From: Chlorobaculum parvum NCIB 8327
Lineage (GTDB): Bacteria; Bacteroidota; Chlorobiia; Chlorobiales; Chlorobiaceae
NCBI RefSeq assembly: GCF_000020505.1
Contig: NC_011027.1
Location: 1,162,001-1,226,000 of the forward strand
DNA: 64,000 nt
Direction: 5' to 3'
Shown here: piece by piece, positions 1-64,000 of the stretch
Numbering within the stretch: the stretch's first letter is position 1
Layout of the letters: each line of letters starts with the position of its first letter
Translations under genes and position numbers: made by a program
Notes under the pieces: generated by a model
Database searches by the model: none
What the model was told of the DNA's origin: nothing
Seen by the model: only the letters and a program-made list of their open reading frames with translations

Positions 1-7
1 GATACGC

Positions 8-580
8 ATGTCAAATGATCTACCAAGCTTAGAGCGCGCTTCTTTCATAGTTCAAGTGCTGATGCACGAAGAAAAGAGAATAATAACGGGAAATGTTAAT
101 CTTTCTGATTTACCTCAAGTTATTTCAGCTGCTAAGTCAGTCCCTGAAATTTCTGATGCTTGTGAGCGATTGATTGAGTTGGCCACTCGACTCTATGAAA
201 ATACCGATGACTACGAGGAGCTTAAACAATATATAGCTCTTAAGGACTTCGTTGAGGCGGCGCCTAATGCAATTGAAGACGACAAAATTCAGGTGGTTAG
301 AACACGTCTTATAGAGGAAGGATACGACATCTTTTATTTTGATATTAGCCGAGCTGATGACGAAAATGAACTGGATGAACTTGACAATACAGCAGCTGCT
401 TTTGAACTGACTTTTGATGTGTCTTTGGACAGCATTCATGAGCGAATTGAAGAGGCCAAAGAGGAATTACTAACACGCATTGAGGAACCTCCTAACGACT
501 GGCTTGACGATGAACCAAGGCAAACGCGAGACGCTGATGACACCGAAATAGTAGAGATGTTCGGATGCTTGTCGGAATGA
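8..580 (+). CDS. Hypothetical acidic protein
   Basis: A 190-residue protein that I do not recognise. It is strongly acidic, with Glu/Asp-rich stretches through the C-terminal half and no signal peptide or membrane segment. The DNA is AT-richer than the genes to its right, which suggests an accessory or transferred origin. It ends 8 bp before the TTG start of the TIR-like gene, so the two are probably co-transcribed and translationally coupled. By position it could be a partner or antidote of the TIR-like protein, but nothing in its sequence shows this. The window starts 7 bp upstream, so earlier operon members cannot be seen. Confidence 0.6.
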   Translation: MSNDLPSLERASFIVQVLMHEEKRIITGNVNLSDLPQVISAAKSVPEISDACERLIELATRLYENTDDYEELKQYIALKDFVEAAPNAIEDDKIQVVRTRLIEEGYDIFYFDISRADDENELDELDNTAAAFELTFDVSLDSIHERIEEAKEELLTRIEEPPNDWLDDEPRQTRDADDTEIVEMFGCLSE

Positions 581-587
581 GATACTG

Positions 588-1074
588 TTGAATAAAATTT
601 TCCTCGCCTCATCATCCGAAATGCGCGAAGATCGCGACGCCTTCGACCTTTATTTCCGGCAACAAAACGACCGGTTGCGAAAAGTGGGCCTCTATCTGGA
701 AATTGTCCGCTGGGAGAACTTCCTCGACGCGATGTCCAGCACCCGGATGCAGAACGAATACAACGAAGCAATCCGCAATTGCGACCTCTTCGTCAGCCTC
801 TTCAAAACCAAAACCGGCAAATACACCGAAGAAGAGTTCGACGTCGCTCACCAAACCTTCAAAGACACCGGCAAACCGCTGATCTACACCTGGTTCAAAG
901 ACGCTTACGTTTCCAACCAGCTCACTCAATATTGACGATCTGATCTCTCTGACAAGTTTCCAGAAAAAGCTCGGCGACCTCGGCCACTACCACACCGAGT
1001 ACAAATCCATCGAAGACCTGCAAAAGCAATTCCGCGACCAGCTCGACAAACTCCGTGACGAAGGGAAGCTTTGA
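588..1074 (+). pseudogene. Frameshifted TIR-like domain protein
   Basis: Starts at TTG (588) with MNKIFLASSSEMREDR and reads as a TIR-like/DUF4062-like nucleotide-hydrolase fold: CDLFVSLF, then TEEEFDVAHQ, then GKPLIYTWF. The frame stops at 933-935. From about 928 the +1 frame continues the same protein (NIDDLISL, GHYHTEYKSIEDL) to a TGA at 1072-1074. A single indel near 915-930 therefore splits a domain of about 160 residues. Longer relatives carry an effector or NTPase region after this domain, but here the protein ends at the domain, so it was a stand-alone or already truncated form. Its likely role was abortive defence against phage, inferred from the family. A sequencing error could mimic the frameshift. 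Confidence 0.7.
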
Positions 1075-1094
1075 CAACAGAACAGAAGATGTAC

Positions 1095-1130
1095 TGGATT
1101 GCCACGTCGCCGTGCTTTTCGCAATGACAA
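1095..1130. repeat. Dispersed 'ATTGCC...GCAATGAC' repeat copy
   Basis: The sequence GGATTGCCACGTCGC, a short spacer, then CGCAATGACA forms an imperfect palindrome that closely resembles a dispersed repeat I know from many bacterial genomes. It lies just after the TIR-like pseudogene. The rest of 1075-1399 holds no convincing gene. It contains an AT-rich stretch near 1190-1225 and a small hairpin (AGTTCC/GGGAACT, about 1227-1242), and probably carries the promoter of the DUF2156 gene. Confidence 0.45.
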
Positions 1131-1399
1131 AGATGTATCAGCATAGGGGGATGGCACATTCTTGATACCCACAGTTATTTCAATATCCATAACTTTACAT
1201 AATTTATATTATACAACAATAACAAGTTCCAGCGGGAACTGGCTGATGGAACATGATCATGAGAGTTGTTCATAGCCTATCAAAACATCATCCATGGTTT
1301 GTGAAACTTCACTGTGGAGTCCTAAGTTGTGCAATATAGAATCTGATTTGTGGAACTCGCTTCCAATAGATTTTCGATAGTAATTCTTATGCAGTAAAC

Positions 1400-2329
1400 A
1401 TGGGTATGTCACTTCCTTCGAGCTGGCTCAGTATTGATGGCTCCGAACCACAGTACCATGAAGTTAAACTTCCCATATCCCGTCATACATGGCTTCCGTT
1501 TGCGGACGTCCCGCACTCTTACGATCATGTTGCCCTTTATAACGACCTGAAAAACGCATACCCCGAGGGTTTTGTCATCCGTGGGTGTCCTCCTGAGATC
1601 AGCCAACTCTTTCATGCATTGCGGCACGACACCTGCCGCACAGGAGTCGATGCCGTCATCGACCTGTCCGACCGTTCCCACTTCGATGGGAAAAAGGTTC
1701 TGGCTGCACTCAAGCGCGGATGGCGTCACGGATCGGTTGAAGAGATTCCTCTGAACAAAGATCACGCCGATCGGCTTCAGCTTCTCATATCCGAATCATC
1801 GCATGCCGGAAAACCGCCATTGAAACATCTGTTCCGGAACGATCCTCTGAATGCCTCCAGATGCTTTGTTTTTCGCTCATTTTCCGGGCACTGGCTGGCC
1901 TGCCTGACGCTGACCAGACAGACAGAAAATGCTTACCGTACTGAATTGATGATTCGCAACCGACATGCTCCTGGAGACATCATGGAGTGTCTGATTGCCG
2001 ATGCGGCAGAAATACTTCGATCAGAAGGCGCAGCCGAATTAAGTCTGGGCGAAGTGCCGTTTATGCTTCATGAAGACGATAACAGGCCGTTAAGCATCAT
2101 AGAACGATTGCTGTTTTCCGCAGCACCTTTGTTCAGGCACGCCTATGATTACCACGGGCTGTACCATTTCAAGAACAAGTTCCGTCCAGTCTGGCGCACC
2201 ATGCGGCTCTGCGCTGGACCCGGCGTCTGGTTGTCGCCATCTCTCCTCGTTGAACTTGCTCATTCGATGGGGTTTATCGATTTACTGACTGACCGGACAC
2301 TTTTTCACTGGCTTGAACCCTCCAGTTAA
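1400..2329 (+). CDS. DUF2156 / MprF C-terminal-like acyltransferase-fold protein
   Basis: 309 residues matching the cytosolic C-terminal domain of phosphatidylglycerol lysyltransferase (DUF2156, tandem GNAT fold). The best signature is the C-terminal YHGLYHFKNKFRPVW segment (about residues 253-267), typical of the family, together with a central ELMIRNRHAPGD strand-loop. No membrane segments are present, so this is the soluble form and not full MprF. Family members transfer aminoacyl or acyl groups to lipids or small molecules, and the substrate here is unknown. ATG at 1400 was chosen. ATG at 1406 would also work. Confidence 0.75.
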   Translation: MGMSLPSSWLSIDGSEPQYHEVKLPISRHTWLPFADVPHSYDHVALYNDLKNAYPEGFVIRGCPPEISQLFHALRHDTCRTGVDAVIDLSDRSHFDGKKVLAALKRGWRHGSVEEIPLNKDHADRLQLLISESSHAGKPPLKHLFRNDPLNASRCFVFRSFSGHWLACLTLTRQTENAYRTELMIRNRHAPGDIMECLIADAAEILRSEGAAELSLGEVPFMLHEDDNRPLSIIERLLFSAAPLFRHAYDYHGLYHFKNKFRPVWRTMRLCAGPGVWLSPSLLVELAHSMGFIDLLTDRTLFHWLEPSS

Positions 2330-2512
2330 TTTCAACCAATCTCCAAGCTTCGGCATATCTCATCCCGCATAAATTCTTCAACAGATATTCTCTTCTCATT
2401 TTAGTTGCGTCACGAATATCGCTACACGATTGTTAACTCTTTATAAATAAAAAAGTTATCCGTATAATTGACTTGACATAGTTCTTCTATCAGCAACCAA
2501 ACCCAGGCGCTT

Positions 2513-4123
2513 ATGAAACTCTCGCTGATAGGCCGGTTTGTGCCGGTTATGATTACTTCCCTTCTCTTCAGCACGCCGCTTCCAGCTGTTGAGTTCCATC
2601 AGCATCTCGATTCTCTGTCGCTTTCCACGGCAGACCACACCAAATTCAAGCAGTTGCAGAAGGACTTTAAAAGCGGTCCCGAAGTGACCAAAGCGTGCCT
2701 TGAGTGCCATACTGAGGCCGCAAAGCAGGTGCACCGCACCAAGCACTGGACGTGGGAGGTGCCGATGAAGGATGGCAAGATGCTCGGAAAGCGTCATGTA
2801 GTCAACAACTTCTGCATCTCTGTCGAGGGCAACGAGCCTCGCTGCACCTCCTGCCACGTCGGCTACGGTTGGAAGGACAACAGCTTCGATTTCGCCAGCC
2901 AGGAGCAGGTCGACTGCCTGGTCTGCCACGACGGTACGGCAACCTACAAAAAACTGCCGCCCGGTGCTGGCCATCCGGCTTATAAGGAGACCAAGGTCGA
3001 AGGCAAGGTCTGGCCGAAGGTTGATCTTGCTTATGTTGCGCAGCACATCCAGAACCCCGATCGCCACAACTGCGGACAGTGCCATTTCGAAGGCGGCGGT
3101 GCGGATGCGGTCAAGCACGGCGACTTGGACAATTCGATGGTGCACCCGTCCGAGTCACTCGACGTGCACATGGCTTCCGGCAAAGATCAGCTCAACATGA
3201 CCTGCATCGACTGCCACAAGACCACCGGCCACCAGGTGCCGGGCAGCCGCTACACGCCTCATGCAAGCGACGCGCACGGTTTCGACTATCCCCTGCCGGA
3301 CGACTTCCCCGCCACGTGCAGTTCGTGCCACGGTCTGGAGCCGCACAAGAAAAACAAAAAGCTGAACGACCACATCGCGCGCGTCGCCTGCCAGACCTGC
3401 CATATTCCGTATATCGCCAAGGAGCGGGCTACCAAGATGTGGTGGGACTGGTCGAAGGCAGGAATAAAAGACAAGGAGGGCAAAGAAATCACCAAAAAGG
3501 ATTCGACGGGAATGCCCTCATACGTCACCAAAAAGGGTGAATTCAAATGGGCTAAAAACGTCGCACCCGAGTATCGCTGGTTCAACGGCAACATGAACCA
3601 GATAACCTTCATGAACACCATCGACGACAAAAAGGTCGTCCAAATCAACCACCCGGACGGCAGTTGCGCGGACAGCAGGTCGAGAATCTGGCCCTTCAAA
3701 GTACATCGTGGCAAACAGCCATACGACGCCGAGCTGAAGCGATTTGTCAAACCGAAACTCTTCGGCCCAAAAGGCTCGGGAGCCTACTGGTCGGACTTCG
3801 ACTGGGGCAAGTCCATCGAGGTTGGCATGAAGAATGCCGGGATGGACTACAGCGGCAAATACGGCTTTGTTGAGACCGAAATGTACTGGCCGATCAACCA
3901 CATGGTTGCCCCCAAAGAGGATGCGCTCGCCTGTGCGGAATGTCACGCCCGACACGGCCGTCTCGATCAGCTCTGCGGAATCTATATGCCTGGACGCGAC
4001 GCCAATCCCGTTGTGGAGATTATAGGTCTCATCGTTATTGTGGGATCGGTTGTCGGCGTTTCAGTGCATAGCGTCATGCGGTATATCAGCAACCGGAATA
4101 TCGGAAAAGGAGGACACGAATGA
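2513..4123 (+). CDS. Octaheme c-type cytochrome, tetrathionate reductase (OTR) family
   Basis: A 536-residue exported multiheme cytochrome. It has an N-terminal signal peptide (about residues 1-25) and eight CXXCH haem sites, at about residues 62, 111, 135, 187, 231, 269, 293 and 474. The long gap before the last site and the overall size match the octaheme tetrathionate reductase family described from Shewanella, whose members also reduce nitrite and hydroxylamine in vitro. A hydrophobic helix near residues 497-520 (VVEIIGLIVIVGSVVGVSV) would anchor it to the membrane on the periplasmic side. It overlaps the next gene, a cytochrome b, by 4 bp, so the pair probably forms a quinone-linked redox complex. 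The substrate and direction of electron flow are unknown. Confidence 0.9.
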   Translation: MKLSLIGRFVPVMITSLLFSTPLPAVEFHQHLDSLSLSTADHTKFKQLQKDFKSGPEVTKACLECHTEAAKQVHRTKHWTWEVPMKDGKMLGKRHVVNNFCISVEGNEPRCTSCHVGYGWKDNSFDFASQEQVDCLVCHDGTATYKKLPPGAGHPAYKETKVEGKVWPKVDLAYVAQHIQNPDRHNCGQCHFEGGGADAVKHGDLDNSMVHPSESLDVHMASGKDQLNMTCIDCHKTTGHQVPGSRYTPHASDAHGFDYPLPDDFPATCSSCHGLEPHKKNKKLNDHIARVACQTCHIPYIAKERATKMWWDWSKAGIKDKEGKEITKKDSTGMPSYVTKKGEFKWAKNVAPEYRWFNGNMNQITFMNTIDDKKVVQINHPDGSCADSRSRIWPFKVHRGKQPYDAELKRFVKPKLFGPKGSGAYWSDFDWGKSIEVGMKNAGMDYSGKYGFVETEMYWPINHMVAPKEDALACAECHARHGRLDQLCGIYMPGRDANPVVEIIGLIVIVGSVVGVSVHSVMRYISNRNIGKGGHE

Positions 4124-4725
4124 GAAGGGTCTATCTCTACGCACGCTTCCAACGCTTCTGGCACTGGATGCAGGCCATCATCATCCTCGGACTCCTGTTT
4201 ACCGGTCTGGAGGTGCATGGCCTGTTCCTCGGGATCGATTACGAATTGGCCTGCAAGCTGCACAACGCTCTGGCGTTCGGTCTGCTTGGTTTCATTTTCC
4301 TCGCCTTCTTCTGGTATATCACCACTGGTGACTTCCGTCAGTACCTTACCGAAGGCAACCTGCTCGAAAAGATCATGATGCAGGTGCGCTACTACATGAT
4401 CGGGATTTTCAAGAACGAGCCCCACCCGTTCAAGAAAAACGAGATTTCGCGTCTCAACCCGTTGCAGCGCATCACCTACCTGCTGCTGACGCTCATCGGT
4501 TTACCGATGCAGATCATCGTCGGGTTTGTCTACTACTACTTCAATGAACTGGTCGCCATGGGTATGCCTGCGAACTGGCTCGGCCCCATCGCCTGGCTGC
4601 ACACGCTTCTGGCTTACCTGCTGATCGGGTTCGTGGTGATGCACATTTACATGACCACCACCGGCCACACGCTGACCTCTAACATCAAGGCCATGGTCAC
4701 CGGCTGGGAAGAGGTTGAAGAGTAG
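4120..4725 (+). CDS. Thiosulfate reductase-type cytochrome b subunit
   Basis: A 201-residue integral membrane protein of the dihaem cytochrome b561 / formate dehydrogenase gamma-like family. Four hydrophobic helices are visible (about residues 12-32, 45-68, 115-140 and 155-180). Candidate haem-ligand histidines occur in RFWHWMQA, ACKLHNAL, AWLHTLLAY and VVMHIYM. It would pass electrons between quinol and the octaheme cytochrome encoded just upstream. The overlapping ATGA (4120-4123) indicates translational coupling. A strong intrinsic terminator follows 25 bp downstream, so this two-gene unit is complete. Confidence 0.88.
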   Translation: MRRVYLYARFQRFWHWMQAIIILGLLFTGLEVHGLFLGIDYELACKLHNALAFGLLGFIFLAFFWYITTGDFRQYLTEGNLLEKIMMQVRYYMIGIFKNEPHPFKKNEISRLNPLQRITYLLLTLIGLPMQIIVGFVYYYFNELVAMGMPANWLGPIAWLHTLLAYLLIGFVVMHIYMTTTGHTLTSNIKAMVTGWEEVEE

Positions 4726-4749
4726 TTGACAGTTGATAATGAACTAATG

Positions 4750-4790
4750 AAAAAAGCTGCCCTGATTTTTTTCTGGGGCAGCTTTTTTTT
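4750..4790 (+). terminator. Intrinsic terminator of the octaheme cytochrome operon
   Basis: An 11-bp stem (AAAAGCTGCCC paired with GGGGCAGCTTTT) followed by eight T residues. It lies 25 bp after the cytochrome b stop. The A-run on the left arm would also let it work on the minus strand. Confidence 0.85.
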
Positions 4791-4828
4791 GTGACTGGCC
4801 GATCTGATAAACCGTGAGGCTCTTGCTG

Positions 4829-4998
4829 TAGGGGCAACCCTTGCAGTTGCCCTTTTACAGGTAAATCTGAATCTCAATAGAAAAAACAGGGCGAGCACAC
4901 AGGTTCGCCCCTAAGAAATTGGCCGATTTCTGCCCGTCCAATAGCTATACTCCTCCCATTTTTCATTATCCATTCTCAACTGTCACTTCCCATTCTCC
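4829..4998. repeat. Cluster of dispersed short repeats
   Basis: Three motifs lie together. 4829-4852 reads GTAGGGGCAACCCTTGCAG, an inverted-repeat type with GGGGCAAC/GTTGCCC arms. 4887-4913 is CAGGGCGAGCACACAGGTT followed by CGCCCCTA. 4964-4998 is a CATTATCCATTCTC-type repeat that runs into the end of the PPK2 gene. The second and third types recur around 47.3-47.7 kb. These are non-coding dispersed elements. No transposase is present. Confidence 0.55.
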
Positions 4999-5867
4999 GG
5001 ATTTTCGAGACGCTTGCGGATATCGAGCAGCTCCTTGTGCCGTTCGGGACTGGTTTCGGGATAGGTTAGCTTCAAGCCTTCGAGCGTTTCGAGCACAATG
5101 CTGGAAACGAACAAACGGGCGTTCTTTTTGTCATCAGCAGGAATGATGTACCAGGGCGCATCTTTGGTGCTGGTGCCCTCGATGCAGGCTTCGTAGGCCT
5201 CCATGTACTGATCCCAGAACTTCCGTTCTTCGAGATCGGCCACGCTGAACTTCCAGTTCTTCTCGGGATTATCGATCCGTTCAAGAAAACGCAGGCGCTG
5301 CTCCTCTTTCGACAAGTGCAGATAGAATTTGAGGATACGGGTGCCGTTCAAATGCAGATGTTGCTCCTGATTGACAATCGATCGATAGCGATGTTCCCAA
5401 ACCTTGCCATGGTTGGTCAGTTCATCAGGGATGTTCTGGCTTTTGAGAATTTCGGGATGCACCCGCACGATCAGCACCTCTTCGTAATAGGAGCGGTTAA
5501 AAATGCCGATGCGTCCACGTTCGGGAAGCCCGCAATTGGTGCGCCAGAGAAAATCGTGTTCAAGCTCCATGATCGACGGATGCTTGAAGCTGTGCACCTG
5601 GCACCCCTGTGGATTCACGCCCGACATCACATGCTTGATGACGCTATCCTTACCCGCTGCGTCCATAGCCTGAAAAATCAGCAGCAAGGCGTAGCGATTG
5701 TCGGCGTAGAGAATGTTCTGAATGCCGCTCAACTGATCGACGTGATCGGCAAGCATCTCCTTGTACTCATCTTTCGAGTCATAGACCGGCTTGATGCGGG
5801 TCGGGCGTTTGTCGAGACGGAGTTTCCCGCTTCCGTCATATCTGAACTGCTTGAGATCGAACTTCAT
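4983..5867 (-). CDS. ppk2: Polyphosphate kinase 2 (PPK2) family phosphotransferase
   Basis: 294 residues, the usual length of a single-domain PPK2. The Walker A segment [14 protein letters not shown] lies near residues 64-77 and is followed by the family's [13 protein letters not shown]. The Walker B/lid region is [14 protein letters not shown] (about 120-133). The enzyme transfers phosphate between polyphosphate and nucleotides in the cytoplasm. The subclass (ADP- or AMP-phosphorylating) cannot be fixed from motifs alone. The gene is monocistronic and convergent with the octaheme cytochrome operon. The last codons (RLENPENGK) lie inside a dispersed repeat, so the C-terminus may have been replaced by repeat-derived sequence. 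Confidence 0.9.
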
Positions 5868-6144
5868 GGGTGCTGCTCCTGTAACCAGTTGACGAAAACT
5901 GCAAAATCAGCTTGTAAAGCTTGTTGTATCATCAGTTAGCTTTCTTCCAAGTTCGCAAAAAACAGAATTGAATCATATCTTTTTATAAGAGGCGAACAAA
6001 ATTTGCCTGTTCATGAAAAAAGCCCATCAGGAACCGTTTAAATGCTTGATTGGGTTGATCTTAATTATAGAAGATCAGGAATTACGGCAACCATGATGCC
6101 CGAGCTCGAAGCCGCTCAGGTGTCGAAACATAAAAACAACCACT

Positions 6145-7032
6145 ATGCATTACGTTATTACCGGTTCACTGGGCCACATTGGCAAACCGCTGGTCACGCA
6201 ACTCTGCAAAGAGGGGCATTCGGTAACCGTCATCAGCAGCCATGTTGAAACAACAAAACAGATTGAAGCGCTCGGTGCTAAAGCGGCTATCGGCACTGTC
6301 GAAGATGTCCAGTTCCTGACCGAAACGTTCCGGGGAGCGGATGCGGTGTTCACCATGATTCCTCCGCAGTACGAAGGCAATGACTGGAAAGCCTGGATCG
6401 TCTCGATTGGCAACAATTACATCAGCGCAATCAAAGCCTCTGGCGTGAAACAGGTCGTCAACCTCAGCAGCATCGGTGCGCACCTGGTTGACAAATGCGG
6501 TCCGGTCAGCGCTCTCGCGAAAGTCGAGCTTGCGATGGATGCCATGAGCGGGGTAAATGTACGGCACCTTCGTCCAGGCTACTTTTACACCAACTTCCTG
6601 GACAGCGTTCAGGAGATCAAGCAGAAAGGCGTCATGAGCGGCAACTACGGCCCTGACGTCAAGATGGTGCTGGTCCACCCTGCCGATATCGCCGAGCACG
6701 CCGCCAAAGCGCTAAAGGATAAATACCACATCGGCAGAGGCTTCAGCTACATCGCCAGCGACGAAAAAACTCCAGCCGAAATTGTCGAACTGATCGGCAA
6801 GGCGATGAACAAGCCCGATCTCGCCTGGGTCGAGCGCACCGACAGTGAAGAGCTTGACGAAATGCTGGCAGTCGGGGTTCCCGAAGAGACGGCAAAGAAC
6901 TACGTCGAAATGGGTGCTGCCCTGCGCCTTGGCCACATGAGCGCCGACTATTTCCGTAACCGCCCGGTCATGGCCGGATGGAGAACGTTCGAATCATTCC
7001 TTCCCGAGCTTGTAGCTGCCGCTAAAGGATGA
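6145..7032 (+). CDS. NmrA-like NAD(P)-binding Rossmann protein
   Basis: A 295-residue atypical short-chain dehydrogenase of the NmrA/SDR_a family. The nucleotide-binding motif is VITGSLGHIGKPLV (residues 4-17), and NLSSIGAH occurs near residues 110-117. The canonical YxxxK is not obvious (SALAKVELAM in its place), as is common in NmrA-type sensors and quinone reductases of the QOR2 kind. Its function could be redox sensing or reduction of a small quinone-like substrate. It is a single gene with its own terminator. I see nothing that ties it to its neighbours. Confidence 0.8.
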   Translation: MHYVITGSLGHIGKPLVTQLCKEGHSVTVISSHVETTKQIEALGAKAAIGTVEDVQFLTETFRGADAVFTMIPPQYEGNDWKAWIVSIGNNYISAIKASGVKQVVNLSSIGAHLVDKCGPVSALAKVELAMDAMSGVNVRHLRPGYFYTNFLDSVQEIKQKGVMSGNYGPDVKMVLVHPADIAEHAAKALKDKYHIGRGFSYIASDEKTPAEIVELIGKAMNKPDLAWVERTDSEELDEMLAVGVPEETAKNYVEMGAALRLGHMSADYFRNRPVMAGWRTFESFLPELVAAAKG

Positions 7033-7044
7033 TGAATCTGCTTG

Positions 7045-7081
7045 AAGGGCTGTGCTGAAAGGCACGGCCCTTTTGCTTTTT
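7045..7081 (+). terminator. Terminator after the NmrA-like gene
   Basis: The stem AAGGGCTGTGC / GCACGGCCCTT with a short AGGA-type loop is followed by TTTTGCTTTTT. It begins 13 bp after the stop codon. Confidence 0.8.
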
Positions 7082-7234
7082 CACCAGCCAGCAATCAACC
7101 CTGAAATAACGGCATCACCTGCTCATTCACCCCTGCGCGGGACTCCCTCTCTCAAACGTCTACAACCGAGCTGTCTGCAGACAATCACCTGACGTTCCCA
7201 AAACACGAGGTTTATACGGATGCCTCGGCAATGC

Positions 7235-7260
7235 GAAAACCCGGCGATTGCCGGGTTTTC
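7235..7260 (-). terminator. Bidirectional terminator hairpin
   Basis: A perfect 11-bp inverted repeat, GAAAACCCGGC / GCCGGGTTTTC, with a 4-nt loop (GATT). On the minus strand it sits about 50 bp after the end of the small 75-residue protein gene, for which it is the probable terminator. The symmetric A/T ends allow use in either direction. Confidence 0.7.
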
Positions 7261-7308
7261 ATAAAGTTCTGATCATGCAGAGAAATCTTGAGGACACTCC
7301 CCTTCAGC

Positions 7309-7536
7309 TCAATCGTTCGAAGAGAATGGATCATGCAATTTATCTTCCAGACTGACATGCTCGGGAGCCATGCCAGACTGTGCCACGGCGGCACGACGCT
7401 CTTTCATCATGGTATTGGCGAAAAACATACCAGCCCCGGCAACAAGCAGTCCCGACACTCCACAGGAAACAACGGCAACTCCAAGTGGAGGAAACATGAG
7501 CGCTCCTCCGGTAACAGCAGCAGCTTCTTTAAGCAT
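7309..7536 (-). CDS. Small glycine-rich membrane protein, unknown function
   Basis: 75 residues starting MLKEAAAVTGG. The ATG at 7536 is preceded by a GGGAG ribosome-binding site 6 nt upstream, which favours it over in-frame starts further out. One long hydrophobic, Gly/Ala/Val-rich segment (about residues 9-41) is followed by a basic patch (MMKERR) and an acidic C-terminus, giving a single-pass or hairpin membrane protein. I do not recognise the family. It loosely resembles small Gly-rich membrane proteins of organelle-like structures, but no chlorosome family signature is visible. It is monocistronic with its own terminator. Confidence 0.55.
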   Translation of the reverse strand: MLKEAAAVTGGALMFPPLGVAVVSCGVSGLLVAGAGMFFANTMMKERRAAVAQSGMAPEHVSLEDKLHDPFSSND

Positions 7537-7798
7537 AGTAACTCCCGTTTGTTGTGGATAACAATCTTCGGATAACAATAATTTTTAATATACAATCATT
7601 TCCCGATTATGCAGAATTCATCCCATCGCGAAGGTTACGCTTAAGCAACCAATCACTTTACCCTCTTCCCCATCCGCCTTTTTGAGCACATCATCAAGCA
7701 AAGAAAAAGGTCAGGAAAAGCTCAAATCACGGCAAACCTGTATTTTGGAACTATGCATTGCAACCATGTTCTGACAATAATCGAGAACTGATCAACCG

Positions 7799-8491
7799 AT
7801 GAAAAAGATCAACCCGACAGCATATCAGCGAATTGTCTTCTTTACCGGTGCAGGCATGTCCGCCGAAAGCGGCATTCCCACCTATCGGGGCAAAGGAGGC
7901 TTCTGGAGCCAGTGCGACTATGAGGAGTATGCCTGCCAGGAAGCCTTCGAGCGCCAGCCCGAAAAGGTGTTGCATTTTCACGAACTGCGGCGTCAGGCGG
8001 TGCTCGATTGCGAGCCGCACGAGGGGCACCGGGTGATCTCCGGAATGCCGGAGACTTTCGTGATTACACAGAATATCGACGGTATGCACCAGCGCGCGGG
8101 CTCGAAAAAGGTCATCGAACTGCACGGAAGCCTGTGGCAATTGCGATGCGAGGAGTGTGAAACGATGAAAGAAGATTTCGGGCGAGAGTACGAAACGTTA
8201 CGATGCGACTGCGGCTGCTGGCTCCGACCCGCAATCACCTGGTTCGGCGACAGGCTCGATGAAGTCGTGATGCAGCAAGCCTCGGAAATCATCGCATCGT
8301 GCGATCTGTTCATCAGCATCGGCACCTCGGGAACCGTGTGGCCAGCTGCAGGATTTCCCGAACTTGCCCGGCAATCCGGAGCCTATTGCATTGAAATCAA
8401 CCCCGAGCCATCGGGCGCAACCAGTTACCACCAAACCATTCGGGGCAAAGCCGGACGCGTGCTGCCAGAGCTGTTTGCGCGGGAAACATAA
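7799..8491 (+). CDS. cobB: Sir2-family NAD-dependent protein deacylase
   Basis: 230 residues, a class III-type bacterial sirtuin. The NAD-binding GAGMSAESGIPTYR (about 17-30), TQNIDGMHQRAG (about 89-100) and the catalytic His in IELHGS are all present, as are GTSGTVWPA and INPEPS of the Rossmann fold. The zinc ribbon has cysteines in CEEC and CDCGC. The enzyme removes acetyl or acyl groups from lysines using NAD+ in the cytoplasm. It stands alone and converges on the DsrE-like gene with a shared terminator between them. Confidence 0.92.
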   Translation: MKKINPTAYQRIVFFTGAGMSAESGIPTYRGKGGFWSQCDYEEYACQEAFERQPEKVLHFHELRRQAVLDCEPHEGHRVISGMPETFVITQNIDGMHQRAGSKKVIELHGSLWQLRCEECETMKEDFGREYETLRCDCGCWLRPAITWFGDRLDEVVMQQASEIIASCDLFISIGTSGTVWPAAGFPELARQSGAYCIEINPEPSGATSYHQTIRGKAGRVLPELFARET

Positions 8492-8546
8492 AGGGCGCGT
8501 TTTCTGACCGGCAGCAAAGCCTATCACGAAAAAGCGCCCTGAAAAA
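8492..8546. terminator. Shared bidirectional terminator
   Basis: The arms AGGGCGCGTTTTC (8492-8504) and GAAAAAGCGCCCT (8528-8540) pair across a 23-nt loop. They are followed on the plus strand by an A-run and AATT, and on the minus strand by TTTATG. It sits between the convergent cobB and DsrE-like genes. Confidence 0.5.
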
Positions 8547-8560
8547 ATTATCCGAGAGGA

Positions 8561-9034
8561 TCAGTACGTCAACAGCTTGATGCCCTCTTCAGCCATCGCA
8601 GCAGCAATAACCGGCGGTTTGGCAACGGTAACACCAGCGATAAGATCCGACGGCTGCTTGCCTGTGTTAGGAAGATAAAGCGGGCAAACCTCGACTTTGA
8701 CGCCTTTGGCGATCAGCCCCTTGAGCAGCATCTGGGGTGACTTGTTGAGCGGCTTGAACATCTTTTCCTGGCTGCCTTTCAGGGCAAGCTCGCCAGCCTC
8801 GCCGCAAAGCAGCACGCGAACGGAACGGCCCTGATTGAGGGTCTGGGTTGACAGCACCATTGCCATCATCTGCGCCATGGAATCGTCCGAGGTGACGATC
8901 ACGAACAGGCCTTTATTGCTGCTCTGCACAGTAGCCTGTGGTTCGGCTGAGGCAGTATTGACCGATGTGCCAAACGAAAAAAGAAGGGCAAGAGTTAACG
9001 CGAGAGCGGTCATCGACTTTCTGAACATTGACAT
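8561..9034 (-). CDS. Exported DsrE/DsrF-like family protein
   Basis: 157 residues. An N-terminal signal peptide (residues 1-30, cleavage near ASA-EP) is followed by a DsrE-like fold: GLFVIVTSDD, a helix with MAQMMAMVLSTQ, and RSVRVLLCGEAGELAL. Cysteines occur in LLCGEAG and VEVCPLYLPN. DsrE-fold proteins bind or relay sulfur, so a periplasmic sulfur-handling or redox role is plausible in a sulfur oxidiser. Cytoplasmic DsrEFH is a different, longer-studied branch and its trimeric partners are not here. Confidence 0.8.
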   Translation of the reverse strand: MSMFRKSMTALALTLALLFSFGTSVNTASAEPQATVQSSNKGLFVIVTSDDSMAQMMAMVLSTQTLNQGRSVRVLLCGEAGELALKGSQEKMFKPLNKSPQMLLKGLIAKGVKVEVCPLYLPNTGKQPSDLIAGVTVAKPPVIAAAMAEEGIKLLTY

Positions 9035-9256
9035 AAAAAATGCTCCTATGTTTTCAGATTAACGGGAAATTAACGGGCTTAAGATAACACTTAACGCCCT
9101 GAATAAAGCCATCGTTCGCAAATCTTTTCACAAAATCACTTTTTCTGGCTGCTTTTCCAGGTAGCAGAGCATCGGTTTCGTATCAAGGCCGGGCTATCGT
9201 ATATTTTTCTCTGAACATCGATCCGCTCCGGTCGAAACAAGAAAAAACGCCCCGAC

Positions 9257-10075
9257 ATGACATCCAGAAAGAACTTGCGGCAGAAACTGCACCACATCAT
9301 CTTCGATTACGATACGATTCCCGCCAAAGCGTTCGATCTGGTGTTGATTGTGGCTATCCTGCTGAGCGTAACGGCTGTGATGCTCGATACTGTCAGCTCG
9401 ATTCGCATCGGTTATGGCGAGCTGCTGTACGGACTCGAATGGTTCTTTACGATACTCTTCACCGTTGAATATCTGATCAGGATTTACGCTTCGGATTCCA
9501 GAGCGCGATACATCTTCAGCTTTTATGGCATCATCGACCTGCTGGCGATTCTGCCAACCTATTTCAGCATCTTCGTACCCGGCACCCAATACCTGCTCGT
9601 CATCCGCTTTTTCCGGGTGCTCCGAATCTTCCGATTGCTTAAACTGGTCAAGTTCGTCCAGGAAGCCGAGTTCGTCAAAGCCTCACTGATCGCCTCAAGC
9701 CGCAAAATTGTCTTCTTCCTCTTCTTCGTTCTGGTAACAGTGAGCATTATCGGGGCGCTCATGTACCTTATCGAGGGTGAAGAGAGCGGATTCACCAGTA
9801 TCCCCAAAGGGGTATATTGGGCAATCGTCACCATCACGACGGTCGGCTATGGCGACATCTACCCGCAGACCGTGCTCGGGCGTACCCTCGCCTCCCTGCT
9901 TATGATCGTCGGCTACAGTATCATCGCCGTTCCGACCGGCATCGTCAGCGCTGAAATGGCTGCAATGCACGAAAAAATCGAGGCTGGCAACAAAAAAGAG
10001 GTTTCCTGCTGCGAATCTACCAAACACGACAAAGACGCCTGCTTCTGCAAAATCTGTGGCCGACCTCTGGGTTGA
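9257..10075 (+). CDS. Kv-type six-helix potassium channel
   Basis: 272 residues with voltage-gated channel architecture. The S1-S3 helices lie at about 25-105, and the S4 sensor has regularly spaced arginines (VIRFFRVLRIFRLLKLVKF, about 115-133). S5 is near 150-172, the pore helix carries the K+ selectivity filter TTVGYGD (about 194-200), and S6 is near 215-235. After S6 the short cytoplasmic tail contains a Cys-rich knuckle, CC...CFCKICGRPLG (about 250-272), which looks like a zinc ribbon. The channel conducts K+ across the inner membrane and gating by voltage is inferred from S4. It is monocistronic. Confidence 0.9.
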   Translation: MTSRKNLRQKLHHIIFDYDTIPAKAFDLVLIVAILLSVTAVMLDTVSSIRIGYGELLYGLEWFFTILFTVEYLIRIYASDSRARYIFSFYGIIDLLAILPTYFSIFVPGTQYLLVIRFFRVLRIFRLLKLVKFVQEAEFVKASLIASSRKIVFFLFFVLVTVSIIGALMYLIEGEESGFTSIPKGVYWAIVTITTVGYGDIYPQTVLGRTLASLLMIVGYSIIAVPTGIVSAEMAAMHEKIEAGNKKEVSCCESTKHDKDACFCKICGRPLG

Positions 10076-10365
10076 GATTCCACAATCACTCCCCTTCTTT
10101 ATCCCTGCGACTGAGGCATAATGCCAGTATGAAGTTGTTCCTGTAAATGCCCCTGTTGTTTAATGAACGTTGGTTTTTCGACGATGTTACCGGTTCTTCT
10201 TGATTTGTTTTTTCGGTTAGAGTGGTGCTTTGCTCTGTAAAGCTCTTTATCTCTTCCCGCACAACCGAACAAACCCGTCTTTCGCAAGCAATTCAACTTG
10301 TGTACTTTACACGATCCTAAACATTCGAAGACAGCCACGTAATCTGTCTTAAATCGTATCCACCT

Positions 10366-11460
10366 ATGCTAAACAAAGTCTTTTTTCCGGGGAAATATAT
10401 TCAGGGAGCAGGCGCGCTCGACGAGTTGCCTGAGCTTATCCGCTCATTCGGCAAATGCGGCTTGCTGCTCGGGTCGCCGACGGTGCTGGAAACAATCCTT
10501 CCGGACAGCGGTCTGGATGTTCAAAGCGGGCTGTTGAATACCGAGCTGTTTCATGGCGAGTGCTCGGCAACCGAGCTGTCGAGACTGGAAAAAGTGATCC
10601 GTGAGCGGAAAAGCGACGTGCTGGTGGGTATGGGTGGCGGCAAAACGATCGACGCTGCCAAGGTCGCTGCTGATCGCGCTGGCGTTCCGGTCATCATCGT
10701 ACCGACCATCGCATCAACCGATGCTCCATGCAGCGGTTGCGCCGTGGTCTATTCCGACGATGGCGCGTTCGAATCGGTCGCGTATCAGAAATCGAATCCG
10801 GCGGCGGTGCTGGTGGATCTGAACATTATCGCCAAGGCTCCGGCCCGGTTCCTCGTAGCTGGTATGGGCGACGCACTGGCCACCTGGTTCGAAGCGCGCT
10901 CGTGCAGCGCCACCAAATCCCCGAATTCGTGCGGCGGACTCAGCACCCTGACCGGCCTCAGCCTCGCGCAGCTCTGTTACGACACGCTACTCCAGTACGG
11001 AAACGCGGCCCGCATCGCAGCTGAACAGCAGGTGATCACGCCCGCACTTGAACACATCGTCGAAGCCAACATCCTTCTGAGCGGTGTGGGATTTGAGAGC
11101 GGCGGACTGGCCAGTGCGCATTCGATTCACAACGGACTCACGGCGCTGCCCGAAACGCACCGCTTTTATCACGGCGAAAAGGTGGCGTTTGGCACGCTTG
11201 CGGGACTGCACCTCACCGATGCAGATCCGGCTGAAATCGAGACAGTGTACAGCTTCTGCGAACAGGTCGGCCTACCGACCACGCTTGCCGACATCGGCCT
11301 CGAAAACGCCGACCCTGCGAAACTGATGCCGGCTGCCGAAAAAGCCTGTGCTCCGAGCGAATGCATCCACAACGAAGCCGGAACAGTCACGCCAAACAAA
11401 GTGCTGCACGCCATGCTTGCCGCCGACGCTTACGGCCAGCAGCGCAGGCGAAAGGTCTGA
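10366..11460 (+). CDS. gldA: Glycerol dehydrogenase-type Fe/Zn alcohol dehydrogenase
   Basis: 364 residues, the standard length for GldA. NAD-binding GMGGGKTIDAAK (about 86-97) and the PTIASTDAPCS segment typical of glycerol dehydrogenases are present. Metal ligands include the Asp in GMGDALATWFEA and histidines in SAHSIHNGLT and FYHGEKVAFG. The enzyme oxidises glycerol, or reduces dihydroxyacetone, with NAD+ in the cytoplasm. It lies about 100-150 bp before the N-ATPase operon in the same direction with no terminator in between, so read-through is possible. The metabolic link between them is unclear. Confidence 0.88.
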   Translation: MLNKVFFPGKYIQGAGALDELPELIRSFGKCGLLLGSPTVLETILPDSGLDVQSGLLNTELFHGECSATELSRLEKVIRERKSDVLVGMGGGKTIDAAKVAADRAGVPVIIVPTIASTDAPCSGCAVVYSDDGAFESVAYQKSNPAAVLVDLNIIAKAPARFLVAGMGDALATWFEARSCSATKSPNSCGGLSTLTGLSLAQLCYDTLLQYGNAARIAAEQQVITPALEHIVEANILLSGVGFESGGLASAHSIHNGLTALPETHRFYHGEKVAFGTLAGLHLTDADPAEIETVYSFCEQVGLPTTLADIGLENADPAKLMPAAEKACAPSECIHNEAGTVTPNKVLHAMLAADAYGQQRRRKV

Positions 11461-11490
11461 TTCCCCCTCGCCGAAAGCCGCAGCTTTTGA

Positions 11491-13089
<1,599 letters not shown>

Positions 13090-13090
13090 A

Positions 13091-13495
13091 ATGCTTGCCG
13101 ACTCGATGCATCTGAAAATCCTGCTGCCGTACAAGGTGTTCGCCGTAAAAGAGAATGTGGTGGACATCGTGGCCGAAACGGAGAAGGGCTCCTACGGCGT
13201 TCTGCCGAACCGGCTCGACTGCATCGCGCCGCTTGTGCCGGGCATTCTGATGTATAAGACTGCCAACGAAGGAGAAACCTTCGTTGCGGTCGATCAGGGC
13301 ATTCTCGTCAAAACCGGCCCCGAGGTCGTCGTATCGGTGCGTCACGCCATTGGCGGTGTCGATCTCGGCCAGCTCGAATCGGCGGTGAAGCAGCAGTTTC
13401 TCGATCTCGATGAGCGGGAACGCAGCGTGCGCGGTACGATGGCCAAGCTGGAGAGCAGCTTCATCCGGCGCTACATGGAGCTGAAGCATGAATGA
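13091..13495 (+). CDS. atpC: N-ATPase F1 subunit epsilon
   Basis: 134 residues with the epsilon N-terminal beta-sandwich (MHLKILLPYKVF, then EKGSYGVLPNRLDC, then FVAVDQGILVKTG) and a shorter helical C-terminus than housekeeping epsilon. It connects the rotor to F1. The start is 1 bp after the atpD stop, and its end overlaps atpQ by 8 bp, as expected for a tightly coupled operon. Confidence 0.93.
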   Translation: MLADSMHLKILLPYKVFAVKENVVDIVAETEKGSYGVLPNRLDCIAPLVPGILMYKTANEGETFVAVDQGILVKTGPEVVVSVRHAIGGVDLGQLESAVKQQFLDLDERERSVRGTMAKLESSFIRRYMELKHE

Positions 13496-13811
13496 ACGCG
13501 AGCACGGCAAACTGTCGGCAGACGAAAAGCCGCTTGAAAAGCGCGTCGGCGACAGTGAACTGCGCAAAATCATGGCGCGGAAAAACGCGAACCGGAGCAT
13601 CTGGGAGGGATTCGCTATGTTCGGCATCATCGGCTGGGCGGTGGCGATTCCGACGCTCGTCGGCGTGGCGGTCGGCGTCTGGCTCGACCGGCACTACCCG
13701 TCGCCTCACTCCTGGACGCTGACCATGATCGTCATCGGCGTAGTGATCGGCTGCCTGAACGCCTGGCACTGGGTCTCGGAGGAAAACCGGAATATCGACA
13801 AGGAGGAGTGA
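13488..13811 (+). CDS. atpQ: N-ATPase small membrane subunit AtpQ (AtpI/AtpZ-like)
   Basis: 107 residues. A charged N-terminus is followed by two membrane helices (about 43-64 and 73-92) separated by a VWLDRHYPSPHSW loop, the layout of AtpI/AtpZ-type proteins. AtpI-type proteins assist assembly of the c-ring, and in N-ATPase operons this protein sits between atpC and atpR. The identity rests on operon position plus topology. Confidence 0.85.
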   Translation: MNEREHGKLSADEKPLEKRVGDSELRKIMARKNANRSIWEGFAMFGIIGWAVAIPTLVGVAVGVWLDRHYPSPHSWTLTMIVIGVVIGCLNAWHWVSEENRNIDKEE

Positions 13812-13812
13812 C

Positions 13813-14115
13813 ATGACAACGAATCTTCTGGCAATACTCGGCGGCTTCGCGCTGGGATTGTTCTACTTCGGCGGACTCTGGCTGACGGTCAGGAAGGGAC
13901 TCTTCTCGCCGCACCCGGCGCTGCTGTTCCTGACAAGCTCGCTGCTGCGCACGGCGGGCGTGATCGGCGGATTCCTCCTCATTTCGGCGGGCGATCCGGT
14001 GCGTCTGCTGCTGGCTGTCGGCGGATTCGTGGCGGCAAAAGTGACGAGCATCGTCCTCGGACGCCGCGACGGCGCGTCGGAACATCGCGGCAAAAAGGAG
14101 ACACCATGCATCTGA
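13813..14115 (+). CDS. atpR: N-ATPase small membrane subunit AtpR
   Basis: 100 residues with three hydrophobic helices (about 5-25, 34-55 and 60-80). Conserved-looking arginines lie at the helix edges (LLRTAG, VRLLL). AtpR is specific to N-ATPase operons and is proposed to interact with the c subunit. It starts 1 bp after atpQ and overlaps atpB by 10 bp. Confidence 0.85.
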   Translation: MTTNLLAILGGFALGLFYFGGLWLTVRKGLFSPHPALLFLTSSLLRTAGVIGGFLLISAGDPVRLLLAVGGFVAAKVTSIVLGRRDGASEHRGKKETPCI

Positions 14116-14786
14116 GCAGCGACGAGGTCGTCCTCTGGCAGTCGGGTTTTCTGAAGCTCAACCTGACCATCGTCACCACCTGGGCGGTGATGCTGCTGCT
14201 CGCGGGCGGTTCGTGGCTCATCACGCGGCGGCTCTCGACCGGCATCACGATTTCGCGCTGGCAGAGCGTGCTGGAGATCATCGTTACGATGGCGCGTCGG
14301 CAGATCGGCGAGGTCGGCCTGCAAAAGCCTGAAAAGTACCTCCCCTTCATCGCAACGCTCTTCCTCTTCATCGCCACGGCGAACCTCTGCACGGTCATTC
14401 CCGGCTACGAACCGCCGACCGGTTCGCTCTCCACCACGGCGGCGCTCGCGCTCTCGGTCTTCATCGCGGTGCCGCTCTTCGGAATCGCGGAGAGCGGCCT
14501 CGTGGGCTACCTGAAAACCTACGCCGAACCGACGCCCATCATGCTCCCCTTCAACATCGTCGGCGAGCTGACCCGCACGATGGCGCTTGCCGTGCGTCTG
14601 TTCGGCAACATGATGAGTGGCGACATGATTCTCGTCATTCTGCTGACGATTTCACCGCTCGTCTTTCCGGTGCTGATGAACATCCTCGGCCTCTTGACCG
14701 GCATGGTGCAGGCCTACATTTTCAGCATCCTGGCCACGGTCTATATCGCCGCCGCAACCAGAACGCGCGAAAAATCAACAAGTTAA
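14106..14786 (+). CDS. atpB: N-ATPase Fo subunit a
   Basis: 226 residues, membrane stator subunit with about five helices. The essential stator arginine lies in LAVRLFGNMMSGD (about residues 160-172), next to the family signature GELTRTM. Together with the c-ring it forms the ion half-channels. The start overlaps atpR. The ribosome-binding site AAGGAG is 5 nt before ATG. Confidence 0.95.
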   Translation: MHLSSDEVVLWQSGFLKLNLTIVTTWAVMLLLAGGSWLITRRLSTGITISRWQSVLEIIVTMARRQIGEVGLQKPEKYLPFIATLFLFIATANLCTVIPGYEPPTGSLSTTAALALSVFIAVPLFGIAESGLVGYLKTYAEPTPIMLPFNIVGELTRTMALAVRLFGNMMSGDMILVILLTISPLVFPVLMNILGLLTGMVQAYIFSILATVYIAAATRTREKSTS

Positions 14787-14803
14787 CCAAACGAGAAACC
14801 ATC

Positions 14804-15085
14804 ATGGATACGCTCACCATCATCGCGATTGTCTCCATCGCCACCGCGGGACTGTCGATCGGCATCGGCGTCATTGGCCCGGCACTCGGCCAGGGACGGG
14901 CCGTTTCGTCCGCCCTCACGGCGCTCGCCCAGCAGCCTGACGCCGCCTCCACCATCACCCGCACGCTCTTTGTCGGACTGGCCATGATCGAATCGATCGC
15001 GATCTACTGCTTCGTGATTTCGATCATCCTGATCTTCGCCAATCCGTTTTGGAACCACGCAATTGCTCAAGTTGGAGGCCACTAA
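14804..15085 (+). CDS. atpE: N-ATPase Fo subunit c with Na+-type ligands
   Basis: 93 residues forming a two-helix hairpin with the GxGxGxG-like first helix (IGIGVIGPALGQG). Ion-site residues by count are Gln30 in helix 1, then Met61 (backbone), Glu63, Ser64 and Tyr68 in helix 2 (AMIESIAIY). They correspond to Q32, V63, E65, S66 and Y70 of the Ilyobacter Na+ c-ring. Ile65 replaces the Thr that holds a structural water. The pattern predicts Na+ rather than H+ coupling, which is an inference. The stop overlaps the atpF start (TAATG). Confidence 0.94.
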   Translation: MDTLTIIAIVSIATAGLSIGIGVIGPALGQGRAVSSALTALAQQPDAASTITRTLFVGLAMIESIAIYCFVISIILIFANPFWNHAIAQVGGH

Positions 15086-15867
15086 TGCTGATCGACTGGT
15101 TCACGGTTGTAGCGCAGCTCGTCAATTTTCTGATCCTGATCTGGCTGCTGAAGCGCTTTCTCTACCAGCCGGTGCTGAAAGCGCTCGACGAGCGGGAAAT
15201 AAAGATCGCCACCGAGCTTGAACACGCCGCGAGCGTCGAAGCCGAGGCCTCTCGCGAGAAGGCCGAGTGGCAGAAGAAGAACGACGAGTTTGCGCAGCAG
15301 CGCCAGCAGATGATGAAACAGGCAACGGACGAGGCCACGACCCGGCGCAGCGAGCTGCTCGACGAGGCGCGACAGGAATACGACGCGCTTCATTCGAGAC
15401 TGCTCGAAACCCTGAAGCGCGAAGAAGCCGAGCGGCAGGAGGAGGCCGAACGGCGAGTAAGCGACGAAATCTTTTCGGTGGCCGGAAAGCTGCTGACCGA
15501 GCTCGCCGACGAGTCGCTCGAATCGCGGATTATCGACAAGTTCTGCCGCAAGCTCGAAGCGGGCGGCCCGGAGATTGCCGGACAACTCGAAGGACAAAAC
15601 GGCGCAGCGAAGCAGGCCATCGTGCGCAGCACCTTCCCGCTCACGCCGGAGCAGCGTGAAAAGGTGAGCGGCACGATAACGACGTTGCTCGGCGTGGAGA
15701 CTCCCCTTTCATTCGAGCAATCGGATAAAGCCGGATGCGGCATCGAGCTGTGCGTGGATGGCTTGTGCATTTCGTGGCACTTCCAGGCGGCGCTAGACGC
15801 GCTGAAGCGAGCCGCCGACGAGTACCGTGATCGTGAAACGGATAACGGAGCGGCGGATGCCAGATAA
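15085..15867 (+). CDS. atpF: N-ATPase subunit b, long form with delta-like C-terminus
   Basis: 260 residues, starting at the ATG that overlaps the atpE stop. One N-terminal membrane helix (about 5-25) is followed by a long charged coiled coil (about 35-150). A C-terminal region (about 165-245) resembles the delta/OSCP end ([15 protein letters not shown], then [12 protein letters not shown]). No separate atpH is present in the operon, so this subunit probably supplies both the peripheral stalk and the delta function, as known for N-ATPases. It overlaps the start of atpA. Confidence 0.9.
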
Positions 15868-17383
15868 AAGCGGACATCCTCTGGACAAGGCACTCGACAG
15901 TGTCCGGCAGGCACGCGAAGGGTGGTCGGCTGATCTGGCGCTCGTCGAGGAGGGCGTCGTGCGGACAGTGCTGAACGGCATCGTCAAGGTTGACGGCCTG
16001 CCGGGCGTCGGCTACGAGGAGCTGGTGCGATTTCACGAAAACCTTTACGGCATCGCCTTCAACATCGATCCCGGCGAGGTGGGCGTGGTGCTGCTCGGCG
16101 ACTACGCCCGACTCAGAACTGGCGACAGGGCGTGGCGCACGGGCCGCGTTACCGACGTGCCGGTCGGCGAGCAGCTCATCGGGCGCGTGATCGATCCGCT
16201 CGGCCAGCCGCTCGACGAACTCGGCCCAGTCAAAACCACCAAGCGGTGGCCGATCGAGCGCCCCGCCCCGCCCATCATGGATCGCGATCCGGTGACCGTG
16301 CCGCTGCAAACCGGCATCAAGGTGATCGACGCCATCGTGCCGGTCGGGCGGGGCCAGCGCGAGTTGATCCTCGGCGACCGGCAGACCGGCAAAACCTCTG
16401 TGGCGCTCTCGGCGATGATCAACCAGCGCCAGAACGAGGTGCTATGCATCTACTGCGCCATTGGTCAGAAAGCGGCTTCCGTCGCCAAGGCGGTCGCGGT
16501 CTTGCGCGACCACGGCGCAATGGAGCACACCATCGTGCTGGTCACCGAAGGCAACGACCCGCCCGGCCTGCAATACATCGCGCCGTACGCCGCCACCAGC
16601 ATCGCCGAATATTTCATGCAGCAGGGGCGCGACGTGCTGATTGTTTACGACGATTTGACGAATCACGCCCGCGCCTACCGCGAGCTGTCGCTGCTGCTCA
16701 AGCGCCCGCCCGGACGCGAGGCTTTTCCGGGCGACATCTTCTACATCCACTCTCGGCTTCTGGAACGTGCCACGCACCTGCGCCGCGAACTCGGCGGCGG
16801 CTCCTTGACCGCTCTGCCGATCATCGAAACCGAGGCGCAGAACATCTCGGCCTACATCCCGACCAACCTGATCTCGATCACCGATGGCCAGCTCTATCTT
16901 TCGCCGACGCTTTTCGAGCTTGGCATTCTGCCCGCCGTTGACATCGGCAAATCGGTCTCGCGCGTTGGTGGCAAGGCGCAACTCGCGGCCTACCGCGCGG
17001 TCACCGGCAGCCTCAAGCTCGCCTACGCGCAGTTCGAGGAGCTGGAAAACTTCGCCCGTTTCGGCACGCGGCTGGACGAAGCGAGCCGCAACATCATCGA
17101 GCACGGCCAGCGCATCCGCGAGTGCTTCAAGCAGGACGAATTCGACGTCCTCTCGCTGCCCGAGCAGATGCTCATTCTGCTGGCGCTGACCGAAGGGAGC
17201 TTCGAGCGGATCGGGCTTGAGGCGATACGCGAGGCGATGGACAAGGTGCAGGCATCGGCATCGGAATTACCGGAGGAGCTGGTGGCGCGAATTCTCTCCG
17301 GCAAGGAGCTTGCCGACGACGACCGTCTTTTCATGCTCGAAATCGCGAACCGGGCGCTCGAACAGTTCGGAAAAAGCTCATGA
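15857..17383 (+). CDS. atpA: N-type F1Fo ATPase, F1 subunit alpha
   Basis: 508 residues. Walker A is [25 protein letters not shown]-type sequence precedes it, and the C-terminal arginine-finger region is [15 protein letters not shown], then [12 protein letters not shown]. This is the non-catalytic nucleotide-binding subunit. The ATG at 15857 (MPDKSGH) with GGAG 6 nt upstream is preferred over the GTG at 15827, and it lies inside the end of atpF. The stop overlaps atpG by 4 bp (ATGA). Confidence 0.95.
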
Positions 17384-18273
17384 GCGAATCGATTGAACTT
17401 CTGCGCAGCAAAATCGCGCACGCGGGCACACTCGGCTCGGTGGTTCGGACGATGAAAACGCTCGCCGCAGTCAACATCCGCCAGTACGAAGAGGCCGTCC
17501 GGGCACTCGGCGACTACTACCGCACCATCGAACTCGGTCTGTTCGGCAGCCTGCACCTCACCGAAAACGGCCACTCGGCATTCCGGCGCCAGCACAGCCG
17601 GAAGGTGCTCGTCATCGCCATCATTTTCGGCTCCGACCAGGGGCTGGTCGGCCAGTTCAACGACCTCATCGCCGACACGGTGAAGCAAGAAATCGCAACC
17701 ATCTCCGGAGAGATTACCGTTATTCCGGTCGGCGAGCGCGTGCAGACGAGGCTCGAAGACGCAGGCGTCCACACCAGCACGCTCTTCGCTCTGCCGAACT
17801 CGGTCAACGCCATAACCCCGCTCGTCGGCGACCTGCTCACCGAGGTCGAGCGGCTGCGCGAAAAGGCACCGGCCATCGAACTCCGGCTCTTCTACAACAG
17901 CCCGGTCAGCGGCGAACAGTACCAGGCAGTCTCGATGCACCTCTTGCCGTTTGACGAAGAGTGGGAAAAGCAGGTTAAAAGCCATGTCAGAAAATGGCCG
18001 ACCAGTTCGCCACCGGAAATACTGAACGGCGTGCGCACCGTGCAGTGGGCGCTGGTTCGGGAGTACCTCTTCGTCTCGCTCTTCCGTGCCTGCGCCGAAT
18101 CGCTCGCTGCCGAAAACGCCAGCCGCCTTTCGGCCATGCAGCGAGCCGAAAAAAACATCGACGACATGCTCGAAGAGCTCGGCCAGCGCTACAACGAACG
18201 CCGTCAGGCGGAGATCGACGAAGAGCTGTTTGACGTCGTTTCCGGCTTTCAGTCGCTTGGCGAGAACAAATAA
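17380..18273 (+). CDS. atpG: N-ATPase F1 subunit gamma
   Basis: 297 residues, the rotor shaft. The N-terminal helix has the gamma signature ([21 protein letters not shown]), and the C-terminal helix carries [20 protein letters not shown]. The central Rossmann-like domain has [14 protein letters not shown]. It is the last gene of the ATPase operon. The next gene is 143 bp downstream and I see no strong U-run terminator between them. Confidence 0.93.
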
Positions 18274-18415
18274 CAGCAATGGGTTAACGCTCATTGAGCA
18301 TGCGCACCGCCCCGATCTGAAAATATCCGGCAGGTTTTCCCGATAAACATGCTAAATTCTGCCCTTTGCGCACTATGAATACATTGCCCTGACTTTTTCA
18401 CCCATCACATCTTCC

Positions 18416-19699
18416 ATGCAGTTTTCCGCACTCGGCCTTATCGATCCGCTCCTCAAAGCTCTTGACGAAGAGGGCTACAGCTCCCCCACCCCCATTCAGG
18501 CCGAAGCGATTCCGCTACTGCTCGAAGGTCACGACCTGCTTGGCTGCGCCCAGACCGGCACCGGCAAAACCGCTGCGTTCGCACTTCCGATTCTGCAACT
18601 GCTGCATCAGGATCAGGAGCACGGACGCAAGCGCAAAATCCGGTGCCTGGTGCTGACGCCGACGCGAGAACTTGCCCTGCAGATCGGCGAGAGCTTCGAG
18701 GCTTACGGTCGCCATACCGGACTAAAAAGCACCGTGATCTTCGGCGGCGTGAACCAGAACCCGCAGACAAGAACGCTTGCAGGCGGCGTGGATATTCTGG
18801 TCGCCACGCCGGGCCGACTGCTCGACCTGATGGGACAGGAGCATCTGCACTTGCGCGACATCGAATATTTCGTGCTCGACGAGGCCGACCGGATGCTCGA
18901 CATGGGCTTTATCCACGATGTAAAAAAAGTGCTTGCTGCACTGCCAAAGAAAAAGCAGTCGCTCTTCTTTTCGGCGACCATGCCCCCGGCCATCGTCAAT
19001 CTGGCCGCATCGATTCTGCACCAGCCGAAAAAGGTGACCGTCACGCCGGTTTCATCGACTGCTGAAATCATCAACCAGCACATCCTGTTCGTTGACCGCG
19101 AGAACAAAAACAGCCTTCTCGAACATCTGCTGCAAAACCGCGACATCTCGTCAGTTCTTGCATTCACCCGCACCAAACACGGCGCCGACAAGGTCGCGAA
19201 ATTCCTGACACGTAAAAACATCAAAGCCGAAGCTATCCACGGCAACAAATCGCAAAACGCCCGCCAGCGAGCGCTCGGCAACTTCAAAAGCGGCGAAACC
19301 CGTGTGCTGGTCGCCACCGACATCGCGGCCAGAGGCATCGACGTGGACGACCTCGAATACGTCATCAACATCGACCTGCCCAACGTAGCCGAAACCTACG
19401 TCCACCGCATCGGCCGCACAGGCCGGGCTGGCAACCGCGGCACGGCCTACTCCTTCTGCAACGCCGAAGAGAAAGAGTACCTGCGCGACATCGAAAAACT
19501 GATCGACAAATCGATTACGGTTATCGACAACCATCCGTATCCGATGATGAACTTCGAGGTGGAAGCGCCGAAGCCTATAGTATCGAAGAAAGGCAATGGA
19601 GGTCAGCAAAAACCGAAGGAGAAGGAGAAGAAAGCAAAGCAGGACTCAGCTACGAAAAGCTCAGGGCGCAAAAGAAGATACTTTGGGAAACGGGGCTGA
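18416..19699 (+). CDS. rhlE: DEAD-box ATP-dependent RNA helicase, RhlE type
   Basis: 427 residues containing the complete motif set: the Q motif (GYSSPTPIQ), motif I AQTGTGKT, Ia PTRELA, II DEAD, III SAT, IV-V region [13 protein letters not shown] and [13 protein letters not shown] Lys-rich low-complexity tail follows residue 390 ([17 protein letters not shown]). It unwinds short RNA duplexes in ribosome assembly or mRNA turnover. The gene is alone, and a long palindrome lies just downstream. Confidence 0.93.
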
Positions 19700-19717
19700 A
19701 CTGAAACGATTTCAGTA

Positions 19718-19788
19718 TCACACAAAATCGGGCCCAAAAAGCAGATTAAGATAATAAGCGATGCCTTTTGTGGTCCGATTTTGTGTGA
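19718..19788. repeat. 71-bp long palindrome with perfect 14-bp ends
   Basis: TCACACAAAATCGG (19718-19731) is the exact reverse complement of CCGATTTTGTGTGA (19775-19788). Pairing continues imperfectly inwards (CCCAAAAAGCA against TGCCTTTTGTGG). It lies between the convergent rhlE and the small gene on the minus strand. No U-run follows, so it is not a typical terminator. A miniature transposable element end pair or a long RNA hairpin are the alternatives. Confidence 0.6.
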
Positions 19789-19801
19789 AAAGCCAGACGT
19801 T

Positions 19802-20098
19802 TTATTCTGGAGAATATACCTTTAACGTATAATCTCCATTGGAGAAACGAACAACTACTGTATCGCCACTTTTAGCATTTATTTCAAGATGCTTATCAGA
19901 TTTTTCAGGCATGTTTACTTTGCATGAGATTTTATGGTCGTCCTCATCACACTTACCACCGACACCCCATTCAAATATATCGCTTTGTTCGCATTCAAGG
20001 TGATTTGAATGTTTGAAATGGCTTGGCAAATGCAATTCAAAAACCACTTCTTTTGACTTGCCATTATCTTCAATTTCATTGATTACTTTAATAGCCAT
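19802..20098 (-). CDS. Small hypothetical protein, unknown function
   Basis: 98 residues starting MAIKVINEIEDNGKSK. GGAGG precedes the ATG at 20098 with 5-nt spacing, so this start is well supported over one 15 codons earlier. It is predicted to be a soluble, beta-rich protein with two cysteine pairs (LECEQ, GKCDEDDHKISC). Codon use is AT-rich compared with the neighbours. I do not recognise a family. It lies alone next to an AT-rich non-coding stretch, so it may be a recent arrival. Confidence 0.6.
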   Translation of the reverse strand: MAIKVINEIEDNGKSKEVVFELHLPSHFKHSNHLECEQSDIFEWGVGGKCDEDDHKISCKVNMPEKSDKHLEINAKSGDTVVVRFSNGDYTLKVYSPE

Positions 20099-20741
20099 GA
20101 GGTCCTCCAAAAATATTTTCGATTGAAAAGAGTAGAAATTCACTAATCATTAAGCTTTATCTAAAAAATTTTGATCCTCCTTTTTATTGTCGTTCTTGTG
20201 CCATAAAAGAGCTCATATACTTTCTATATAAAACACCAGATTCTTAATTTGATTTAAAACAAAAAAGCATAGAGACAACCAAAACTTTATAACTAATCTT
20301 ATTTAAAAAAAATTAGCCGCCTTAAAGCGCTGCTTTTTGAGCGTTATCATAACAGCCATTATAACACAACTCATGCTGCTTAAAGGCTCTAAACGGTTTT
20401 GTTGATAAAGTTAGAAGGTGAGTGCAGAAAATAAAGACTCTACGATCTGCTTATTCAAAACTTTTTGCACCCAAAAATGAGAAAACAAACAATCTAACCC
20501 TACATTTCATGCCATAATTTTTTGGAAAAATAAATAATGCTTATAGATAGGAAAAAGCATATTGGACCCACAAAAAACACTACTTTTTCTTGAAAAGATG
20601 AATGTCACCTTGAACTTATAACAATGCGCTGCTTGAACTATACTTAGGGGTAGTTGATGTATGTGCAAGGTGTATATCTGTTTTCAACATACAAAAACAA
20701 GAACACAAAATCCAACATTTTTCCCTTAAAATGCCCACAAT
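20099..20741. other. AT-rich intergenic stretch
   Basis: About 640 bp of AT-rich sequence between the small protein gene and the sqr terminator. No open frame with a plausible start and coding character is visible. An irregular hairpin-like stretch with TTAAAGCGCTGC and GCTGCTTAAAGG lies around 20320-20390. It may hold the promoter of the small minus-strand gene at its left end. Otherwise I see nothing in it. Confidence 0.4.
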
Positions 20742-20779
20742 AAAAAAACCGGGAGCCTGCTTTGCAGCAAACTCCCGGC
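20742..20779 (-). terminator. Terminator of sqr
   Basis: On the minus strand CCGGGAG and CTCCCGG pair across a 16-nt loop that can itself fold (TTTGCTGCAAAGC), followed by seven U. It lies 34 bp after the sqr stop. Confidence 0.85.
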
Positions 20780-20812
20780 TGGAAGAATTCTTCGGATATG
20801 TGGATGTAGCTT

Positions 20813-22039
20813 TTATCCCACCTCTTTACCGGCCATAACGAGGGTCGGCGGTGCACCGAGGTGCTTACCGGCAAGCAGAACGTTCCAGTAGAGCGCCTCG
20901 AAGCCGAGTTTGCCGTACCAGTTCATCTTGGTCTCTTTGAGGAGGGTGAATGGGCCGAGCTTCGGCATCGGGAATTTGCCCGGCAGCGGCTCGATTTTGT
21001 AGTTGAAGTCGATCAGCGACGAAGAGCCTTTTGAATAGACGATGAAGCAGGTCGAGTGGCCGTCGAAAATCTCTTCCGGCTTCGCGCCGTAAATTTCCGC
21101 CATGATGTTGAACACCACGACGTCCGCCTCATAGTGCGCAACCGAACCGGCTTTGGAGGTCGGCACGTTGGTGGCATCGCCAATCACATACACCCCATCG
21201 TGCTTCAGCGCCTTCAGAGTATTGTGGTGCGTCGGCACAAAGCCAAGGCCATCGTCCATTTTCGAGTTGGTGATAACCGGGTCGCCGCTGGTTGTCGGTA
21301 CGGTAACAAGCAGATCGTAATTGACCTTGTCGCCCTGCACTGACTCAATAAACTTCTCCTTACCATCCACACGGTTCAGTTCAAAACCGGGAGTGATCTT
21401 GATATTCTTTTGTTTTGCAGCCTCAGTAAAGACAGCCGTAGCTTTCGGTTTGGTGAACGCACCCGGCAGAGGCGTCACAAGCTCGATCTCGGTTTTATTC
21501 CTGATGCCCTTGCTTTTGGTGTACCAGTCTGCCAGAAAAACAAACTCGATCGGCGCAACCGGGCATTTGATCGGCATTTCGGCGATATTCATCACAATCT
21601 TGCCGCCTTGGAACTCATTGAGCTTCTGGCGGAGCATGTCAGCCATTTCGAGGTAGTAGAAGGTGAAAACATTCTTACCCCACGCATCCATCATACCGTC
21701 GTTTTCCTCGGGGTTAATACGGCAACCGGTGCTGATGACGAGAAAGTCGTAGTCGAACTGGTGATTGCGGGTCTTGACCTGCTTTTTGTCGGGATCGATA
21801 TGGGTGATTTCATCGATCACGAAATTGATACCCGCGGTGATGTACTTTTTCCTCGACTTGGTCAAGGTGCTGGATTTCTGGATGCCGAACGGGACGAACA
21901 GCAGTCCAGGCTGATAAACGTGGTTGTCATCGCGATCGATAACGGTAATTTCCCAATCTGCCGGCAGATGGCGCCTCAGATTGTTCGACACGATCGTACC
22001 GGCGGTACCCGCCCCCAAAACGACGATTTTTTTTGACAT
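20813..22039 (-). CDS. sqr: Sulfide:quinone oxidoreductase
   Basis: 408 residues from MSKKIVVLGAGTAG, the ATG at 22039 with GGAGG upstream. The FAD-binding GAGTAGT lies at residues 9-15, and the second dinucleotide-type segment is YVIGDATNVPTSKAGSVAHYEA (about 284-305). It has exactly three cysteines, Cys106 (STGCRIN), Cys159 (IKCPVAP) and Cys331 (HSTCFIV), in the places of the three functional SQR cysteines. A hydrophobic, aromatic C-terminal region (about 360-395) fits membrane binding. The enzyme oxidises sulfide to polysulfide or sulfur and reduces quinone at the periplasmic face. Green sulfur bacteria carry several SQR types, and I cannot fix which one this is. It is transcribed separately from the sox operon. 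Confidence 0.88.
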   Translation of the reverse strand: MSKKIVVLGAGTAGTIVSNNLRRHLPADWEITVIDRDDNHVYQPGLLFVPFGIQKSSTLTKSRKKYITAGINFVIDEITHIDPDKKQVKTRNHQFDYDFLVISTGCRINPEENDGMMDAWGKNVFTFYYLEMADMLRQKLNEFQGGKIVMNIAEMPIKCPVAPIEFVFLADWYTKSKGIRNKTEIELVTPLPGAFTKPKATAVFTEAAKQKNIKITPGFELNRVDGKEKFIESVQGDKVNYDLLVTVPTTSGDPVITNSKMDDGLGFVPTHHNTLKALKHDGVYVIGDATNVPTSKAGSVAHYEADVVVFNIMAEIYGAKPEEIFDGHSTCFIVYSKGSSSLIDFNYKIEPLPGKFPMPKLGPFTLLKETKMNWYGKLGFEALYWNVLLAGKHLGAPPTLVMAGKEVG

Positions 22040-22169
22040 ACTCCAGCCTCCAGCGCTGTTCAGTTGTTGTTGAAATAGAAAATTCAATAAAGCGAAGCCG
22101 TAAACAATTGTTACGACCCAGGCACGCACAAACACCAATCCGCGACGTTCGCTGTGTCGCCAGACTCAA

Positions 22170-22234
22170 CTATATAACCATATCGTTGAACAATTAGATA
22201 AATATATTAAACCATAAGCATAATTACAAGCAAC
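22170..22234 (-). promoter_or_regulatory. Candidate sqr control region sharing words with sox
   Basis: CTATATAAC (22170-22178) and TTACAAGCAAC (22224-22234) both recur upstream of soxJ. On the minus strand GTTATATAG lies 131 bp before the sqr start and could act as a TATATA-type -10. The 11-mer lies further upstream. These may be operator or promoter elements. The rest of 22040-22591 holds the sqr leader and no gene that I can support. Confidence 0.4.
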
Positions 22235-22503
22235 GAATCAGCTATAAAGCCTTGTAAGGCAAGATTTTTTCAGAGAAAGCCTGAAAAGTTCCGTGAGAAT
22301 CGCAGTTTTCATCAATTTTCAGATCAGGCTCCCCTGCCACCATCTGCTTTTCAGGCTTTGAAGCTCCGATCGGATGTGAATGAGAAGATGGAAAAATGCG
22401 ATGGAAGCACAACTAAAAGGCGAAACTGAAGGATCGGTAAGCAGAAGACTTAAAGGCCGTTATGATGATCCGGAATTGAAACCTTGTCGGGCTGAACAAA
22501 CGG

Positions 22504-22552
22504 CTGAAAACAAACAAGCCACCAGAAGTTGCTCAGGCTCCTGATGGCTTGG
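22504..22552 (-). terminator. Terminator of the sox operon
   Basis: On the minus strand AAGCCATCAG pairs with CTGGTGGCTT around a 15-nt loop (22516-22550) and is followed by TTTGTTTTC. It lies about 40 bp after the soxW stop. Confidence 0.7.
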
Positions 22553-22591
22553 CTATGAAAAAATGCTCCGAGGAAAATCCCCCGGGTGAAA

Positions 22592-23149
22592 TCACTTTGC
22601 GGGCTTCGTGCTGATTGCTTTGAGAATCAGAGATTCGAAATCCTCTTTGGTCAAGCCACCGGTGACCGCATTCAGCAACCGCCCGTCACGGCCCACCACA
22701 AAGGAGACCGGAATTGCCCGGATTCTGCCGTCCGTAAGGTACTGGCCGAAGGTGGCTTCGAGCTCCGGATTGGTCATGCCGACAGGATATTCAACCCCCA
22801 TTTCCCAAAGAAAATCGGGCAGTGTCGATGCGCGATCCCTGAAAGCGATGCCGATAAAGGTAAAGCCCTGTTTGGCATACTTCTTCTGCAGCTCGACCAT
22901 GCCCGGCAATTCACGCCTGCATGGCGGGCACCACGAAGCGAAAAAGTTGACGATATACGGCTTGCCGGCAAGCTGGGCGCTGGTCACTTCGCGTCCGTCG
23001 AGCGTCTTCATCCTGAATGCCGGAGCGTGCTCCGCTATTGCTGGAAAGCTGTCCTGAAAAACCGCTGCAACGGCCGGAACTGGTGCCGCCATGCCGCTGA
23101 TGCAGAAAGCCAGAAAAGCTGCGCCGAAAAGTTTTCGTACGGAGTTCAT
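22592..23149 (-). CDS. soxW: SoxW, periplasmic thioredoxin-like protein
   Basis: 185 residues from MNSVRKLFGAAFLAF. A signal peptide (about 1-28) is followed by a TlpA/ResA-type thioredoxin fold with the active site FFASWCPPCRREL (about 72-84) and the cis-Pro region IPVSFVV. It would keep SoxY or other Sox proteins reduced in the periplasm. It is the last gene of the sox operon, 119 bp after soxB, with a GC hairpin in the gap. In-frame codons upstream of 23149 lie in that gap and do not look like protein. Confidence 0.9.
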   Translation of the reverse strand: MNSVRKLFGAAFLAFCISGMAAPVPAVAAVFQDSFPAIAEHAPAFRMKTLDGREVTSAQLAGKPYIVNFFASWCPPCRRELPGMVELQKKYAKQGFTFIGIAFRDRASTLPDFLWEMGVEYPVGMTNPELEATFGQYLTDGRIRAIPVSFVVGRDGRLLNAVTGGLTKEDFESLILKAISTKPAK

Positions 23150-23206
23150 GAAGCTCGAATTGGTTGAACGGTTTCTGAAATTCCTCAAAGAAAAGATACA
23201 AAGAAA

Positions 23207-23231
23207 GGGCGCCGTAATCCTACGAACGCCC
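23207..23231 (-). other. Intercistronic hairpin between soxB and soxW
   Basis: GGGCG and CGCCC pair across a 15-nt loop, and the hairpin is followed on the minus strand by TTTCTTTG. It could be a weak, leaky terminator that lowers soxW expression relative to soxB, or a processing site. Confidence 0.4.
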
Positions 23232-23268
23232 CCTCTGCTGTTTCGCCGATACCGATGTTTTGCCGGTG

Positions 23269-25026
23269 TCAGGCTACATCGATGCCCGGATTGCTGCCGA
23301 TGTTTTTCAGCTCCGGCGTGTGGAGCTTGTTGATCTCCACAACCTTTTTGTCTTTCAGGTACGCGGCCACGGTGTCCCACACCGGTTCGCCTGGCGATTT
23401 GGAACCGACGGTCGCCCAGCCGGCAACCCGATACTTTTTGGACGCCTCGACGGGCTGGCCGTTTTCAAGCCGCATGTTGTCGATGCGCTTGCCCATCGTT
23501 GCCGTCGGGTCGATCCGGTAGTTCAGGCCGCCGGTGCGCACCATGTCGCCTCCCTGCTGGTAGAAGGGGTCGAGGTTGAAGAGGTTGTCGGCCACGTCTT
23601 CGAGAATATCCTTGATCTGCTGGCCGGTCATGTCGCGCGCATAGGTTTCGGGATAGGTCATGCAGGTCTGGTCGAGCACGTGCTCCATCGTAATGGTCTG
23701 GCCCGGCAGCACCGTGGTGCCCCACCGGAAACCGGGCGAGAGCGAAATCTGGGCCTCGTTCCGCTCGCGCAGGGCGTCGCAGATGATCTGGTCGAACGGG
23801 CCGTCGAAGTTGCCGCGGCGATAGAGCAGCGAGCCGGCCATGGCGAGAGGCTCCTGAAGCTTGTCGAGATACGGAGCCCTGATTTTATCGATGAGGGCCT
23901 GCATTCCGGAATGCGCCGGGAGTTCGTTGGAGAAGACGGGTAGCAGCTTGTACTGGAACTCCTTGACACCGCCATCGCCGAGCTTGAGGTCGATAACGCC
24001 GAGGAACTTGCCGTTCGATCCGGCGTTGGTCACCAGCGTGCGCCCTTTGGCGTTTTTCACCACGAAGGGCTGCGGTACGCCGTCGTGCGTGTGACCGCCG
24101 AAAATCACATCGATGCCACTGACCACCTCGGCAAGCTTGACGTCAACGTCCATGCCGTTGTGAGAAATGAGCACCACCGCATCGGGCTTCTCTTTGGCTC
24201 GAATCTGATCGACCAGCGCCTGCATGTCGCTCGCATTGATGCCGAACGTCCAGTCAGGAATGAAGCGTGATGGATTGGCGATCGGCGTGTAAGGGAAGGC
24301 CTGACCGACAACGGCAACGCGATGTTTGCCCAACGTCTTCATCACATAAGGCCGGAAAGTATGACCGGTGTTTTCGTCATAGGCCTGCGCGCCCTCGAAC
24401 ATTGCAACCTCTTTGGTCTTGATATTCTGCGCCACAAAGTCACCCTTGAAGGCTGCCAGGTTCTTGCGAACCTCCTCTTCGAGATAGGTGAACTCCCAGT
24501 GGCCGGTCATGACATCAACCCCGAGCAGGTTGCAGGCTTCCACCATGTCCATGCCGCGGTTCCAGAACGCCGTTCCCGAACCCTGCCAGGTGTCGCCGCC
24601 ATCGAGCAGGAGTGTCTTGTCGGCTCCATAACCGGAGCGCATCTTGTCCACAAGCGTTTTCAGATGCGCAAAACCACCGACCTTTCCGAACCGCTGCGCC
24701 GCCTCGGCGTAATTGATCGCAGTGTAGGCATGAGCGAGCTGCGAGCCGGGCGCGATGCCATAATATTTCAAAAACGCCTCGGTCACCAGATGCGGAGGAC
24801 GCCCGAAAGCCTGCCCGAGCCCGAGGTTCATACTCGGCTCACGGTAGTAGATCGGCATGAGCTGGGCATGGGTGTCGGTGATGTGCATCAGGCGGATGTC
24901 ACCGAAATTGCCAAAGTCATACAGGTCTGAAGAGCCGGATTGGGCCATGGACATGCCAGGCAGAAAAAGACCTGCGGCACCGGCAAATCCGAGAATGCGT
25001 AAAAACTCGCGACGGGATAGGTTCAT
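23269..25026 (-). CDS. soxB: SoxB, dimanganese thiosulfohydrolase
   Basis: 585 residues. A twin-arginine signal (SRREFLR, then a hydrophobic stretch to AQS) directs folded export. Metal ligands of the 5'-nucleotidase-like N-domain are visible in ITDTHAQL, DGGDTWQGSG, SHNGMDVD and FGGHTHDG, with GHWEFTY in the position of the NHE motif. The C-terminal domain includes RTGGLNYRID. SoxB hydrolyses the sulfonate from SoxY-bound thiocysteine sulfonate, releasing sulfate in the periplasm. It sits between soxK and soxW in the order known from Chlorobaculum. Confidence 0.96.
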   Translation of the reverse strand: MNLSRREFLRILGFAGAAGLFLPGMSMAQSGSSDLYDFGNFGDIRLMHITDTHAQLMPIYYREPSMNLGLGQAFGRPPHLVTEAFLKYYGIAPGSQLAHAYTAINYAEAAQRFGKVGGFAHLKTLVDKMRSGYGADKTLLLDGGDTWQGSGTAFWNRGMDMVEACNLLGVDVMTGHWEFTYLEEEVRKNLAAFKGDFVAQNIKTKEVAMFEGAQAYDENTGHTFRPYVMKTLGKHRVAVVGQAFPYTPIANPSRFIPDWTFGINASDMQALVDQIRAKEKPDAVVLISHNGMDVDVKLAEVVSGIDVIFGGHTHDGVPQPFVVKNAKGRTLVTNAGSNGKFLGVIDLKLGDGGVKEFQYKLLPVFSNELPAHSGMQALIDKIRAPYLDKLQEPLAMAGSLLYRRGNFDGPFDQIICDALRERNEAQISLSPGFRWGTTVLPGQTITMEHVLDQTCMTYPETYARDMTGQQIKDILEDVADNLFNLDPFYQQGGDMVRTGGLNYRIDPTATMGKRIDNMRLENGQPVEASKKYRVAGWATVGSKSPGEPVWDTVAAYLKDKKVVEINKLHTPELKNIGSNPGIDVA

Positions 25027-25077
25027 GAATCGATGGCGGTTTTGGTTACAGTAAACGAATAAAATAGAATCAACAGA

Positions 25078-25104
25078 ACGGTGCCGACCTCAAACCGGCA
25101 CCGT
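25078..25104 (-). other. Perfect hairpin between soxK and soxB
   Basis: A 9-bp perfect stem, ACGGTGCCG / CGGCACCGT, with a 9-nt loop. It lies just after the soxK stop and 52 bp before the soxB start, without a U-run. It is more likely an mRNA stabilising or processing structure than a terminator. Confidence 0.5.
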
Positions 25105-25112
25105 AACTATGT

Positions 25113-25421
25113 TCAGTGTTCAGGAATCATCATCTCCCAGTTCTTCTCCATAAACTGAGCCTGGGCAACGGCCTGTTGGCTTTCATTCAGGGCGCGAGAT
25201 GCCAGCTCGTCGGCCTTCGCCTGCTGACCCTGCTCGCACGCCTCTTTGGCTGAGGCGATCAATGAAGCCGTATCACGCCATTCATTCCGCAGCGCGGCGG
25301 CCTCCTTTCTTGCCGCCTCGGCCTGGTCGATCAGCGTTGACGAGCAGCCTCCGGCAAGCAGCATCGAGCCGGAAGGCATGAGCACCAGCAGGCTCAAAAG
25401 CGATAACACTTTTTTCATCAT
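25113..25421 (-). CDS. soxK: SoxK, SoxXA-binding protein
   Basis: 102 residues. A lipoprotein-type signal ends at the lipobox LAGGC (Cys near residue 26), followed by a helical, Ala/Glu-rich domain (EAARKEAAALRNEW, then QQAVAQAQFMEKNW). The third partner of SoxXA in green sulfur bacteria (SAXB/SoxK) has this size and position and strengthens SoxXA activity. AGGAGG precedes two adjacent ATG codons (25421 and 25418), and the second has better spacing. It lies between soxA and soxB. Confidence 0.88.
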   Translation of the reverse strand: MMKKVLSLLSLLVLMPSGSMLLAGGCSSTLIDQAEAARKEAAALRNEWRDTASLIASAKEACEQGQQAKADELASRALNESQQAVAQAQFMEKNWEMMIPEH

Positions 25422-25429
25422 TCCTCCTT

Positions 25430-26290
25430 TTACTTGCGTGATGCAGGGCCGTTATACTCCAGGCCGTTTGACATGGCCGTCTGGAAAAACTCCAGATCGC
25501 GATACTCTTCGCTCTGCGCCGGGAAAGGCTTTGCGCCGATGTTCTTGTTGCAGCCGGCATAGCGTCTGTGCAGCGTGCCGATTTCGCCCCACTTGGAGCG
25601 GAACACCGGGAAGTGGGTGGTCTGACCGAGCGCCGGGCTGACGATTTCCGCCCTCAGATGGCGACCGGCATACTCCATATGGCAGCCCGAGCACGACATG
25701 TTGAGCTGACCGCGCTTGGCATAGAAAAACTTCTTGCCCTTCATGTAGGCATCGTAAGCCGCCTTGCTCTTGACCTTCACATCGACCTTCTGACCGCGGC
25801 TGATGTAGGCCATATAGGCTGAAACCTTTGCCAGATCACCTTTTTGCCAGGGCCAGGCTTTTTCGCCATTCTTAACGCGGCACTCGTTGATGGCCATTTC
25901 AAGCGTCACCACCTCGCCGCGCTTCTCGTCGAAATAGGGGTACTGACCGCGCACGGCTCCCCCGTTCGGGAAGCAGCTGGCCAGCGACTTGCCATTGGCG
26001 AAGGGCTTGTTGAACAGCGCCTTGCCCGCCTCGACATCCAGCTCGTAGGGCGGAAACTCTTCCATCTCCTGCCACTGCGTGCGGGCATCCTCGTCGAGCG
26101 CATAGACGCCGTTGGCGAAGTCGGCAAGTTTCACCTCCGGAAACTCTTTCTGGAAATAGCTCTGGAAGGCCTGGGTATCGGCATCGACCAGCTTCTGATA
26201 GTCCGTTGCATGGGCCGGTCGGGCGACCATGACCGCCGACACCATGAGCGCGGCCGGCATCAGCCGCCTCAGGATCTTGTTGTTCATCAT
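25430..26290 (-). CDS. soxA: SoxA, monohaem c-type cytochrome subunit of SoxXA
   Basis: 286 residues from the paired ATG at 26290/26287, with GGAG about 9 nt upstream. A signal peptide ends near AHA-TD. Only one CXXCH is present (MSCSGCHMEY). In the first half the haem-1 site of dihaem SoxA is replaced (SLASCFPNGG), leaving unpaired Cys residues. The active-site cysteine that carries a persulfide and ligates haem is the Cys of HRRYAGCNKN. SoxXA couples thiosulfate to SoxY in the periplasm. The monohaem form is the type known from green sulfur bacteria. Confidence 0.94.
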   Translation of the reverse strand: MMNNKILRRLMPAALMVSAVMVARPAHATDYQKLVDADTQAFQSYFQKEFPEVKLADFANGVYALDEDARTQWQEMEEFPPYELDVEAGKALFNKPFANGKSLASCFPNGGAVRGQYPYFDEKRGEVVTLEMAINECRVKNGEKAWPWQKGDLAKVSAYMAYISRGQKVDVKVKSKAAYDAYMKGKKFFYAKRGQLNMSCSGCHMEYAGRHLRAEIVSPALGQTTHFPVFRSKWGEIGTLHRRYAGCNKNIGAKPFPAQSEEYRDLEFFQTAMSNGLEYNGPASRK

Positions 26291-26315
26291 CAATGGGTTC
26301 TCCTCTGTTTGGGGA

Positions 26316-26621
26316 TTACATGGCCGCAATTGCTGCCTCGCCCTTTCCAGACTCTCCTTTGCTGTCCACCCAGGAGACACTGAGCATATCCCCCGCTTTG
26401 GCGCCGTCGAACTGAAACGACAGGTAAGGATCTTTCGAAACGCCAGGGCCGAGTTCTGCGCGGAAAACGGTGTCGCCTCCACAGGAGGCGGTGACCTCGG
26501 TAATGAAATGAGCCGGAACAAGCGCTCCGCTCTGATCTTTCCTGCGACCAGTCTCCATCGGATGCGGAATCAGCATCTTGACCGAGGTGACGTTATTCTG
26601 AATTGATGCTTTGATTTTCAT
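26316..26621 (-). CDS. soxZ: SoxZ, sulfur carrier partner
   Basis: 101 residues, an immunoglobulin-like beta-sandwich protein without a signal peptide. The family pattern MKIKASIQNNVTSVKMLI, then HPMETGRRKD, then FITEVTAS is clear. SoxZ binds SoxY and is exported with it through the Tat signal of SoxY. It lies 36 bp after soxY. Confidence 0.95.
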   Translation of the reverse strand: MKIKASIQNNVTSVKMLIPHPMETGRRKDQSGALVPAHFITEVTASCGGDTVFRAELGPGVSKDPYLSFQFDGAKAGDMLSVSWVDSKGESGKGEAAIAAM

Positions 26622-26657
26622 GGTTTCACTCCGAAAATTGGTTTGAAAAATTGTCGA

Positions 26658-27119
26658 TTAACCACCGCAGCCGCCGATGGTGACCTTGACTTCGCGGGTG
26701 GCGCGATAGAGCTTGCCGCCAGCCTGCGCAATGACGATCACATTGGAGGTTTTGGCCATCCTCATGCGGAATGAAACGTCGGGCTTCATGCGCGGCAGCA
26801 CATCGAAGGATGCCACAAGCGGGTTGAAGTTAGCCGGAGTGAAAATGCTGAGATTGGTGACGCCGGGAATGGTGGTCGATACCGTGACAGGCACGAACGC
26901 ACCGTTTTCGGCGATTTCAGGAGCTTTGATTTCGATTGCGGTTGAATCTTCGATCGGCTGAGAACCGTACTTGGCTGCGATAGCTGCATCGAGCTCGTTG
27001 GCCGTGAACGCCTTGTCGCTCCACTTGGCCAGAAGCGTGCCCGGCATCATCGACAAAACGGCAACCGAAGCCGCCGAACCGGCGACCGTTCTACAAAAAT
27101 CTCGGCGGGAAATACCCAT
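26658..27119 (-). CDS. soxY: SoxY, substrate-carrying sulfur protein
   Basis: 153 residues. A twin-arginine signal (ISRRDFCRTVAG) is followed by a beta-sandwich domain and the invariant C-terminal swinging arm VTIGGCGG, whose Cys carries the thiosulfate sulfur. GGAGG lies just upstream of the ATG. The SoxYZ complex moves the substrate among SoxXA, SoxB and, in other bacteria, SoxCD in the periplasm. Confidence 0.96.
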   Translation of the reverse strand: MGISRRDFCRTVAGSAASVAVLSMMPGTLLAKWSDKAFTANELDAAIAAKYGSQPIEDSTAIEIKAPEIAENGAFVPVTVSTTIPGVTNLSIFTPANFNPLVASFDVLPRMKPDVSFRMRMAKTSNVIVIAQAGGKLYRATREVKVTIGGCGG

Positions 27120-27266
27120 GTTTGCCTCCTGTTAAAAAAGGGTGTTAGTGGTTTGACCCTGCGGGGGTCTTGTTTAAAAAATCATTAAATCCGAATGCCG
27201 TGAAAAACGGTCATGAGCGATTCGAGGGCAAAGCGTACGGAGCGCTCAACGGGTTTTTCATGGCGT

Positions 27267-27620
27267 TCAAAGCGTATAGAGATAATCCACGATGAGGTCA
27301 ACCTCTTTGTCGGTCAGAACGCCGTTCTTGCCGAAAGGAGGCATCATGCTTTTCGGATTCTTGGCCGACGCGTCCCAGATCTGCTCGCGAAGCACTGCTC
27401 TTTCAGGGAAACGCTCTTTCATCTGAATCATCGGTGGGCCGAAATTGCCGGGGAACTCACCGTCGGCAATCATGTGGCAGGCCAGACAATTGCCCTTGCC
27501 GCTATCGAAAGCCAGCGCCTTGCCTTTGGCAAGAGCATCCTGATCGACCTTGCCGGCAGCCTGTCCCAGCGCAGGCAACATGAGGATCGCCACTGCTGCG
27601 ATAATGCCTGAAAATTTCAT
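27267..27620 (-). CDS. soxX: SoxX, c-type cytochrome subunit of SoxXA
   Basis: 117 residues. A signal peptide (about 1-22) is followed by a small class I cytochrome with the haem site NCLACHMI and a likely axial Met in KSMMPPFG. It is electron acceptor of the SoxXA complex and passes electrons to soluble cytochrome c. It is encoded apart from soxA, as in other green sulfur bacteria. Confidence 0.94.
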   Translation of the reverse strand: MKFSGIIAAVAILMLPALGQAAGKVDQDALAKGKALAFDSGKGNCLACHMIADGEFPGNFGPPMIQMKERFPERAVLREQIWDASAKNPKSMMPPFGKNGVLTDKEVDLIVDYLYTL

Positions 27621-27675
27621 ATGCCTCTTTATTTAAGTGTGTTGAAAATTCATGTCACCAATGAAAAATCACCGG

Positions 27676-28971
27676 TCAATGCCAGATGTCATAAGTGATT
27701 GCATGATACCATTGATCCGACTGCATGGCCTCCTCGGCAAGCTGTTTTGATGTCGCCTCCATCGACGTCAGGTGCACCGCTTCGGGCTTTTCGGTGATCC
27801 CCTTTGCGCTTCTGGAATAAGCCCCGGCTACGGAAACCGCGTAACCCGGCCCGATGAGGCTGTAACAAAGGCTTGAAAGATCGGGCGTTTCGACTGCCTT
27901 GCCCCCGAACAACTCGATCAACGAAGCGGCAAGCACCTTGGCCTGGGTATTGGCTGAAACTCCCGACTTCGGCATCGGCCCGGCCAGAGCCGAATCGCCG
28001 ATCACGTGAATACCCGGCTGTTTGAGTGACTCAAACGTTACCTGATCGACCGGACACCATCCCGACTCGTCGACAAGCCCGGCCTCGAACGCAATCCGGC
28101 CCGCTTTCTGGGGCGGAATAACGTTGATGACGCCGCCCTTTTCATCACCGAATTCGGTCGAGACCGTCATCGTTGAAGGATCGAGACGCTCGACATGCCC
28201 ACCGAACGAGCCGGAACGCCACTCGATCATACGCGGATAGAGCCGGTCCCAGCCTAACATGAACAGGTCCTGCTTTGTAAAAACCTCCTTGTCGTCGAGA
28301 ATGAGGATTTTGGACTTCGGCTTGTGCTGTTTCAGATAGTTCGCGATCAGGCTCGCCCGCTCATACGGCGCGGCCGGACAGCGGAACGGATTCCTGGGAG
28401 CTACGATAATCACCTTGTCGCCATCCTTCATGGCCAGAAGCTGCCGACGGAGAAGATCGGTCTGCGGCCCGGCTTCGTAAGCGTGAGGCATGCTCGATTC
28501 AGCCGCCTGCTCGCTGTAGCCCTCGATGGAGTTCCAGATGAAATCCACGCCGGGAGAGACCACAAGCCGGTCGTAACCGAGCGATCTGCCACCTTTGAGC
28601 TTCACCGTTTTCTTCACCGGATCTACCGCCATTGCGTAATCGTGAACCACCTCGACGCCGTACTGTTGACGCAGCGCATCGTAATTCTGTGCGATAAAGC
28701 TCATGCTCCGCAACCCGCCGATCACCGAATTGCTCATCGGGCAGGTATGGAATACCGTTTTCGGCTCGACAAGCGTCACGGAAAGTTCGGAATCAGCCAT
28801 TTTCAGATATTTGGCGACCGTCGCCCCGCCGAATCCCCCACCGATGACAACAACTCTTGCTTTGGCGCCAGCCGCCATAACCGGCAAACCCGACATTAGC
28901 AGTGATGAACTCGCGGCCACACCGGAAAGCAACAGCTTGTTGAATGTCCTGCGAGAAATCGTCTTCGCCAT
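27676..28971 (-). CDS. soxJ: SoxJ/SoxF-like flavoprotein (flavocytochrome c sulfide dehydrogenase family)
   Basis: 431 residues. A Tat-type signal (ISRRTFNKLLLSG) is followed by the FAD-binding VVVIGGGFGGATVAKYL. The Cys of FHTCPMSNSVIGG is in the place of the covalent FAD-linking Cys of flavocytochrome c. The redox-disulfide cysteines appear in FRCPAAPYE and GWCPVDQV. No cytochrome subunit gene is adjacent unless SoxX serves. It is the first gene of the sox operon and probably acts in periplasmic sulfide or sulfane oxidation. The precise substrate is not settled by sequence. Confidence 0.88.
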   Translation of the reverse strand: MAKTISRRTFNKLLLSGVAASSSLLMSGLPVMAAGAKARVVVIGGGFGGATVAKYLKMADSELSVTLVEPKTVFHTCPMSNSVIGGLRSMSFIAQNYDALRQQYGVEVVHDYAMAVDPVKKTVKLKGGRSLGYDRLVVSPGVDFIWNSIEGYSEQAAESSMPHAYEAGPQTDLLRRQLLAMKDGDKVIIVAPRNPFRCPAAPYERASLIANYLKQHKPKSKILILDDKEVFTKQDLFMLGWDRLYPRMIEWRSGSFGGHVERLDPSTMTVSTEFGDEKGGVINVIPPQKAGRIAFEAGLVDESGWCPVDQVTFESLKQPGIHVIGDSALAGPMPKSGVSANTQAKVLAASLIELFGGKAVETPDLSSLCYSLIGPGYAVSVAGAYSRSAKGITEKPEAVHLTSMEATSKQLAEEAMQSDQWYHAITYDIWH

Positions 28972-29106
28972 AGCTTGTCGTGATGTTCACTCATTAATGA
29001 GCCTGAGCATCGATGAAAATCATCCTCACCGATAACCTTCTATCGCATGAGCGCCCATCCTGACAAGGGTAAATCATACAATGAGGGGCGCTATATGATT
29101 ATGTGG

Positions 29107-29141
29107 CTATATAACGAATCACTTGCAAATTTACAAGCAAC
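29107..29141 (-). promoter_or_regulatory. Candidate sox operon control region
   Basis: CTATATAAC (29107-29115) and TTACAAGCAAC (29131-29141) match the two words upstream of sqr. On the minus strand GTTATATAG lies 136 bp before the soxJ start, against 131 bp before sqr. A TTGC...GCAA inverted repeat surrounds the second word. The remaining intergenic sequence (28972-29322) is otherwise featureless and also serves the divergent methyltransferase gene. Confidence 0.42.
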
Positions 29142-29322
29142 AATTCCACATCATTCACCACTGTTAACTCTTCAGTCACAAAAAAGTCTGATCAGCCATA
29201 ACCAACCGCGGCATCACGAGTAAAGAGAAAAGAGGATCGTTATATTTCCTCTGAAGCAAAAACAAGGCAGGGACAGGTCTCCCCCAACCTGATCGGACCA
29301 GCCCCGGCAAAGGATAAGAGCC

Positions 29323-30240
29323 ATGACATCAACCTCTCAGCAGCAGTCGAGAAGCGCCTTGATCGAGGCTGGCATTCGTTGCGCACTCTCCCCTATGGTG
29401 GATGAGGATGACATCTGGAGCCGTTACAGCAACGACAAAACCGATATCGGCGAGCATCTGGCACGGGTCATCCGGACGCTGTCTGCGGCTGTGCCGCTGA
29501 ACCGGAAGCTCAGGGCGCTCTCCATCGGCTCAAGCAGCGAACCGCAATTCCGGATCCTTGAGACCGCCTTCCGGGGTGGACTTTACCTGCTTGACATCGA
29601 TCCGAACGCGCTTGAGACGGTCAGGGATCGGGTGACACGGCAGAATATCGGCCATGTCAGCATGATTGCCGCCGACTACAACGAACAGCTTCATGAGGGG
29701 CAACGCACCAGGCAGTTCCTCGAACAATCGCTCGACAACCGTCCCGTCGATCTCATTACCCTGCACCATTCGCTCTACTATTGTGAAATGGAGCAGTGGG
29801 TGCCGCTGTTCAGAAATATCCACCAGCACCTCCTTGCGCGATCGGGTGCGATTCACGCCGTGCTTATGGCGCCATCGAGCCGTGATCCGCTTACCACGAC
29901 CTCGCTCTATAGCCGTTTCGCGGGCAACTATTTCGGCATCTGCAACGACCAGAGCCTGCCGGAGCTGAAACGCCGCCTCGAACGCCTGCCGGAGTTCCGG
30001 AACACGCAGCTCCACCTCAGCACAAGCAAGGTGCGGTTTTACGTCAATGATTTCGTCAAATTGATGAAAGTGGTCTGGATGATTCTGCTCTATCCGGGAG
30101 TGCACCAGTACAGCGACAGTCAGAAAAAACAGATCGCCTCGTATGTGTACGACACCTTTTACGCCGTACAACAGCCGCTGTATCAGGAGCAGCACCATCT
30201 GGTGCTCTATCGCGGCATCAGGTTTCGAGGACTCGGGTAA
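29323..30240 (+). CDS. Class I SAM-dependent methyltransferase
   Basis: 305 residues. A Rossmann-type SAM site is visible as LSIGSSSEPQFRIL (about 65-78), with an acidic second strand LYLLDIDPNA and LITLHHSLYY further on. The motif I glycines are reduced (GSSSE instead of GxGxG), so SAM binding is likely but not certain. The substrate is unknown. It is divergent from the sox operon and ends 15 bp from the convergent OYE-family gene. Confidence 0.65.
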   Translation: MTSTSQQQSRSALIEAGIRCALSPMVDEDDIWSRYSNDKTDIGEHLARVIRTLSAAVPLNRKLRALSIGSSSEPQFRILETAFRGGLYLLDIDPNALETVRDRVTRQNIGHVSMIAADYNEQLHEGQRTRQFLEQSLDNRPVDLITLHHSLYYCEMEQWVPLFRNIHQHLLARSGAIHAVLMAPSSRDPLTTTSLYSRFAGNYFGICNDQSLPELKRRLERLPEFRNTQLHLSTSKVRFYVNDFVKLMKVVWMILLYPGVHQYSDSQKKQIASYVYDTFYAVQQPLYQEQHHLVLYRGIRFRGLG

Positions 30241-30255
30241 TCTGAGGCTTGCCGG

Positions 30256-31473
30256 TCATGACCGATCAGGCAGGCGGCCTCTCCAGCATCGCAGTGATTC
30301 CTGTTCGATCATGATCGCGCAATAATTGCACATCGTGCATTTCGACATCGTCTGGCTGCCTTCACGGAACTTCCGGACAATTGCGGGATCGTTGATGAAC
30401 GGCCGCGACATCGAAACGAAATCGGCCCGGCTACCTGAGAGCACCACCGAAGCATCTTCGAGCGTATGAATGCCGCCGACAACGATCACCGGCATCGAAA
30501 CAGCTGCCTTGATCTCTTTGGAGGCCTGCACGTTATAACACCGGTAAGGTTTGGGGCTTGCCGGGAGAAACGGCGGCAGCACGCGCTTCAGAACCGGTTG
30601 GAGCAGCTGTGGGATTGAGGCGAATTTGAAATTGGCTTCAAACAGAGGATCGAGTGGCGTTTTTGGGCCCCTCATCACGGCCAGTCCTTCCGAAATCACG
30701 CCTGAAGAAACCTCGACAGCGGCACAACCGGCCTGCTCGAGCATCATGGCTATCTGAACCGCATCCTCCACCTTCATACCGCCCTTCATACCATCGTAGG
30801 CGTTGATTTTGGCCAGCACCGGAAAATCGCCAACCTTGCGATGGATGCTCTGCATGATCTCCGAAACGATGCGAAACCGGTTCTCGATCGAACCACCCCA
30901 GCGGTCGGTACGGCGATTGCTGAACGGTGACAGGAACTGGGCAAGCAGGTAACCGTGCGCGCAATGCAACTGCACGCCATCGAAACCGGAAGCCCTTGCC
31001 CGGACAGCGGCCCCGGAGAACGCCTCGATGATTTCCCGGATATCGCTGTCCGAAAGCTCGTGCGGAACCTCTTCAGTGAAAAAAGGATCCTTCTGCGCCG
31101 ACGGAGCCACGGTTCTTTTGCCGGTCACCGCCGAGCGGGTCTGGCGACCGCAGTGGGCAAGCTGCGCGATAACCGGTGCACCTGCCTGGTGCACCGTATC
31201 GAGCAGGCGCCTGTATGCAGGCACCAACCTGTCGTCGTGCATCATCAACATTCCGGGAAAGCTGCTCCTGCCCTGCTGAAGCACGCCGGCATATCCGGCG
31301 ATCAGCGCACCGGCCTCCCCTTTGGCCAGCCGCACGTAGAGCTCTTCAAGCAACTCGGTCGGAGCGCCATCTGCGTCGGCCATTCCCTCGTGGGTCGCCG
31401 AACGAAGAAAACGATTGCGAAGCCTGATCGAACCGATAGACGCCGGCTCGAACATTCGGTGATTTTCAGACAT
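30256..31473 (-). CDS. Old yellow enzyme-family NADH:flavin oxidoreductase
   Basis: 405 residues forming the FMN-binding TIM barrel: RNRFLRSATHEGMAD, AQLAHCGRQTR, FDGVQLHCAHGYLLAQFLSP and WGGSIENRFR. After the barrel a CTMCNYC cysteine cluster resembles the Fe-S site of 2,4-dienoyl-CoA reductase relatives, but the C-terminal FAD/NADH domain of those enzymes is missing. It would reduce an activated double bond with NAD(P)H. The physiological substrate is unknown, and it appears to be a single gene. Confidence 0.85.
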   Translation of the reverse strand: MSENHRMFEPASIGSIRLRNRFLRSATHEGMADADGAPTELLEELYVRLAKGEAGALIAGYAGVLQQGRSSFPGMLMMHDDRLVPAYRRLLDTVHQAGAPVIAQLAHCGRQTRSAVTGKRTVAPSAQKDPFFTEEVPHELSDSDIREIIEAFSGAAVRARASGFDGVQLHCAHGYLLAQFLSPFSNRRTDRWGGSIENRFRIVSEIMQSIHRKVGDFPVLAKINAYDGMKGGMKVEDAVQIAMMLEQAGCAAVEVSSGVISEGLAVMRGPKTPLDPLFEANFKFASIPQLLQPVLKRVLPPFLPASPKPYRCYNVQASKEIKAAVSMPVIVVGGIHTLEDASVVLSGSRADFVSMSRPFINDPAIVRKFREGSQTMSKCTMCNYCAIMIEQESLRCWRGRLPDRS

Positions 31474-31967
31474 CCAGGGAAAGGTTAAAAGACAACACCA
31501 GGATCACCCTAACAATATGCAGCTGCAGCAGGACCGAAATCCGCCAATATCACCACAGGCCCTGATTAAAGCCGCGTAACAGCATGAGAATAATGCAAAA
31601 AACACAGGACAATAGCTATCGCCTCAATCATCGTTTTAAATAATACGTTAGAAACAAGAATAAAGACGCAGTAATTGCCGGAGGAAAATTATCAACCAAG
31701 CTATTGAGTACAGCAGAATCAGGAAGGGAAAACCATGAATCCTTTATGTATCATGGCGCGAAGTATCAGATCAGCACTAAACTGAGCTTCAGACTGCTTG
31801 CTGGAAATGGGTGACAACAAAGATAGGATAATGGAGCGCGTCGAGAGGCTTAGATCTTCGAGAAAACGATCACTCTTGCACTTTCGCAGTACGTCAGGGG
31901 CTAATCTATTGGAGATCTGTAGCGAGGAAATGCAAAGGCAACAAAAAAGAGAATGACGAACACGATC
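31474..31967. other. Intergenic stretch with a possible 49-residue ORF
   Basis: About 490 bp without a confident gene. A small plus-strand frame at 31807-31956 would encode 49 residues (MGDNKDRIMERVERLRSS...), basic and helical, with only a poorly spaced GGA upstream. It may be a gene fragment. The remainder has scattered AT-rich sequence and no clear terminator. Confidence 0.3.
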
Positions 31968-32390
31968 CTAAATCAGCCAGTTTTCTGCTTCCAAATAGCT
32001 TTGAAACGGCTTCATCTCAAAGGGAACTCTTTCACGACAAGCCTCTTCACAAAAAAGCTTTAACATGGCATACTGAAACCCTCCAGCTGCAAACATAGCA
32101 CCTTTCTTCTTTGTGGCTCCAGCAGGAAAAAAGGTTTTTATCCTTTTAACCGTCTCAAAAAAATCGATGTTCGAAAAATCACAGATAACTTCCCCATCTA
32201 AAACCCAAAGAGAGTTCTTGTGAGGGTATTCAGGATGCAGCATTAAGGCTTGCTGCGCCTCAAAAAGTGCTTTCTGGTCAATATGACCAGTAATCGACAC
32301 TTGAAGATAGTAGAGTTTGTTATAGACTTTGTACACGGACTGTAGTTGCTCAGTATTTTGAATAATAGTAAAAATATTGCGAAGAGGCAC
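31968..32390 (-). CDS. Small STAS/SpoIIAA-like protein (paralogue of 37165-37560)
   Basis: 140 residues that I cannot name. Layout: MPLRNIF, then a beta strand-rich start YKVYNKLYYLQVSITGHID, a central SLWVLDGEVICDFSN, a helix-strand GAMFAAGGFQYAML and an ending QSYLEAENWLI. This alternation and the terminal 'x-A-x-x-W' resemble SpoIIAA/STAS-like small domains, so a regulatory role is possible. The protein at 37165-37560 has the same layout. The gene is AT-rich and monocistronic. Confidence 0.6.
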   Translation of the reverse strand: MPLRNIFTIIQNTEQLQSVYKVYNKLYYLQVSITGHIDQKALFEAQQALMLHPEYPHKNSLWVLDGEVICDFSNIDFFETVKRIKTFFPAGATKKKGAMFAAGGFQYAMLKLFCEEACRERVPFEMKPFQSYLEAENWLI

Positions 32391-33093
32391 TACTGAACAG
32401 TACTAAACCCCATATTGAATCTATAAAATAAATCAAGCTGGCTCACAATTTTTTTTCATTGTTTGAGAGCACAAGGCTCTGATAAAAAGCTAAGCGAATC
32501 TGAAAAAATCATTCCAACAAGCTTATCAATCCACGCGCCCCTGCGCTTGACAATCAGCAATCATAGCCGGCTATACGAGTAACCATCGGCGAAGGCGAGC
32601 GTTATGTCCTGTCAAAAATATAGCAATAAGGACGTATTACACCAATAATAACACTCTCTTTTTCTTTTTTTACGGTTCTTTCAACACCAACACCGACGAG
32701 CCATTGATTCGGGTGTGCCAAAAGAGGTTATGGCGTGATGATTCCGGGAATGTTCATTGGCGCAACATGGTTAACTGGGTTAACAACCTCAAAAAAACGA
32801 TGGTAAGGCAGATGCTGGTTATTCCTCGGTGATACCCAAAATCTCATATCGACACTCGTTAGAGTTGCTGCTGACTGAATGACAACAAAAGAGTTACAGG
32901 GGTTTTGGTTATATTGATAAACAAGTCAATCCCGGACTTAAAGGGAAGAGGCCCCGGCAGTTTGCCACTGCAGATTACCATAATGACTGGCGGATGCAAG
33001 AATTGCGCGACACTGTCGTCATTGATGATTAATCCCCTTTACCGGAAAAGAGATTGAGAGCTGAACAAGAAATTTTTGTTTTTAGTACGTCCT
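32391..33093. other. AT-rich intergenic stretch, no supported gene
   Basis: About 700 bp. A very short plus-strand frame at 32738-32806 (22 residues, hydrophobic, with AGAGG upstream) is the only coding-like feature and is weak. A GC-richer block near 32945-32985 (GGCCCCGGCAGTTTGCC) precedes the large oxidoreductase gene and could be part of its leader. No known riboswitch is recognised. Confidence 0.35.
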
Positions 33094-36000
33094 ATGACTG
33101 TTAATAAAGAGCTTGAAATCGCGAAAACGGCTCCTGCCGTCAAACGCGAAATTCCATACAATTATACCTCCGCCAGCGACCGGCAGGCGATTTCGTTCAT
33201 ACTGGGCGAAGCTGTGGTGCGGCAGGTTGACGAGTTGCGCGATTTTCGCGTGACAGGGCGTTCCGCACGCCTGCTGATGCAGATTTTCGGTGACATCCTT
33301 ATTCACGGACGCAATCCCTACCTGTTTCAGGAGCTGCTCGATTCGGAACGCCGCAGGAACCGTATTTTCGAACATGCGCGGAAAGATCTTGAAACCATCG
33401 AAGCATCGGCCAACGGCGATTCGAGGGTACTGGCCATCGTGCAGACCCTGCGTAAAAAGCTTGATAAATTTCGTGCCGAGATCGAAGTCATTCCTGCCTA
33501 CCGCCAAAAGCTGAAGCGGGAGCTGGCGCCCATCGTTGGGACCAAAAATGTACTGTTTGATCCTTTCTCGATTGTCGCGCACGCTACTGACGCCACCGAC
33601 TGGCGCTTGTACCTGCCAGTAGCCGTGGTGACGCCGGACAACGAGGCGCAGGTGGCGCCCCTAATCGCTGCTATCGCCAAGCTTGGGCTGCGTGTGATTC
33701 CGCGCGGTGCCGGTACCGGCCTGACCGGCGGCGCAGTGCCGCTGCGTTCGGATTGCGTCATCATCAACACCGAGAAACTGAACCACGTGCGTGGCATTAG
33801 CGAGCGGACGTTCCACTTGAAGGAGGGGCATTCAGTAACGGGTAAGGTGATCGAGGTCGAGTCGGGCGTCATCACCGAGGCGGCCATGCACCATGCCGAC
33901 GAGCATGGCTTGGTGTTTGCAACCGACCCGACCAGCGAGTGGGCCTGCACCATCGGCGGCAACATCGCCGAGAACGCGGGCGGCAAAATGGCCGTGCGCT
34001 GGGGCACCTGCATCGACAATTTGCTGGAGTGGAAGATCGCCATGCCGGGCGGCAAACTGTGGACCGTTCGCCGAACCGATCATCAGCTTCGCAAAATTCT
34101 GCCAGAGGACACCGTGACCTACGAGGTGCTCGATCAGCACGGTGCGCCGCTAAAGCGCATCACCTTGCGCGGCACCGAAATCCGCAAACAGGGGCTGTGG
34201 AAAGATATTACCAACAAGGCGCTCGGTGGCGTGCCGGGACTGCAGAAAGAGGGCACCGACGGCGTCATCACTTCGGCAGTGTTCGTGCTCTATCCGAAGT
34301 ACGAAGAGAAACGCACGCTCTGTCTGGAGTTCTTTGGCCCCGACATGGACGAAGCCAGCCGGGTCATCGTCGAGCTTGCCAACATCTTCCCCTACCGGGA
34401 GGTGGAGCATGAGGCGCTGCTCGCGCTGGAGCATTTCGACGACGAGTACATCCGCGCAATCGACTACAAAGTGAAGGCCACGCGGCCGCAGACGCCGAAA
34501 GCGGTGCTTCTGATCGATATCGCCGGCCACAACGAGGCAGAGGTCGACGCGGGTATCGAACGGGTGCGTGAGCTGCTCGGCAAGCACCCGAACACCCTGA
34601 TGTTCGTCGCTCGCGACCAGGCCGAAGCCACCCTGTACTGGCAGGATCGCAAACGGCTCAGCGCAATCGCACGACGGACCAATGCCTTCAAGCTGAACGA
34701 GGATATCGTCATTCCGATCGATCAGCTTGCGGTGTTCGCCCGCTTCATCGACGATCTTAACGTCGAGGAGGAGCGTTACTCGCAGCAGCTCTATATTGAC
34801 CGGGTTGAGACAATGCTGCACGAAAGCAGCAAACCGGCCAGCCTCTCTGCATTCGAGGCCAAAATCCCGGCTGGCCTCGCTCTGTGCGATCTGATCCGCG
34901 GACGTCTTGACACGGCTGATCCGCTGATGCTTCGCTCGCTGACGCTGGTTCAGGAGTTTCGTTCGGAACTGAAACAGCTCTTCCGCGGCTACCCGAAAAC
35001 GCTCGATGCCATCGAGGCGGCATACAAGTACGTTCGGGACCGCCGTATTGTGCTGGCCACGCACATGCACGCCGGCGATGGGAACGTGCACGTCAACGTG
35101 CCGGTACTCTCGAACGATCGACCGATGCTGGAACGGGCAGACCACGTCATCGACCAGGTGATGGAAAAGGTGATTTCGCTGGGCGGCGTGGTATCGGGCG
35201 AGCACGGCATCGGCGTGACGAAGTTGAAGTACATGGACAAGGCGCGCATCGAAGAGCTATCGGCCTACCGAAACGAGGTCGATCCTGATCGCATCATGAA
35301 TCCCGGCAAACTGGAGGATTACGAGGCGCTGAACCATATCTTCACCCCGTCGTTCAACCTGCTGGAGCTTGAAGCGCACATCCTGAAACGAGGCAAGCTC
35401 GAAGAGCTGTCGAAGAAGGTGGACCACTGTATCCGCTGCGGCAAGTGCAAGCCGGACTGCTGTGTTTACTACCCGGCACGCGGCATGTTCTACCATCCGC
35501 GCAACAAGAACCTGGCCATCGGTTCACTCATCGAGGCGTTGCTTTACGACGCCCAGCGCGAGCGTTCGACCGACTTCAGCCTGCTGCAATGGCTCGAAGA
35601 GGTAGCCGATCACTGCACGATTTGCCACAAGTGTCTCAAACCCTGCCCGGTAGACATCGATACTGGCGAGGTTTCGATACTGGAGCGGGAAATTCTCTCG
35701 GCACGCGGATTCAAAAACACGCCACCTATTACGAAGCTGACGCTCGACTACCTGACCAACCGCTCGCCGTTTTACAACCGGATTTTCCGCAATGCCGTGC
35801 TGCGGGCTGGCGGCGCTGCCCAGCGGACAGGAACGAAGCTCACTGCGCCACTTCAGACTTCGGAGGAGGCACAGAAAATGCTGCCACCGCTGCGCCTGCT
35901 GCGCTCGGCCGTACCGCCGGTGCCGGAAAAAACGCTGCGAGACGTGCTGCCACCCTGCGACAGCGATCAGGTGCTGGTGTTCGAGCCGGAGGGCAAAGAG

Positions 36001-36762
36001 GCCACCTCGACCGTCTTCTACTTCCCCGGCTGTGGCTCGGAGCGCCTTCACTCGACCGTGTCGATGGCGGCAATCCACATTCTGCTCGAAACTGGTACGC
36101 GGGTAATTCTACCGCCACCGTTCCTGTGCTGCGGCTTCCCGCTGCACGTCAACGCCAAAAACGACGAGTACGACAAGATCGTATTGCGTAACTCGGTCAT
36201 GTTCAGCCAGATCAAGGAGATGTTTTCGTATCTCGATTTCGATGCCTGCGTCATTTCTTGCGGCACCTGTATGGAGGGGCTTGAAATTATGGATGCTCCG
36301 AAGCTGTTCGGCAATCGCATCGTTGACGTGTCGCGGTACGCCTTCGAAAAAGGGATGCGGGTCGAGGGTGGAAGCGCTCCCGAAAACCTCTATCACGCTC
36401 CGTGCCACGACTCGCTGAAAGGCAAGGCGTGTGACCTGTTGCGCGACGTCGGTGGATTCGGCAAGGTGACTGAGGTGCCGCACTGCTGTTCGGAAGCCGG
36501 TACGCTGGCACTTTCGAGGCCTGACATCACCGACTCGATGCTCCAGCGCAAACGAGAAGCGCTCAAGGAGTCGATGCATGGTTCGGCCACGGCAACCATC
36601 CTTACCAACTGCCCCTCGTGCGTACAGGGGCTTGGACGCAACCAGGATATGGGCGTGGAACCCAAGCACATCGCCGTTGCGTTGGCCGAAAAACTCTCCG
36701 GCCCCAACTGGCAAGAACGCTTCCTGGCCCAAGCCGCAAAAGCCCAGGCCGTACTGTTTTAG
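33094..36762 (+). CDS. FAD-linked oxidase / Fe-S oxidoreductase fusion (DUF3683 type)
   Basis: 1222 residues from ATG 33094; a TTG at 33076 is possible. The N-terminal region (1-150) is the DUF3683-like part. A PCMH-type FAD domain follows (RGAGTGLTGGAVP near 203-215). The FAD-oxidase C-domain shows HMHAGDGNVHVNV (about 655-667) and SGEHGIGVTKLKYM (about 701-714). Two 4Fe-4S motifs, CIRCGKCKPDC (about 779) and CTICHKCLKPCP (about 840), precede GlcF-like cysteine-rich CCG repeats (CCGFP about 1011, CGTC 1055, CCSEAGT 1130, CPSC 1172). The arrangement fuses GlcD- and GlcF-like parts, as in D-lactate or 2-hydroxyacid dehydrogenases feeding quinone. The substrate is unproven. Confidence 0.9.
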   Translation: MTVNKELEIAKTAPAVKREIPYNYTSASDRQAISFILGEAVVRQVDELRDFRVTGRSARLLMQIFGDILIHGRNPYLFQELLDSERRRNRIFEHARKDLETIEASANGDSRVLAIVQTLRKKLDKFRAEIEVIPAYRQKLKRELAPIVGTKNVLFDPFSIVAHATDATDWRLYLPVAVVTPDNEAQVAPLIAAIAKLGLRVIPRGAGTGLTGGAVPLRSDCVIINTEKLNHVRGISERTFHLKEGHSVTGKVIEVESGVITEAAMHHADEHGLVFATDPTSEWACTIGGNIAENAGGKMAVRWGTCIDNLLEWKIAMPGGKLWTVRRTDHQLRKILPEDTVTYEVLDQHGAPLKRITLRGTEIRKQGLWKDITNKALGGVPGLQKEGTDGVITSAVFVLYPKYEEKRTLCLEFFGPDMDEASRVIVELANIFPYREVEHEALLALEHFDDEYIRAIDYKVKATRPQTPKAVLLIDIAGHNEAEVDAGIERVRELLGKHPNTLMFVARDQAEATLYWQDRKRLSAIARRTNAFKLNEDIVIPIDQLAVFARFIDDLNVEEERYSQQLYIDRVETMLHESSKPASLSAFEAKIPAGLALCDLIRGRLDTADPLMLRSLTLVQEFRSELKQLFRGYPKTLDAIEAAYKYVRDRRIVLATHMHAGDGNVHVNVPVLSNDRPMLERADHVIDQVMEKVISLGGVVSGEHGIGVTKLKYMDKARIEELSAYRNEVDPDRIMNPGKLEDYEALNHIFTPSFNLLELEAHILKRGKLEELSKKVDHCIRCGKCKPDCCVYYPARGMFYHPRNKNLAIGSLIEALLYDAQRERSTDFSLLQWLEEVADHCTICHKCLKPCPVDIDTGEVSILEREILSARGFKNTPPITKLTLDYLTNRSPFYNRIFRNAVLRAGGAAQRTGTKLTAPLQTSEEAQKMLPPLRLLRSAVPPVPEKTLRDVLPPCDSDQVLVFEPEGKEATSTVFYFPGCGSERLHSTVSMAAIHILLETGTRVILPPPFLCCGFPLHVNAKNDEYDKIVLRNSVMFSQIKEMFSYLDFDACVISCGTCMEGLEIMDAPKLFGNRIVDVSRYAFEKGMRVEGGSAPENLYHAPCHDSLKGKACDLLRDVGGFGKVTEVPHCCSEAGTLALSRPDITDSMLQRKREALKESMHGSATATILTNCPSCVQGLGRNQDMGVEPKHIAVALAEKLSGPNWQERFLAQAAKAQAVLF

Positions 36763-36772
36763 TTACAACAAG

Positions 36773-36805
36773 TCAGGGCGACCCGGTTGGTCGCCCTGAT
36801 ATTTC
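36773..36805 (+). terminator. Terminator of the FAD/Fe-S fusion gene
   Basis: A perfect 11-bp stem, TCAGGGCGACC / GGTCGCCCTGA, with a 5-nt loop, followed by the weak T-tract TATTTC. It begins 11 bp after the stop. The remaining sequence up to 37164 holds no supported gene. Confidence 0.7.
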
Positions 36806-37164
36806 ACTCGTCTTACTACAAGGCAGAGAGCACAATTCCCAGCCCATCCATTCACCGCTATTTCGTCTCGGCTCTCAACACAATCCTACAATTATGAAGA
36901 ATTCTTGGGAAGTCGCGGCACAGCAGCCCACTTTTCTACATTATCGCAACTTATTTCTTTACTCTGTACACTATTTCATCTCCCCTCTTTTGCCTGATAA
37001 AATTTTCTTCATTCCTCCAATAACCAAACCTATCACTCTATTTTAAAATATCTTAATCTCATTACAAGATTGTGAGAAAACGATAAGAAGCCGCTGTTCT
37101 TTGTGCTTTCTGGCAATTTGGCATGTATTTTGCAATTCTTTCTTATAAAGATTCAGACCTAAGA

Positions 37165-37560
37165 ATGCCATTAACGTCAAGCACGATAAAAGCCATGTAT
37201 AGAATCATCAACGAAGCGGAATACATCGCGGTGACCTTCACCGGATCGGTCAGTTTTTCGGAACTTCTCGACGCCTTCCTGCGCATCACGGCTTTACCCG
37301 GTTTTGGCGAAAAGAGCCGAGTCTGGGTTTTTAAAGGCGATGATGACACAAGCCTTTCGCTCGCAACCATCTCGTCGGTCATGCCAATTATCAAAAAGCT
37401 GAACCAGAAGAGCAGAAAGAACAACAAGGTTGCCATTGTGTTGCAGAATGGCCTTCACAACGCCATTGTTGATCTCTTCGACGGCGACAACGGCCGGGGA
37501 GCTCGCCGTGTCGATCTTTTTGAAGATATGGATAGCGCCGTACAGTGGGTGGCTGCGTGA
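37165..37560 (+). CDS. Small STAS/SpoIIAA-like protein (paralogue of 31968-32390)
   Basis: 131 residues if started at MPLTSSTIKA. A later ATG at 37195 gives 121 residues, and neither has a clear ribosome-binding site. The layout is MYRIINEAEYIAVTFTG, then SRVWVFKGDDD, then a helix SVMPIIKKLNQKS, then VAIVLQNGLHNAIVDLF and a terminal FEDMDSAVQWVAA. That last segment is typical of SpoIIAA-like/STAS-like small proteins. The paralogue at 31968-32390 begins MPL and ends with the same A-x-x-W pattern. The function is unknown. It may be a regulatory or anti-anti-sigma-like domain. Confidence 0.62.
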   Translation: MPLTSSTIKAMYRIINEAEYIAVTFTGSVSFSELLDAFLRITALPGFGEKSRVWVFKGDDDTSLSLATISSVMPIIKKLNQKSRKNNKVAIVLQNGLHNAIVDLFDGDNGRGARRVDLFEDMDSAVQWVAA

Positions 37561-37575
37561 AAAGCATGCCTCTCG

Positions 37576-38424
37576 TTAATTGTTTCGACGCATCCCCCCG
37601 CTATCGAAAAATCGCTCCTTGCGATAGCCGAACCTTGAAGCAACAAGGCGGAGCAGCATCGTAATGACCGGCTGGTAGCGCACGGCACCGTCTCGTTTGT
37701 CGATTCGCCTGATCGCAGGCACAAGCCGTGCGGCTACTGTTTCGGCAGTTTCAGCCATGGCATTGAAAAAGCGCTTATGCTCAATCGTAGCGTCACGAAG
37801 CAGCAGCTCGGTCAGCACCAGCCCCGGGCTCAGTTCATGAACCCCGATGCTTCGATTGCTCGACCGTTCCAACTCTTCAAGCAACAACTCACTCATCAGG
37901 GCCACTGCGCGTTTTGAAGCGCGATGCGCAACCGAAGTCGGCGAAGAACGCAGTCCAGCCGATGAAAAGCCCATGTTAAAGAGATGATAAACCGGCTGTC
38001 CGTCTCCTGCCGATTGCCGGAGCATGGCTTTGAGCACTGCTGCACACACCATCATGCTGCCGGAAAGATTCGTGCGGCAGGTTTCATCGATGTCGTGCGG
38101 ATCGAGCTGCCAGAGCGGACGGCGCATACGGCCTGCAGTTCCGGCATTGTTGATCCAGCGATGGATGATACCGAGCTTTGAAACGGCAAAATCAACAAAT
38201 GTCGTGGCTTGCTCAGGATCGGAGATGTCACAAACCATGCCATAGACTTCACAGCTCGACACGGCCATCTGAAGCTGCTGCAACGCCTCATCGAGCTGCA
38301 CTTTGCGACGGCCGCAAATCACCACCCGGTCACCGGCACGCAGAAACTCCAGAGCCATCGCCAATCCAAGCCCGGCAGTTCCACCTGTAATGACCACTCC
38401 CAATGATTGAGGAACGTTGCTCAA
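37576..38424 (-). CDS. SDR of the chlorophyll b reductase (NYC1/NOL) family
   Basis: 282 residues. NAD(P)-binding VVITGGTAGLGLAMALEF and the INNAGT motif are intact. Beyond general SDR features it follows NYC1/NOL of plants closely: TNLSGSM, LFNMGFSSAG, SIGVHELSPGLVLTELLL, MAETAETVAARLVP, and an ending like RKERFFDSGG where NOL has a WFD(E/D)xG. The catalytic Tyr of YxxxK is His here (AHRASK), while the Ser and Lys remain. NYC1/NOL reduce the C7-formyl group of chlorophyll b. In a green sulfur bacterium a bacteriochlorophyll-related substrate is an inference. The gene is monocistronic and converges on the STAS-like gene. Confidence 0.75.
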   Translation of the reverse strand: MSNVPQSLGVVITGGTAGLGLAMALEFLRAGDRVVICGRRKVQLDEALQQLQMAVSSCEVYGMVCDISDPEQATTFVDFAVSKLGIIHRWINNAGTAGRMRRPLWQLDPHDIDETCRTNLSGSMMVCAAVLKAMLRQSAGDGQPVYHLFNMGFSSAGLRSSPTSVAHRASKRAVALMSELLLEELERSSNRSIGVHELSPGLVLTELLLRDATIEHKRFFNAMAETAETVAARLVPAIRRIDKRDGAVRYQPVITMLLRLVASRFGYRKERFFDSGGMRRNN

Positions 38425-38598
38425 TAGCCTTAATGCTCGGTTAGTTTTTTTGATCCAACGGGAATCTACGAAATATTCATCGGAGTGAGGATCACCTCTC
38501 CCCCGCTTTGTCCACCCATTACCTGTCAGCGCATTCGGATAAATTGTTTAAATTTCAGCGATACCACGATCCGAAAACCTTGAAGCGGACTCGCACGC

Positions 38599-40842
38599 AT
38601 GGAGCATTACTACGTTGAACTTCTTCAGGAATTTCAGTTACCGCTGACCAATCCGGTGCTGATTTTTTCGCTCGTGTTGTTCATCATTTTGCTCTCGCCT
38701 ATCGTCCTCAAGCGTTTTAATATTCCGGGAACGGTCGGTCTGATTCTCTCCGGCGTGCTGATTGGCCCCTATGCCCTGAATCTGCTTGAAAAAAGCTCGG
38801 CGGTGGATCTGTTTTCGACCATCGGCCTGCTTTACATCATGTTCATTGCCGGGGCAGAACTTCAGGTCAACGAGCTGAAGCGAAACCGCAATCAAAGCCT
38901 CCTGTTTGGCCTCCTGACCCTCATCGTGCCTATCGTTGCGGTTTATCCGGTGTGCCGCTATTTACTCAATTACAATGTGAGTGCGAGCCTGCTTACGGCC
39001 AGCATGCTTGCGACCCATACGCTGGTAGCTTATCCGATCGTCAACCGCATGGGCATTGCAAAAAACCAGGCCGTGCCCATAACGGTGGCCGGCACGATTC
39101 TGACCGACACCGCTGTCCTGCTGCTGCTTGCAGTCATCATCGGCTACAGTCAGGGCAATCTCACTCAGGAGTTCTGGCTCCACCTCGCCATTTCGCTCAC
39201 GATTTTCACGATGATCGTCTTCATCGTACTGCCGTTTATCGCGCGTTGGTTCTTTACCAAGCTCGAAAACGAGAAGCATGCGCACTACATCTTTGTGCTT
39301 TCGGCCGTCTTTTTCTCGGCCTTCCTCTCCAGAGTCGCCGGGCTTGAACCGATTGTCGGAGCATTCGCTGCGGGCCTGGCGCTCAACCGGCTCATTCCGA
39401 ACTCTTCAGCTCTGATGAACCGCATCGAATTTATCGGCAATTCCCTGTTCATCCCGTTTTTCCTGATCAGCGTGGGAATGCTGGTGGATCTCAGGGTGAT
39501 CCTGAGCGGCCCGATGACCCTCATCATCGCAGCGTTGCTGACGGTGGTGGCGCTTGCAGGAAAATGGCTCCCGGCATGGGTGACCCAGAAGCTGTTCAAG
39601 TTGTCGGCAGCGCAACGGCAGCTGATCTTCGGATTGAGCAGCTCCCGGGCGGCGGCCACCATCGCGATCGTGCTGGTCGGCTATCAGGCTCGTATTCTCG
39701 ACCTGAACATTCTGAACGCTACCATCATTCTGATTCTGGTGACGTGCATCGTAGGCTCAATGGTCACCGAAAAAGCCGCCAAAGAGATCGTCGTCGAGGA
39801 GAGCCAGGCAAGTCCGGTAGATGAGAGTGATGAGGCGAGCTTCTCCGAGCAGATTTTGCTACCGATCGCCGAAGGGTTGCCCTCTGAACGGGTACTTGAA
39901 TTTGCGGTGCTCATCAGGGAGAAACGCTCGGCCAAGCCGCTGATTCTGCTGAGTGTGGTGCCCAACGACCACGAGGCTGAGTTGAACATGAAAAAATCCA
40001 AAAAGGCGCTGGAGCCGATGATCAACTACGCGGCTTCGTTCGATACGAAACTCGATATCGTGGCCACAATCGACTATAACGTCAGCAGCGGCATCAGTCG
40101 TATGGCAAGAGAGCTGCAAGCCGACCTGGTGGTGTATGGCTGGCCACTGCACAGAGGTTTCATTGCCCGGCTGATCAACGATTCGGCAGAAAGCATCGTC
40201 AACTGCACCAGCAAAACCACCATCATCTGCCAAATCACCCAACCGCTCGCTTTGCATCGCCGGTTGGTGGTGATCATTCCGCCGCTGGCCGAAATGGAGA
40301 AAGGCTTCGAGCAGTGGGTCGCGAAAATGACGCTGCTGTCACTGGAGCTGAGCATACCGATGGAACTCCACTGCAACAGCAAAACCCACGCCGCCGTGCT
40401 CGACAGCTTCGACTCGATGCAGTCGGCGCCCAAGTTGCTTTTCGAGCCGATGAAAAATGCACGCGACTGGGAAAACCTGTCCAGACAACGCAAGCGCTTC
40501 AAGGATGACGACATCATCGTGCTGGTCAGCGCCCGAAAGGATTCGCTTTCATACAAACCCTATTTCGACCAGAGCCCGGAACAGCTCGAAAAGCATTTCG
40601 GAGGCATCAGCAAAATCATGATCTACCCGGCCAGCTACGGTGCAGCCAATATTGCTGAAGGGTATGTTGACGTGGTCGTACCGGAACCGATTCGCATCGG
40701 CGCTTCGGCAATTCGGAAAGTCGGAAACGAGCTCGGTCTGTTCCTGAAAAAAAATCAGCAGCAGATCAGAAAAAAGATTCGCGATAAACGTCAAAACCAG
40801 CAAAAAACGCAGGATACCACAGAAAAGGGCGACAAGCCGTAA
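38599..40842 (+). CDS. CPA2-family cation:proton antiporter with C-terminal USP-like domain
   Basis: 747 residues. The N-terminal half (about 15-395) has the 12-13 helices of the Kef/NhaA-like CPA2 transporters, including FNIPGTVGLILSGVLIGP and LEPIVGAFAAGLALNR. The C-terminal half is cytoplasmic: USP-like sequence around 430-555 (VLEFAVLIREKRSAKPLILLS, then ADLVVYGWP) and a second similar domain to about 700. There is no RCK/TrkA-N domain. The transporter exchanges Na+ or K+ for protons. The ion is not determined by sequence. A basic Gln/Lys-rich tail ends the protein. Confidence 0.88.
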   Translation: MEHYYVELLQEFQLPLTNPVLIFSLVLFIILLSPIVLKRFNIPGTVGLILSGVLIGPYALNLLEKSSAVDLFSTIGLLYIMFIAGAELQVNELKRNRNQSLLFGLLTLIVPIVAVYPVCRYLLNYNVSASLLTASMLATHTLVAYPIVNRMGIAKNQAVPITVAGTILTDTAVLLLLAVIIGYSQGNLTQEFWLHLAISLTIFTMIVFIVLPFIARWFFTKLENEKHAHYIFVLSAVFFSAFLSRVAGLEPIVGAFAAGLALNRLIPNSSALMNRIEFIGNSLFIPFFLISVGMLVDLRVILSGPMTLIIAALLTVVALAGKWLPAWVTQKLFKLSAAQRQLIFGLSSSRAAATIAIVLVGYQARILDLNILNATIILILVTCIVGSMVTEKAAKEIVVEESQASPVDESDEASFSEQILLPIAEGLPSERVLEFAVLIREKRSAKPLILLSVVPNDHEAELNMKKSKKALEPMINYAASFDTKLDIVATIDYNVSSGISRMARELQADLVVYGWPLHRGFIARLINDSAESIVNCTSKTTIICQITQPLALHRRLVVIIPPLAEMEKGFEQWVAKMTLLSLELSIPMELHCNSKTHAAVLDSFDSMQSAPKLLFEPMKNARDWENLSRQRKRFKDDDIIVLVSARKDSLSYKPYFDQSPEQLEKHFGGISKIMIYPASYGAANIAEGYVDVVVPEPIRIGASAIRKVGNELGLFLKKNQQQIRKKIRDKRQNQQKTQDTTEKGDKP

Positions 40843-40946
40843 GGTTATTTCACAAAATGGTCGTATCGTTCAATTTATATGTCAGGACAAAGGCACTGAA
40901 CACCCATTACCGGTATATGCGAGCAGAACATCTCTTCCGGCCAACC

Positions 40947-41543
40947 ATGCCAATCATGAAACCTCTGGCATGTAGTTTTGTTCTCCTTCTCTCTTTGCTT
41001 CAAAGCCCTTCCTCGCTGAAGGCTGCCGAACCGACTGCTGAAATACCGGAAACCTGCCTTCCTGTGACGGCCATCTCCATGCAGGAAGAGCCATCGGCTT
41101 CGACAGCAAAAAATTTCTTCACCGACCTCAAAAAGTACTTCGGCATCCGATACCGCTTCGGAGGCGACTCCCCTGCAGGGTTCGATTGCTCGGGCTTCGT
41201 GCGCTTCATGTTCAGCAAAGAGCTGAATATTGAATTGCCGCACTCGTCGAGAGCAATGTCGGCAATGGGCATCCAGATTGATCGCAGCGAGTTGCGCCCC
41301 GGCGACCTGGTGTTTTTCAAAAACTCAGGCGATCGCATCAACCACGTCGGCATCTTCATCGGAAACGATACCTTCATTCACGCCTCGCTTTCCAGAGGCA
41401 TCGCCCTCGACAGACTCTCTTCAGGCTATTTCCTCAAGCGGTACGCAACGGCTGTGCGCATTGTCGACCTGCCGGAGAGCCAACATCCTCAGAACGTAGA
41501 CCTTCATTCCGACGCCATTGACGAGACCGGCTCACCATCGTGA
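40947..41543 (+). CDS. NlpC/P60-family cell-wall peptidase
   Basis: 198 residues from MPIMKPLACSF. ATG at 40956 is nearly as good, and in-frame sequence upstream to 40857 looks non-coding. A signal peptide (about 1-30) is followed by the C40 catalytic domain: YRFGGDSPAGFDCSGFVRF with the nucleophile Cys, RPGDLVFF, and the His in NHVGIFIG. The enzyme cleaves D-Glu-diaminopimelate bonds in peptidoglycan stem peptides. No separate wall-binding domain is seen. It follows the antiporter in the same direction and could be co-transcribed. Confidence 0.88.
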   Translation: MPIMKPLACSFVLLLSLLQSPSSLKAAEPTAEIPETCLPVTAISMQEEPSASTAKNFFTDLKKYFGIRYRFGGDSPAGFDCSGFVRFMFSKELNIELPHSSRAMSAMGIQIDRSELRPGDLVFFKNSGDRINHVGIFIGNDTFIHASLSRGIALDRLSSGYFLKRYATAVRIVDLPESQHPQNVDLHSDAIDETGSPS

Positions 41544-41796
41544 GCTTGGCTTCTGCCAAAAACTCTCCGCAAAAACTCCCAAGGGCTAATCGCCAGGTGT
41601 TTTGATCGGTAAGAAATAGGTATATTAACCCCCTGAAATCGTATCGAAAGACGGTGCGATTGAACACAATACTCCCCTTCCTGAAGCTTGAAGCGATGAG
41701 GTTGACCCCCTGTATTGCATACATACGTCAATCATCAACCATACCAGGCCGTAATAAGGAATGTGGGCTGGGCGACACCGACCTTTTTGACGTAGT

Positions 41797-42387
41797 ATGA
41801 AGTCATTCATAAAAATATCACTGCTGTTTTTTCTCATTACCAGCACTCTGTTCGCGACCGTTTATCTCGGTCTCGGCTTTCTGGTATCGCTTCACTCCAC
41901 AAAACCTGAAAAGGCTGATGTAATCGTGGTCTTGGGGGGAGACAATGGCTTGCGGGTCGAAAAGGGCACTGAACTTTACAAAGCCGGCTATGCGAAAAAC
42001 ATCGTGCTGACCGGCATCGACAGCCGTTACTACAGTCCGAGTCGTCCCAATTGGCGTGAACGCCGAATGCTGGAAGCCGGAGTACCTAAAAAAGCGATCA
42101 CGGTCGATATCTGGTCAGAAACTACCTGGGAAGAGGCGGAGAATACCTCGGATTTGATGGATAAAAAGGGGTGGAACTCAGCGCTTGTGGTGAGCGATCC
42201 GCCGCATATGCTTCGACTTCATAAAACCTGGACGCAGGCGTTTGCCGGCTCTTCGAAACAATTCATTCTGGTGACTACCGAGCCGGAGTGGTGGCATCCC
42301 TTGTTCTGGTGGCGTGATCCGTTCAGTAAACAATTCGTGATCAACGAGATCAAGAAAAACATCTATTACCTGCTGGCTTATTACTGA
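41797..42387 (+). CDS. YdcF/SanA-like DUF218 membrane-anchored protein
   Basis: 196 residues. An N-terminal membrane helix (about 5-28) is followed by a DUF218 domain: ADVIVVLGGDNGLRVEKG (about 45-62), KNIVLTGID, an ETTWEEAENTSDLM helix and ALVVSDPPHMLR. Proteins of this family (ElyC, SanA, YdcF) act in envelope integrity or polyprenyl-linked metabolism, with the exact reaction unknown. It converges on sbcC. The 250 bp upstream hold no other gene that I can support. Confidence 0.82.
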   Translation: MKSFIKISLLFFLITSTLFATVYLGLGFLVSLHSTKPEKADVIVVLGGDNGLRVEKGTELYKAGYAKNIVLTGIDSRYYSPSRPNWRERRMLEAGVPKKAITVDIWSETTWEEAENTSDLMDKKGWNSALVVSDPPHMLRLHKTWTQAFAGSSKQFILVTTEPEWWHPLFWWRDPFSKQFVINEIKKNIYYLLAYY

Positions 42388-42403
42388 CGGCAGCTTTTTT
42401 GCA

Positions 42404-45400
42404 TTACCCCTGAATCGACGGCATAGCGGCGACTCCGGGGCCTTCGATTGAACTACGACCTCCGGTTTTAGGGGCGACTCTGATGTGGGTCGAGATGCGT
42501 TCCCTGAGCGCAGCCACATGAGAGATGACGCCAATCAGTTTGCCGGACTGCTGCAACCCGGCAAGGGTGTCGAGCGCCGTTTCAAGCGCCTCCTCGTCCA
42601 GCGTGCCGAACCCTTCATCCAGAAAGAGCGAATCGACCCGAACGTTGCGGCTTGACATCTGCGACAAGCCGAGGGCGAGCGCGAGGCTGACGATGAAGCT
42701 CTCTCCGCCGGAGAGGTTGCGCGTCGAGCGTACTTCACCCGCCTGCCACTGATCGATGACGCTGAGTTCGAGCGGATTGTTTGGATCGTGCAGGAGCTGG
42801 TAACGGTCGGTCATCTGTCGGAGCTGGCGGTTGGCATGCGAGATCATCAGCTCGAAAGTGATGCCCTGCGCGAAGTTGCGGAACTTCTTGCCGTCCACTG
42901 AACCGATCAAATCGTGCAGCAACTCCCAGCGGCGGTACTCTGACTTCTGCGCCTCGACTGCATGCAATTTGATGCGATGCTCACCGGCAGCCTGTTCGTT
43001 TTCCCGAAGCTGATTTGCGATAGCGCCGATCCGTCCCCTGACTTCGCGTAACTGCTCCTGCCGCCGGGCGATGCGCTCCGAAAGCTTCTCGTTGCTCTCC
43101 GATGTGAGTTGGCGTTCGCGCACTTCATGAAGCTTCGTCTGCCGCTCTTTGCGTCGCGCTTCGAGCTCATGCGCACGCTTGTTGAGCGAATCGGCTTTCT
43201 GTTCGAGCTTCTGCCGTTCTCCGATGGGCAAACGAGCCTCAAGAAAAACCGCTTCGCCGATAAATCCCTTTTGCTTGAGTTCAAGCGTAAAAGCCTCTTC
43301 CCTACGCTCAAGCACTAACCGCCGTTCTTGCAGAGCCTGGTGCAGCCCGGCAATCGCTGTTTCGAGCACGGACAGAGCTTCACGCGCGGCGTTGCGTTTT
43401 TCGGTGAGCTCATCAAGCTTGGTGCGAGCAGCTTGCAACGTGCGTTCGAGACGTTCTTCCTCAACATCGGGATCATGGCCCTGGAGCACGCCTGCACGTT
43501 TGGACTTCAAGGCTTCAAGGCTGGTGACTGCCGCCTTGACATCCCGATCTTTCTCTAAAAAATCTGCACTAATCGTGGCAAGTTGATCATCGAGATTTTT
43601 CAGGCGCGACTGGCCAGCAAGCTCCTCCTGTTCGAGGGTTCGGATGCGTTTTTCGTTGCTCGCCCACTCTGTGCTTCGCAGTGCGAGCGCAGACACGATC
43701 TCTGCCGGATCATCGATCTCTCGAACTCCGAATGGCTCCACCAGCCTGGAGAAGCTTCGCTGCCGCTCGGCAACGTTCTGCTGCGCCAGACCAAGTTCCT
43801 TTTTCAGCCGTGCAAGATCGAGTAGCAGTGACCGCTGACGTTCGGTCACTTGTTCAAGACGGCGCTGAGCAGTATGTGCCGTCTCGTTCAGTTGGGCCAC
43901 ATCGGCCTCATGGTCTCTAATCCGCTGTTCGAGCGTTTCGAGTTGTTCAATGCGTCCGGCAAGCGCATCCCGCTGCGACGCGGTTTGCTGCAAAGCTTCC
44001 TCCACTACCGGCTCGGCTTCTCGTGCAGGCACATTAACTCCGACCTCTTTGAGCAGGGCGAGGCACTTTCGGCCGGATGATTCTCGCAATTCGGCAAGTT
44101 CTTGCAAGCTCTTGCGGCGCTCATCGATCTCCGTGCCGGTTTTAGCCAAAGCAAGTTCCAGCTCTTTGAGCGCTTTCGAGCGTTCCTGAACGATGCGCCT
44201 GGCTTCATGCAACGCCTCCTGGCTGCGCTCAAGCAACTCCGACGCACCGTCAGCCCAGGGATGACTGGGCGAGCCGCAAAGCGGGCATGGCTGGCCATCG
44301 ACAAGCCGCTCGCGCTCCTCTTCAAGACTGCGTACCCGGTCGGCAAGTCGTGCAAGTTCTTCCTGCGAAACCAGGTCTCGCTCGGCATGTTCGAGAAGTT
44401 GCCGGGCATGATCGAATTTAAGCGAAAGTTCCTCCTGCCTGCGCTCTGTCTGCTGGATTTCCACCCAGATCTTGTCGATCTTTGGTACAAACTGCTTTCC
44501 CTCGGCATACAGCGCGACAATCGCTTCAAGCTGGCGATGTCGTTCGCGGAGACGATCAAGCTCCCCACGAAGCGACGAAAGGCTTGCCCCATCCAGTTGC
44601 AAGGCGAACGACTCCTTCATTTTTCCGAGCGCCATGCGAGCATCATCGAATGCGCTTTGAGAAGCACGAGCGTCCGCTTCGGCAAGCACCAATTCGCCCT
44701 GCAACACTTCAAGGTTGTGCTGGGTATCAGTGATTCCCGAAGCGGCAGCCACCTCGCGTTCGGCGGCGGGACGAAGCTCGTCGAGCGCGTGACGGATACC
44801 GGACAGCGCTCCGGCGAGTGATGCATCAGTCTGATGTTGATTTTGCCATGCCTGCAAATTTTGCAAGGCGATACGGATGGATCCGAGGGCTGTCGAAACT
44901 TCGGCACGTTCGCTCCGGAGCTGCGCCTGACGCTCTTCAAGCGTTTCGGCATCGTGTTGCAGCCGCTCGACTTCGCCCGACTTGCCCGCAATCTGCTCGT
45001 CGAGCTGACGGGCGTGAGCGATCAGCGGCCTGCCATCCTGCAAGGCTTGCTGCGCCGATGCAACCCCGCGTTCAGCAGCTTCGAACGCCTCCCCTGCCTC
45101 ACGGACAGCGCGTTCCGATTCAGGATGTTGCACCTCTTTTCCGGCCAGTTCTCCTGCATTGCGTTGCAACTCCTCGCGCATAAGCCGCACCTCGGCATAC
45201 GCGACCTCGATTAGCGCGGCAGTTTGCGCACGTTCAAGGCGGCGAGCATCAGCAGCGAACGCTTCGCGTTCGGTATTGAGTGCCTCGGCCTCCCGGCTGT
45301 TGGCGGCAACCGCCTCTTCGAGCCGCGCGATCTCTTCGAGCCAGCGCAGGGCAGCGGAATCCGATTCAAGGCTTGCCGACATTTTCGCTTCCTGCTCCAG

Positions 45401-46084
45401 AGCTTCACTCCGCTCCGCCTCAAGCGCAGCAAGTTCCTCCGCCCCCAGCAGGCGGATGCCGCCCACCTCGATTTCCAGCCGCTGAAGGCGTTCCAGTTCG
45501 GCACGCTTGCGCTCGTGTACCTTCATCGAAATTAACGAGTAAATCTCGGTGCCGGTGATCTGTTCGAGCACTGGGGCACGCTGGTCGGCATCAGCTTGCA
45601 GAAACTTTGCGAAGTCCCCCTGCGCGAGCAGCATCGAACGGGTGAAGCGGTCGAAGTCCATGCCGGTTCGCGCCTCCACCTCCAGCCGCGTCTCCTGCAC
45701 CCTCGACTGGATGATCGCTCCGGTCGCGGCATCGGCGATTTCGTGCTTCTGCGCCTGCAACGCGCCGCCCGGCTTTTTGCGCGACCGGTGCTGGCTCCAG
45801 GTGCAGCGGAAGGTGCCGGAGGCGGCGGCGAAGGTCACCTCGGCGAAGCACTCGCCCGCGTGGCGCGACATGATTTCGTTGCTGCTAACGGTGATCTTGC
45901 CAAGACGCGGCGTCTCGCCGTAGAGCGCCAGGCAGATGGCGTCGAGGATGGTGCTCTTGCCCGAACCGGTGGGGCCGGTTATGGCGAACACACCGTCGGC
46001 CACGTACTCCGGGCGGGTGAAATCGATCTGCCACTCCCCTTGCAGCGAGTTGAGGTTGGCAAAACGCAAGGTCAGAATTTTCAT
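42404..46084 (-). CDS. sbcC: SbcC, large subunit of the SbcCD (Rad50-like) nuclease
   Basis: 1226 residues, larger than the average SbcC. Walker A is GPTGSGKSTILDAIC (about 35-49). Two very long coiled coils flank the zinc hook CPLCG near residue 600. The C-terminal ABC signature is LSGGESFIVSLALALGLS and Walker B/D-loop is VDSLFLDEGFGTLDEE. With SbcD it processes hairpins and protein-blocked DNA ends. Its ATG overlaps the sbcD stop by 4 bp (ATGA). Confidence 0.95.
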   Translation of the reverse strand: MKILTLRFANLNSLQGEWQIDFTRPEYVADGVFAITGPTGSGKSTILDAICLALYGETPRLGKITVSSNEIMSRHAGECFAEVTFAAASGTFRCTWSQHRSRKKPGGALQAQKHEIADAATGAIIQSRVQETRLEVEARTGMDFDRFTRSMLLAQGDFAKFLQADADQRAPVLEQITGTEIYSLISMKVHERKRAELERLQRLEIEVGGIRLLGAEELAALEAERSEALEQEAKMSASLESDSAALRWLEEIARLEEAVAANSREAEALNTEREAFAADARRLERAQTAALIEVAYAEVRLMREELQRNAGELAGKEVQHPESERAVREAGEAFEAAERGVASAQQALQDGRPLIAHARQLDEQIAGKSGEVERLQHDAETLEERQAQLRSERAEVSTALGSIRIALQNLQAWQNQHQTDASLAGALSGIRHALDELRPAAEREVAAASGITDTQHNLEVLQGELVLAEADARASQSAFDDARMALGKMKESFALQLDGASLSSLRGELDRLRERHRQLEAIVALYAEGKQFVPKIDKIWVEIQQTERRQEELSLKFDHARQLLEHAERDLVSQEELARLADRVRSLEEERERLVDGQPCPLCGSPSHPWADGASELLERSQEALHEARRIVQERSKALKELELALAKTGTEIDERRKSLQELAELRESSGRKCLALLKEVGVNVPAREAEPVVEEALQQTASQRDALAGRIEQLETLEQRIRDHEADVAQLNETAHTAQRRLEQVTERQRSLLLDLARLKKELGLAQQNVAERQRSFSRLVEPFGVREIDDPAEIVSALALRSTEWASNEKRIRTLEQEELAGQSRLKNLDDQLATISADFLEKDRDVKAAVTSLEALKSKRAGVLQGHDPDVEEERLERTLQAARTKLDELTEKRNAAREALSVLETAIAGLHQALQERRLVLERREEAFTLELKQKGFIGEAVFLEARLPIGERQKLEQKADSLNKRAHELEARRKERQTKLHEVRERQLTSESNEKLSERIARRQEQLREVRGRIGAIANQLRENEQAAGEHRIKLHAVEAQKSEYRRWELLHDLIGSVDGKKFRNFAQGITFELMISHANRQLRQMTDRYQLLHDPNNPLELSVIDQWQAGEVRSTRNLSGGESFIVSLALALGLSQMSSRNVRVDSLFLDEGFGTLDEEALETALDTLAGLQQSGKLIGVISHVAALRERISTHIRVAPKTGGRSSIEGPGVAAMPSIQG

Positions 46085-47334
46085 CCCGCCCCTCCCTCTT
46101 CGGCCCGGACGTCATCCTCGTGGATCGAGCGAAGCACCTCGCGGTAGCTTTCGAGAAGCACAGGCCGGAGCGTTTCATCGATTTTGCGTACGTCGAGGCA
46201 GCGCTCGAACACCGCTTCGGGATCGAGCTGTTCGAGCGTCTCGTCCTCGTCGAGCTGACCCATCGCCTGCCGAAGCGGACGATTGTTGCGGATGCGGCGG
46301 ATTTCAAGCAGCGAGGCTTCGACCGCAGCCTCGAGCGCTTCCTGCACGACCGACGCGGGCTGGTCGCCGATATAGTCGATTTCGAGCCACGCCGAGCTGC
46401 CCGCCGACCGCAACACGGCGATGGCGGCCGTTACCTCGTCGAGGCTGCCCGCAAGCTTTTCGAGTGGCTGAAAGCAGGGCACCTCGACTTCCGTGACCTT
46501 CGGCACATGCCCCTCGAACTCCACCTCCAGCACCAGCTTCCGCTGCCGGGCCTCGCCGAAGCCCATCGGAATCGGCGAGCCGCTGTAGCGCAATCGCTCC
46601 TCGCCGCCCACCCGCTGCGGCACGTGCAGGTGGCCGAGCGCCACGTAATCGAGCGACGCCGGAAAAGCCGACGCGCCGATGCGGGCGAGCGACCCCACGT
46701 AGATTTCGCGCACGCCGTCATCCTCAAGCTTCACGCCGCCCGCCGTAAAGAGATGGCCCGTCGCGATCACCGGAATGTCGCATCCGAGGCTTTGACGACG
46801 CTCCTCAGCAATGCGGGCCACCTCGGCGTAGTGACGGGCCACGCCCTCGATCAACTTGCGATTTTTATCCTCCATGCTCTCCCCCGCCTCGACCGTCCGG
46901 ATGTCGCGATCCCGCAAGTACGGCACCGCGCACACCACCGCCTCCGGCTCGCCATTAGCGTCGCGAAGCACCAGCACCTCCTCCTCCGGCTCGCCGTTCA
47001 CCGCCCCGAGCACATGCACGTCGAAGGAACGCAAAAGATCCTTCGGAGCATCGAGGAACGACGGCGAGTCGTGATTTCCCCCCACTATGATAATATGGCG
47101 GCAAGGCGAGTCGGACGACAAAGCGATGCGATGCAGGAACCGGTAGTAGAGCCTCTGCGAAGCGTTGGAAGGCGTGGTCGTGTCGAAAATGTCACCGGAA
47201 ACGATCAATGCCTCGATCCCCCGCGACTCGACGAGCTCGGCAAGCCAGTCGAGAAACAGCTCGAACTCACGCTGCCGACTGCGTCCGTAAAGCGTTCGCC
47301 CAAGATGCCAGTCCGATGTATGAAGGATTTTCAC
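46081..47334 (-). CDS. sbcD: SbcD, Mre11-like nuclease subunit
   Basis: 417 residues starting at GTG 47334 (VKILHTSDWHLG). Sequence further upstream (to 47364) is a dispersed repeat, so a start there is unlikely. Metal-binding phosphoesterase motifs are TSDWHLG, VSGDIFDTTTP, GGNHDSPSF and ATGHLF, then LGHLHVPQ. It is an exo/endonuclease working with SbcC on DNA ends and hairpins. It is translationally coupled to sbcC. Confidence 0.95.
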   Translation of the reverse strand: MKILHTSDWHLGRTLYGRSRQREFELFLDWLAELVESRGIEALIVSGDIFDTTTPSNASQRLYYRFLHRIALSSDSPCRHIIIVGGNHDSPSFLDAPKDLLRSFDVHVLGAVNGEPEEEVLVLRDANGEPEAVVCAVPYLRDRDIRTVEAGESMEDKNRKLIEGVARHYAEVARIAEERRQSLGCDIPVIATGHLFTAGGVKLEDDGVREIYVGSLARIGASAFPASLDYVALGHLHVPQRVGGEERLRYSGSPIPMGFGEARQRKLVLEVEFEGHVPKVTEVEVPCFQPLEKLAGSLDEVTAAIAVLRSAGSSAWLEIDYIGDQPASVVQEALEAAVEASLLEIRRIRNNRPLRQAMGQLDEDETLEQLDPEAVFERCLDVRKIDETLRPVLLESYREVLRSIHEDDVRAEEGGAG

Positions 47335-47366
47335 AATGGATAATGGAGAATGGATAATTGACAATG
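47334..47366. repeat. Dispersed 'GGATAATGGAGAATGG' repeat at the sbcD 5' end
   Basis: CAATGGATAATGGAGAATGG and the following ATAATTGACAATG match, in inverted orientation, the repeat at 47701-47727 and the one near 4964-4998. It overlaps the presumed sbcD start. The interval 47335-47687 contains only repeats of this kind and no gene. Confidence 0.6.
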
Positions 47367-47551
47367 TAGAAAGAGGCTAGGCGCCCGGCAACTGTTGAGC
47401 TGCCTCTAATCGCTGAAATTCGGTTATGGTATATTACTTTGATATGTAAAGCACTTTGTCACTATTACAACAAAAAAAACTCATCGAATACCTGCATCCG
47501 TTTTCGTCCGTGCTTGTCCGTATGAGTCAACAAAAAAGACTACAAGGACAA

Positions 47552-47579
47552 CAGGGCGAACACACAGGTTCGCCCCTAC
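47552..47579. repeat. Dispersed CAGGGCGAACACACAGG repeat
   Basis: CAGGGCGAACACACAGGTT followed by CGCCCCTAC. It matches 4887-4913 with one substitution. The GGGCGAA and TTCGCCC ends pair as a hairpin. It lies between sbcD and rmuC. Confidence 0.65.
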
Positions 47580-47687
47580 AAAAACAACCTCCCATTACGG
47601 ACGCTTCGCGAAGTGCCCGTAAGACGCTCACCATCTCATTCCACGGGCTTTGCAATCAGCAGTCTTGTAGGGTTTTCAAACCTACCC

Positions 47688-48899
47688 CTACGATTCATCA
47701 TCAATTGTCAATTCTCCATTATCCATTAACTCTTGCGGCAGCTTTTTCGAGACTTTCGCGCCGAGTTTGCGAATTTCCTCGGCGCGTCCGGCGAGGTTGC
47801 CGCGTCCTTCGGTGAGGCGTTTCATGGCGAGATCGAAAGAGTCCGAAACGCCGGTGAGCTTGCGGCGGGCGTCGGTCATCGCTTCAGCGACGAGCACCAC
47901 CTGGTCGTAGATGCGGCCCGCTTTGTCGGCAATGAGTTCGGCGTTGCGGTTCTCGTTTTCGCGCCGCCAGATTTGGGCGATCAGGCGCAGGGTAATCATG
48001 AGCGTCGTCGGACCGGTGACGACGACGTTCTTTCCGGCAAGTTCGTAGAAAAGCGACGGATCGGCCTGCATCGCCGCCTGGTATGCCGGTTCGAGCGGGA
48101 TGCACATGATGACGAAGTCGAGCGTGCGGTTGCCTCGGAGCGCCGCATAGTCCTTGCGTTCCAGCTCGGCCACGTGCCGCCGCACCGACTGCACGTGCTC
48201 ACGCAACGCCTCGCTGCGTCGCGCCTCGTTCTCCTCGCCGCACCAGCGCTCGTAGGCGGTCAGCGACACCTTGGCATCGACGACCACCGCCTTTTCGCCC
48301 GGCAGGTGCACCATGAAATCGGGACGCACCAGCCGCCCGTCGTCGGTGCGGTCGCTCTCTTGGACAGTGTATTCACGCCCCTTGACCAGCCCCGACGCCT
48401 CGAAAAGCCGCTCGACGATCAGCTCGCCCCAGTCGCCCTGCTTCTTGCTCTCGCCCTTGATGGCCCGCGCGAGGTTGTTGGCCTCGTCGCTCACCTGATG
48501 GTTCAGCTCCTGAAGCTGCCGCACCTGTTCGAGCAGCCGCGCCGAAAGCTCCGTATCGCTGCGATGCACCTCATCGACGCGCTGGCGAAACGAGTCGAGC
48601 TGCAAGCGGAACGGCTCCAGAAGGCCATCGAGCCACTGCCGGTGCTGCTCCGAAAGCGCCGCGCCCCGCTCCTCCACGATCCGGTTCGCCAAATTCTCCA
48701 TCGTCGCCTGCAACCGCGCCTCATCAGAGCGTCGAGCCTCCTGCGCTGCCGTACCCCGCTCCCGCTCATGCTCCACCTCTGCCTGCAACCGCGCATTCTC
48801 CACCGAAAGCGCCTTGGACTCCCGCTGACTGCGCAGAAGCAGGAATCCGAGTGCGGTTATGAGAATCACGAGCATGAGGATGACAAGGGTTGAGGTCAT
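47688..48899 (-). CDS. rmuC: RmuC, DNA recombination-limiting protein
   Basis: 403 residues. One N-terminal membrane helix (about 4-22) is followed by a long coiled coil (about 25-150) and the RmuC domain: KGESKKQGDWGELIVERLFEASG, RPDFMVHLPGEKAVVVDAKVSL and VIMCIPLEPAYQAAM. The domain is a restriction-endonuclease-like fold (D...DAK) thought to limit inverted-repeat recombination. The final residues (NGELTIDDES) are encoded by a dispersed repeat (47701-47727), so the stop codon is borrowed from repeat DNA. It lies near sbcCD, which acts on similar hairpin structures. Confidence 0.92.
   Translation of the reverse strand: MTSTLVILMLVILITALGFLLLRSQRESKALSVENARLQAEVEHERERGTAAQEARRSDEARLQATMENLANRIVEERGAALSEQHRQWLDGLLEPFRLQLDSFRQRVDEVHRSDTELSARLLEQVRQLQELNHQVSDEANNLARAIKGESKKQGDWGELIVERLFEASGLVKGREYTVQESDRTDDGRLVRPDFMVHLPGEKAVVVDAKVSLTAYERWCGEENEARRSEALREHVQSVRRHVAELERKDYAALRGNRTLDFVIMCIPLEPAYQAAMQADPSLFYELAGKNVVVTGPTTLMITLRLIAQIWRRENENRNAELIADKAGRIYDQVVLVAEAMTDARRKLTGVSDSFDLAMKRLTEGRGNLAGRAEEIRKLGAKVSKKLPQELMDNGELTIDDES
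47701..47727. repeat. Dispersed 'CAATTCTCCATTATCCATT' repeat inside the rmuC 3' end
   Basis: TCAATTGTCAATTCTCC followed by ATTATCCATT. This is the reverse complement type of the copy at 47334-47366, about 350 bp away, so the two flank the sbcD-rmuC gap as an inverted pair. Confidence 0.6.
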
Positions 48900-48932
48900 G
48901 GGTGGATTGGGGATTAATGTTAGTTGGGATGA

Positions 48933-51287
48933 TTATTTTTTGTTTTGCATGTCTTGCAAAAGCTTGTCGAGATTTCTTTGTGCGATTTGCGTATGCGGGT
49001 GATCGCTGCCAAGTTGTTTTTCCCATATTTCCAGCGCTCGACGATACAATGACTCTGCATCAGTGTACTTTCTTTGAGCATGTAACAAAGAACCAAGATT
49101 GTTCACACTCATTGCAATAGCTGAATGATTGGGATCATACTGCCTTATAAATATCTCTAATGCTTTCTTTAAAACTGTTTCTGCTTCTAAAAATTTGCCC
49201 TGATATTGTAACAAGGTGCCAATATTATTCAGGCTTCTGGCTACAAGTGAGTGATCGGCGCCATACTTTTTTTCATATATCTCTAACGATCTTCTCAACA
49301 ATAAATCCGCTTCTACATACATACCTTGATCTTGTAGCAGTAATCCTATGTTTTGTAGTATACCTGCTGCTTCATGATGATCTAAACCGAAACGTTTTGT
49401 TATGATCTTCAAGACACGACGATACAGTTCTGCTGCATCTAAATTCTTACCTTGAGCTTTTACTGATTCCGCAAGATTACATAAGCTCCCTGTTACATAA
49501 GAATGATCAGAGCCGAGTTTACTTTCAAATAGAGCCAACGAACGTCTGAGCAAAGCCTCTGATTCACCGTATGCGGCTTTGCCAAAATGATATGAAGCCA
49601 TGCCATTCATCAATAATCCACAGGCTTCCCAAATTATATATTGATCATTTAGACAATTTTCAATTACTACTTGTGCATGAGATAAAAGCATTGAACACAA
49701 AGGCCAACTTGAGATATTGCTACTCCCATCTTTCGGAAAATCTAAACTCAAAGCCACCACAATCACATCCCGGCATTTGGCAAGCGCATCCTCACTCATA
49801 CGATCCCTGACGACCGATTGTACCAGACGATGCACGGTAACAAACTTTTCATCGAGCGTTATCAATGAATAGGAACGCAATGCTTCATAAGCCTCGTCAA
49901 GCATGAATTCATCGACGCTTTCCTCTTTCTTCACAGCTTCCCCATAAATCTCCAGCGCCCTTTCCAGCAGCGTTCGGGGAATAGCGTCGGGCGCTACGAT
50001 GCTGCATAACGACAATAGCAATTCGGCCATCGGAACTTTGCGAATCTCCTCGAAGGCCAAGCTCCACGTTGTCGCAACGGTGCTGTGATAACCGTCCGGC
50101 GCTTTTTCACGATTCCAGAGTTCCGATCTCCGGGTGTTGAACAGCGTCAGATAATCCACAAAACTCCTCTTTTTCGTATCGCAATAAGCCGCCGCCTGTT
50201 CAAGCGCGAGTGGCAAATCGCCGAGCGCTTCGGCAAGCGCATCAGCCCCCGCTTCATCCGTCCGACCGGTTCGCTTCAAGAGAAATGCAACCGACTCGTT
50301 CCGCTCCCACACCTCCATCTGCAATGGATTGCCGACGCTTTTCCAGTCAGGATTCCGGGAGGTGATCAGTACGTGGCCGCTGGCCGAACGGGGCAGATAA
50401 CTCCTTATGCTGTCAGCATCTCTGGCGTTGTCGAAAATCAGGAGCCAGTTGCTGTTGCGCTCCAGCCACCTCGTCACAGCCTGAACGACCAGCGCCTGGT
50501 TAGTCTCCTCCTTCTCCGGCAAATCCAGCTCCAGAGCCAGACCCGCATAATCGCTCGCCAGCGCCGAGGGCTCCTCCGAGCGAATCCACCAGATCACCTC
50601 GTATGACGCACTGTGGCGATACGCATACTCGATAGCGAGCTTCGTCTTGCCAATCCCGCCCAGCCCGTACAACGCCTGCTGCGTCAAGGCGGTTTTCTGT
50701 CCTTTGGTCAACGATTCTCGAAGTTCGAGCAAGAGCTGTTCCCGACCGGAAAAGTTTGGATTGCGATGCGGCAATTTGCAAACGGGCGGCATCGAACCGG
50801 GAAAGCGAGGCTTTTTCTTCACCCGATTAAGATTATACGCCGGTTTGCTGGTGGGCTTGAATCGCGTATCGCTGCGAACGCCATTCAGCAACGCAGTTTC
50901 CGCCTGCTCCTCATCAAGACCTACGAGCGAAATGTAAGCCAGACGCTTCATCACGCCATCGATCTCGTGCGGACGAACGATCACCGGAATCAGCAATCCT
51001 CTTTCACCGGTCGGATCGCTGTGCATTGCCGTTTCCCACTCCGGCACCGTGAAGTCAGACTCGAAGTACTCCGGTGAAACAACCGCAATCGTTCGAGCAC
51101 AATCCTTCGCCGCCTTGTCGATATTGCCGATCACGCTTTTGCCCGCCTGCCGCATATCCCACGCCTGAAACACGACATCGTACCCGGCATCTTCGAGCGT
51201 CCAGGCAATCCATGAGGCGATCTCTTCATCAACCCCAGTGTAGCTGATGAAGAAATCCTTTCTGGCTTTGGCGGCGGCTGAGTCCAT
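48933..51287 (-). CDS. TIR-NB-ARC-TPR (STAND NTPase) protein
   Basis: 784 residues from MDSAAAKARKDFF. An ATG 20 codons earlier is possible. The TIR domain (about 8-130) has DFFISYTGVDEEIASWIAW and RTIAVVSPEYFES, with the Glu of PEWETAM in the likely NADase position. The NB-ARC-type STAND NTPase (about 180-470) shows GLGGIGKTKLA (P-loop), LLIFDNARD (Walker B), LITSRNPDW and GDLPLALEQAA (GxP). Kinesin-light-chain-like TPR repeats (about 560-780) carry GSDHSYVTGSLCNLAE, then GADHSLVARSLNNIG and GSDHPHTQIAQRNL. The expected role is TPR sensing of a phage or stress signal, oligomerisation and NAD+ depletion. The 3' half is more AT-rich. Confidence 0.88.
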   Translation of the reverse strand: MDSAAAKARKDFFISYTGVDEEIASWIAWTLEDAGYDVVFQAWDMRQAGKSVIGNIDKAAKDCARTIAVVSPEYFESDFTVPEWETAMHSDPTGERGLLIPVIVRPHEIDGVMKRLAYISLVGLDEEQAETALLNGVRSDTRFKPTSKPAYNLNRVKKKPRFPGSMPPVCKLPHRNPNFSGREQLLLELRESLTKGQKTALTQQALYGLGGIGKTKLAIEYAYRHSASYEVIWWIRSEEPSALASDYAGLALELDLPEKEETNQALVVQAVTRWLERNSNWLLIFDNARDADSIRSYLPRSASGHVLITSRNPDWKSVGNPLQMEVWERNESVAFLLKRTGRTDEAGADALAEALGDLPLALEQAAAYCDTKKRSFVDYLTLFNTRRSELWNREKAPDGYHSTVATTWSLAFEEIRKVPMAELLLSLCSIVAPDAIPRTLLERALEIYGEAVKKEESVDEFMLDEAYEALRSYSLITLDEKFVTVHRLVQSVVRDRMSEDALAKCRDVIVVALSLDFPKDGSSNISSWPLCSMLLSHAQVVIENCLNDQYIIWEACGLLMNGMASYHFGKAAYGESEALLRRSLALFESKLGSDHSYVTGSLCNLAESVKAQGKNLDAAELYRRVLKIITKRFGLDHHEAAGILQNIGLLLQDQGMYVEADLLLRRSLEIYEKKYGADHSLVARSLNNIGTLLQYQGKFLEAETVLKKALEIFIRQYDPNHSAIAMSVNNLGSLLHAQRKYTDAESLYRRALEIWEKQLGSDHPHTQIAQRNLDKLLQDMQNKK

Positions 51288-51391
51288 GATGCGGTGAAGT
51301 TGTGGGGTTGCGCGTTCACGCTTTTCTGAAGATAGCCATTGGCGCAAAAATTACGGCAGAGTTGGCAGCAAGGAACTACAGGCAGCCCAGA

Positions 51392-52219
51392 CTATGGCAC
51401 GCGATAAATCTCCGGCGGATGGTGCTGCACTGTGCGGGCGTACCGGACTGCTGGCTTGCCGAAGAGCATAGCGTAGCCGAACGCATGATCGTCGGGAATG
51501 CCGAGGCGCTGGCGCATTTCAGGCAGCATCTCTTCGATCGCCCAGGTCGCGATACCGTTCCAGAGCGTGCCGACGCCGCAAGCCTGCGCGTACAATTCGA
51601 AAGTTGTCAGTGCGATTACGCAATCCTCCCTCGGCGTGGAGAGGCTTTTCGGAGCCGTGGCGATTAGCAGATGGGGCGCGTCCCGGAAAACGAGATCGAT
51701 CTTGTGCTTCTGCCATACCTTCACGAAGCGGGCGTAGTACGCCTTCGATTCTGGCAGGGCCCCCTCTTCGAGCAACTGCACGAGCCTGTTCATCACCTCG
51801 TCACGGAAATGGGCTGTCTTCTCGCGGTCATCGAGCACGGTGAAGCGTACCTTTCTCGCGTTGACGCCGGTCGGCGCGCAGGATGCAACCGTAATCAGCT
51901 TGTCGATCAACTCCGGCGAGAGATTCTCCGGACGGTAGCGCCGCACCGAGCGGCGACCGGCGATCAGAGTTTCGAGCTGGTCTGGTTCGGGAAGATGCCC
52001 CTTCAGCGGTGTACTCCCGTCCGGACTGAACCCGAGGATGGAAATGGCCGCCTCCGGACAAATAGCCAGGCAGTGCTCACACCGCAAACAGGCGGACTCC
52101 TTCCCCGGAGCAATTACAGGATAATCCCCCTTTTCCATGACGATAATCCGGGACGGACAATCCGCCACACATTGTCCGCACCGTGTACAGCGTGCGCTGT
52201 CAACTTTAAAATCGATCAT
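51392..52219 (-). CDS. Nitroreductase with N-terminal 2[4Fe-4S] ferredoxin domain
   Basis: 275 residues. Two ferredoxin cysteine sets, CTRCGQCVADCP (about 11-22) and CLRCEHCLAICP (about 44-55), are fused to an FMN nitroreductase fold: RRSVRRYRPENLS, SCAPTGVNARKV and CGVGTLWNGI. It probably takes electrons from Fe-S donors to reduce a flavin-bound substrate. In anaerobes such proteins act on nitro-compounds or quinone-like molecules, and the real substrate is unknown. It is monocistronic. Confidence 0.9.
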   Translation of the reverse strand: MIDFKVDSARCTRCGQCVADCPSRIIVMEKGDYPVIAPGKESACLRCEHCLAICPEAAISILGFSPDGSTPLKGHLPEPDQLETLIAGRRSVRRYRPENLSPELIDKLITVASCAPTGVNARKVRFTVLDDREKTAHFRDEVMNRLVQLLEEGALPESKAYYARFVKVWQKHKIDLVFRDAPHLLIATAPKSLSTPREDCVIALTTFELYAQACGVGTLWNGIATWAIEEMLPEMRQRLGIPDDHAFGYAMLFGKPAVRYARTVQHHPPEIYRVP

Positions 52220-52368
52220 AACGTTCGTCGTTCAGTGTTTTTACAAATGAGACTATTGTTTAATGATACGGGCTTCAAACTTGTAATGCCAGCCTCCCGA
52301 TTCAAAGAGGCTAAAAAACATGAGCTGTTTTGGGAAAACGATTTTTTTCTTACCTTTAGCTTCACTTT

Positions 52369-52442
52369 GGTGAAGTGGCCGAGTGGCTAGGCAGAGGTCT
52401 GCAAAACCTCGTACAGCGGTTCGAATCCGCTCTTCACCTCCA
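52369..52442 (+). tRNA. tRNA-Cys (GCA)
   Basis: A 74-nt cloverleaf. Acceptor arms are GGTGAAG (52369-52375) and CTTCACC (52432-52438), with the U73 discriminator typical of tRNA-Cys and an encoded CCA (52440-52442). The anticodon loop CTGCAAA carries GCA, and the T-loop is GGTTCGAATCC. A strong terminator follows immediately. Confidence 0.96.
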
Positions 52443-52444
52443 AT

Positions 52445-52475
52445 AAAAAAGCCTGCTTTGACGCAGGCTTTTTTC
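52445..52475. terminator. Terminator after tRNA-Cys, also usable by the sugar cluster
   Basis: The stem AAAAAGCCTGC / GCAGGCTTTTTT with loop TTTGAC and a run of six T. On the minus strand it follows the aminotransferase gene by 20 bp, so it probably ends both transcripts. Confidence 0.85.
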
Positions 52476-52495
52476 GTTTACAGAACTCCCCTCTT

Positions 52496-53653
52496 TTACC
52501 CGATCTTCTCGGCACCGGAAATAATGGCGGCTACCAGCTTGTCGATGGTGGCGTCGTCCATCAGCACCGGGATGTTCAGGCAGATGCTGCTCTGGAGGAG
52601 CTGGCCGGTTCTGGGCCACAGCTCTTCGAGGTTGGCGTCGCGGTAGCGGTCGTAGGCCTTGAGCAGATGGCCCCAGACGGCGGCGTAGTGCCAGTCAATC
52701 GCTTCGGGCAGAATCTTCGTACCGAAACCGTGCTCCATCAGGTGCGCCTCGAACTCCAACGCAGCCTTGGGATCGCGAACCTTGAAGATCAACGTGTCGC
52801 CCTGCGCGCCGGCTTCGTCGGTGAAGGGACGCATCGTGAGGTTGCTGAGGTGGCTGATGCGATCCTTGATCTTGTACTTGTTCTCCCTTGCTTTGGAGAG
52901 GATGTAGTCGATTTTGGCGAGCTGGGCGACGCCAATGGCGGCGGTCACTTCGCTGAGGCGGTAGTTCAAGCCCTTGGCGCGGCGCGGATCCTTGCCGCGC
53001 GGCAGGCCGGGCAGGTGCATGTGGCCATGGTCGCTGAACTCGGCGACGCGGTCGTAAACATCCTTATCATCGGTGATGACCATGCCGCCCTCGCCAACGT
53101 GCAGGGTCTTGCCTGCGTCGAACGAGAAGGAGCCGACCTTACCGATGGTGCCGAGCTTGCGGCCCTTGTAGGTCGCGCCGAGCGACTGGGCGGCGTCTTC
53201 AATGAGCGTCACGCCGCGGCGCTCGCAGATTTCGGCGAGCTCATCCATTTTCGGTGCGGCCCACATCGGGATTGCCACGACGGCCTTGGTCTTCGGCGTG
53301 ATCGCCTTTTCGACCTCCACCGGATCGAGGTGGTAGGTCTCGTCGATCTCCACCGGTACCGGCACCGCGCCAAGCGCAGCGGCGGCTTCGACCGGAGCGA
53401 TGAAGGTCCAGGCGGTGCTGATAACCTCGTCGCCGGGGCCAACGCCTGCGCCCGCCAGCGCACAGTGAATCGCCGCCGTGCCCGACGACACGGCGTGGGC
53501 GTACTTCACACCCATGTAGGCGGCAAACTTCTCCTCCAGCTCCCGCGCCTTGTAATTGCCCGGTGCATACCGGTAAAGAGTGGTTTTCTCCCCGCTGAAC
53601 AACTCCTGTATCTGGGCCAGTTCCTCCTGGCCAATCAGCTCGGCTCCTGCCAT
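52496..53653 (-). CDS. DegT/DnrJ/EryC1/StrS-type sugar aminotransferase
   Basis: 385 residues, PLP-dependent fold type I. The PLP lysine is in SFSFDAGKTLHVGEGGM (about 183-199). DAAQSLGATYKGRKLGT and SGTAAIHCALAGAGVGPGDE are family-typical. It transfers an amino group to a keto-sugar or aldehyde, usually for surface polysaccharides. As last gene after an Fe-alcohol dehydrogenase and a CMP-sugar synthetase, it may aminate the oxidised sugar that they handle. A KdnA-like role in 8-amino-Kdo synthesis is one candidate. Confidence 0.88.
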   Translation of the reverse strand: MAGAELIGQEELAQIQELFSGEKTTLYRYAPGNYKARELEEKFAAYMGVKYAHAVSSGTAAIHCALAGAGVGPGDEVISTAWTFIAPVEAAAALGAVPVPVEIDETYHLDPVEVEKAITPKTKAVVAIPMWAAPKMDELAEICERRGVTLIEDAAQSLGATYKGRKLGTIGKVGSFSFDAGKTLHVGEGGMVITDDKDVYDRVAEFSDHGHMHLPGLPRGKDPRRAKGLNYRLSEVTAAIGVAQLAKIDYILSKARENKYKIKDRISHLSNLTMRPFTDEAGAQGDTLIFKVRDPKAALEFEAHLMEHGFGTKILPEAIDWHYAAVWGHLLKAYDRYRDANLEELWPRTGQLLQSSICLNIPVLMDDATIDKLVAAIISGAEKIG

Positions 53654-53737
53654 AATTTCGTAGTACGTTTAGGTTTGGTTAAGTCAACAAAGTTTTTTGC
53701 CAATAGGACTTATCGGTCAAGAAGAAAACGTCACAAC

Positions 53738-54868
53738 TCAGGTCAAGGCGTCAATGACCACCCTGGCCGACTCTTCGTTGAACTCGACCGGGTTGCCACC
53801 GAACGATCCCGAAAGCGCCTGCGAGGCTTTGCTGGCCAGCTCGGCGACGTTGCCTTTGCCGTAGCCATAGGGCACGAGGTTCGGAATGGAAAGTTGGCGA
53901 TAGAGCGCATCCATCTGTTCGAGCAGTTCAAGCGCCGACTCGCGAGGCGGGGTTTCGCGGCGCATCGGGTTGAGCAGCGCGTATTTATCGTAACCCTTGC
54001 TGACGTTGTAGCGCATGACCTCCTTGAGGAAAATCGCACCGGCCAGACCGTGCGGTACCTGGTGCTTCACGCCGAGGTAGTAGGCGAATCCGTTGGTCGG
54101 GCCGTCGCCGGAGTTCATCAGCGCCGTGGTGCCGCAGATACTGCCGAGCGCCAGGTCGAGTCGCGCTTCGGCGCGGTCGAGCTGGCCTTGCTGCAGAGCG
54201 TAGAAGGTGCGCTGGAAGCCTTCGATCGAAAAGATGCGGCTCAGCGCGGTGTGCTTTACCGAGCCGAAGCTGTCCACACAGTGCACGAGGCTGTCCATCG
54301 CCGAAGCGATGACGCTCTCCATCGGAGCACTCATCGAAAGCTTCGGGTCGATGACCGTGCGTTTCGGGAAGTTCTTGCGGCTGTTGATGCCGAGCTTGCG
54401 CCCTTCGTCCTCGTCGATGAAAACCGCGTTGAAGCTCACCTCCGCACCGCTGCCGAGTAGTGACGGCACAGTCACGAGTGGCACCGGGTCGTTCACATCC
54501 GTCGGGAAGCCCTTGAGCGACAGCGCAGGCACATTGTTGGTCAGCAGCAGCGCAATGCCCTTGCCGAGGTCGATGGTGCTGCCGCCGCCGATCACCACCA
54601 GGCCGTCGGGCGACTCGCGGCGGAAGAACTCGGCCACGTGCTCAAGATGCTTGTAGGTCGGCTCCCCCTTGAACTCGTTGCAATAGACCACGCAATTAGA
54701 AAAGCTCGCATTGATATTGCGCAGCACATCCTCGAAGTAAAGGTTGCCCGAAAGGCTCGCATCGTAGATGAGGCCCGGTTTCTTCATGCCGAGTGATTGC
54801 AGATGTTCATGCACGGCAAGGGCTTCGTTGACCCCGATGCACAGGTCGGTGGAAAGGAAAAAGTTCAT
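53738..54868 (-). CDS. Iron-containing alcohol dehydrogenase
   Basis: 376 residues. NAD-binding VIGGGSTIDLGKGIALLLT (about 92-110), the PSLLGSGAEVSFNAVF region and metal-site segments SAMDSLVHCVDSF and HQVPHGLAGAIF are present. Fe-ADHs in sugar clusters oxidise a terminal hydroxyl; KdnB acts this way on Kdo. It lies between the cytidylyltransferase (19 bp gap) and the aminotransferase (84 bp gap), so it is probably part of the same sugar pathway. It is clearly different from the GldA at 10.4 kb. Confidence 0.85.
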   Translation of the reverse strand: MNFFLSTDLCIGVNEALAVHEHLQSLGMKKPGLIYDASLSGNLYFEDVLRNINASFSNCVVYCNEFKGEPTYKHLEHVAEFFRRESPDGLVVIGGGSTIDLGKGIALLLTNNVPALSLKGFPTDVNDPVPLVTVPSLLGSGAEVSFNAVFIDEDEGRKLGINSRKNFPKRTVIDPKLSMSAPMESVIASAMDSLVHCVDSFGSVKHTALSRIFSIEGFQRTFYALQQGQLDRAEARLDLALGSICGTTALMNSGDGPTNGFAYYLGVKHQVPHGLAGAIFLKEVMRYNVSKGYDKYALLNPMRRETPPRESALELLEQMDALYRQLSIPNLVPYGYGKGNVAELASKASQALSGSFGGNPVEFNEESARVVIDALT

Positions 54869-54887
54869 GCTGATTCTGTTGGGTTCT

Positions 54888-55601
54888 TCAGGTTTCAGAT
54901 GCGGCCTGCCCCGATTGAGCGAGCCCCTTTTTGGTCATGTAATACTCAACGAGATCGACCTCTTCGATGGTGTCGATCTCCCAGGTCTGCCAGAACTCCA
55001 TCGGATAGACCGAGAGCTTCTGGCCGATACGATTGCCGAAATCGCGCAGCACCGATGGGGTAAACAGATAGATCGAGCCATTTTCGATGTACTGCGACGG
55101 GCGATCCTGCCGCATCCCGCGATTGCGGTAGTCGAAGTTCACGCTGTTCCAGTCACTTCCCCGCTGCTCCCAGATGGTGAGGTCGTCGGCGCGGGTAACT
55201 GAAATGAGTGAGTCGGCAGCTTCGCGGCGGAACACCTCGATGGCACGGTCGATGTCGCCGGGCTTGCGCAACGGTGAAGTCGCTTGGAGAAACACGACCG
55301 TCTCCGGCTCTGCGCCGTGCCGCGCGGCAATCTCTTCGAGCGCATGGAGGAGCGCCGACTCCGAGGTCGCCTTGTCGCCACTGATATGTTCGGGACGGTC
55401 GATCACCTCCGCGCCGTACGCTCGAGCGACCTCGGCGATGGCAGGATCATCGGTGGTCACGAACACGCGATCGACGTGGCTCGAATCGAGAGCCTGCAAA
55501 ACGCTCCAGGCAAGCAGCGGCTTGCCGGCAACCGGATGGATGTTCTTCCGTTCCAGCCCTTTGGAGCCGCCTCTGGCTGGAATGATGGCTACCGTTTGCA
55601 T
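54888..55601 (-). CDS. CMP-sugar (acylneuraminate-type) cytidylyltransferase
   Basis: 237 residues. The nucleotide-binding motif [16 protein letters not shown] (about 6-21) and [16 protein letters not shown] (about 103-118) define the NeuA/PseF/LegF group, not the KdsB group. It activates an acidic sugar with CTP. No NeuB-type synthase or epimerase is in the window, so the sugar is either made elsewhere or is Kdo-derived. It is part of the minus-strand surface-sugar operon. Confidence 0.88.
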
Positions 55602-55734
55602 GTCCCGTTATCTCGTCTTCAAAAATTGCCGGTCACGTTGACCTCAGCCGATACGGCTTCGGCAGGATTCAATATATCGCACCGGACGATATTGCCCTAC
55701 ACTCTGCGCATTGCGCTGAAGATTTTCCTGCATG

Positions 55735-56691
55735 TCACCCTTCGATCACCTGGCGGCAGACTTTGGCGATCCGGCTGGCCGCGGACCGATTCTGCAACGG
55801 CGTCAGTCGCCGGAGCCAGTCGGGGTCGAGGCCGCAGTGTACCGGCTTGTTCAGCGCCGAGCCGACAAAGATGGTCGAGGAGAACTGGGCGATCATCATC
55901 TGCGAATTGGCGATCATCTCCTCGGTCTTCCCTTCGGCATAGACGTAGCTGCCGGGCGCGTAACGCTCGATCTCGCGGGTTGCGCGGCTGACGTTTTCAT
56001 TCGGATGCAGCTTGAAGAGCAACTGACGCCCGTCGGCCATGTCGAGGTAGTTGAAAATGTTGCGCTTGCGGTTTTCGTAGATGAAGGTCTCGCGGTTGTC
56101 GGAGGTGCAGACCAGCACGTAGTCGCGATGCTCGAAATCGTTGTCGAGAAAGCGCTCGCAATCATCGAAGTTGGGAATGCTCGTCACCTCGATCTTTTCT
56201 GGCCGGACGCCCTTGCTGATGAAGAGATCGCGGTACCCTTCGCTTGCCACGCAGAACTTTTCGTAGGTGTCGGACAGGCCGGTCGTCGACGTGCCCGCAA
56301 TCCAGCGGGGCACCCAGCGGAAGTTCCGGGCGAGATGAAAAAGAATGGTTTCCGGCTCGGTCATCCCCTCCTGTACCAGCACGATTTTGCTGCGCTTGAG
56401 GTGCTTCGGAACGATCAGATCAGTGCAGGTCACCACAAGATCGTAACGGTGCAGAACACCGCCGATATCGAGCTGAAGGCCGTTGGAAAGCAGGTAATCG
56501 ATGGCTTTGCTGGAGCGCTTTTTGCCCATGATCGTGAATTCGAGCATCCCCATTTCTGAGGCTTTGCCGAGCAGTCCGTCGCTGAAAAAGGGGGTGAACC
56601 ACTGATCGTACTCACCGAGATGTCTTGCAATCTGGTGCATCTGGGTGGTCTGGTTCATGGAACCGCACACAAACAGAATCTTCTTCCTCAT
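55735..56691 (-). CDS. Putative glycosyltransferase / glycerophosphotransferase-like protein
   Basis: 318 residues that look like a GT-B/CDP-glycerol transferase relative. There is a Rossmann-type start (KKILFVCGSMNQTTQMHQI) and a C-terminal half with ILVQEGMTEPETIL-like sequence, LLFKLHPNENVS and IANSQMMIAQFSSTIFVGSALNKPV, where HPNEN and SSTIFVGSAL recall the sugar-phosphate binding loops of such enzymes. It probably transfers the activated sugar to a lipid carrier or polysaccharide. The start overlaps the next gene upstream by 4 bp. The specific activity is unproven. Confidence 0.65.
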   Translation of the reverse strand: MRKKILFVCGSMNQTTQMHQIARHLGEYDQWFTPFFSDGLLGKASEMGMLEFTIMGKKRSSKAIDYLLSNGLQLDIGGVLHRYDLVVTCTDLIVPKHLKRSKIVLVQEGMTEPETILFHLARNFRWVPRWIAGTSTTGLSDTYEKFCVASEGYRDLFISKGVRPEKIEVTSIPNFDDCERFLDNDFEHRDYVLVCTSDNRETFIYENRKRNIFNYLDMADGRQLLFKLHPNENVSRATREIERYAPGSYVYAEGKTEEMIANSQMMIAQFSSTIFVGSALNKPVHCGLDPDWLRRLTPLQNRSAASRIAKVCRQVIEG

Positions 56692-57755
56692 TCGCCCTCT
56701 TCACTAACTTGTTGTGCATCCTGAAGATGAATGCCTTCCATGAACATCACCCCGTAGCCGATCGCATACCAGATGATCTCTTTCAGGCGCCGTAACATCA
56801 CGAATGCTCCTCCATAAGCAAGGTAATCGGGAAAACCGAGCGCATGAAAAAATGCGAGGTAGCCCAAGTCCTGAATCCCCAGGCCGGACGGGATGAAAAA
56901 GAAGATCGCTCTAAGAATGGTCAAGGCCGTGTCGAAAGCAAGCACCTGAAAAAAGGTCACCTTGAGACCCAAGAAATGCAATATAAGATAACTTTCAACC
57001 GCCAGTGTCATCCAGGCGCACACGTAGAGCACTATGACGGGAATCAACGGTGCAAGGCCGCCGGATTTGAGGTGCTGCAGCTTGCGGTCGGTCTCGGCAA
57101 ACCCCGCTTCCTGCTCCAGCAGCCAGCTTCGCACCTTCTGGAACGGAATTTTCATCATCAGCCCGTGCAGACTCGAAGCGGCCTTGCCGTTGGTCAACAA
57201 TAGCAGCAGCATGGAGATGGCCACGGTAATGAAAAGAGCTGCCGCCACCATAATGAGACCGAGGCCTTTAAAGCCAACCACCTGCGATGAGACCGACTGG
57301 AGCATACCGAATCCGGCAATCGCACCAAGCAGCGTATAGATGCCCTGGGTGACACCGAGCAGCAGCTTGCGAACAGCCACGCTGGCAAAGCCGTCCGGCA
57401 ACGGAATGCCGAGGAACTTCCGGCAGAGCCAGGGTCGCAAGGGCTCCCCTACGGCCACGCCCGCCGGCAGAGTCATCGAAACCGTTTCGCTAACCACCTG
57501 AATCTTGAAAAGACCGGCAAAAGGAACCGGTCCGACCTCTTTCGGAAAAAGCCTCTGCCAGGCCAGTGTTTCCAGAACATGCAGACAGAGATAGGGCACC
57601 AGAATCCAGACCGAAGAGATGCCGATTGAACGGATCCGCTCGATAGCGGCGGCAAGATCGATCTCATGGAAAAGGAGGTAACCAATGAGCACCAGGCCGA
57701 CGGCAAGCCCCGCATACCCGGGCCACGTCTTTGCTCCGTTGTTTTGTTTTTGCAT
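56688..57755 (-). CDS. Flippase-like membrane protein (lysylphosphatidylglycerol synthase TM family)
   Basis: 355 residues with about eight membrane helices. The family pattern includes PAGVAVGEPLRPWLCRKFLG and FFIPSGLGIQDLGYLAFF. These UPF0104/LPG_synthase_TM proteins are related to the membrane half of MprF and to glycolipid flippases. Here it starts a five-gene minus-strand set for a CMP-activated sugar and may flip or link the lipid-bound product. No aminoacyl transferase domain is attached. Confidence 0.8.
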   Translation of the reverse strand: MQKQNNGAKTWPGYAGLAVGLVLIGYLLFHEIDLAAAIERIRSIGISSVWILVPYLCLHVLETLAWQRLFPKEVGPVPFAGLFKIQVVSETVSMTLPAGVAVGEPLRPWLCRKFLGIPLPDGFASVAVRKLLLGVTQGIYTLLGAIAGFGMLQSVSSQVVGFKGLGLIMVAAALFITVAISMLLLLLTNGKAASSLHGLMMKIPFQKVRSWLLEQEAGFAETDRKLQHLKSGGLAPLIPVIVLYVCAWMTLAVESYLILHFLGLKVTFFQVLAFDTALTILRAIFFFIPSGLGIQDLGYLAFFHALGFPDYLAYGGAFVMLRRLKEIIWYAIGYGVMFMEGIHLQDAQQVSEEGE

Positions 57756-58122
57756 AAATCAGATGTCGATGAGAAAACATCCGGGAAACAAAGCCCGCGT
57801 TCCATTCCGGGAAAAAAGCCGGTAACTTATTCCAAGCAATGAATATATCAAAAATCCAGCAGTAATATCACATGGTCAGCGCTCTCCCGGTACATCTCAT
57901 CAAAATAATGGGATAGACGATGAAAAGCTGTTGGAGAAGAGGTTACCGATTAGTAAATAGTTATTGTGTATATGACGCTGACCCAGATGCTCCCGGTTTC
58001 GATGATGATCGCCTGATCAGGCCCGTTTTGCTTGCAATGCAAGCCGGGCTCTTCTCTGACTGACTACATGCCTCAATCCTGACATACAGGACTACAGATT
58101 TCCGGAACAAAACCTGTAATTC
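57756..58122. other. Intergenic region with a GC hairpin before the acyl-CoA synthetase
   Basis: A hairpin at 58021-58049 pairs GCCCG with CGGGC and GCTTGC with GCAAGC around an AAT loop, with a 4-nt bulge. It stands about 75 bp before the ATG of the next gene and could be an attenuator or leader structure. The rest is the divergent promoter space, and I see no gene. Confidence 0.45.
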
Positions 58123-59952
58123 ATGGGACTTATCAATCCTGATTTTCGGACTCTGCCCGAACTGTTCACCTCGGTCTTCAGCCACTTCAAAGGCCAGAGC
58201 GACCAAGCCCCTATCGCAAGAAAAATCAACGGAGCCTATGTTCCGATAAGCTACGACTCCCTCGCAGAGGATTGCCGGCAGCTCGCAGCTTTTCTGAAGG
58301 AAAAGGGCATCGAATCCGGTGACCGGGTTGCGATCCTGTCAGAGAACCGGCCCAGCTGGTATCTTGCGGACATGGCCATTCTCTCGCTCGGAGCGATCGA
58401 CGTGCCGCTCTATCCGTCACTCCCTCCGAATCAGATCGAGTACATTCTGAACAATTGTGGAGCCAAGGGCATCATCGTCTCGAACATGCTTCAGCTCGGC
58501 AAAATCCTCTCTATCTGGCCCAAGCTCAACGATCTGAACCTGGTGATCGTCATGAACAAGCTCGACGAACCGATCGAGGATGTCATCGAGCTGAGCCAGG
58601 CCAAGAGCGAGGGCAAAAAGATACTGGAAGCAGCCCCCTGGCAGCTTGACGGCATTAAAACCGGGCCTGACGACGTTGCCACCATCATCTACACGTCGGG
58701 CACCACCGGGCTGCCAAAAGGGGTCATGCTCACCCACCGGAACCTCTGCGAGAACGTCAAGTCGTGCTCCACAGTCATCCGGCTGGACGAAACCGACAGC
58801 AGCCTGTCGTTCCTGCCGCTTTCCCACGCCTACGAGCGCACCGGCGGCTACTACCTGATGTTCGCCTGCGGAGCCAGAATCTATCTCGCTGAAAGCATCG
58901 AGACCATCTCCCTGAACATCATGGAGGCGAAACCGACCATTATCTTTACGGTGCCGAGGCTGTTCGACAGAATGAAAGCCAACATGCTCAAGGCGGTTGC
59001 CAAAGAGGGCGGGCTCAAGGAGAAAATCTTTTACTGGGCGGTCAGCACGGGTGAAAAGTACCACAACCAGCTCGCGGAAGGAAAAGTCTCGCCGATAGTC
59101 AACGTGCAGCACAAGCTGGCCGACAAGCTGGTCTATCATAAGCTCAGGGAGAAGTTCGGCGGACGGTTGCGCTACTTCGTGTCGGGAGGCGCGGCGCTGC
59201 CGCAGAAAACCGGGGAGTTCTTCCAGTCCATCGGCATCACCATTCTCGAAGGATTTGGCTTGACCGAAACGTCGCCAGTCACCAACGTCAACCGGCCCGA
59301 AAATGTCAAATTCGGCACGGTCGGTCCGCCGGTCAAAAACGTCGAGGTGCGCATCGCCCAGGATGGCGAAATCCTGCTCAAGGGGCCCAACATCATGAAA
59401 GGGTACTGGAAAGATGATGAAGCAACCGCAGAAGTGATCAAGGATGGCTGGTTCTACACCGGAGACATCGGCGAGATCGATGCCGACGGCTACCTGAAGA
59501 TCACCGACCGCAAGAAGCATATCATCGTAACCTCCGGCGGCAAGAACATCGCTCCACTGCCCATCGAGAATCTCATTCTCGAAAGCCCGTATGTCGATCA
59601 GACGATGGTTGTCGGTGAAAAACGCCCCTTCCTCATCGCCCTGATTGTGCCCGATTTCCAGAAGCTCAGCGAGTTCGCGTCTGAACATCAGATAACGGCA
59701 GGCAGTAACAAAGAGCTGATCGAGGCCAAGGAGGTTATCAAAGTCTACGAACAACTGCTGCGAACCGTCTCGAGACAGCTTGCCACGCATGAAAAGGTGA
59801 GAAAGTTCCTGCTGGTCGAGGAGGCATTTTCAATTGAAAACGCTCTGATGACTCCGACCCTCAAGCTCAAGCGCAAGGAAATCTCGAAAAAGTACAACGA
59901 TGAGATCGACAAGCTCTACAACGCCCTCAACATGGTCTACAACACCGAGTGA
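58123..59952 (+). CDS. Long-chain fatty acid-CoA ligase
   Basis: 609 residues, ANL adenylating enzyme of the long-chain acyl-CoA synthetase branch. P-loop [16 protein letters not shown] (about 190-205), [13 protein letters not shown] (about 380-392), [14 protein letters not shown] (about 445-458) and [19 protein letters not shown] are all present. It activates fatty acids to acyl-CoA at the membrane. It is monocistronic and is followed by the integron region. Confidence 0.92.
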
Positions 59953-60119
59953 GGTCAGCGAGCCAAAACCTCGCTCACGAACGTTTTAGCAGAATAATGT
60001 CGAACCTGGATTTCTTCCCTCAGCTTTGTCAGTTCATCCACCCAAGAGGCACCTTCAGACTGCGTGGGGGCTGGAGACCGTTTTGCTATTATTTTAGGTT
60101 CTCAAGCAGATGCCGACAA

Positions 60120-60378
60120 GACACCATCCACATTACCCGCCATTCGATAGTACAAGCGAACAGCACGTGACTGCTCCCCCGCTCTGAAAGGAATGTGGTG
60201 CTTTGTCTTTCTATAGCCCAAGGCTCCGTTCGTCGAGGTATCCATGCCCGTATTTATGGCAGAAATCCAGATAATAGCGCAACCATTTCCGATATTCGCC
60301 ATGACGGTTGGTATCAACCGCCTCACGCCCCAGCCAGTCGTTGAATTTGTCTACAAGCGCTTTCGGCAGGGTGATCAT
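60120..60378 (-). pseudogene. intI: Degraded integron integrase (IntI), N-terminal part only
   Basis: From ATG 60378 the minus strand encodes 55 residues (MITLPKALVDKFNDWLG, then EYRKWLRYYLDFCHKYG) before a TAG at 60213-60211. This matches the N-terminal SAM-like core-binding domain of integron-type tyrosine recombinases. In another frame the sequence goes on (KTKHHIPFRAGEQSRAVRLYYRMAG, about 60225-60130), which fits the continuation seen in full-length IntI. A frameshift is therefore present. The catalytic domain with the R-H-R-Y residues is absent. The gene cannot make an active recombinase. Confidence 0.85.
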
Positions 60379-60489
60379 AGGTGATATCTCTATTCTCGTT
60401 TATCCTGATTTCAATATGATATCCATAAAAGTGGAATTTAAAACTTTCTTGATTTTACTCAACTTTTATGGTATTTTTTTAACGGGTTT

Positions 60490-60560
60490 GATTACAGAAG
60501 ACTGTTGATGAGCGTCACATGAGACGAGATATGAAGAAACGAACTAATAACTTGTTAGCC
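60490..60560 (+). other. Candidate attI / first cassette junction
   Basis: The core GTTAGCC (60554-60560) lies at the left edge of the first cassette, 176 bp from the integrase start. attI sites normally occupy about 65 bp at this place and lack the attC folding arms, which fits. Sequence between 60379 and 60490 would carry the integrase promoter and possibly a cassette promoter. No convincing -35/-10 pair was found. Confidence 0.55.
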
Positions 60561-60581
60561 GTCTGGAGGTTACAATTTAAT

Positions 60582-61262
60582 ATGAAAAATACTGACTACT
60601 ATCCTCCGGTTCTTGGTAAGGGAGAATATCATTGCCCCCATTGCAACGTGTATGCAAAACAATTCTATGGACACGTGCATGCAATCTCCAATTTTGGCTG
60701 GGAAAGCATCGTAGATCAGCAATCGAAGTTCAATGAACCTCTTACAAAAGACTGGATTGTTACAAAGTGTCAACACTGCAACGGGATTTCAGTTTGGCAT
60801 GACAACAACATGCTATACCCCAAGAAAATATTACCACCACCTCCTAATTCTGATTTGTCCGATGAAATAAAAGCAGATTACTTGGAAGCCGCCAATATTC
60901 TTGGTGACTCACCTAGAGCAGCAGGAGCTCTTCTAAGGCTGAGTTTGCAAAAGCTCTGTGTGCAACTCGGTGAAAAGGGAGAAAACATAAATTCTGATAT
61001 AAAGAGTCTCGTTGCGAAAGGTCTAAATCCCCTCGTCCAAAAGTCCTTGGATGCACTAAGAATTACTGGAAACAATGCGGTACATCCTGGTGAAATAAAC
61101 CTTTCGGAGGAACCTGATCGAGTTCTGAAACTATTTGGTCTTATAAACTTTATTGCTGACAAAATGATCACAGAGCCAAAAGAAATAGAGAGCTTCTACG
61201 ATGATCTGCCTTCTGGTGCGCTTGATGCAGTTGAGAAACGAGACAATTCGGCTAACAAGTAG
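60582..61262 (+). CDS. Cassette 1: DUF4145 domain protein
   Basis: 226 residues from MKNTDYYPPV, with GGAGG 13 nt upstream inside the cassette; an earlier in-frame ATG lies outside the cassette. An N-terminal zinc-knuckle pair, CPHC and CQHC (about residues 18-21 and 63-66), is followed by the DUF4145 helical domain: DYLEAANILGDSPRAAGALLR, LRITGNNAVHPGEI and INFIADKMI. DUF4145 is HEPN-like and occurs often beside restriction and phage-defence genes. Function here is unknown. It ends a few bases into attC1. Confidence 0.85.
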   Translation: MKNTDYYPPVLGKGEYHCPHCNVYAKQFYGHVHAISNFGWESIVDQQSKFNEPLTKDWIVTKCQHCNGISVWHDNNMLYPKKILPPPPNSDLSDEIKADYLEAANILGDSPRAAGALLRLSLQKLCVQLGEKGENINSDIKSLVAKGLNPLVQKSLDALRITGNNAVHPGEINLSEEPDRVLKLFGLINFIADKMITEPKEIESFYDDLPSGALDAVEKRDNSANK

Positions 61263-61320
61263 CTCCACCGGAAAAAATACTCGCTGTGCTCGCATTTTCC
61301 CGATGAGCTAGGCGTTATGT
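61250..61320 (+). other. attC site of cassette 1
   Basis: Left core GGCTAAC (61250-61256) and right core GTTATGT (61314-61320), with the preceding TAGGC. The inner arms TAGCTC (61260-61265) and GAGCTA (61305-61310) pair perfectly, and CGGAAAAA with TTTTCCCG pair with mismatches. About 71 bp, a short attC of integron type. Confidence 0.88.
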
Positions 61321-61338
61321 TTTAAAGGGAGGTAGTAT

Positions 61339-62343
61339 ATGTATCTCAAAGAACTGCTGAAAAGTGTGGGTATTCAGCGCGTCACAAACGATTCTTTGGG
61401 TTCAGTGTCGCCTGAGAAAGAAAAATTAATCAGGGTGTTCATTGATGCTCTGCTTGATGAGGATAACTGCCAAGCAGTGTTTAGGGGAGAAGACAGGGTT
61501 AGTGCATATGAGCAATCTGGCGCCAACACAACGACAAGCCTCGGTCGAGAACAGTTACTAGCAACTCATTCAGACATTATTTTCTACATCGGAACAAAAT
61601 CAAGATCCTATTTATATGCTACCGATGGCATAGATGTGCCGATCGAGATACGCTCACTGGATAACTCTGTTTTTAAAACAATATTCAACGAAATTGAACA
61701 TTCCATTGAGGATGGTTTGTATTCTGGGGAAAGTGAGTTTACTCGGTATTTTTGTAGAGCCAATAGGGATTCCTTTATCGAGAAAATCTCGCTTGTCGAT
61801 GACGAAGAAAAACAACAAATAAAAATTTATTATCTCTGGCTCTTGCACGTGATCGGAGAAACGGAGTACAAACGATACTCTAACTTTTTATCTACAACAA
61901 AGAACCATAAAGTCGCAAATCGATTTGGTCATGATCAGATTGTCTATTGTGGGTGGATACCGAGGCCCATAAAGAAAAGGGCTGCATATCTGGGTAGTCT
62001 CATACAGCTTGAGCAACGCTTAAAGCACCTAGACTTGCCAACCTACAATGACGAGCCTTACCCTGACGAACAAGAAATATCTTTGCTTGGAGGGTTGTTT
62101 CCACATTACACGCTGGGAATTTTTGATCCAAGCACTCGAAAGCTAATTATTAACACGCATCTCCTTGATAATGCCATTTTGGATTTGATTTCCAATGGGA
62201 TGTCTGAGCTTGTAATCAATTTGGGAATCTTCATTGATCAGTCGGAATTTGAGTCTAGTGAGAAGCTAAGAAATAGCAAATACAGAAGGTGGGTGTCGCA
62301 TTCAGAAGGCGAAAGCTTTACCGATCACAATGTTCATCGCTAG
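61339..62343 (+). CDS. Cassette 2: unknown protein with ADP-ribosyltransferase-like motif
   Basis: 334 residues with GGGAGG 9 nt upstream of the ATG. I do not recognise the whole family. Visible pieces are FRGEDRVSAYEQ (about 55-66) and YKRYSNFLSTTKNHKVANRF (about 175-194). The second recalls the Ser-Thr-Thr/'STS' strand of mono-ADP-ribosyltransferase folds, and the first could hold the NAD-binding Arg. The third (Glu) motif is not clear. A C-terminal HYTLGIFDPSTRKLIIN strand pair follows. It may be a toxin or defence effector, which is inference only. The gene is AT-rich. Confidence 0.7.
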   Translation: MYLKELLKSVGIQRVTNDSLGSVSPEKEKLIRVFIDALLDEDNCQAVFRGEDRVSAYEQSGANTTTSLGREQLLATHSDIIFYIGTKSRSYLYATDGIDVPIEIRSLDNSVFKTIFNEIEHSIEDGLYSGESEFTRYFCRANRDSFIEKISLVDDEEKQQIKIYYLWLLHVIGETEYKRYSNFLSTTKNHKVANRFGHDQIVYCGWIPRPIKKRAAYLGSLIQLEQRLKHLDLPTYNDEPYPDEQEISLLGGLFPHYTLGIFDPSTRKLIINTHLLDNAILDLISNGMSELVINLGIFIDQSEFESSEKLRNSKYRRWVSHSEGESFTDHNVHR

Positions 62344-62348
62344 AGAAA

Positions 62349-62424
62349 ACATAACAAGGCAAATTAACTCGGACCACAAAAACCGCTACGCGCTTTTTGC
62401 GTCCGGTTATTTGCAGCGTTAGCG
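62349..62424 (+). other. attC site of cassette 2
   Basis: Left core ACATAAC (62349-62355) and right core GTTAGCG (62418-62424). The arms GCAAATTAACTCGGAC (62359-62374) and GTCCGGTTATTTGC (62401-62414) pair over most of their length with extra unpaired bases, the classical attC hairpin form. The hairpin ends sit around AAAAACCGC/GCTTTTTGC. Confidence 0.88.
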
Positions 62425-62447
62425 AGATGAGCAACGAGGGAAAGCGC

Positions 62448-62828
62448 ATGAATCTGGAGAAAGGGCATATCGCACCATGTAATCGGCGGGGACCAAGGCG
62501 GTTGCTCGTATCGGTGGCTGCCACCTTGGTCGTCGCACTCCTGATTTGCCTTTACTGGATCTATCCGTTCCCTCCTCCGGTTGTCGTCCAGTACAAAGGG
62601 CGTGACTACCGCCTAGGTGAGTCGTGGGAGGAATTCCAGTCTCGGTTCCCCGGCAAGATCGAAGACCCAGCTGATCTGCAACGTGTGGCTGGAGGGAGCT
62701 TGCGGTTCAAGGCGATTCTCGACAGCCCCTCTCCTGCTATTGCTGTCCTGGACTCGACGTCCACGGTGATCTGTGTGCAAGCTCAGGACGGTAGCTATTG
62801 GGCCTACTCACTTGTCGGCGGACCGTAG
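62448..62828 (+). CDS. Cassette 3: small membrane protein
   Basis: 126 residues from MNLEKGHIAP, preceded by GAGGGA with 7-nt spacing. ATG 62427 just after the core site is an alternative. One membrane helix (about 18-38, RLLVSVAATLVVALLICLY) is followed by a periplasmic or outer-facing domain with YKGRDYRLGESWEEFQSRF. The gene is GC-rich, unlike cassettes 1 and 2. I do not recognise the family. Its function is unknown. Confidence 0.72.
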   Translation: MNLEKGHIAPCNRRGPRRLLVSVAATLVVALLICLYWIYPFPPPVVVQYKGRDYRLGESWEEFQSRFPGKIEDPADLQRVAGGSLRFKAILDSPSPAIAVLDSTSTVICVQAQDGSYWAYSLVGGP

Positions 62829-62844
62829 TAAGAGGTGACTCCCT

Positions 62845-62905
62845 CGCTAACACGCCGGGACAACTGACGCCCCAGCGTCCGCCGCTGACCGGCGGAGCGT
62901 TAGCG
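62845..62905 (+). other. attC site of cassette 3
   Basis: Left core CGCTAAC (62845-62851) and right core GTTAGCG (62899-62905) are exact reverse complements. The arms CGCCGG (62853-62858) and CCGGCG (62889-62894) pair perfectly. About 61 bp with an internal GACGCCCCAGCGTC hairpin. It closes the array. 62906-63036 holds no gene. Confidence 0.9.
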
Positions 62906-63036
62906 GTCATCCTGCCCAAGTAAACCAAAGGGTGTCGAATCCAGGCAGCCTGAGCCCCAGGCTGGAAGAAAAAAATCAAAATCGGAATCAAAAAACAACG
63001 TGACCGTAATCGCTCCTTCGGGTAAAGGAGTTTTCA

Positions 63037-63870
63037 TCATTTACCTCCGCCCCCACCAGACTCCCCTGCAATCCGCAACATCCGCTGCTCGCCATACTCC
63101 TCTATCATCGCCTCCTCGACCAGCATATCGACAATCGTGCCGATGCCGTAAGGGCAATCCGCGTACCGCTCTTCGACCGCCTCGCGGGAAAGTTCGCCGC
63201 TCTTGAGCAGCTCGCGCAGCAACGCGCTGCGGTACCAACGTCGGGAACCTTTGAAGGTTGACTGGCGCGTTAGCGGCGCAATGCCTGTCTTCCGCCCGGT
63301 CAGCTCCATCGCACCGTAATCCATGAGCGCATTGTGCCAGTCGCGGCTTCTCCCCTTCGGAAGCACCTCTTCGGCAACCGCCAGAAGCGCTTTTGGAGTA
63401 ATCGATTCTGGAAGGTTCAGTTCATGAATCAGCACTCGCCGGATGTTGGTATCAACAGCAGCAAGATCGAGATTGTCCGCGAAGACAGGAATCGAGCGGC
63501 TCGTGTAGGCTCCGATGCCGGGCAGCTCGATAAGACGGGCAGGATCCGATGGCACGCAACCGTCAAACTGTTCGACAACCATTGCCGCTGCTCGGTGCAA
63601 GCGCTGACCACGAGAGTTATAGCCGAGACCGCTCCAGGCATCGAGCACCTCCCGAAGCGAAGCGGAAGCGAGCGTCTGTACGTCAGGAAAGCGCTCCAGC
63701 CAGAGCGGAAACCGGCGCGCCACGCGGTCGGCCTGCGTCTGCTGAAGCATCACTTCGCTCACCATGATGGCGTAGCGGTCGGTGGTCATACGCCAGGGAA
63801 AGCTGCGTCTGTTCTGCTGGTAGAACTCGAGAATTTTTGACTGGAAAGACTCGACAAAAGTGACATTCAT
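63037..63870 (-). CDS. mutY: MutY-family adenine glycosylase, cluster-less short form
   Basis: 277 residues. The HhH-GPD glycosylase domain is clear: [23 protein letters not shown] with the catalytic Glu, [12 protein letters not shown] (HhH) and [13 protein letters not shown] with the catalytic Asp. Full MutY has four cysteines for a 4Fe-4S cluster at the end of this domain. Here that region reads [17 protein letters not shown] without them, and the C-terminal Nudix-like 8-oxoG recognition domain is missing. It would remove adenine mispaired with 8-oxoG or act on a related mismatch. The specificity may differ. A winged-helix-like tail replaces the lost parts. 63871-64000 is intergenic. Confidence 0.82.
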
Positions 63871-64000
63871 AGCTTCTGCAATGCTGGTTTACCGTTAACG
63901 GAAAAGCAACATAAGCAAGAAGCTGGAAAAGCACCAAACAAGGAAGGAAAAGGGATCGGTCAGGCATAAAAGGCGGGCAAGTAATTCGCAGAATGCTGTC

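Follow-up and report, generated by a model that had tools for sequence, protein, structure and literature searches.

The window analysed here is a stretch of 64,000 nucleotides from Chlorobaculum parvum NCIB 8327 (NC_011027.1, positions 1,162,001 to 1,226,000), whose genome consists of one contig of 2,289,249 bp. An intact open reading frame of 282 amino acids lies at 37576-38424 on the minus strand of the window, with a TTG start and the sequence AAGG a few bases upstream. It encodes a classical short-chain dehydrogenase/reductase (SDR) with His in the place of the catalytic Tyr. Its features, with residues counted from the TTG start, are as follows.

37576..38424, minus strand: His-type, NYC1/NOL-like classical SDR, 282 aa (open reading frame, Pfam adh_short, AlphaFold2)
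38365..38388, minus strand: nucleotide-binding motif TGGTAGLG, residues 13-20 (Gly18 invariant and the others near-invariant in 66 orthologues)
38140..38151, minus strand: NNAG motif, residues 92-95 (invariant, 65/65)
38068..38070, minus strand: Asn119 in TNLSGS, the tetrad Asn as assigned by alignment (invariant, 65/65)
37963..37965, minus strand: Ser154, 13 residues before the His, where the catalytic Ser of classical SDRs is located (Ser in 59 and Thr in 5, n = 64)
37924..37926, minus strand: His167, codon CAT, replacing the catalytic Tyr of YxxxK (His in 65/65; aligned on the Tyr of 1vl8)
37912..37914, minus strand: Lys171, the catalytic Lys of YxxxK (invariant, 65/65)
37594..37830, minus strand: NYC1/NOL-like C-terminal part, SPGLVLTELLL ... 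RFFDSGG, residues 199-277 (BLASTP against provisional NYC1/NOL sequences)

The gene stands alone as a monocistronic unit. On one side lies a divergent gene for an antiporter of the Na+/H+ exchanger type (38599-40842), on the other a small convergent gene (37123-37560) that matched nothing in Pfam. The neighbours are unrelated, and they differ between Chlorobaculum and Chlorobium. No pigment genes adjoining the His-type gene were seen, no operon or defence context was found there, and a scan of the locus for promoters and terminators gave nothing above chance.

The product scored 113 bits for Pfam adh_short, for which the cut-off is 26.6. The AlphaFold2 model (pLDDT 82, pTM 0.85) exhibited a Rossmann fold, and its best matches in the fold comparison were SDR enzymes, such as HSD17B13 and the actinorhodin ketoreductase. 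The TGxxxGxG and NNAG motifs of the SDR fold are both present, and an SPG motif occupies residues 199-201. For the Asn-Ser-Tyr-Lys tetrad, Asn and Lys are invariant and Ser is kept as Ser or Thr, whereas Tyr is His in all 65 copies. The protein is an SDR in fold and kinship, although its tetrad is incomplete.

SDRs make up one of the largest superfamilies of enzymes, and no catalytic residue of theirs is better known than the Tyr of YxxxK. The window protein reads HRASK where YxxxK is expected, and in the profile alignment with the solved SDR 1vl8, His167 falls on the catalytic Tyr, in agreement with the original prediction. Orthologues were gathered from the order of the source genome (98 genomes) and from a named genome collection. 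They numbered 66, of which 65 cover the His site and 64 cover position 154; the nearest named relative, in a Chlorobaculum parvum metagenome-assembled genome (MAG), is 87% identical. His was observed in every Chlorobiaceae copy that reaches the site, even though pairwise identity falls to 42%, and Tyr was restored in none of the close homologues. Both His codons occur (CAC in 39 and CAT in 26), with no return to the Tyr codons TAT and TAC, which lie one base away. The dN/dS ratio between close orthologue pairs was about 0.13-0.30, in the range of purifying selection. Because the His is universal, is written with both codons and accompanies these low ratios, the change from Tyr to His is an old, maintained and lineage-wide feature and no error.

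His takes the place of Tyr outside this family too: a second, unrelated SDR of the same genome, the FabG-like L002 (G000:C1:1402902-1403483), reads HSTAK there. L002 differs from the window protein in that it has an ordinary FabG-like sequence, with SNAS for NNAG, and the two are not closely related. On natural Tyr-to-His SDRs, the literature searched contained nothing relevant.

Within the searches made, the His-type gene was found only in phototrophic Chlorobiaceae. It was absent from 20 of the 86 Chlorobiaceae genomes, some of which are complete or at least 99% complete; one complete genome without it is, we assume, that of Chlorobium luteolum DSM 273. A further genome in which the gene was not found is presumably that of Chloroherpeton thalassium, and one of the carriers is taken to be C. 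tepidum TLS. The orthologues formed a single clade (support 100/100), and since this clade divides into Chlorobaculum and Chlorobium parts as expected, the gene has descended vertically.

The plant proteins NYC1 and NOL reduce the C7-formyl group of chlorophyll b (PMC8621299). For the window protein, the original prediction had claimed a likeness to these enzymes along the whole length, and this held for most of it. The plant sequences used both for BLASTP and for the tree were provisional ones instead of database entries, and we take them to be those of NYC1 and NOL; invented sequences would hardly align as these did. In BLASTP with these provisional sequences, residues 10-277 were 36% identical to NYC1 and residues 10-241 were 39% identical to NOL, and SPGLVLTELLL, ETVA..LVP and RFFD/RWFD matched in the C-terminal part. 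In the tree, in which the two provisional plant sequences were the only references for chlorophyll b reductases (CBRs), the His clade grouped with NYC1/NOL at 97/92, and it was not placed outside the NYC1/NOL clade. The alternative tree, in which the provisional plant sequences join the Tyr-type and Phe-type families described below, cost 7.7 log-likelihood units and is disfavoured (AU p 0.036).

The window family and the provisional plant sequences have in common the classical SDR core, WINNAG, SPG(M/L)V(L/T)T(E/D)LLL and the C-terminal part. Conversely, the window family reads HxxSK in all orthologues in place of the catalytic YxxxK of NYC1/NOL and has MGF(S/T) where the plants have the MDGAGS motif, and the window protein carries no plastid or membrane extension. 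These comparisons suggest that the His-type SDRs are probably kin to NYC1/NOL, which we treat as a lead and not as proof. In the search for cyanobacterial or algal NYC1/NOL, tblastn of plasmids gave remote SDRs only, and the viral scan gave nothing. In the literature searched, the plant NYC1/NOL motif strings did not occur, and nothing relevant on a green sulfur bacterial chlorophyll b reductase was present.

Two other families of NOL-like SDRs were observed in the group. The Tyr-type family (MEGLGSDG...YGTTK; L062-L072, L079) belongs to the same wider SDR group and bacterial family as the window protein, to which it is about 30-36% identical, but its Tyr is intact, it forms a separate clade, and it is paired with an HCAR/BciB-like protein that the source genome lacks. 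This co-occurrence with an FrhB-family protein was seen in 43 of 43 genomes (L063, L105:7522-9616 and 42 other Chlorobiaceae). The listed coordinates place the two genes no more than 400 bp from each other in 34 genomes and some 5 kb from each other in 4, while the remaining 5 genomes have them on separate contigs. The best solved relative of the partner is plant HCAR (8.9e-75), and the partner could be BciB, the 8-vinyl reductase, which is related to HCAR. The two proteins possibly form a bacterial parallel of the CBR-HCAR couple of plants; alternatively, the SDR may be linked to BciB. A Tyr-type SDR (AGSGTDKG...YGSTK) was also observed at L125:9904-10746 on the plus strand (G000), about 5.5 kb from a gene for a B12-binding radical SAM protein (L125:2906-4366). 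Homologues of the radical SAM gene are present in almost all genomes of the order, and relatives of this SDR extend to further families of the same order (L077, L078).

The Phe-type family (L073-L075, L081) likewise falls in the same wider group as the window protein with its catalytic Tyr replaced, but the replacement is Phe rather than His, the clade is separate, and the gene lies within a brown-pigment gene cluster. The C. limnaeum copy, at L102:10328-11104 on the minus strand, is next to a cruB-like gene and separated from bciD by about 3 kb. In L074 and L081, a second HCAR/BciB-like gene precedes the Phe-type gene.

The explanation that we favour, with a probability of roughly 0.45 and on the evidence of sequence, is that the His-type proteins are an NAD(P)H-binding sister lineage of NYC1/NOL, with a His selected in place of Tyr, that carries out an altered and dispensable reaction on a group other than C7-formyl. 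The catalytic Tyr would have changed to His in the ancestor of Chlorobaculum and Chlorobium and would then have been kept by selection. Lys171 and the nicotinamide ribose would still hold the cofactor, and because the other tetrad residues are retained, His167 may act as proton donor or acceptor in the stead of Tyr. As substrate we would expect a carbonyl or secondary alcohol that is bulky and distinct from the C7-formyl. Examples would be a bacteriochlorophyll(ide) reacting at its 3-acetyl or 3-hydroxyethyl group, or a breakdown product. The step would be one of dispensable turnover or salvage rather than of required pigment synthesis.

The function of the gene is most likely non-essential, because 20 of the 86 Chlorobiaceae genomes do without it while the genome taken to be that of C. 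tepidum has it. The same is suggested by the fact that the last unidentified pigment-synthesis enzyme of the green sulfur bacteria has already been reported (PMC6166724). If pigments are involved at all, turnover, salvage or adjustment would be the most likely role; the link to pigments comes from kinship to the provisional plant sequences. That the clade as a whole represents a His-dependent SDR acting on a non-C7-formyl bacteriochlorophyll group, such as 3-acetyl or 3-hydroxyethyl, in a new step of pigment remodelling or turnover, is in our estimate decidedly unlikely. Tyr-to-His mutants of Drosophila alcohol dehydrogenase, which is an SDR, are reportedly inactive, which counts against the favoured explanation. 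So do the monocistronic setting of the gene and its neighbours, which include no pigment genes and vary between the two genera.

The main rival is a non-catalytic role, in which turnover is abolished and the protein serves as a sensor, carrier or scaffold that binds NAD(P)H and possibly also a pigment or a partner. The acid-base Tyr is gone from every orthologue, SDRs mutated at this Tyr are mostly dead, and loss of the Tyr recurs, since a relative with Phe exists in the wider group. However, the other tetrad residues, Lys above all, are invariant, although it is not obvious why a protein that only binds would require them, and the replacement residue is ionisable and never any other. We consider a non-catalytic role rather unlikely.

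An active SDR with a non-pigment substrate, such as a lipid, quinone or sugar carbonyl, to which the kinship with NYC1/NOL would be merely ancestral, is unlikely. It would fit the unrelated neighbours, with no adjoining pigment genes, and the ease with which SDR substrates change, as well as the inclusion in the wider NOL-like group of SDRs from Bacillota MAGs (L050, L051), where phototrophy is not known. On the other hand, the gene was confined to phototrophic Chlorobiaceae in the searches made, and in the tree its product lies closest to chlorophyll enzymes of plastids, represented by the provisional sequences.

Reduction of a C7-formyl bacteriochlorophyll, as originally predicted, fared worse. 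In the NYC1/NOL reaction, with which plants begin to break down chlorophyll b, the C7-formyl group is converted to 7-hydroxymethyl. C. parvum is a producer of BChl d, and its genome lacks bciD, so that no C7-formyl pigment is expected in it. BciD is the known green sulfur bacterial enzyme that makes the C7-formyl group (PMC3613366). In C. limnaeum DSM 1677, its gene was identified as L102:14121-15329, the stretch enclosed by published primers, and bciD was found in 9 of the 98 genomes of the order. Another gene near it, L102:16706-18139 on the plus strand, was rejected as bciD; it encodes a B12-binding radical SAM protein, close homologues of which occur in almost all genomes of the order. It is an extra copy, 67% identical to this near-universal protein, and perhaps a paralogue of the BchQ/BchR-type methyltransferases.

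The C7-formyl reading fails for almost every carrier, because 62 of the 66 carriers of the His gene are without bciD and 5 of the 9 bciD genomes are without the His gene; the association between the two genes was negative (Fisher p 0.03). In addition, the SDR linked to bciD is another one, the Phe type (5/8 vs 4/78, p 1.8e-4). The bciD distribution thus rejects C7-formyl reduction as the main reading. A reductase for C7-formyl bacteriochlorophyll e or f, acting for example on scavenged pigment, would accord with the kinship to the provisional NYC1/NOL sequences and with the presence of the His gene in the BChl e producer C. limnaeum, but it is highly improbable. If any NOL-like SDR treats C7-formyl pigments, the Tyr-type and Phe-type proteins are better candidates than the window gene.

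Finally, the chance that a local sequencing error or a decaying gene accounts for the His is negligible, as nothing speaks for it except the unusual residue and the TTG start, and it is rejected by dN/dS well under 1 and by the presence of His in all 65 copies, which stem from separate assemblies.

Overall, a lineage in which His is fixed while the rest of the site is kept offers a natural test of the role of Tyr in SDRs. C. tepidum is a transformable model, and because the gene is present in the genome that we take to be its own, a direct knock-out would be feasible. Should the kinship with NYC1/NOL hold for verified sequences, the plant enzymes would have close bacterial relatives in organisms that have no chlorophyll b and mostly no C7-formyl pigment of any kind, which would bear on the origin of the plant enzymes.
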